From IMG/VR virus record IMGVR_UViG_3300027763_000216, positions 1 through 25,991 of that record: a stretch of 25,991 nt of DNA; one strand, written 5' to 3'. The notes below the pieces were generated by a model. The model ran no database searches and was not told the origin of the DNA. It saw only the letters and a list, made by a program, of their open reading frames with translations. The first letter of the stretch is position 1. Each line of letters begins with the position of its first letter. The DNA comes from a virus. Shown piece by piece: positions 1 through 25,991 of the stretch. Made by a program: the position numbers and the translations under genes.

Positions 1-80
1 CCTGAATCACGTTGATCGTTAGTAAACCCACCTTCGTGAGCAAGCACCATGTCGCAAGATTTATCCCAATTACTTAACAT
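1..80 (-). CDS. Endolysin, glycoside hydrolase family 108-like (N-terminal fragment, runs off window)
   Basis: The start ATG is at 78-80 and the frame is open to the window edge, giving 26 residues. They begin MLSNWDKSCDMVLAHEGGFT and continue with NDQRDSG. The pattern of a helix, then H-E-G-G-(F/Y)-x-N-D-x-x-D-x-G is the N-terminal signature of the GH108 lysozyme-like muramidases, where the Glu of EGG is the catalytic residue. It would cut peptidoglycan at the end of infection. It overlaps the end of the holin gene by 11 bases, a classic holin-endolysin pair. The rest of the enzyme, including the peptidoglycan-binding part, is outside the window. The identification rests on a short stretch but on a distinctive motif and the right neighbour. 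Confidence 0.8.
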   Translation of the reverse strand, partial: MLSNWDKSCDMVLAHEGGFTNDQRDS

Positions 81-471
81 TTTTCTTCATCTCCATAATT
101 TTTTCAAGAGTACGACCACCAAAGTAAAAAGACATAATAAGCATACCCCATTGACCAAGCAGCTCAACGTAATTATTGTTTACTTCTATGTCCCATGCTG
201 ACATCATGGCAAATACGGTATAAGTAAACAAAATAAAAACTAACGTCATTGGTCGAATGTTTTTAGATAACCATGAATCAGACATCATATCTGCTTGCTG
301 ACGCTTGGTGACTTCCTGTTGCTCGTTCATGTCAGCCTGTAGTTGAGCTAACTCACCATTTTGTTGCATCTCTAAGAGTTTAATTTGGGCTTCTTGCTTG
401 GCCTGTGGATCAGGAACAAATTTATCAACAAGTTTCATGCCAACCGTTAAAATATCATCTATCCCAAACAT
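70..471 (-). CDS. Holin, GTA-type three-transmembrane family
   Basis: 133 residues. The N-terminal part is amphipathic (VDKFVPDPQAKQEAQIKLLE), followed by a charged Gln-rich helix to about residue 60. A conserved-looking SDSWLSKNIRPMTLV segment then leads into a hydrophobic helix at about 73-92, and a second runs at about 102-117 (VELLGQWGMLIMSFYFGGRT). The PDPxAK, DSWLSKxIRPxT and FYFGGR(T/S)xEK motifs match what I recall of the family 'holin of 3TMs, for gene-transfer release'. The protein would form inner-membrane holes that let the endolysin reach the cell wall. It starts at a TAATG junction with the upstream small membrane protein and overlaps the endolysin start. Confidence 0.85.
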   Translation of the reverse strand: MFGIDDILTVGMKLVDKFVPDPQAKQEAQIKLLEMQQNGELAQLQADMNEQQEVTKRQQADMMSDSWLSKNIRPMTLVFILFTYTVFAMMSAWDIEVNNNYVELLGQWGMLIMSFYFGGRTLEKIMEMKKNVK

Positions 472-740
472 TATTTTTTCCCATATTTTTCACGTTCTTC
501 AAGCAACTGAACTTTGACTTGAAGTTGGTGTATATCAGTATAAATTTCATTTCTTAATTTATGCCTTGCTTCAGCAGACAAAGGTGAGTCAGTTGGTACA
601 TTTTCTTTGGTAATTAAAGCTGGCATCTGACCTTCTATCTTAGTCAGTCGAGTAGAAAAGTCCGAAACTTGACCAAGTAACCAAGCTAAACACGCTACCA
701 CAATAGGTAAAACAGCTTTTAAAATATCTTGGATATTCAT
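471..740 (-). CDS. Small membrane protein with N-terminal anchor and coiled coil (spanin-like candidate)
   Basis: 89 residues. One hydrophobic helix lies at about residues 6-25 (ILKAVLPIVVACLAWLLGQV). A soluble tail follows with the phrase KIEGQMPALITKENVPTDSP and a charged C-terminal heptad-like helix ending LLEEREKYGKK. The topology (short cytoplasmic end, one membrane pass, periplasmic coiled coil) is that of an inner-membrane spanin, and it sits in the lysis cassette just before the holin. I did not find an outer-membrane spanin partner with a lipobox nested in it, so spanin function is inference. It could also be a generic phage membrane protein. Its ATG overlaps the stop of the preceding gene (ATGA). 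Confidence 0.7.
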   Translation of the reverse strand: MNIQDILKAVLPIVVACLAWLLGQVSDFSTRLTKIEGQMPALITKENVPTDSPLSAEARHKLRNEIYTDIHQLQVKVQLLEEREKYGKK

Positions 741-883
741 TTTTTATTCCAAAGATCAAACAGCGTTCTGACTTTTTCTTCTAATACAGATACTTTATTA
801 TCCATCTTAGCGAGGACAATAACTAACGTAACAAACGCTACTAGTAAAGGCCATATTTTCGTTAGTATTTCTAACGTATCCAT
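737..883 (-). CDS. 48-residue single-pass membrane protein
   Basis: The short ORF runs from ATG 881-883 to TGA 737-739. The protein begins MDTLEILTKIWPLLVAFVTL, has one strongly hydrophobic helix (about residues 10-25), then a short charged helix with KMDNKVSVLEEKVRTLFDLW. The start overlaps the stop of the upstream gene (TAATG) and the stop overlaps the start of the downstream gene (ATGA). That packing between two real genes is the main reason to believe it is translated. The function is unknown. Its place among four small membrane proteins next to holin and endolysin suggests a lysis accessory role such as a holin partner, pinholin or spanin fragment. Confidence 0.7.
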   Translation of the reverse strand: MDTLEILTKIWPLLVAFVTLVIVLAKMDNKVSVLEEKVRTLFDLWNKK

Positions 884-1089
884 TATTTAATAGAAAAGTA
901 GTGAGAAAGAAATCCAATTAAAGAACTGATAGCAGATACCACCATCATGCCAGCCCACAAACCACCTTTTGATTTATTGGCTAATGCTAATAGTGTCTTG
1001 ACATCTTCACGAAGCTCTGAAACTTCACGTTCCATAGTCTCCATCTTCTGCCACATAACACCTACTTTAACTGGATCAATCTCTGCCAT
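883..1089 (-). CDS. XhlA/hemolysin-like small membrane protein with coiled coil and C-terminal anchor
   Basis: 68 residues from the ATG at 1087-1089. An upstream GTG at 1132-1134 would add 15 residues but would lie wholly inside the preceding gene. The ATG follows that gene's TAA (1091-1093) by one base, which fits coupling. The first half is a heptad-like acidic helix (WQKMETMEREVSELREDVKT). The second half is a Gly-rich turn and one hydrophobic helix (LWAGMMVVSAISSLIGFLSH). Coiled coil followed by a C-terminal membrane helix resembles XhlA-type proteins, which assist holins in some phages. The family assignment is by topology and pattern only. Confidence 0.7.
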   Translation of the reverse strand: MAEIDPVKVGVMWQKMETMEREVSELREDVKTLLALANKSKGGLWAGMMVVSAISSLIGFLSHYFSIK

Positions 1090-1090
1090 A

Positions 1091-1255
1091 TTATGCTGAA
1101 GTAATAGTCTGCCAAGCAGAACCTGTATATACACAAAGTTTGTTTAATGTAGAGTCATACACTACATAACCAGCAGTTACAGTAAGAGCGTTTTTTTGCG
1201 TAGTAGTTACAACTGGTGGTTGTACACCGTTTGTACCATCAAGTAACATACTCAT
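1091..1255 (-). CDS. 54-residue fibre-tip-like mini-protein
   Basis: Runs from ATG 1253-1255 to TAA 1091-1093. It begins MSMLLDGTNGVQPP and ends with a pattern common at the C-terminal end of phage tail fibres, a 'label' strand pair: GYVVYDSTLNKLCVYTGSAW then QTITSA. It has no membrane segment or enzyme motif. The start overlaps the stop of the XkdW-like gene (ATGA) with a good GAGGAG site upstream. I infer a virion or fibre-associated piece, possibly a tip subunit or a detached fibre segment. The 60-residue protein at 16500-16682 occupies the same relative place in the other fibre locus. Confidence 0.7.
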   Translation of the reverse strand: MSMLLDGTNGVQPPVVTTTQKNALTVTAGYVVYDSTLNKLCVYTGSAWQTITSA

Positions 1256-1401
1256 GCTAATTGCTCCTCTGTAGGTCTAGGTAAGGAATGATTCCATTCT
1301 TTTATGTAATCGCCTTTACCGTCATTTTGAAGAATAATTACACCATTTGCAAAATCTTCTTGTGTAAGACTAGGATAAAGTTTAATTATTTTTTCGTACA
1401 T
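1252..1401 (-). CDS. XkdW-like small protein (49 residues)
   Basis: Runs from ATG 1399-1401 to TGA 1252-1254. The sequence begins MYEKIIKLYPSLTQEDF, has a central GVIILQNDGKGDYIKEW and ends PRPTEEQLA. The pattern (I-x-x-LYP at the start, an 'I-x-x-W' and a 'P-x-PT-x-EQL' tail) resembles the XkdW family of small phage tail-region proteins as I recall it. The role is unproven. Proteins of this size just after a fibre gene are often treated as fibre-assembly helpers. It overlaps the C1q-like gene (TAATG) and the next mini-gene (ATGA). Two related small proteins occur at 1940-2110 and 16679-16840. Confidence 0.75.
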   Translation of the reverse strand: MYEKIIKLYPSLTQEDFANGVIILQNDGKGDYIKEWNHSLPRPTEEQLA

Positions 1402-1940
1402 TATGAACCTCTTATTAAACAAGCATTAAAATATGTATTAGCCTGACCAGAAGCTGATGATGAATTTGCACCACTATTGTGGTATACATAAATTTCAATA
1501 TAATCAGTAGAACCATTTAAATACATTTGAGAAGAAACAACAGAAGATGCACCTAATCCTGATGTAGTTGAATTAATTCCACCTCTTGCAAATTCAGAAC
1601 CATTTTTATATATTGTTGTAATAGCTCCACCAGCAAGAAGGTCAGGATTTAAACCAACTCTTGAATTAATTTGATAATATCCTGCTACTGTCGGTGTAAA
1701 ACGATAATTTGTAGCATTATCAAAATTACTGTTTGTATCATAATTTTCCGTTTGAAATTGAATTTTGGTAAACGTATTATTATTTAATGTGGCTTGACTA
1801 GAAGATTGATAAGCACTAAACGCAGGTGCTACACCGCCCATAGGTAAGTTAACACCGTTGTTTTGAAATTGAAGTTGACCACTTAAGTCAGAGGTCATTA
1901 CAAGCCCTGAAGTCGTTGAGGCATTAATTATGACTGACAT
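1401..1940 (-). CDS. Tail fibre tip with C1q/TNF-like domain
   Basis: 179 residues. The first 38 residues are a short linker. From about residue 40 there is a jelly-roll of the C1q/TNF type: AFSAYQSSSQATLNNNTFTK, then NATNYRFTPTVAGYYQINSR (the typical F-x-P-x-x-x-G-x-Y strand), then GSTDYIEIYVYHNSG and a closing strand YFNACLIRG. Such trimeric domains cap receptor-binding fibres in several phages, so binding to a host surface ligand is likely. It has an AAGGAG site 7 bases before the ATG and TAATG overlaps on both sides. Confidence 0.85.
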   Translation of the reverse strand: MSVIINASTTSGLVMTSDLSGQLQFQNNGVNLPMGGVAPAFSAYQSSSQATLNNNTFTKIQFQTENYDTNSNFDNATNYRFTPTVAGYYQINSRVGLNPDLLAGGAITTIYKNGSEFARGGINSTTSGLGASSVVSSQMYLNGSTDYIEIYVYHNSGANSSSASGQANTYFNACLIRGS

Positions 1941-2110
1941 TATGCTACTCCTTCATCTGCTGGTAGTGGTGTGTTGCCTGCGTCTATCCAAGCAATTACG
2001 TCAAGGTCTGTTAAAGAACGACTTTCTTGTGTATTACCATTTGTAATAGTTATCCCAATATTTTTGCCTATAGGATTTGTGTAATATTTCCAACCTGTAA
2101 AGTCAATCAT
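1940..2110 (-). CDS. XkdW-like/fibre-assembly-like mini-protein (56 residues)
   Basis: Runs from ATG 2108-2110 to TAA 1940-1942. It begins MIDFTGWKYYTNPIGKNIGI and ends with the segment DVIAWIDAGNTPLPADEGVA. The C-terminal 'W(I/L)-x-x-GNTP' motif is shared with the 53-residue protein at 16679-16840, and a looser relative is at 1252-1401. It directly follows the 371-residue fibre gene with an ATGA overlap. The position suggests a chaperone or adaptor for that fibre, but the family is too short and too poorly known to be sure. Confidence 0.72.
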   Translation of the reverse strand: MIDFTGWKYYTNPIGKNIGITITNGNTQESRSLTDLDVIAWIDAGNTPLPADEGVA

Positions 2111-3222
2111 AGTTCACATCCTGTAAATAAAATTTGCGAATTTCCAGACGGTGACAACAAAAATGTTCCCTGTCCAGAGGTTAAACCAGAACCACCAGTA
2201 CAATTTAATGCTCCTGAATATAAACTTTGACCAGCAGCTAATGTAATAGATGTAAAGTTTCCTGAGTTTCCACCTATTATTGTGTAAGCATTAAAAGAAC
2301 CAGTAACCGAAATTCCAGTTGCTATAGTTCTAACTTGAACTGGAAAAACACAATTAATAAGTACACTTGTAGTTGCATTAGCAAATCCTGAACCAAGAGA
2401 ACCATTGGATGCACTAAAATTAAAAGCTGGTAGATAGCGTTGGCAAAGTTGTAGTTCTGTAGTGTAAGGTCTATAGTCAAAGCTAGTAGCGTTTTCGCCT
2501 TTTTCTAGTTGTACACCTGTTATGTAGAATGTTGCACCGCTTGTGCCTACTACTGATGTTGCTCCTGTGGCTGAATAATAAGCATTAGCCGACCAAGAGC
2601 CAGCCGTACCACTTCCTGTAGAACCTACTCCAAGTCCAAAAGATACATACAATCCAATTCCGTTTGTTGCACCAGCCCATGTTCCTGCGGTTGGTCCAGC
2701 AACAGTTACGCTAATTGTTGTCCATGTATTAGCTACAGGAATGGAATAAGTAAAAGGATAACAATAGTTTGAGCCTTCATTGTTAATAGAGCCACCAAAA
2801 GTGCCTGTTAATGAAGAATATACTTGAAATGATAAAGTTACTGTTTTTGCATTGGCGGTTCCCCAACCTAAATCAGCAGTATTAAAACCTTCAATTTTTT
2901 GAGCCGTATAAAAAATATCAGCCGCTAAAACAGAATAATTAGACAATGAAGTAAAACCTAAATACTTAGAAAACCCTGTTGGGGGTGTTACAGAGCCAGC
3001 ATTTTGTTGAGCAGTTAATTTAGATGATTGTGAACCATATACATAAAATCTATCTGTAACAAAAGTGTTAGTTGCTGTAACTGCCACACTAGCACCAGCA
3101 TTTCTTTGGTCTATAACCATCGCACCATTAATAATACGATTTCTAAATACAGAACTTGATGGAGCTAATGTATTGTTTAAACTGTCTTTGACTGTATCGA
3201 CCTGAATTTGACCATACGGCAT
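2107..3222 (-). CDS. Tail fibre/receptor-binding protein with carbohydrate-binding-like module
   Basis: 371 residues. Residues 1-25 (MPYGQIQVDTVKDSLNN) are a short attachment region common in phage fibres. From residue 26 comes the fold beginning FRNRIINGAMVIDQRNAG, with DRFYVY, an aromatic beta-rich middle, and TFYITGVQLEKGENATSFDY at about 231-250 followed by TTELQLCQRYL. The arrangement 'NRIINGxMxIxQR ... DR(W/F) ... QLExG ... F(D)xRxYxxELxLxQRY' is widespread in phage fibres and looks like a galactose-binding/CBM beta-sandwich. The C-terminal 134 residues form a variable tip. The same scheme ends the 945-residue fibre at 16843-19680. It has an AAAGGA site 6 bases before the start. Confidence 0.85.
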   Translation of the reverse strand: MPYGQIQVDTVKDSLNNTLAPSSSVFRNRIINGAMVIDQRNAGASVAVTATNTFVTDRFYVYGSQSSKLTAQQNAGSVTPPTGFSKYLGFTSLSNYSVLAADIFYTAQKIEGFNTADLGWGTANAKTVTLSFQVYSSLTGTFGGSINNEGSNYCYPFTYSIPVANTWTTISVTVAGPTAGTWAGATNGIGLYVSFGLGVGSTGSGTAGSWSANAYYSATGATSVVGTSGATFYITGVQLEKGENATSFDYRPYTTELQLCQRYLPAFNFSASNGSLGSGFANATTSVLINCVFPVQVRTIATGISVTGSFNAYTIIGGNSGNFTSITLAAGQSLYSGALNCTGGSGLTSGQGTFLLSPSGNSQILFTGCEL

Positions 3223-3262
3223 GATTTATCCTTTACTTTCTCTTATTTTAAAGTAGTTTTCA

Positions 3263-3763
3263 TTACAATACTACCCATCTTTGACCTGTAGGAATTGTGA
3301 CTGTAATACCACTATCAACAGATATAGGCCCAACGGATTCCGCATTCTTGCCCGATGGAAGTGTATAGTTAGTTGTTACAACCGTACTATTAAGAACAAA
3401 TACTTGATCCCCACCGCCACCAGTTGCACCACCACCTACCTGAGTCCATCCACTAGCTGAATATCCTTCAAACTGTGCAAATGTAGAGTTATAACGAATC
3501 ATACCTGCGTATGGTGTAGCTGACCTTTGTCCAGTTGTTCCTACAGGAAGATTAATCTGCCCTGTACCACCAAATGTTACTGTGCTATCTAACCCAATTA
3601 ATGGGCCTGTAATCGTAGTCTGACCATCGGCAGCAATAGACTGCGTAAGAGCATTAGCAATGTCTGAGAGGGTGTTATTAGCCCATGTAGAGCTGATAGT
3701 TGTACCAGTTTGTACAGGGTTTCCAGCAGGAAGATTGAATATTCCATTACCGTTTCTACTCAT
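3263..3763 (-). CDS. Short tail fibre/appendage protein
   Basis: 166 residues. The N-terminus (SRNGNGIFNLPAGNPVQTGT then TISSTWANNTLSDIANAL) is a recognisable virion-attachment segment of many environmental podovirus fibres. The middle has a 'G-x-IRYNST-x-x-x-FEGYSASGW' label-type motif, then a Gly-rich linker. The last 30 residues (SVGPISVDSGITVTIPTGQR then WVVL) match the C-terminus of the 60-residue protein at 16500-16682. It overlaps the end of the 514-residue gene by 8 bases. A structural fibre role is well supported; the ligand is unknown. Confidence 0.82.
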   Translation of the reverse strand: MSRNGNGIFNLPAGNPVQTGTTISSTWANNTLSDIANALTQSIAADGQTTITGPLIGLDSTVTFGGTGQINLPVGTTGQRSATPYAGMIRYNSTFAQFEGYSASGWTQVGGGATGGGGDQVFVLNSTVVTTNYTLPSGKNAESVGPISVDSGITVTIPTGQRWVVL

Positions 3764-5300
3764 TATTAACTCCTTGCGTTGTTTGTTTTAGCATCAATGC
3801 TCTTGCTAAATCTTGAGCATTTTTAGATGGAGGCATTAAACCTGAAGCCTTACCTGTGTAATATGCAGCTTCACCCATTAAGCGAGGAGATGCCATTAAA
3901 GCGGCAGGAGCAAGCATTGGGTTAGTTAAAGCTGCGCCACCAATATATCCCATACCACCTAAGCGACTAGATAAACCTCTTGGCATTGCAGAATTTAAAG
4001 CCTGTCCAGCAAGTGCGGGCATGACTTCTTGACCACCTTGTTGTTCCAATGTTTTCATTTGATCTAAACGACTACCATAATTAGTGCTTACATTATTACG
4101 AGTTAAAGACTGTAATTTGCGTAATTGTGTATCAGTAGCAGCTTTGCCAGTCTGACTAAATGTTCGCTTAATTTCATTAATAGTGTCTAAGCCTTCATGA
4201 TAATCTTTCATCACTTTAGAGTATTCAGGAGCTTGTTTATTAATTGCTGTTTTAACAGAAGAATAAATATCACCAACAGCTTTTCTTGCAGCCGTATTCT
4301 TAAAATCAATATCTTCTAAGATTCCACCGATTTGTTGTTTTAAAGCATCTAAACCTTCAGGAGTATGGTATTCAGCAGGGTCTAATTTCCCCCACTTAGT
4401 AATAGCTTTGTTTGCTTCATCTATTTTCTCAGAAGCTAAAGCATTTTTGCTTTGACCTTTAAACTTAAACGCATCATTTACATCTTTAAGTGTTTGTTGA
4501 ATAGGAGTAAGATCTAATACAGACTTATCGTTTTTAATATTTACCATGCCACCACGATAGGCAGAAGATAAATCTTGACCCATTTTGGTTAAGTTAGAAG
4601 ATACATTTTCTAATACGTCAGATTGAGCTACTCTTTTACGCAAGTTATCAGCAAACATTTTGCCTGTTTCTAAACCTTCTTTACCTGCTCTATATGCTTG
4701 TTTAATAGCTTCAGAACCTGCGCCTGTTGTTGCGCCTAACATTTCAGGTAAACCAGCTTTTATTAATGCGCCTGCTGCTGGTAAAAATCCACCAACACCT
4801 GCGTTAATAGCACCTTCTTTAATACGTTCTTGTTGTGAGCCAGGTGTTAGTCCATAACCTAATGTCCCACCCGCAATAGCCTCAGCACCAACCCGACCTG
4901 CTAAGTTTGCAGGTAATGCAGCCCTTAATACTTTAGACATTGCTGTACCGGGTATAAAATAAGACCCTATCTGACCAGCAGTAGCACTAATAGGCTCAAT
5001 TTCTTTCATTTTAGAAACTAAATTTTGACCTTGCTGAACCATTTGTGAGCCAGTTTCAGGGAAAGCTAACTGAGTTAATGCACCTACACCTTTATATAAT
5101 TCACCAGCACCACTCATTAAAGGTACACCACCTAATGTGGCTAAAGCAGGACTATTTGTTTTAGGTAATTCAAAATTACCAAGAGATACTGTGGCTTTTG
5201 GTGGAGCTTGAACAGGTGCTTGTGATGTAGTCTGACCTAAATACGCATCAGGATCAAATGTTGATGGTGTTTGTAAATATTTATCAGGATCAAAAGCCAT
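3756..5300 (-). CDS. Probable internal virion/DNA-ejection protein (514 residues)
   Basis: No enzyme motif is visible. The N-terminus carries two copies of a short motif, FDPDKYL and FDPDAYL (residues 3-9 and 15-21). Next come long Gly/Ala-rich, weakly hydrophobic helices (about 57-185 and 415-490, for example GMGYIGGAALTNPMLAPAAL) flanking a charged helical centre (about 190-410). Amphipathic helical, low-Cys composition and the position between nozzle/head genes and fibres are typical of podovirus internal proteins that are ejected with the DNA. A pilot-protein role is inference from composition and position. It starts a few bases after the stop of the upstream gene. Confidence 0.65.
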   Translation of the reverse strand: MAFDPDKYLQTPSTFDPDAYLGQTTSQAPVQAPPKATVSLGNFELPKTNSPALATLGGVPLMSGAGELYKGVGALTQLAFPETGSQMVQQGQNLVSKMKEIEPISATAGQIGSYFIPGTAMSKVLRAALPANLAGRVGAEAIAGGTLGYGLTPGSQQERIKEGAINAGVGGFLPAAGALIKAGLPEMLGATTGAGSEAIKQAYRAGKEGLETGKMFADNLRKRVAQSDVLENVSSNLTKMGQDLSSAYRGGMVNIKNDKSVLDLTPIQQTLKDVNDAFKFKGQSKNALASEKIDEANKAITKWGKLDPAEYHTPEGLDALKQQIGGILEDIDFKNTAARKAVGDIYSSVKTAINKQAPEYSKVMKDYHEGLDTINEIKRTFSQTGKAATDTQLRKLQSLTRNNVSTNYGSRLDQMKTLEQQGGQEVMPALAGQALNSAMPRGLSSRLGGMGYIGGAALTNPMLAPAALMASPRLMGEAAYYTGKASGLMPPSKNAQDLARALMLKQTTQGVNNE

Positions 5301-5301
5301 T

Positions 5302-6642
5302 TTATTGACCTAACCTTTTCTTAATGTCAGTAGAACGTGGGTCTTTAGGATTTGAATTAGCCCAAGCAAGTGCTTCTGTATCTTGCGGACTTAATTTAGG
5401 TGCATTAACATTTTTTTTATTAAATCTTCCTTCTTGAGCGTATTCTGTGTCAAATGCAAATCTATCTTCTCGCATTTTTAAAAATCTATTTGTTTCTTTT
5501 GCAGCTCTTTCTACCCAATTTTTCATAATATCTGGTGAGGCTTCATAACCTGGAAAATCTTTAATCATTTGTGCCATTTCTTTGTCAGAACTTGCACCTT
5601 TTAATTGTGATAAATTATTTAAAACAGAACCAATTTGTAAATTATTTATTTTTACTTGAGCATCAAGAGTTTTAGTTGGCCCAGCCATTCTTCCAAGTCT
5701 TGACGTAGAATAATCAGTTAAAGATCCAAAAGCATTTGTAATATCATCTTCACTTAAATTATTTAATTTATTTATTAAAGCTATTCCTGCATCATGTTCT
5801 TTTTGAGCTTCATTTACAACAGATGCTGGAAATACACGTCCTTTTGGTGTGGTATAAGAACCATTTTTGTTATATCTGCCAACAGGAATTCCATTGTTAT
5901 TAACCCCACCACCTTCATTTGAAATTAGTCCACCGCCAACACTAATTTTTATGGGTCGTTCTTTGTAATTAGCCACTTCTCTTGAAAATTGCGTAAAAGT
6001 ACCTGGGTACTTATCAACTTGTACTGCATATTCGTAGTTTTTACGCATTTCCGATGGAGAATATTCTTTAGGACTTTGATAAAGTGTTTCAAATGTTCCG
6101 TCATCTTTTGCTCTGCCTACAGTTCCACCTGAGGGTACATTAATTAATTCAGGGGGTTTTGTCATCTTAGTAAGCAATGTTCCTGCAAACTGTTGTGCTA
6201 AAGGATTAGTTGAATTTTGACCTCTTAATATAGCTGCCATTGGATTTGGTGCTTGACCTTCAATAGTTCTATTTGGCAAACTCTTTTGACCTTGATTTAA
6301 CATTTCTTCAGTTGGTGGCCCTGCTTGTGGCACTTGTTGCTCAGGTGTACCCTTAGAAAGTTTTAACATTTGTTCTAAATCTTGTGTCCCTCTATTTCTA
6401 ATAGCTTCGGCTAATGCAGCAGCTTTAACATCACCTTGTTCTGCTAATCTTCGACCTTGATACGCATTTACTAAAGGAAGTATGTTTTGAAAGAAACTAG
6501 GAGGCACAAAACGATTACCTACCATCTGACCTTGTGGTTGCTGAGTTTGACTCAATAACATTTGAGCCATTTTTTGCTGACGATTAATCTCTTGTTGCTG
6601 TTGATATTCTTCAGGTGATAAATTACCAAATTGATCTGCCAT
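5302..6642 (-). CDS. Probable virion/internal protein, Gln-rich N-terminus (446 residues)
   Basis: The first 120 residues are Gln/Pro-rich and probably extended (PEEYQQQQEINRQQKMAQML). The middle has a short beta-like 'ELINVPSGGTVGRAKDDGTF' stretch, and the second half is helical (about 275-400). The C-terminus has LSPQDTEALAWANSNPKDPR followed by STDIKKRLG, a pattern I recall at the ends of phage virion proteins (D-x-E-A-L-x-W-A-x-x-N-P-x-D-P-R-x-x-x-I-x-x-x-L). It lies between the S74-containing protein and the 514-residue protein, so it is most likely part of the ejected or tail-associated set. Start support is AAGGA, 6 bases before ATG. No catalytic function is recognised. Confidence 0.65.
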   Translation of the reverse strand: MADQFGNLSPEEYQQQQEINRQQKMAQMLLSQTQQPQGQMVGNRFVPPSFFQNILPLVNAYQGRRLAEQGDVKAAALAEAIRNRGTQDLEQMLKLSKGTPEQQVPQAGPPTEEMLNQGQKSLPNRTIEGQAPNPMAAILRGQNSTNPLAQQFAGTLLTKMTKPPELINVPSGGTVGRAKDDGTFETLYQSPKEYSPSEMRKNYEYAVQVDKYPGTFTQFSREVANYKERPIKISVGGGLISNEGGGVNNNGIPVGRYNKNGSYTTPKGRVFPASVVNEAQKEHDAGIALINKLNNLSEDDITNAFGSLTDYSTSRLGRMAGPTKTLDAQVKINNLQIGSVLNNLSQLKGASSDKEMAQMIKDFPGYEASPDIMKNWVERAAKETNRFLKMREDRFAFDTEYAQEGRFNKKNVNAPKLSPQDTEALAWANSNPKDPRSTDIKKRLGQ

Positions 6643-6651
6643 AATTATTCC

Positions 6652-6996
6652 TTAAAATGAATCTACAGAAAAATCAGGGCTAGTAGGGACTTGTCCTTGA
6701 CCACCGTAACCGTATACATTGCCTGAACCGTATCGAGCCATTCCATATTGTGCTTGACCTTTTTTATAAAGATCACTATTTCTAAGTGCTTGAGCCATAG
6801 CTACTTGACTTGCATCACCACCCAGTTGTTGACCTTTTTGCGTCATGCCTGCTTGTTGTACTTGTTGGGCTTGAGCCTGCAATGCAGCGTTTTGGTTAGC
6901 TTGTTGTTGACCAATATTCTGAAATGTTGGCATTAAACCCTGTTGAGCGTCTTCAAATCCGTTAGGCATATACATATTTGTGTAAGGATTAGGCAT
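6652..6996 (-). CDS. Small Gln/Gly/Tyr-rich virion-associated protein (114 residues)
   Basis: Low-complexity protein with a Gln/Ala helix at about residues 28-55 (QQQANQNAALQAQAQQVQQA) and a Gly/Tyr-rich C-terminal third (YGMARYGSGNVYGYGGQGQ). I do not recognise the family. Its start overlaps the end of the S74-domain gene by 8 bases, and the pair is probably translationally coupled. Similar Gln-rich composition in both neighbours suggests a shared virion assembly, but this is inference. Confidence 0.65.
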   Translation of the reverse strand: MPNPYTNMYMPNGFEDAQQGLMPTFQNIGQQQANQNAALQAQAQQVQQAGMTQKGQQLGGDASQVAMAQALRNSDLYKKGQAQYGMARYGSGNVYGYGGQGQVPTSPDFSVDSF

Positions 6997-8032
6997 TTAA
7001 CACTCCATAATTAACCATTTTGTATCCGTCAGGTCTATGTATAACCGCTTCAGGCTGTACTTCTTGAACTTCATGAGCCATGACACCAATAAACTTGCCA
7101 TGACCAGCCTCAGCCTTCCATTCGGGCTTATATTCAAATTCATAGACAGGTAATCCATTAAGCAACCAGCCAATAGCTTTAATGTTTTCTTTGGTGCGGA
7201 TGTCAGACAAACCAGCAGCACCAAGACCCATCAAGCCAGCATTAAAGTTAGCTTGTTGTGCAACCTTAGAGTTAAAGTCGCCCATCTGAGCGTTGTAACC
7301 CATTTGAGCAGCACCTAAAGTATCAGCACCTGAAGTTGTTGCTTGCTGTGCAGAGTTTACAAATGTAGGATTCTGTACTTGTGCGCCTGTACGCAATGCA
7401 CTTAATGTATTTAAAGGAATATTGTATTTTGTAAGTTCTTGACCAAATGCTTGTTGATTTGCAGCTAAACCAGCATTAAGTCCTTGCGTTGTATTAGCTG
7501 CCAATAAGTCATTTTCTTTCTGAGCTTGACTCATTTGCGCTCTCATATAAGCCTCAGAACCTACAGGAATTCCCGAATTTGCTAATTGGTTGTTTAATGC
7601 CTCACGACTTTGTTGTAATTGAGGTTGTAAGCGTTGCATTGCAGCGTCTTGGTACGATTGGCCTGGGTTATATCCAGTTGAAGGTAAATTAGGGTTAAAT
7701 CCTTGACCCATTGTGTTTTGTACTTGACCAAGTTGGGCATTAATTGTGCTACCTAAGCCCAAACTAGTTTGATTTTGTGTGTCTAATAATTGTTTACCGA
7801 CATTTGAAAGGGAGGTAGCAGCAGTCCATGTTGGATTACCATATGGGTCTTGACCTGTAATGAAATAATCTAAGTTTCCATAAGGAGTTACTTGATTAAC
7901 ACGATTAGCAGCAGTCGCAGCTCTTGCAGCGTCTAAGTTTCCTGATGCAGTTTCTTGTGCTGCCGCCTTATAGTCAGGAGGAGGAGGCGCACTAGCAGCA
8001 GGCCCTAATCCTAAAAATCCACCACCACCCAT
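6989..8032 (-). CDS. Virion protein with C-terminal intramolecular chaperone (peptidase S74) domain
   Basis: 347 residues. The N-terminus is Gly/Ala/Pro-rich (MGGGGFLGLGPAASAPPPPD), followed by a long Gln/Ala/Asn-rich helical body. The last 72 residues are an endosialidase-type intramolecular chaperone: LSDIRTKENI (Ser276 of the S-D-x-R-x-K motif is the predicted self-cleavage nucleophile), then VYEFEYKPE, GKFIGVMAHEVQEVQPEAV and YKMVNYGVL. In fibres and spikes this domain trimerises the protein and then cuts itself off. Here the body is not a beta-helix or classic fibre, so the partner is more likely a trimeric virion or tail protein. AAAGGAG lies 7 bases before the start. Confidence 0.82.
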   Translation of the reverse strand: MGGGGFLGLGPAASAPPPPDYKAAAQETASGNLDAARAATAANRVNQVTPYGNLDYFITGQDPYGNPTWTAATSLSNVGKQLLDTQNQTSLGLGSTINAQLGQVQNTMGQGFNPNLPSTGYNPGQSYQDAAMQRLQPQLQQSREALNNQLANSGIPVGSEAYMRAQMSQAQKENDLLAANTTQGLNAGLAANQQAFGQELTKYNIPLNTLSALRTGAQVQNPTFVNSAQQATTSGADTLGAAQMGYNAQMGDFNSKVAQQANFNAGLMGLGAAGLSDIRTKENIKAIGWLLNGLPVYEFEYKPEWKAEAGHGKFIGVMAHEVQEVQPEAVIHRPDGYKMVNYGVLNA

Positions 8033-8033
8033 A

Positions 8034-8474
8034 TCATTCTCCTTTAAACTTTCTTAGAGGACATTGGATGTCTAAAAACCGACAATCTTCTTTCCTCATA
8101 GTCATAATTACCAAATCCCCATCCATATGAGCATCGGGTATTTCAGCTACAATCTTAAAGCCTAAGTGTCGGTTTAACCTTAGTGCGTCTGCGTTATTAG
8201 CGCATACTTGACCTATTATAACCCCAAGATTTAATTTATTAAAGGGGTAATCAAACGTAGCCCATAATAAATCTTTACTTGCCCAGTTAGAATCTGTAGC
8301 ACCAATATGAATCTGACACGCATTTGGCATAAAATTGTTAAAACCAACGACTGCTGCTATTTCTCCATCTATCTCTTGACCGATACATACTGTCTCATGA
8401 GGTAAGGGGTGATTCATTATTCTTACTAACCAATCCCCCAAATACTTCTGATTCTCAGTAGTAACTCTTCTCAA
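8034..8474 (-). CDS. GNAT-fold acetyltransferase-like protein (podovirus gp13-like position)
   Basis: 146 residues. A strand pair (GQEIDGEIAAVVGFNNFMPN), a central HIGATDSNWASKDLLWATFD and the helix-turn ANNADALRLNRHLGFKIVAE fit the GNAT scheme, in which N-x-x-A-x-x-L-x-x-x-L-G-F is motif B and E/D-rich strands follow. A clear Q/R-x-x-G-x-G/A acetyl-CoA loop is not obvious, so activity is uncertain. Such GNAT-like proteins occur between tail/nozzle and internal virion genes of podoviruses, and a head- or tail-assembly role rather than metabolic acetylation is possible. It overlaps the nozzle gene (ATGA). Confidence 0.7.
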   Translation of the reverse strand: MRRVTTENQKYLGDWLVRIMNHPLPHETVCIGQEIDGEIAAVVGFNNFMPNACQIHIGATDSNWASKDLLWATFDYPFNKLNLGVIIGQVCANNADALRLNRHLGFKIVAEIPDAHMDGDLVIMTMRKEDCRFLDIQCPLRKFKGE

Positions 8475-10240
8475 AGAACTCCCCCATTTTCCATCACATA
8501 ATCGCTAGAAGCCCAATGAAAGTCTATGTTCTGTGAAGCCACATTAAGATTAATAGATGCAGCAAACCCTAATCCTGTGACACCCTGCCAGTATTTAGTA
8601 ATAACAGCACCACCACCCCATGATTTTTCATCCCACCTAGCAGAGTCCCAAATACCAGTATTAATAGTGGCTGGGTTGAACGCTAATTGATTAACTAGTG
8701 GAACAGTCTCAAAGTCAGTAGAAATACCACAAAGTACCGTAGGCATCCCTCGATCTGTTTGGAATATGGGTCGAACCAATGTAAACCGTTTTAACTGCCC
8801 TCGTGTCTGAAAGTAGTTATACGCTTGTTGAGCGTTTCCAATGATGTTAGCGTTATTGTCTGAAAATCCAGTAAAGAATAAGCCGACATAACCGTTACCA
8901 CCAAAGTACATATTAGTATCGCCTGCCACTTCAAAGCAATTAGCTTGAATTCCTGTAAATCTAGCCCATGCCTTATTAATGGTGTTCATTACATACTGTT
9001 CTATACCGTCATTCGTAGGTATATTTAATATCAACATATTAGCTTCAGCTAAAAAGTTAATCTGCCAGCCAAAATTGTTAACATATTCACTACAAGCTAA
9101 TGAGACTGCGTAAAATATCTTGTCAGTTAAGTTAATTCTAGGGTCTAATCGGGTTGATTGAAGCGCAGCAGTTAAAGGAAGAAGTCCATCCTGAGTTAAC
9201 AGTAATAAATCTCCACCCCACTTAAAGAAGCATCTACGGCTAAAGGTTTGACCCATTTGCCATAAGCCTTTCATAGCCCAAGTAGTAGGATCATTAGGGT
9301 TTGTTCCTTGATAGACAAGAATCTCACCCATCGAGCTTACAAATACAATAAAGTCATCTACACCGTAACCAGCATCAAGAGTCCATGTTCCTGCTGCTTG
9401 TAAGTAACCACCGTTACGATAGAAAGCTCCTAAAGGAAACTCTGTAGTTGGGCCTGATATAGAAGCTACATCTAAATACCAAAAACTTAAACTATTGTTT
9501 TGGCAAAAATACAAACGATTTTTAAATAAATTGACATTAACAAATGTGTTACTATTTGCGCCAGTTATGCCGTTGACTGTATATGTTCCCATGACGGTAG
9601 CATTACCACTTGGGGCAGTAGCCATTGTATAAGTAAAGGTAGAAGCACCTGTAACCGTTATTCTGTAAATGCCATTAAATTGACTAGGTGTAGCACCTGA
9701 TATAGATACCCGATTACCTGTAATTAATCCATGAGGTGCAGCCGTTGTTAAGGTGGCAGTTAAGTTACCTGTACCGCCCCTAGTAATACTAGATATTGTC
9801 TGAGCTGTTGACGTGGTAGCCATAAAAGCCCAAAACGAGCCATCATAGATAAGAACAGGGTCTACACCGTTACAAGCGATAATGAAATCACCGCCTGAAG
9901 TAGATATATTAATGGATTGCCACTTGGCATTAGTAAGTCCAGTAAATACTACCGTTCCAGTTGTTCCAGTTGCGTCATATATTTGTGTGCCAGCAAACGC
10001 AAATAACTTATAACCTGTACTTGTTGGGTAATTTATTAAAGTTTCAACTTGACCAGTTATTCCTGAACAAGCCTTAGTCCATCCTTTACGTAACTGTACG
10101 TCTGTAGGGGTAGGCCAAAAGTTATTTAATGTTACAGCGTCTAAAGGAGGCATTTCTGCCAATGAATCTCGATTGTTCCAACCCCCAATTGGGGCTGCCA
10201 TTGAGGTAGTGGCTGCTGTTCTACGCTGGGCTTGTGCCAT
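8471..10240 (-). CDS. Tail nozzle / head-closure hub protein (P22 gp10, T7 gp12-like)
   Basis: 589 residues. The N-terminus contains PIGGWNNRDSLAEMPPLDAV and NNFWPTPTDVQLRKGW, the entry to the beta-propeller of podovirus nozzle proteins. Repeated propeller blades are visible (NGVDPVLIYDG; YGVDDFIVFVSSMGEILVYQ; RRCFFKWGGDLLLLTQDGLL) and the C-terminal 90 residues are a beta-domain. Residues about 148-223 are an inserted Gly/Thr-rich domain with TAAPHGLITGNRVSISGAT, NGIYRITV and TFTYTM, resembling the FCCH-like module found in phage tail proteins. It would sit under the adaptor and form the tail tube exit. The adaptor gene is immediately upstream. Confidence 0.82.
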   Translation of the reverse strand: MAQAQRRTAATTSMAAPIGGWNNRDSLAEMPPLDAVTLNNFWPTPTDVQLRKGWTKACSGITGQVETLINYPTSTGYKLFAFAGTQIYDATGTTGTVVFTGLTNAKWQSINISTSGGDFIIACNGVDPVLIYDGSFWAFMATTSTAQTISSITRGGTGNLTATLTTAAPHGLITGNRVSISGATPSQFNGIYRITVTGASTFTYTMATAPSGNATVMGTYTVNGITGANSNTFVNVNLFKNRLYFCQNNSLSFWYLDVASISGPTTEFPLGAFYRNGGYLQAAGTWTLDAGYGVDDFIVFVSSMGEILVYQGTNPNDPTTWAMKGLWQMGQTFSRRCFFKWGGDLLLLTQDGLLPLTAALQSTRLDPRINLTDKIFYAVSLACSEYVNNFGWQINFLAEANMLILNIPTNDGIEQYVMNTINKAWARFTGIQANCFEVAGDTNMYFGGNGYVGLFFTGFSDNNANIIGNAQQAYNYFQTRGQLKRFTLVRPIFQTDRGMPTVLCGISTDFETVPLVNQLAFNPATINTGIWDSARWDEKSWGGGAVITKYWQGVTGLGFAASINLNVASQNIDFHWASSDYVMENGGVL

Positions 10241-10242
10241 GA

Positions 10243-11148
10243 TTAAGACCCATAGCCAGTATCAGGTATGTTAGCCCAACCGATAAGTACAGCACTAGGT
10301 TGAGGGGCAAATGACAATGTGGCAGAACCCTTATCGTTAGCTTTAGCGATACTTAAATAACGCATATAGTCTGCTTGTAAGGATGTTGTATCAAAGCTCT
10401 TAATTTGGAAGTATTTAAGTTTTGTAGCTAAGACCATAATAGTGTCATCCAATACCGTTGTATCTGTATCAGCTTGAAAACTATTTAAAACAGCATTGGT
10501 TGCACTTCTGACAAATCCTTTTGATCTGTACTCAAAACCTAAATACTCTTGCGTATTGTATGGAGGCCATATCTGAAATGTATTGCCTAAAATTCTCCAG
10601 CGTACTCGTGGGCCAGTAGATATATAACCTGATTTAAGCCATTGCCATTGTTGTGCATCAACAGGGCCTAACATTTGCCAATGGCGCGATTTGTCCCAAT
10701 GAGTATTGTCTGTAATGGTTTCGTAGTCAGGTGGTAAGGGATATATAGTCTTACTAAATGTTACTGAACCGCCTACAGTTGTTGAAGATGATTGCTGCGT
10801 TGTAGTCACAATAGTAGGACTTATAACCGTATCAATATAAGTATCTTGAGGTATTGCCCCACCTACAATAGAGTAAGTGCTATCAAGACCTGCCGTACTA
10901 GGAATGTTAGTTAATGTCTGAGTGCCTTGTACTGTATTGCAAGTAGTTGTTAAATAATTTGTATAGAAACGATACTCTAGCTCTAATGCTTGCCAATCAT
11001 ACTCCTTAATCAAGTCGTAACCAGCACGATTCATCAAAGCCAAGACTTGTTGCACGTCCTGACTTGGATTACCGATAACATACGTTGGTACGGCAAGATT
11101 AAGTTCAGCAGTTGTTTGCTGGACAAGTTGGAGTAGATTGCTTGACAT
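10243..11148 (-). CDS. Head-tail adaptor (P22 gp4 / T7 gp11-like)
   Basis: 301 residues. The N-terminal 60 residues are the conserved helical part (LLQLVQQTTAELNLAVP, then QQVLALMNRAGYDLIKEYDW), typical of phage adaptors that bind below the portal. Residues about 66-135 are a Thr/Ser-rich beta insertion. From about 137 come YPLPPDYETITDNTHWDKSR, RVRWRILGNTFQIWPP and FEYRSKGFV, the usual C-terminal strands with 'D-P-D-x-x-x' and 'W-x-P' features. It is encoded directly before the nozzle gene, the normal order. The neighbours and the pattern make this assignment fairly safe. Confidence 0.8.
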   Translation of the reverse strand: MSSNLLQLVQQTTAELNLAVPTYVIGNPSQDVQQVLALMNRAGYDLIKEYDWQALELEYRFYTNYLTTTCNTVQGTQTLTNIPSTAGLDSTYSIVGGAIPQDTYIDTVISPTIVTTTQQSSSTTVGGSVTFSKTIYPLPPDYETITDNTHWDKSRHWQMLGPVDAQQWQWLKSGYISTGPRVRWRILGNTFQIWPPYNTQEYLGFEYRSKGFVRSATNAVLNSFQADTDTTVLDDTIMVLATKLKYFQIKSFDTTSLQADYMRYLSIAKANDKGSATLSFAPQPSAVLIGWANIPDTGYGS

Positions 11149-11149
11149 A

Positions 11150-11794
11150 TTATGCTTCCTCTGTGGCTACCGTCTTTTTACGATTAGGTTTTCCAACAGT
11201 AGCAAGTATAGCTGCCATTTGTTCTTGCATTAAGGCGAGCTTCGCATCTGTTTCTGCCTTTATTTTAGCATTTTCTTCATCTTTTTTGGCAAGTTCTTCT
11301 TTCAAATTGTTAATTTCTTGCGCTCTTTTGTCGGTTTCTGCCGAATCTGAGGCTAAATTTAAATATGATTTAGCTTTATCCCTAAACGCATAGGGCGACA
11401 TACCAGCAGCCATACCCATACGTTGAAGTTGTTGATCGGAAGCACCAGCAATGGATTCTACTGTATGAAACTTTAACGCTCTGAGTTCTTCAGCCTGTGA
11501 TTTAGATATTAAAGGCCATTCAGATACAGGAGTACCAACTACCTCTTGATCGTTTGCACCTACTCTGTTTTGATAATTAGCCCATTGAATCGGAAATCTA
11601 ACTTTATGGCTATTTAACACATAAGTATCAATTTCGGTAAGGGTATCACCAGCTACACAAATATGTACAAAATCAAATTCTTTGTATATTGGTCTGCCAG
11701 CTTCTAATGTTTCAGCTTCTTGCTGTACTGGTCGTTTGTAGAATCTTACTTGCAGTCTTGAATCTGCGCCTTGTTCATCGCTTGGAAGTGCCAT
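11150..11794 (-). CDS. Conserved head-associated protein with C-terminal coiled coil (214 residues)
   Basis: I recognise the family as a common podovirus structural-region protein of unknown function. Visible parts: an N-terminal beta region (ADSRLQVRFYKRPVQQEAET; YKEFDFVHICVAGD), a central conserved stretch (TPVSEWPLISKSQAEELRAL; TVESIAGASDQQLQRMG; GMSPYAFRDKAKSYL) that looks like helix-hairpin-helix-style packing, and a long Lys/Glu coiled coil (about 155-195). It follows the terminator at 11825-11850 and has its own strong AAAGGA site. It may be a head-completion or scaffold-interacting protein. No enzyme motif is seen. Confidence 0.75.
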   Translation of the reverse strand: MALPSDEQGADSRLQVRFYKRPVQQEAETLEAGRPIYKEFDFVHICVAGDTLTEIDTYVLNSHKVRFPIQWANYQNRVGANDQEVVGTPVSEWPLISKSQAEELRALKFHTVESIAGASDQQLQRMGMAAGMSPYAFRDKAKSYLNLASDSAETDKRAQEINNLKEELAKKDEENAKIKAETDAKLALMQEQMAAILATVGKPNRKKTVATEEA

Positions 11795-11824
11795 TGTTTT
11801 TTCCTTTAAAGGTATTTAAGGGTT

Positions 11825-11850
11825 AAAAAAGAGGAGACCGAAGTCTCCCC
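11825..11850 (-). terminator. Rho-independent terminator after the capsid module
   Basis: Read on the minus strand: GGGGAGAC, UUCG loop, GTCTCCTC, then six T. The 8-bp stem has a single G-U wobble and a very stable UUCG tetraloop. It lies 27 bases after the stop of the decoration-protein gene and 31 bases before the next start, so it separates the capsid genes from the tail genes. Confidence 0.9.
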
Positions 11851-11876
11851 TTATTATGCTACAAAACTACTAAAAA

Positions 11877-12170
11877 TCAAACAGATGCCTTACCAAACCA
11901 GCCATAATCACCTGATGCCATTGAAGCACCTGATAAATATGTACCTGCTGATGGTGTTGCTACAAAAGTAGAAGCGTTAATTGAGCAAGTTGCTGTCGAT
12001 GCTCCAATTGCTGCGCCTGCTTGTGCGAACACATAACGTAAGCCATCTGAACCAAATACTTCAGCACCCAATGGGCCAATCGTAGGAACTGCTGTACCAG
12101 CAGAATTTGGATTGGTTTGTGCGGTGTTGTAAAGGTCGATCCCAGCTAAGGGGGTAATTGTAAATGCCAT
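11877..12170 (-). CDS. Probable capsid decoration/head protein (97 residues)
   Basis: Small Ala/Gly/Thr-rich beta-type protein without Lys/Glu-rich helices. The N-terminus is AFTITPLAGIDLYNTAQTNP; the middle has GLRYVFAQAGAAIGAST; the end is SGDYGWFGKASV, a strand resembling the closing strand of small head-decoration proteins encoded next to major capsid genes. It starts 26 bases after the capsid stop with the same strong site (AAAGGAAAATTATC before ATG) used by the capsid gene, so high expression is likely. The decoration role is inference from position, size and composition. Confidence 0.65.
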   Translation of the reverse strand: MAFTITPLAGIDLYNTAQTNPNSAGTAVPTIGPLGAEVFGSDGLRYVFAQAGAAIGASTATCSINASTFVATPSAGTYLSGASMASGDYGWFGKASV

Positions 12171-12195
12171 GATAATTTTCCTTTAAAAAAATGGA

Positions 12196-12273
12196 TTAAG
12201 AGCCTGTTAAGACACCTTGTAAGAACGAATTCGAACAAGTTAAATTTCCTGCCCAACCATACAACTTCACAAT
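12196..12273 (-). CDS. Major capsid protein exon 3
   Basis: 25 codons plus TAA. It encodes IVKLYGWAGNLTCSNSFLQG then VLTGS, the expected last strand and tail of this capsid family, which is missing from exon 2. It is too short to be noticed as a separate gene. An AUG spans the last intron bases but has no ribosome binding site. Confidence 0.85.
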   Translation of the reverse strand: MVKLYGWAGNLTCSNSFLQGVLTGS

Positions 12274-13653
12274 CATTTCTGTTACTTTCAGTCTTTCGAC
12301 TTACTGACCACTTTCATGGCGGAGCAACTTCTTCGAATCGCTCTCTAGGACTTTAAACTTCAAGTTATATCCCAGTTCAGACTATCGCTTACTCTTTCGA
12401 GTCCCTCTCACTTAGTCGTTCACGCTGCTTTCGCTTGCGCCCTGTCGTCTACTTCTAGACTTCCAAGTCAATCAGAGTGGGTTTATAGACACCATTAATG
12501 CAACGTAGGTTTAGCGTCTTGGTTGATGGACTGTCTTTCGCCACCAATAGGAACAAAGTTACGCTCTTTATGAGGACGCAAGAAGATGTAATTTGTGTTT
12601 AGCAAATACATATAAGTTGCAGACTCTTGTGCGCCATAACCGCCTCCTAATACCACATCAGCAGACATACCACCACCGTAGAACTTGAGTGATGCAAAAC
12701 CTGCTGCGCCTTCTTCGACACCAGCGATACGCTGAATAGCCTGTAAAGAAGCAACATAGTATTGATACAAAGTATTACCAGCTACGATTAAGTCTACTTT
12801 ATCAGTACCACGAACAGATTTGATAGCAGCAGTAGTCATTGCAGCTTGGATAGTTGTGGAAGATGTAGCACCAGTAGTTGCTTGGTTTCTCCAAAATTCC
12901 CAGTTTGCACGATTAATACCACCATAAGTACCGCTTGTAGGTGAAGTTGATACAGCAGCAGCCAATCCAGTAATATTTTTACCACCGTTACCTGTACCGT
13001 CACCATAGATGTCAGTAGAAATACGGTTTAAAAGACGAGCTTCAGAAACTTGCATACGACCATCTAGCAAGTCAATGATTGCTTCTTTAGAGCTGTTCTG
13101 CAACATTTCTAAACCACTCATTGTTACGCTATCTGCGTACTGAGTAATAGAGAACTGAGCAGCACTAATTGGGCTATCAGGGGTGATATTAAGCACCTCG
13201 TAGCCCGAATAGCTATTAGCATTGTTAGTATTTGGATCATTGTACATTATTTCCTCGCACTATGTTAGCAGTTACTTACTTCTAGTAACGCACTAGGTCA
13301 TTTCTGCCTAGTTCTTGGACTTCTGATCCTAAGTTATATCCAAGTTCAGACTATCGCTTCACCTTTTCAGGTGTTCTCTCGCTTAGTCGTTCAGGCTGTA
13401 TTTAAACTTGCCCCTTGTTGTCCCCTTCGGGAGTTCCAAGTCAATCAGAGAGAATTCTCACATCTGAGTTTTAATTCAGAGTGACCCCAACATTAAGGAT
13501 GACATTACCACCTGAGAAGGGACGTACATTGCCCTTAGAGTTTAAACGCTGAAGAATTGCATTGTTTTGAGTCAAGTTATCTGCCAACACACCGCTACGA
13601 CTTTGAATGGTAGTAGCGATAATATCGGTGATTGCGCTATTTGCGAATGCCAT
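12196..13653 (-). CDS. Major capsid protein, HK97-fold, coded in three exons split by two group I introns
   Basis: Joined exons (best model 13496-13653, 12513-13257, 12196-12273; 158+745+78 = 981 bases) encode 326 residues, the usual size for this podovirus capsid family. Order: N-arm AFANSAITDIIATTIQSRSG, then PFSGGNVIL/EEIMYND across junction 1, SYSGYEVLN, P-domain helices with SGLEMLQNSSKEAIIDLLDG and YGDGTGNGGKNITGL, RPHKERNFVPIGGERQSINQ, then DA/IVKLYGWAGNLT across junction 2 and the C-terminus FLQGVLTGS. Each exon unspliced ends in an early stop (TAA 13471-13473; TAA 12495-12497). AAAGGAAATATC precedes the start, and the scaffold gene is directly upstream. Capsid identity is very likely. 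Splicing is predicted from RNA motifs and restored reading frame, not shown. Confidence 0.88.
12274..12512 (-). ncRNA. Group I intron 2 in the major capsid gene (no ORF)
   Basis: Predicted 239 nt. P1: exon AGACGCT (12513-12519) pairs over 7 bp with the guide GGTGTCT (12487-12493), ending in the diagnostic U-G pair. P10: TAAT (12494-12497) pairs with the 3' exon start ATTG. P7 is GACTA (12413-12417) with TAGTC (12380-12384). P8 is ACTC-GAAA-GAGT (12391-12402). P9-type hairpins follow (CCAT-GAAA-GTGG and AGTC-GAAA-GACT). The intron ends in G (12274), and splicing joins GCT to ATT in frame. It shares the P3-side block (12461-12477), the R/S core and GGATATAACTT with intron 1. No ORF of useful size is inside. 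Confidence 0.87.
12513..13257 (-). CDS. Major capsid protein exon 2
   Basis: The main body of the capsid protein. The frame is open from EEIMYND to the junction after INQDA (GCT at 12513-12515), and unspliced it hits TAA at 12495-12497. The ATG at 13245-13247 lies inside the family-conserved stretch and is probably an internal Met, not the start, although GAGG six bases before it could allow initiation on unspliced RNA. Confidence 0.85.
13258..13495 (-). ncRNA. Group I intron 1 in the major capsid gene (no ORF)
   Basis: Predicted 238 nt. P7 strands GACTA (13384-13388) and TAGTC (13349-13353) lie within the typical AACGACTAAG and AAGCGATAGTCTGAAC core segments. P8 is CACCT-GAAA-AGGTG (13360-13373). 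P3-side block TTCTCTCTGATTGACTTGGA is at about 13435-13454, opposite GCGAGAG. Proposed P1: exon GTCATCCT (13496-13503) with guide GGGGTCAC (13481-13488), one C-C mismatch and the required U-G pair at the splice site. A P2-like stem pairs 13477-13483 with 13459-13466. The intron ends in G (13258). Alternative ends shift each site by a few bases. There is no homing endonuclease or other ORF. Confidence 0.8.
13496..13653 (-). CDS. Major capsid protein exon 1
   Basis: 52 codons plus two bases, from ATG 13651-13653 to the predicted 5' splice site after ...ATCCT. Unspliced, the frame would run on to a TAA at 13471-13473 (60 residues). The exact end is model-dependent: ending at 13489 (after ...AATGTT) is an alternative with a weaker P1 helix. 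Confidence 0.8.
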
Positions 13654-13677
13654 GATATTTCCTTTATTTAAGTTAAG

Positions 13678-14736
13678 TTAAAGCCTGCCGTCCATCGCCT
13701 GACCTAATTGTTCGGCTAATAATGAACGTCTGTCCTTTGCATCTCCCTTAGACACTTGACCGCTAGGTGTAACGGATCGTGGACTAATAGCAGTTGCTTT
13801 GGCTCGTGCTACTTGCTGCGCCTTAGATGCTTGGCTACTAGTTGATTTCAGGAGTCTATCCGTCTCCAACTTGTAGGCTTCATCGTTCATACGCACAGCT
13901 TTCGAATAAGCCGTTTCTAGGTTTTGGGCTAAACCTCGCTCAAGGAGTTGAGCCATATCTTCCCTTACCATTTCAAAGTGCGGAAACCGCTCCTTGTCAC
14001 TACTAACTCGATTGATTTCTTGGTTTAATCGAGCATTTTCTTCTTGATCACGAATCGCTGACAGTTGCTGAACTTGTTGCTGTGTAGCTTGAAGTTGTTG
14101 CATTAACTGTTGTTGATACGGATCAACATATTGCTGTTCAGGCATTTGTATGCCGTCTTGGTTTAATTGTATTCCATAATCTTGTGCAAGTCTATGAAAC
14201 ATCTGTACCTTCTCTTGGTACGGAGCTTTAGATAGAACCATGTGCGCCCGACCTAAGTTATTAATCCATGCTACAGGGTGAATATTCTGTGCCTGTAACT
14301 CAGGGATGAATGGCCCAATAGCTTCAGTTAATTGTCTAGCTCTATCCGCTTCCTCTTTGTAAGTAGATACTCCACGTCTGTACTCATTCTCACGTTGGTT
14401 GGCATAGTCAGCAAATTTAGCAAACTCTTGTTTATCAAGAGGCTTACCATCCTTCAACTTGTCCCAAACTTCTACATACTCTTTTTTCCAAGTAGTCGGT
14501 TTTTTGACTTCTTCTACTTGTTCTTCGGGTTCTTCTTCGTCAGGGGTAGAAGATTCGGGTTCATCTTTTTCAGTAAATCTACCCTGTTCATCACGAGCCT
14601 GTGCTTCATTTTCTGCTTCAATAGGGTCATCATTGACCTCTATTTCTTTTTCTTCAGGGGCTTCTAATGTACCTTCTTCAGCTTGATCAAGTGCTGCTTC
14701 TATCATATCCCTGCGACTTTCTAATTCTTCTGACAT
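13678..14736 (-). CDS. Scaffolding protein
   Basis: 352 residues. The N-terminal 85 residues are strongly acidic and low-complexity (EEEPEEQVEEVKKP with repeated EAEN/DEPE segments). The middle is helical with VPK-like TTWKKEYVEVWDKLKDGKPL, a Gln-rich coiled coil at about 200-240 (QQQLMQQLQATQQQVQQLSA), and a basic Ser-rich C-terminus (SKGDAKDRRSLLAEQLGQAM) suited to capsid binding. Composition, helical content and the position directly upstream of the major capsid gene are standard for podovirus scaffolds, which direct procapsid assembly and then leave or are removed. AGGA precedes the start. Confidence 0.82.
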   Translation of the reverse strand: MSEELESRRDMIEAALDQAEEGTLEAPEEKEIEVNDDPIEAENEAQARDEQGRFTEKDEPESSTPDEEEPEEQVEEVKKPTTWKKEYVEVWDKLKDGKPLDKQEFAKFADYANQRENEYRRGVSTYKEEADRARQLTEAIGPFIPELQAQNIHPVAWINNLGRAHMVLSKAPYQEKVQMFHRLAQDYGIQLNQDGIQMPEQQYVDPYQQQLMQQLQATQQQVQQLSAIRDQEENARLNQEINRVSSDKERFPHFEMVREDMAQLLERGLAQNLETAYSKAVRMNDEAYKLETDRLLKSTSSQASKAQQVARAKATAISPRSVTPSGQVSKGDAKDRRSLLAEQLGQAMDGRL

Positions 14737-14744
14737 GGCGATTC

Positions 14745-15143
14745 CTATCTGTAGTTAAGTTTTGAGTATGCTATTTCAGCAATTTGACGTTTTCTAGCTT
14801 CATTGTCTTTAGTGCTAAATTCGTGTTTTTTCTGTGTCATTGGCAAATCATTACCGACCTCAACGCAGTTATTACGTTTTAAGTTCTCACGATGCTTAGA
14901 CCGACTAGATACCCAAGAACCGTCTGCCATAGATATATGACCTGCAATATCAGGGATTACCATAGGTGCTTGTTTGGGAGTCATAGCCTCTTTTTCCTTC
15001 CATGCAGCCTCACCTTCAGGAGAACCTATCTCATAATTCCAGTACATGAGGTACTTTTCTTTGTCACTCAATTGAGCTTCGTCAACTTCTTCATAGTCAC
15101 TCTTACATAAAGGGCAACATTTATGGACTTTTACAACAGACAT
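14745..15143 (-). CDS. Small conserved structural-region protein with CxxC N-terminus (132 residues)
   Basis: The N-terminus is MSVVKVHKCCPLCKSDYEE: one CPLC pair, but I see no second Cys pair to complete a zinc ribbon, so metal binding is uncertain. The middle and end contain PMVIPDIAGHISMADGSWVS and SSRSKHRENLKRNNCVEVGN, a combination ('G-x-x-V/I-x-SR-S-K-H-R-E-x-L-x-R-x-x-x-VEVGN') I recall from small proteins near podovirus capsid genes. The function is unknown; a head-assembly or regulatory role is possible. TAATG overlap with the glycosyltransferase gene, good AAGGAG site. Confidence 0.7.
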   Translation of the reverse strand: MSVVKVHKCCPLCKSDYEEVDEAQLSDKEKYLMYWNYEIGSPEGEAAWKEKEAMTPKQAPMVIPDIAGHISMADGSWVSSRSKHRENLKRNNCVEVGNDLPMTQKKHEFSTKDNEARKRQIAEIAYSKLNYR

Positions 15144-16045
15144 TACATTCTCCTTATTAATTCAGGTACTTGGTCGTACTCATGGGGTCTTAAACAAACA
15201 ACGCTATCATACCAACGTGCATTTTTCCATCGCCAGCAAACAAATTCTTCTTTGGGTAATAAAACAATGGTTTTTATGCCTAATGCACCAGCCAAGTGTG
15301 CCGTTCCTGTGTCTACGGTCACAATTCCCTTGCAGGCTTTCATGTGTGAGGCTGATTTAGACCAATCTTTTTGCCATCCGTCATCAGGTAAGGCGTTAAA
15401 TAAGCCTTCAGTCTTGGGATTTAGGCTATAACAGTCCGATCCTGTGAGTTTTTCCATCTCACGCATATCCATTGACTTGATGTAGTACAGCATTTGCTTA
15501 GATGCCTCCCAATTTACCCCTATCTTGCTAGGAATATTGCTTGGTTCAGCATGAAAATACCCCTCAGAACCTACAATTCTATGTTTATTAACTGGAAATA
15601 GACATTTAACCGATGGGTGCATCAAGCTAATGTAATAAGGTAAAGACATTGACCCTATCCAGTAATCAGAAGTTAATGTGTCCACATCATCAATTTCATT
15701 GGTAAATTTATCTATGCACTCCATCTGACCTAATAAGTAATGTAAGGAAGATTCTTGTAGGACAATGACTTTCTTAGCCCCCAAAGCCTTTAATGCTGGC
15801 AAGAATCTAGCATACATAAAGATGTCACCATATCCCTGTTCCATCTGAACGGTAATGGTTTTCCCTAATAAAGACTCACCTCGCCATACAGGTACATTTT
15901 TTAGTGTTGGGCCATATCCTTGAGCTTGTTTTCCAATAATTTCAGGATGCCAACGATACTCAAATAAACGAAATCCTTGTTCGTAGCGTCCAGCATGAAG
16001 GTGTTCGTATGCTAATTTATATTGGTGGTCTACATTAGAAATAAT
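15143..16045 (-). CDS. GT9-type glycosyltransferase with non-canonical start (AUU or frameshift)
   Basis: The C-terminal 233 residues from ATG 15844 contain the start of a GT-B fold (MEQGYGDIFMYARFLPALKA) and the donor-site motif IVTVDTGTAHLAGALGIKTI, typical of ADP-heptose:LPS-type (GT9) transferases. The same frame is open upstream for 67 more residues carrying the family's usual preceding segment: HLHAGRYEQGFRLFEYRW (TPR-like helix), VPVWRGESLLGKTITVQ. No ATG, GTG or TTG exists in that extension. GAGGA stands six bases before ATT 16043-16045, which is the best start. The other options are a -1 shift from the upstream gene, or a truncated gene starting at 15844. The acceptor is unknown, possibly virion or cell-surface sugar. 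Confidence 0.72.
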   Translation of the reverse strand: MISNVDHQYKLAYEHLHAGRYEQGFRLFEYRWHPEIIGKQAQGYGPTLKNVPVWRGESLLGKTITVQMEQGYGDIFMYARFLPALKALGAKKVIVLQESSLHYLLGQMECIDKFTNEIDDVDTLTSDYWIGSMSLPYYISLMHPSVKCLFPVNKHRIVGSEGYFHAEPSNIPSKIGVNWEASKQMLYYIKSMDMREMEKLTGSDCYSLNPKTEGLFNALPDDGWQKDWSKSASHMKACKGIVTVDTGTAHLAGALGIKTIVLLPKEEFVCWRWKNARWYDSVVCLRPHEYDQVPELIRRM

Positions 16046-16500
16046 ATGGCTTCCTCATCGTCTAGTTCCTCTAGGCGTTTGGCTTCCAATATTCTTAAAT
16101 GCGCTTGTAATCTAGCGAATTCTTGTCTTTGTGCCACCGCCTGTTGGAGATTATCCAGTTGTCGTTCAAGGTAGGCGATAGACCGTTGTAATTCAATTGT
16201 TTCAGCTAACGGTATATCAGCTTCAACCTCTTGTTTAAATTGTACTTTACTTTGCTTAACTTTGGCAACAGGTTTAGGATCAACTAAGTTGCGTATAGCA
16301 TCCTTACGGAAAGCGTTAGCATCTTTTGCAGACTGTTCAAGTTTGCGTTGACGTTCAGCAATCTTTTTTTCTAGACGTTGAATTCGTTTCCATTCTTCAT
16401 ATGTAAATCCATCCCCACCAACTTGCGTAGGGGTAGGTGAACTTGCTATCTGAAAAGCATTTACTTGAAACGCATTAGCTTGAAAAGCTGTTGCAAACAT
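16030..16500 (-). CDS. Coiled-coil virion-associated protein with NAFQ repeats (156 residues)
   Basis: The N-terminus has a repeated short unit: AFQANAFQVNAFQI (residues 5-18), a motif seen at the start of various phage structural proteins. From about residue 33 to the end it is a long charged coiled coil (EEWKRIQRLEKKIAERQRKL; LERQLDNLQQAVAQRQEF). There is no enzyme motif. It ends in the acidic LEELDDEEAILFLM, and its last 16 bases overlap the extended glycosyltransferase frame. It is probably a fibre-adjacent structural or assembly protein; the role is unknown. TAATG overlap with the preceding mini-protein. Confidence 0.65.
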   Translation of the reverse strand: MFATAFQANAFQVNAFQIASSPTPTQVGGDGFTYEEWKRIQRLEKKIAERQRKLEQSAKDANAFRKDAIRNLVDPKPVAKVKQSKVQFKQEVEADIPLAETIELQRSIAYLERQLDNLQQAVAQRQEFARLQAHLRILEAKRLEELDDEEAILFLM

Positions 16501-16682
16501 TACAGAACTACCCAGCGAGACCCACTTGGTACGGTAACAGTAATTCCACTAGATACCGTTATTGGGCCAGTAGAATGAGCTGCGTATCCTGTAGGAATAG
16601 CAACAGATACTGTTACTGTTAAATTATTAACAACAAGCCCATTATTAGCTAATACTTGAGGAAGTGATGTAATTATTGTCAT
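16500..16682 (-). CDS. 60-residue fibre-tip-like mini-protein
   Basis: [20 protein letters not shown] begins the protein and [20 protein letters not shown] then RWVVL ends it. The last 25 residues closely match the C-terminus of the short fibre at 3263-3763. It looks like a small beta-roll that ends fibres. It has an ideal AGGAGG site four bases before ATG. As an independent protein it may add a tip to the 945-residue fibre or to the virion; the function is inferred. Confidence 0.7.
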
Positions 16683-16840
16683 TCTGCCTCCTGTGGTGTA
16701 TTACCTTGCTTTAACCATGCAAGATATTCTTGATAATCTGCATTTGCAATATCAAATGGTATACAAGCATTATCTGATAAACGAATTATTGCTGTTGTAT
16801 TTAATTTATTATCAAATTTAATTTGTTTATAATTTTCCAT
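16679..16840 (-). CDS. XkdW-like/fibre-assembly-like mini-protein (53 residues)
   Basis: Runs from ATG 16838-16840 to TGA 16679-16681. It begins [13 protein letters not shown] and ends with [20 protein letters not shown] then GNTPQEAE. The 'IPFD-x-AN-x-DYQ-x-YLAWL-x-x-GNTP' pattern is common in small proteins beside phage fibre genes. It lies just downstream of the 945-residue fibre gene with 2 bases between, and its stop overlaps the next start (ATGA). Probably a fibre helper; no biochemical role can be read from sequence. Confidence 0.75.
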
Positions 16841-16842
16841 TA

Positions 16843-19680
16843 TTATAATTCCGCATTAAAAGCTAAATAAGTGGTTGTTGATGTAGCTAAATTACCAAAT
16901 CCTAAACCACTATTTACAATTAAACCTGTATTTGTTGTATATAACAAAACATTTCTTACGTTTGCTTGATAAAATCCAATAACTGTAGGCGATGGATAAG
17001 TGCCATTTGTTATTAAAACAAAAGTGCTTGCCCCAGAACTTAATAATGTAGGCCCTGCTCTCATATCAACAGGATGTTGAAAAACAAATTCCGCTTGCGT
17101 AGTAGTAATTACATATCCAGTATTCATACGCAAAACATCACTACCTGTTGTAGCTCCACGAAGAATATAATAATATCTTTGAGCCAACGCTAATTCAGTT
17201 CCATAACTTCTTTGGTCAAATGGTGTGGCAATAGAACCTAATTCTAATTGTGCATTACCAATTTGAAATGTTCCACTTGTTTGTGAACCAACACTAAATA
17301 TAATTTGTAAGCCTGTAATTGCAGCACTAGGAATAGAAATTTGCGTTGAATAAGTTGTTAATGTAGAACTTACTGTAAATGTACCTGTTGCAATTTGTGT
17401 CGAACTTGTCCAGACATCCGTAGAACCAGCGTAATATGCAGTCCATGTAACCGTAGTCAAAAGTGAATTTGCAATACTAGCAGATAAAGTAACTGTTTGC
17501 CCCGCTAAATCATAACAATTAACTGCTTCAATTCGTTGTCCAATACCAATTGCAGTTACACTTGCTGCACCTGTAGCTTGAATTAAATTTTTGTTATTTC
17601 CTGATCCTGCAACTTGAGCAACAGTAACGGCTGCTCCTGTGTAGTATGCAAACCATCTATCTACTGATGGATAAGTCGCAGTTGTTGTTGGCAATCCATT
17701 ACCTGCCGTACCACTTGTCCCACGTTGAGCTATTTGAAACTTACCGTTTATAAATCTGTTTTTAAATCCAAAAGAATTAGGTACGTTTCCTACAACACCA
17801 TTGTTATTTATTAAAACATTACCATTTGTGCCACTTTGAACTAAACTTGTCCCTACAGATAGATTTGTTGGAGTTACTGTGCCTGTTGAAAAAGCAATCA
17901 CTTCAACAATATCGCCTGTAGCACGACCTTGTGCTAATACTACGGTTGTGCCATTCGATGCCGTATAATCTGCTGCATTTAATAATGTACCATTGACATA
18001 AACTTGAATATAACCAACGGTATAACTGACTGTAAATGTTGTTTGACCCACTGTTGACGTAAAACTGGTACGACTGTAAGCATTACCTAAACTAGCCCAA
18101 GATGTGTCTGTGCCGTCTGTTGTTAAGTATTTACCACTATTACTTGTTTGGCTTGGAGCAAGAGCATTGAAAGCTGAGTTAGCTGTTGTCTGACCTGTTC
18201 CACCATTCAGAATCGGTAATGCAGTACCTGAATATGTTAAGGCTAATGTACCTGAACTTGTTATTGGACTGCCAGTCACCGTAAATATAGATGGTGCTGT
18301 CAATGCTACTGAAGTGACTGATCCGCTACCTTTGTTGTTAAAAGTAGTCCAATCAGTAGATGTAAGATAGCCACTTACTGAAGTAGTGGCTGCTGGCATG
18401 GATATAGCTGGAGTATTGCCACCACTAGATACAACAGGACTTGTACCTGTTACGCTTGTAACCGTACCACCTGATGATGGACTTGTATTAGTAACCGTAA
18501 AGTTAGGGTAAGTACCAGTAACACTAATACCTGTACCACTTGTAATTGCTACCGTTTGATCAGGAGCAGTATTGGTAATGTTTAATGTACCACTAGAAGT
18601 AATTGGACTTCCTGTTATGCTAATTCCTGTGCCAGCAGTTGCAGCAACGCTTGTAACTGTACCGACAGATATTGATCCACCTAAACTTGTGCTAGTGCCA
18701 TTAATAGTAATAGCTGAGTTTGCTAATTGTGCGTTAGTTATTGTTCCTGATAAATCTGTAGTTGGAATTGTGGCAGATGCTGTTAATGCACTTGTGCCAC
18801 TACCTTTTACATAGCCTGTTAGTGTCGTAGCACCTGTACCACCACGATTAACGCTTACAGTATTACCGTTCCATGTTGCAGAAGTTATAGAGCCAGGATA
18901 ATCAAAAGTATTGGTTGACCATGATACATTTGCTGGTGTTGAATCATGACGATCCCAAGAGCCTGCTGCTATAGAATTATCAAGCAAAGATACAGTAACG
19001 AAACCACCTGAGTTGATAGTTGCAACTGTTGTCGATGAATTGTTTTGTACAGTTATTGCACCTGATGATTGATTATTATTAAAAGTAAACAATGCACCAT
19101 TTGGTAATGTTGTAGCATTAGGAAGTCGAATAATTTGACCACCTAAACCTGTAATTACCCAATTTTGTACAGAAGAAGCGGTCAAAACAATAGTTGTGCC
19201 ACTTGCCGCTTGACTTGTAAAGCCCTCAAATAAACAATTCGTTGTAATATTACCGTTGCTATCACGCAACACTACTGAATTTGCACCACTAGATAACGTA
19301 ACTCCAGTTCCACCATTAGCTACAGGTAATGCAGTACCTGAATAAGTTAAAGCCAATGTTCCTGAAGAAGTAACAGGACTTCCACTTACAGTAAATATAG
19401 ATGGTGCTGATAATCCTACGCTAGTAACAGTCCCTAATGGGTTGGTTGCCCATGACGTATCTGTTCCATCTGTTGTTAGATACTTACCTGAGTTACCTGT
19501 CTGACTAGGAGCAAGAGCATTAAATCCAGCGTTTGCAGTAGCCTGACCAGTACCTCCATTAATTACAGGAACAGTTCCGACTAAATCATGCGTATCATTC
19601 CAGTTAGACGGCTGGACAATCGTAGGATCGCCAGCATCAGGAATAGCACTTACAAACTTATGCTTTACGGTTATAGCCAT
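16843..19680 (-). CDS. Large tail fibre with internal repeats and carbohydrate-binding-like C-terminus (945 residues)
   Basis: The N-terminal attachment segment is [20 protein letters not shown] with [13 protein letters not shown], typical for fibres of this phage group. The shaft (about 35-530) is Gly/Thr/Ser-rich with repeated beta units: 'TSV-x-L-x-APSIFTV-x-GSP-x-TSSGTL' at 86-108 and 456-479, 'NGGTG[16 protein letters not shown]' at 41-61 and 492-512, and a partial copy near 342-366. About 535-600 is a small beta domain ([20 protein letters not shown]). From 640, [15 protein letters not shown] begins the sugar-binding-type fold, continuing to [20 protein letters not shown] at 811-830. 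It ends with a 115-residue tip. GGAG site before ATG; the start overlaps the portal stop. Confidence 0.88.
18193..18321 (-). repeat. Fibre shaft repeat, copy 2
   Basis: Encodes residues 454-496, pairing with 19303-19431. It is followed in the protein by the second copy of the [22 protein letters not shown] unit (first copy about 19447-19560, second about 18094-18207). Confidence 0.75.
19303..19431 (-). repeat. Fibre shaft repeat, copy 1
   Basis: Encodes residues 84-126 of the large fibre. It is near-identical at protein level to 18193-18321 ([12 protein letters not shown] is exact), consistent with internal duplication of a shaft unit. Confidence 0.75.
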
Positions 19681-21959
19681 TATTGAACTCCAATAATCTT
19701 ACCGTCTGCGCCTCTTAATACCTGTTTGGGTCTATTCTGATTCTCGTTCATTGTAGTCATAATTTGACCTAAAGCCTGTGTCATTTGTTGATTACCTTGT
19801 TCAATAGCTTGAGCAATGGGTGCTAATGGGTGTTGCATTGACTCAGCCATATCTTGTTCAGTCATGTAAGCCATTGCACCGTTGGATTCATCCGCACCGA
19901 TTCTAGCAACTTCAATCTTAGCACCGTTGTTAATGTGAGCCAGTAAGACTTGAGTGTTGCGCTCTGTCATCATCTTCATTTGGGCTACTTTTAAATCCAT
20001 CTCGGCTTGACGCATATTACGCTGATCTTCCAACTGGAATTTAAGCTGATTCTCTTGTGCTTGGTACTCTTGTTTAGCCTTCTCAAGTTCCATCTGCATC
20101 TGAATCTTCTGTTGTTCAAACTGAGAAGATTGTTGAGCTTGTTGTGCAGCAGCTTGCATCTTAGCCTGAGCCAACTGCATTTCCATCTGTAATTTCTGTT
20201 GTTCAGGTGATGGTGGTTTAGGTTGACCTGCTGTTTGTTTAGCTTGTTCTCTAAACTTATCGGCAGTCTCATCAATGATACCTTCAAGACCCTTACCGAC
20301 TTTGTAGGCAGTAACAGCAAACTTAACCATCTCCATAAGCATCGGAGTAAGTTCAGGAATAGACTGTGCTGCTGGGATAACTTGTTGCATAAACGCACCG
20401 ACAGATTGTAAAAACTCCATGCGATTTTGCTTTTCTGCCTGCTCATCCTGATAAATCATTGAGTCTGAAGTGACCTCAATACGGAAGTTCTTAGCAGGTT
20501 CGTTCTTTAATAGCTCTAAAGCCTGTGGAATGAGCATTTTATCCGCATCGGATAGCTGCATTGCACCTGAAATCTTGATAATCGTGTCATCAGTAAAGTG
20601 ATTACAGATAATCTGCGCTTTAATTGACAATAAGCTAGTAGCGAAGTTCACTACATCATGCTGCATAGTCTTTAATCGACCTGAAGCGTTGTTACTCTTA
20701 ATGATTTGTGCGCCAAGTGTTTCATTAGGGTCTGTTTGACCCCTCTGAATGTCAGCAATTCCCATAATCTCGTAAATTTGGGACTTAACCTGATCCATTG
20801 CTGTATATGATGACTGTAAAGCTGAAGCAATAGGTTGAATATCCACCAAATTGATAGCACCAGCCATACCTTGTTTCTCAGCAAATGCTCCCCAATTTTT
20901 AATCGGAAGCAATGCGTTATTATCGCCTTCTGTAAATAGACGTTGTAAGCTAGGCTCTGACGCATCGTATACACCACGCACTTTAAGAGCTTGAATAAAG
21001 CCATCAATACGGTCTGCAAGGGTATCTAACTGTCTAGCTTGGTCTTGGTACAAAGCAAAATCAGGTACAGGAATTAATGAATCTGTGGTGATTGTTGCGT
21101 ATAAAGGTTTAGGACAAGGCCAAAAGTTCTCTAACTTTAATGGGTCAGGCTTAGTATCAAGGATTTTACCCATTGACTTCGATAGCCAAATAACTTCACC
21201 AGTTGTTTTATCCCAAATCTCGTAGATACAGGCTTCGCTTGCGCCCTCACCCATCTTTTCGTTGAATGTTTTGGTAGTCTCAGGCTTGGTATCTAGTGGA
21301 ACTTTACCGCCTAGTTCTTCACCAAAGCGTTCAACTAATGCAGGGCGACCTAAATAGACTTTTCTCCATACGGCAGTTACTTCTTCCCATGTCCGAGCGA
21401 TAGTGTGACCAAAGTCTCTCCAAGCTACATAGTCTACAGGCGCACATTCGTACTCAATACGTTCCTGATCTTCACGATGCATACCGCCTTCAGTTTCTGC
21501 CTCGTCTATATCTTCAGTAATTTGATAGCCATCATCAGGCGCACCCTCAGCCTCACCGCCTTCTGTCCCGACAATATGAGGTTCATAACGCACCCAAGAT
21601 GTACCACGTCCACCAAGTAATCTATCCAATACGGATGATTTCATGGCTGAGTTATAGTCAGCATAATGCTCAATCTCGTACTCAAGCGCACGTTCTAGCA
21701 TCATTGAGGCTACCCTACCTACTGGATCGTTATCTCTAAACCTACGGCTTACGTCAGGTCTAGGAAGTCTAGCAAAGATAGCTGGGGTGATTGTCTGTAC
21801 GTTAGACCACAGAATATTAAACTTAGCATTAGGATTATTTCTTGAGCGACTGTCATCACGATACCGTTTAACAATCTTATCGCTACGACTTTCCCAGTCT
21901 TTGTAAGTTCGTTCGTACTGAGCTATGCAGTTGTACCAGTCTTGGTATGTATGTTCCAT
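19680..21959 (-). CDS. Portal protein, P22-like
   Basis: 759 residues, the size class of P22-type portals. The N-terminus has a conserved wing/stem set: YERTYKDWESRSDKIVKRYR, NAKFNILWSNVQTITPAIFA with RLPRPDV, then SSVLDRLLGGRGTSWVRYEP. A helical middle includes YQDQARQLDTLADRIDGFIQ and MGIADIQRGQTDPNETLGAQ. The C-terminal 190 residues are a Gln/Met/Lys-rich coiled coil (barrel-like extension), followed by a short tail. It forms the dodecameric ring for DNA entry and exit and lies directly after the large terminase. AGGAT precedes the start. Confidence 0.9.
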   Translation of the reverse strand: MEHTYQDWYNCIAQYERTYKDWESRSDKIVKRYRDDSRSRNNPNAKFNILWSNVQTITPAIFARLPRPDVSRRFRDNDPVGRVASMMLERALEYEIEHYADYNSAMKSSVLDRLLGGRGTSWVRYEPHIVGTEGGEAEGAPDDGYQITEDIDEAETEGGMHREDQERIEYECAPVDYVAWRDFGHTIARTWEEVTAVWRKVYLGRPALVERFGEELGGKVPLDTKPETTKTFNEKMGEGASEACIYEIWDKTTGEVIWLSKSMGKILDTKPDPLKLENFWPCPKPLYATITTDSLIPVPDFALYQDQARQLDTLADRIDGFIQALKVRGVYDASEPSLQRLFTEGDNNALLPIKNWGAFAEKQGMAGAINLVDIQPIASALQSSYTAMDQVKSQIYEIMGIADIQRGQTDPNETLGAQIIKSNNASGRLKTMQHDVVNFATSLLSIKAQIICNHFTDDTIIKISGAMQLSDADKMLIPQALELLKNEPAKNFRIEVTSDSMIYQDEQAEKQNRMEFLQSVGAFMQQVIPAAQSIPELTPMLMEMVKFAVTAYKVGKGLEGIIDETADKFREQAKQTAGQPKPPSPEQQKLQMEMQLAQAKMQAAAQQAQQSSQFEQQKIQMQMELEKAKQEYQAQENQLKFQLEDQRNMRQAEMDLKVAQMKMMTERNTQVLLAHINNGAKIEVARIGADESNGAMAYMTEQDMAESMQHPLAPIAQAIEQGNQQMTQALGQIMTTMNENQNRPKQVLRGADGKIIGVQ

Positions 21960-21961
21960 AT

Positions 21962-23308
21962 TTATATCCTACGATCCGTTATTTTGGGTGTTTCTTTCCA
22001 TAATTCATTGAGCGTAACATCAGTTTTACCGACATGAATTCCTGTAATCCGATCATCTTTAACCGCAGGCTTGTCCTCATCTTTCCATACGATAGCAAGA
22101 TAGCGAAAAGCATCTGCGCTGTGACTTGTCCAATCATGTTTTGGGCGATCTCTAAATACTTTTTTATCATCATCCCACTCTCGTTGATATTGACGTAAAC
22201 ATTCTATGCCTTCTTCACACCTATTATCGAACCAAGTGCGAGTTAATGCAAGTCTCGTTGCTTGTATTCCGTCCTGTAATGACAGATTTGGTACGATTTT
22301 TAGGTGTTTTATGTCAATTTTTGTCGCAATTTGTTCGATTATGCTCTTACCACCACTTGCCAATGTTTTAGCCCTAGCGTCATGAGGTAGCCAATGAGTG
22401 CCATAAAAGAACCCAAATTCTTCTTCTTTTTGTTTAATTAAACCTGTGTAATATGGGATAGCCTGACCATTTGAGGAATGATGATCGAGGACTCTAATCT
22501 CACCATGCACGACTTGAAACCACCAAATAGACGTTGAATCATTAAACCCTAAGTCCCAAGCAGTATGACAAGGGAACATAGGGTCGTACTTAATATCTGT
22601 GATTCTACCTAAGTCTGTAATCTGACGCATCTGTTGACCATAATACGCACCTATAATGGCAGCTTCAAACGAACACAAAAACTCGGCTTCGTATTGATTA
22701 TCAGACATCATACGCTGTGCATCTAATAATTCAGACTCAGGTAATAACCCTGATTGATCTGCTCTTAATGTCTTAGAGTACCAGTCAGGATTGTTTTGAG
22801 CGTTTTTAAATATGTCATAGAAAGCATTATGGCCTTTAGGAGTACCAATAAATGTAGCCCAACCTTGTCTGTCTGCTAATGCTGGTCTAATAATCTCTCC
22901 CCATACTCTAGGTTTCATATCAGCAAATTCGTCTAATACAATTCCGTCACAATAGTTTCCACGAAGCGAGTCAGGGGTATCAGCTCCAAATAAGCGTATT
23001 TTCGCCCCATTGTGTAGTTGCACCCATAATTCTGATTGATTAGCTTTTTCTAATGCTGGCGCAGCAAAACGTAACAAATAGTCCCAAGCAACTGATTTAG
23101 CCTGTGAATAAAGTGGACATAGGTAAAAGTACCTACCGTCTGGCTTACCTTCTTTAATTGCCCTACGAATTAGATCATTGATACTAGCGACTGTCTTACC
23201 AGCACGTCTATGACACACTAATATAGCCCAACGTTCTGTACGATTATGAAAGGCTTTAAAGGCTTGACGTGCTTTGTATTCAAATTCGTGTACTACTACT
23301 TCACTCAT
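21962..23308 (-). CDS. terL: Terminase large subunit (packaging ATPase-nuclease)
   Basis: 448 residues from ATG 23306-23308. An ATG at 23324-23326 would add six residues and give a longer overlap with terS. Walker A is HRRAGKT (33-39), Walker B IVLDEF (123-128), and the coupling motif FIGTPKG is at 153-159. The RNase H-like nuclease starts with AWDLGFNDSTSIWWF (Asp252 metal ligand), with later acidic residues and SADAFRYLA near the C-terminus. All key ATPase and nuclease motifs are present, so it should be active in DNA translocation and headful-type or site-directed cutting. It overlaps terS by 8 bases and is 2 bases from the portal gene. Confidence 0.93.
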   Translation of the reverse strand: MSEVVVHEFEYKARQAFKAFHNRTERWAILVCHRRAGKTVASINDLIRRAIKEGKPDGRYFYLCPLYSQAKSVAWDYLLRFAAPALEKANQSELWVQLHNGAKIRLFGADTPDSLRGNYCDGIVLDEFADMKPRVWGEIIRPALADRQGWATFIGTPKGHNAFYDIFKNAQNNPDWYSKTLRADQSGLLPESELLDAQRMMSDNQYEAEFLCSFEAAIIGAYYGQQMRQITDLGRITDIKYDPMFPCHTAWDLGFNDSTSIWWFQVVHGEIRVLDHHSSNGQAIPYYTGLIKQKEEEFGFFYGTHWLPHDARAKTLASGGKSIIEQIATKIDIKHLKIVPNLSLQDGIQATRLALTRTWFDNRCEEGIECLRQYQREWDDDKKVFRDRPKHDWTSHSADAFRYLAIVWKDEDKPAVKDDRITGIHVGKTDVTLNELWKETPKITDRRI

Positions 23309-23594
23309 CTTGCCACTTGTATACATGGATTATGGGTTTAGTTTCGTCACCAACTTGTTCGACTCTAGCTAGTTTAGGTACATGATACTCAGCTACTTGC
23401 ATGAAACAATCAAAGGCTACTTTAGGGCCTAGCTTTTCATTCGTAGCGATGTCATCAAGCCATTCTTGTAGTTTGTGTGAGTTACCGTCCACGAACTTAG
23501 CGATCGCCTCTCTAGCGAGTGCTGTTGACTTATTAGGGACACCTGCAACACGTCCACCTGTCTTTTTTCTATTTGTTTCTACTGTAGATTCCAT
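23301..23594 (-). CDS. terS: Terminase small subunit
   Basis: 97 residues. The N-terminus is basic with KKTGGRVAGVPNKSTALARE, the 'GGR-x-x-G-x-PNK-x-T' DNA-binding start common to phage small terminases. It continues AIAKFVDGNSHKLQEWLDDI and ends with YHVPKLARVEQVGDETKP. It recognises the packaging site and regulates TerL. It overlaps terL by 8 bases. The 40-base gap upstream (23595-23634) is AT-rich and holds no clear terminator, and I cannot assign a promoter with confidence. Confidence 0.85.
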   Translation of the reverse strand: MESTVETNRKKTGGRVAGVPNKSTALAREAIAKFVDGNSHKLQEWLDDIATNEKLGPKVAFDCFMQVAEYHVPKLARVEQVGDETKPIIHVYKWQDE

Positions 23595-23634
23595 ATCTGT
23601 TCTAAGGTATTAGTTAAGATATATTAATTCTAAC

Positions 23635-25302
23635 CTATTTCTTGATTTTATTAAACTGTTCTTCTAATTGGTCTTTACGACTTAGCCCTATTACTGGTAT
23701 TCCAGCAAACATTTCTGAGCCAAACTTTTGAATCAATGATTTGCGTTCATCAGCAGAGCCATACTTGTATATATCTTTAATGCCGTTTTTTTCTAGTACA
23801 GACATTGTTTTAGCAGATACATCACTTGGAACAATAGCACCCTTGAATTCATTAATACCTACAGCTCGTTGAGGTTTAACTTCAAAATACTCTGTTGGCA
23901 TTTGTTTTAAGCCATTCATGTAATTGCTTATCTGATCTTTTAAATCTTTAGGCAAATTAGGGTAAACCCTGTCTAATGCGTTTATGTTTTTTGTCTCAGC
24001 AACCTCTAACAACGCATCTCTAGCGTCATAATTATTGATACCTTTTAAATTATTAATAATAGAATCATATTCTTTATCTGCTTTAGTTTTTATAACGTCA
24101 AAATCTTCGCTTTTAACAAGCCGATTGCGACTGTTTTTAATTTCTTCAAGATTTTTAAACTTAGGGGTAATTAAAGCTCTTATGTTGCCAACTCCGTAAT
24201 CATATCCTTCAGAACTTGCTCCACCCTTCATTTCTTTAACAACATTTTCTAAATTTACATTAGAATATTTGCGATTTCCTGACGGTGTATACCCTTTAAA
24301 TATTTTTGCTTTAGCATCAACACCGTAAAAAGGTAACATTTCATCAAAATTTTCAACCCAATTATCGTATTGATCTTTATTTTTTTTTATCAAATCTTTA
24401 ATGTCAGCGTTTTGTTTCCATTTTTCTGTGTATTCAGACAAATTAGGCAATAAACCTTTTTCATCTAAAAATTTTGCTTGTAATAATTTATTATCTGCTC
24501 TATCTTTAAACTTATCTAATAAATGAAACATATCATAATTAGAGTTATAAATTTTATCCTCTAACCCTGAGAACAAATCTTTTAATTTTTCTTCTGATTT
24601 GTAAGTTAACGGATAAGTAATTTCAGGCGATCTTTTTGTGTAAGCGTCTGATTTAAATGCAGGATTAGTTTTAGAGGGGATTGCCATTTCTTTTCCACCT
24701 ACTAAAGTAATATCACCAAACCCTTTTATGGGAGATTCAGTTTTACTTATAGCTAATGATGGTGCTGGCATACCACCTAATTTTTCAGCCGCAGCAAGTT
24801 TTTCAGGACTTACGTTGTGCAATACAAGCATTTCTTCACCAGCCCTAACATTAGGCACAAATGGAGATTGAGCTTCTTTGATCATGTTTCCTAATGGTAA
24901 ACCCTCAGTAGCTTTAGCACCTGCTCTTAATAAATAAGGCATAGCTGGACTTATTAATCCACCAACCATTTCATGTTGTTGACTGCCCTGATAGTCAGGG
25001 TTAATTCTAGGTATTTTAGCAAGTAGTTCTTCAGAAGTTGGTGCTGTTCTGTTACCAAATGTGTTTTGCATAGTTTCAGGTATAAACTGTCTAGCAAGTT
25101 GACTTGTATCGCCAGCAAGGGCAGGTAATTGAACTAATGCGCCTCGACCTAATGACTCTACTACGCTAGGAGTAACTTTAGCTACGTTTCTAATACCCTG
25201 ACCTAGTTCTTGGTACGACTGTTTCTTAGACATACCACGCAACAAGTCTGCAAATGTTTGCCCTAAAGACGGTTCATTAGGATCGTATTCAGGGTAGGCC
25301 AT
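23635..25302 (-). CDS. Large polyvalent/MuF-associated-like protein of unknown function (555 residues)
   Basis: Residues 1-150 are a structural-looking leader (SLGQTFADLLRGMSKKQSY; RGALVQLPALAGDTSQLARQ). From about 158: EEMLVLHNVSPEKLAAAEKL, GGMPAPSLAISKTESP and GFGDITLVGGKE. This 'L-x-HN-x-(S)-x-x-x-L-x-x-A-x-x-L-GG-x-x-x-PSLA(I/V)' signature recurs in very large phage and mobile-element 'polyvalent' proteins and MuF-linked effectors. The middle (about 210-460) is Lys/Asn-rich helical. The end carries YFEVKPQRAVGINEFKGAIV followed by an alpha/beta tail, also typical of those proteins. No catalytic set is certain. It could be injected with the DNA or act as an anti-defence or host-takeover factor. 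Confidence 0.65.
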   Translation of the reverse strand: MAYPEYDPNEPSLGQTFADLLRGMSKKQSYQELGQGIRNVAKVTPSVVESLGRGALVQLPALAGDTSQLARQFIPETMQNTFGNRTAPTSEELLAKIPRINPDYQGSQQHEMVGGLISPAMPYLLRAGAKATEGLPLGNMIKEAQSPFVPNVRAGEEMLVLHNVSPEKLAAAEKLGGMPAPSLAISKTESPIKGFGDITLVGGKEMAIPSKTNPAFKSDAYTKRSPEITYPLTYKSEEKLKDLFSGLEDKIYNSNYDMFHLLDKFKDRADNKLLQAKFLDEKGLLPNLSEYTEKWKQNADIKDLIKKNKDQYDNWVENFDEMLPFYGVDAKAKIFKGYTPSGNRKYSNVNLENVVKEMKGGASSEGYDYGVGNIRALITPKFKNLEEIKNSRNRLVKSEDFDVIKTKADKEYDSIINNLKGINNYDARDALLEVAETKNINALDRVYPNLPKDLKDQISNYMNGLKQMPTEYFEVKPQRAVGINEFKGAIVPSDVSAKTMSVLEKNGIKDIYKYGSADERKSLIQKFGSEMFAGIPVIGLSRKDQLEEQFNKIKK

Positions 25303-25469
25303 TACTTGACCTCTTTATCCAAGTCTTTGAGTTTGTTAGCAATAGCAGCTCTACGTTCTAAGCGTAGTCTTTGTTGCTTTTCTAGTGTAGATTCAACGTG
25401 AGGTCTTAACATTGCTTCTTCTTTTTTGTAAGTTCTGCTCATTGGTGTTGGGGGAATCATCTTAACCAT
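25302..25469 (-). CDS. Small charged protein of unknown function (55 residues)
   Basis: Runs from ATG 25467-25469 to TAA 25302-25304. The start is MVKMIPPTPMSRTYKKEEAM, followed by an Arg/Lys/Glu-rich helix (LEKQQRLRLERRAAIANKLK). TAATG overlaps on both sides show it is a real gene filling the space between its neighbours. No family is recognised. The basic helix could bind nucleic acid or a partner virion protein. Confidence 0.7.
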   Translation of the reverse strand: MVKMIPPTPMSRTYKKEEAMLRPHVESTLEKQQRLRLERRAAIANKLKDLDKEVK

Positions 25470-25651
25470 TACATATCCTTCATTTTAGAGGCTATCATTT
25501 CTCTGCGAGTAGGTTTAGCAGTCTTAGCAGATTCTTTAAAGTCTTTAGCAGTCGGGGCATTTTTGCTTCCAACCTTGTTCATCTTTTCACCTGATCCAGC
25601 AGCTATCCTAGCCTGTTTAGCGTGAATATTAGCGTATAGTCCGTTCTTCAT
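25469..25651 (-). CDS. Small basic conserved phage protein (60 residues)
   Basis: The start chosen is ATG 25649-25651, which forms a TAATG overlap with the upstream stop. An ATG four codons earlier would lie inside the upstream gene. The sequence MKNGLYANIHAKQARIAAGS then GEKMNKVGSK contains the 'GLYANIHAK-x-x-RI-x-x-GSGE-x-M' pattern, which I recall from small proteins in many environmental phages upstream of terminase genes. It is strongly basic. The function is unknown. Confidence 0.78.
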   Translation of the reverse strand: MKNGLYANIHAKQARIAAGSGEKMNKVGSKNAPTAKDFKESAKTAKPTRREMIASKMKDM

Positions 25652-25917
25652 TAGCATTTCCACCTTGCTCTAGCTGCCTTACCACGTTCACCATTCCATC
25701 CACTTGATCTTGCACAGAAACTATCGTGTCTTGAACCTGATGCTTGTGGGGCTTGTAAATTACTACCGTTCTTTGCGTTGTATGCTGCTCGACCCTTAGC
25801 CGTCATTCCTGCACCCTGTTCGGTAGGAAGATAGTTCTTACCCTTACCTACTGTAGTTTTAGGAATAGGCTTATCATGCTTTTCTACTGCAGCACGAATA
25901 TCATCCCTGCGAGTCAT
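25651..25917 (-). CDS. DUF6321-like small basic protein (88 residues)
   Basis: Start ATG 25915-25917 (MTRRDDIRAAVEKHDKPIPK); the longer reading to the window edge would overlap another coding frame. The C-terminal half has EQGAGMTAKGRAAYNAKNGS, NLQAPQ, DSFCARSSGWNGERGKAARA and ends RWKC. 'QG-x-GMTAKGR-x-x-Y-x-x-x-x-GSNL-x-AP ... SFCAR ... WKC' is the signature I associate with the DUF6321 phage family, with two conserved Cys. The function is unknown. It is always tiny and basic, suggesting a nucleic-acid or virion partner. Confidence 0.78.
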   Translation of the reverse strand: MTRRDDIRAAVEKHDKPIPKTTVGKGKNYLPTEQGAGMTAKGRAAYNAKNGSNLQAPQASGSRHDSFCARSSGWNGERGKAARARWKC

Positions 25918-25991
25918 CTTCTTTTCTGCCAATAAAACGACCATACGCTTCTTCAAGCATGGATTTTCTTGCGCCTTTAGCATTATCACGT
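25901..25991 (-). CDS. C-terminal end of an unidentified gene (partial)
   Basis: A frame open from the window edge encodes RDNAKGARKSMLEEAYGRF then IGRKEDDSQG and ends at TGA 25901-25903, overlapping the next gene by 17 bases. Its composition looks like a real protein end, better than the competing frame over the same bases. Too short to identify. Confidence 0.5.
   Translation of the reverse strand, partial: RDNAKGARKSMLEEAYGRFIGRKEDDSQG

Follow-up and report, generated by a model that had tools for sequence, protein, structure and literature searches.

How can a capsid gene that is broken into three reading frames still encode one protein of the phage shell? By direct reading, positions 13653–12196 on the minus strand of the window (the whole 25,991-nt stretch of viral DNA analyzed here) hold pieces of one protein in three frames. 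A preliminary description of this DNA had proposed that removing two insertions restores one HK97-type protein, and had noted early stops after the pieces. We conclude, at a probability of roughly 94%, that the major capsid gene has two compact, endonuclease-free group I introns, whose most likely fate is self-excision from the late mRNA, leaving a message for one 326-amino acid (aa) capsid protein.

Layout of the interrupted gene

Two constraints set the junctions in the window, leaving P1 pairing aside: the reading frame, and the rule of a U as last exon base and a G as last intron base. Both window introns allow such ends in frame, and the rule also fits the well-resolved sites in relatives. 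The gene and its neighbors are arranged as follows:

13678..14736, minus strand: gene directly upstream of the capsid gene; 352 aa, acidic, scaffold-like by position, no family match
13496..13653, minus strand: exon 1 of the major capsid gene; phrog_9953, E = 2.5e-9; placed by the exon-U/intron-G rule and uninterrupted homologues
13258..13495, minus strand: group I intron 1, 238 nt; predicted 5′ splice site after ...CATCCT; ends ...AGTG
13301..13457, minus strand: intron 1 catalytic core (P3, P4, P5, P6, P6a, P7, P8, P9), from the core alignment and covariation
12513..13257, minus strand: exon 2, capsid protein body, 745 nt; phrog_9953, E = 1.2e-71
12274..12512, minus strand: group I intron 2, 239 nt; predicted 5′ splice site after ...GACGCT; ends ...AAATG
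12332..12484, minus strand: intron 2 catalytic core (P3 to P9), from the core alignment and covariation
12196..12273, minus strand: exon 3, C-terminal strand IVKLYGWAGNLT..., 78 nt including the stop codon; uninterrupted in L003 and others
11877..12170, minus strand: gene directly downstream of the capsid gene; 97 aa, no family match

Exon 1 comprises 158 nt that encode the N-terminal arm, amino acids 1–52 and two bases of codon 53, and its last base is U. Each upstream exon, if read through, meets an in-frame stop inside the following intron, in agreement with the early stops noted before. Excising 13495–13258 and 12512–12274 leaves 981 nt, which encode 326 amino acids and a stop codon, and the joined exons specify an HK97-like protein of phrog_9953, as had been anticipated. 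The junctions given in the preliminary description (13496 to 13257 and 12513 to 12273) are identical to those that follow from the exon-U/intron-G rule and the frame, and its gap sizes of 238 and 239 nt are exact. At the level of sequence, the boundaries of both insertions are established.

The protein’s identity rests on several comparisons. An uninterrupted homologue in contig L003 matches phrog_9953, ‘major head protein’, with E = 1.5e-95, and the same gene in named phages is annotated as the major capsid protein. The profile of the capsid family matches the capsid of cyanophage A-1(L) (7f38, E = 7e-4). An AlphaFold model of the capsid protein is poor (pLDDT 55) and was weighed only together with this profile match; a structure search with it returns almost only capsids. 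By these comparisons, the protein matches solved HK97-type capsids.

Among the neighboring genes, the 97-aa product of 11877..12170 is possibly a head protein, judged by its position. Elsewhere on the minus strand of the window, positions 23635–25302 encode a 555-aa protein with a PBECR5 domain (phage Barnase-EndoU-ColicinE5/D-RelE like nuclease) and adjoin the terminase genes, and a gene at 15143–15844, among structural genes, weakly matches glycosyltransferase family 9.

Empty sites and independent copies

We collected the 80 closest relatives by searching IMG/VR with the middle piece as query. No intron is present at the window sites in 62 of them, most of which appear as a single open frame. 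In contig L003, one uninterrupted frame specifies this protein with 99.7% identity across all 326 residues. Both introns recur in L002, which comes from another metagenome and whose matching flanking protein pieces are 100% identical; both are also present, in part, in L001, and L011 carries intron 1 at 99% identity. Because the sites stand empty in relatives and are filled in independent copies, the insertions are real, polymorphic and precisely removable, and the recurrence of the same introns in L001, L002 and L011 excludes an assembly artefact. L044, L069 and L074 have an intron at a third insertion site, near aa 61.

A shared group I core

The two gaps of the window have a common core sequence. 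Its P7/P8 pattern, GAACGACTAAG(8-38)GCGATAGTCTGA, occurs twice in the window versus zero occurrences expected by chance, and viral contigs have at least 120 stretches that contain it. Across an alignment of 69 non-redundant cores, a structure of P3, P4, P5, P6, P6a, P7, P8 and P9, with P7 crossing P3, leaves 95.9% of cells paired, and both sides change at 26 of the 37 pairs. We counted 516 cells with two-sided changes, compared to 154 in shuffled alignments, and none of 500 shuffles reached the observed values. Pairing falls to about 40% if the partners are shifted by one to three columns. Covariation is found in P3, P5, P6, P6a, P8 and P9, P4 varies on one side only, and P7 is invariant, with a bulged C (A-C-GACUA...UAGUCU) in all 69 sequences. 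Comparison of the sequences establishes a conserved group I core with its P3/P7 pseudoknot, and the P7 helix (GACUA/UAGUC) with its bulged base has the sequence of a guanosine-binding helix, for which guanosine binding is predicted.

A held-out covariance model, trained only on introns outside phrog_9953 capsid genes, recognizes both gaps, with 155.0 bits for intron 2 and 137.2 bits for intron 1, and finds no third place in the window at E-values up to 10. Core, covariation and held-out matches together support the identification of both gaps as group I introns, and support the reading that two such introns interrupt one HK97-like capsid gene.

The compensatory pair changes indicate an RNA fold kept by selection, which bears on whether the gene is alive at all. 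The insertions could be debris in a decaying or chimeric contig from which no whole capsid protein is made, as a gene that is not readable through as DNA, on a record that is a linear fragment, might suggest. We regard this as very improbable: the same introns are found in independent contigs, the intact exons match uninterrupted homologues, and the fold has been maintained.

Guide pairing and proposed splicing

At well-resolved sites, to which the P1 analysis was confined, a guide near the start of the intron pairs with the final 4–8 nt of the 5′ exon, and a U lies opposite a G at the cut. Automatic placement by the junction finder was wrong at some P22 sites and at several loci of the C-terminal site, among them L001, L163, L249, L257 and L267. 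Both window introns form a P1 with U·G at the cut, as group I introns do. The P1 of intron 2, AGACGCU/GGUGUCU, has 7 bp and a score reached by 0.6% of shuffled intron starts; that of intron 1, AUCCU/GGGGU, has 5 bp and is weak on its own because 8.6% of shuffles reach its score. Exons pair with their own guides at a mean score of 13.1, versus 5.6 with guides from other sites (twelve entries from ten sites, two of which are repeated by the window introns), a comparison that leans towards this result because the junction finder itself favors good P1 pairing.

From these elements, a conventional route of splicing may be proposed. P1 would arise from pairing of the 5′ exon end with the internal guide and would place the conserved U·G at the cut. 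A guanosine held at P7 would attack the cut site in the first transesterification, and the freed exon U would then attack after the intron’s last G in the second, joining the exons.

The ribosome itself could, in principle, deal with the interruptions in two other ways. It might hop over the gaps by translational bypass, as in T4 gene 60, with no RNA splicing, and the same protein would be restored. The gap of T4 gene 60 is about 50 nt; those of the window are about 240 nt and contain a complete, covarying group I core, and their ends follow the exon-U/intron-G rule with a site-matched P1. Consequently, we give hopping hardly any weight. Alternatively, separate polypeptides made from internal starts might assemble the shell without RNA splicing. 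Exon 2 does have a Shine–Dalgarno-like stretch before an ATG, GAGGAAATAATG, at about 13257–13246, but this stretch is ordinary coding sequence (E-E-I-M) that intronless relatives have too. Exon 3 has no in-frame start near its beginning and encodes only 25 amino acids, the pieces would bear intron-encoded tails, and the group I core would be left unexplained. Such an assembly is highly unlikely, and we retain splicing of two group I introns as the preferred reading.

Translation and splicing may nevertheless be coupled. In bacterial group I introns, ribosomes that enter the core block splicing. Termination before P3 would keep translating ribosomes from unfolding the core, and an in-frame stop, mostly UAA, lies at most 50 nt before P3 in every one of the 56 distinct introns whose frame is known. 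However, the other two frames also have a stop in 38 and 51 of the 56 introns. These stops weaken the case for the in-frame stop as proof of selection, and because of them its role as a translation brake is suggestive only.

A related possibility accepts true group I introns and supposes that partial splicing regulates the yield or timing of capsid production, instead of being a neutral burden. Two introns per gene, each with an in-frame stop before its core, could couple splicing to translation. In contrast, most close relatives have no introns, and the control would therefore be dispensable; we consider regulation of this kind unlikely.

Detection by Rfam

The preliminary description had proposed a search of both gaps with the Rfam group I model. 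RF00028 scores neither: it has no match in the window or in the 1.6-kb gene region, even at E = 10, and nothing in the window reaches its gathering cut-off of 50 bits. Two introns verified by RT-PCR, those of the mycobacteriophages LittleE and BAKA, receive 30.7 and 28.6 bits from the same model, both below the cut-off, and we therefore read the miss in the window as a failure of the detector. Within the window-intron family, the L137 sister of intron 1 scores 20.8 bits and two introns in L133 score 30.5 and 26.9 bits, all below threshold, and the L095 members that were tried are also missed.

Above the cut-off, RF00028 finds a second intron type in the phrog_9953 capsid family, with 56.2 bits in L196 and 53.3 bits in L137. 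These introns lie at 5723–6002 (plus strand) in L137 and at 2868–3090 (minus strand) in L196, at about aa 145 and aa 83, respectively, and both capsid genes also carry a window-type intron. In the phrog_9953 group, capsid genes consequently harbor two or more kinds of group I intron.

Distribution of the intron family

We scanned the exon pieces that adjoin core matches against PHROGs; pieces of one gene may count repeatedly and one piece may match two families. Among the matches listed for 121 pieces, the major head proteins are phrog_283 (P22-type, 38 pieces), phrog_1357 (24), phrog_9953 (20), phrog_267 (6) and phrog_1328 (2), an approximate share of 70%, while fewer of the listed matches are to tape measure, portal and other proteins. 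Window-type introns also occur in ribonucleotide reductase and terminase genes.

Searching 26 whole contigs with the intron model gave 24 places in 14 contigs. The window’s intron-bearing relatives have one match each, always in the capsid gene; the other contigs have two to four matches each, in or around capsid genes, with one of the genes, in L104, lacking a family match. That gene (L104, 2137–3780) has three family introns, its exons match no PHROG, and it possibly encodes an undescribed capsid protein. In P22-type genes, introns occupy about eight different positions, with as many as three in a single gene. In L095, two introns are counted and a third is visible on reading the sequence. 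Four model matches, one of which is weak, fall in a stretch of about 1.3 kb in the phrog_1357-type gene of L133; in the same gene, at about 5567–7064, the P6 loops of two introns contain short sense inserts that continue into the core, one of which is a 62-aa open reading frame (ORF).

In 84,980 cellular species genomes, the P7/P8 pattern occurs only five times. Three of these occurrences are in or beside capsid or tape-measure genes (a P22-type coat gene, by sequence, in L448; phrog_1357 in L451; a tape measure gene in L449), and the genes at the other two (L450, L452) have no family match. In L450, from a Burkholderiales metagenome-assembled genome, the intron near 2255 stands beside a long ORF without a family match, followed by an ORF of endonuclease VII/HNH type (phrog_2633).

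The preliminary description had regarded two introns in one capsid gene as uncommon, a view that calls for correction: capsid-gene introns had already been published (PMC3706429), and the window-intron family is found mainly in capsid genes. On balance, we favor a broader reading of this distribution. A virus-centered group I subfamily would be specialized on the major capsid genes of unrelated phages (P22-, phrog_1357- and phrog_9953-type), a single one of which would hold as many as four copies. Its lateral spread would rely on guides that match each site, and it would switch between two states: introns whose P6 loop contains an antisense LAGLIDADG gene, and mini-introns that lack an endonuclease. 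Part of the same reading is that the family was overlooked because Rfam’s model misses its members and gene callers break the capsid gene.

An annotated case is MW202674 (L203), where an intron-split P22 coat gene at 2685–4200 is recorded as two ‘P22 coat protein’ genes and a spurious hypothetical protein inside the intron. Because split capsid genes are misannotated in this way, capsid-based surveys and classifications of environmental phages lose such viruses.

Gain, probable transfer and proposed mobility

Introns are present in 34 of 157 complete capsid genes (~22%) of the two nearest groups, in a patchy distribution, and the insertion sites in relatives are near aa 53, near aa 61 and at the C-terminus. 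On the tree, intron presence requires a minimum of 6 changes at the aa-53 site (7 genes with the intron), 3 at the aa-61 site (3 genes) and 10 at the C-terminal site (25 genes). Introns cluster by insertion site, not by phage. This grouping rules out intron 2 as a within-gene copy of intron 1, and the two window introns are therefore not recent copies of each other.

A signal of transfer is seen when introns and exons are compared. Intron 1 is 88% identical to the L137 intron, whose flanking exons are only 74% and 68% identical, and it is only 75–80% identical to introns in genes with 81–86% identical exons. Since structural constraint alone does not reverse the order of identities, transfer between capsid lineages is the simplest reading, and the comparison suggests that intron 1 moved horizontally.

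A Pfam scan found no homing endonuclease among the 20 ORFs of the window, and the window introns, which contain no ORF, lack the encoded endonuclease of a homing (mobile) intron. Within the family, 25 of 138 core introns have an insertion in the P6 loop, 11 of which encode a LAGLIDADG-motif protein on the reverse strand; twelve P6-loop introns hold short inserts, some with small sense ORFs. Three of the LAGLIDADG proteins were compared with Pfam, and one matched PF00961 at E = 6e-4, just below the curated cut-off. The antisense LAGLIDADG-like genes are in L091, L093, L105, L117, L138, L144, L150, L172, L179, L188 and L200.

From these forms, we infer a likely cycle in which endonuclease-bearing introns home and then lose the gene, and in which the resulting mini-introns persist and move by recombination. 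The introns were probably gained site by site via recombination between phages, possibly driven by their endonuclease-bearing relatives.

Relation to known intron systems

A group I intron in a phage capsid gene is a known kind of element, as it has been demonstrated in the major capsid gene of mycobacteriophage LittleE (JF937101) by RT-PCR and N-terminal protein sequence; the intron in a BAKA tail gene is an endonuclease-free group I intron whose RNA splicing was shown by RT-PCR (PMC3706429). Like the window introns, both lie inside a phage virion gene, have exon-U/intron-G ends and share a 3′ motif, CAGAAAUGACC...GUAAC. Unlike the window’s capsid gene, each interrupted gene has one intron. 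LittleE resembles the window-intron family in having its endonuclease gene on the bottom strand, but that gene lies downstream of the core, whereas it lies in the P6 loop in the family. LittleE’s core sequence is also a different one: model R1 finds it at the right place with 19.2 bits (E = 0.18), a distant link only, and we rejected the assignment of the window-intron family to the LittleE type.

The Jug huge phages have compact group I introns, with a mean of about 206 nt and many per genome, that interrupt essential genes, and most of their endonuclease genes stand alone (PMC12363816). Compared by description, they share with the window introns a small size, essential host genes and an endonuclease mostly outside the intron; they differ in that the reported examples are in terL, nrdD and DNA polymerase genes of huge gut phages (PMC12363816). 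The capsid gene of mirusviruses has many introns, some with homing endonucleases (PMC12768974). There, too, an intron-rich capsid gene belongs to a tailed-phage-related virus and introns are concentrated in virion genes, but these introns are spliceosomal and the viruses infect eukaryotes (PMC12768974). The window’s gene is a bacterial-virus parallel, by another splicing chemistry.

In the literature searched, which covered few subscription journals, we found no multi-intron phage capsid gene and nothing beyond LittleE’s single intron. A compact subfamily concentrated in capsid genes across unrelated phages, with several introns per capsid gene and near-invisibility to Rfam, looks new. Capsid proteins are the largest late output, and introns in their genes would consequently make virion yield depend on the efficiency of a ribozyme. 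With its usual residence in capsid genes of unrelated phages, and with naturally occurring alleles that have or lack introns, the family lends itself to studying why selfish RNAs favor genes of this kind.

A member of the same intron family is also found in an isolated marine phage, Roseobacter phage CRP-118 (OR420741, L204), which has a window-type intron at 2992–3152 (97.2 bits with model R1) and is a culturable system for splicing tests. It differs from the window in that the intron lies between two parts annotated as ribonucleotide reductase, a gene of nucleotide metabolism and thus the classic place.
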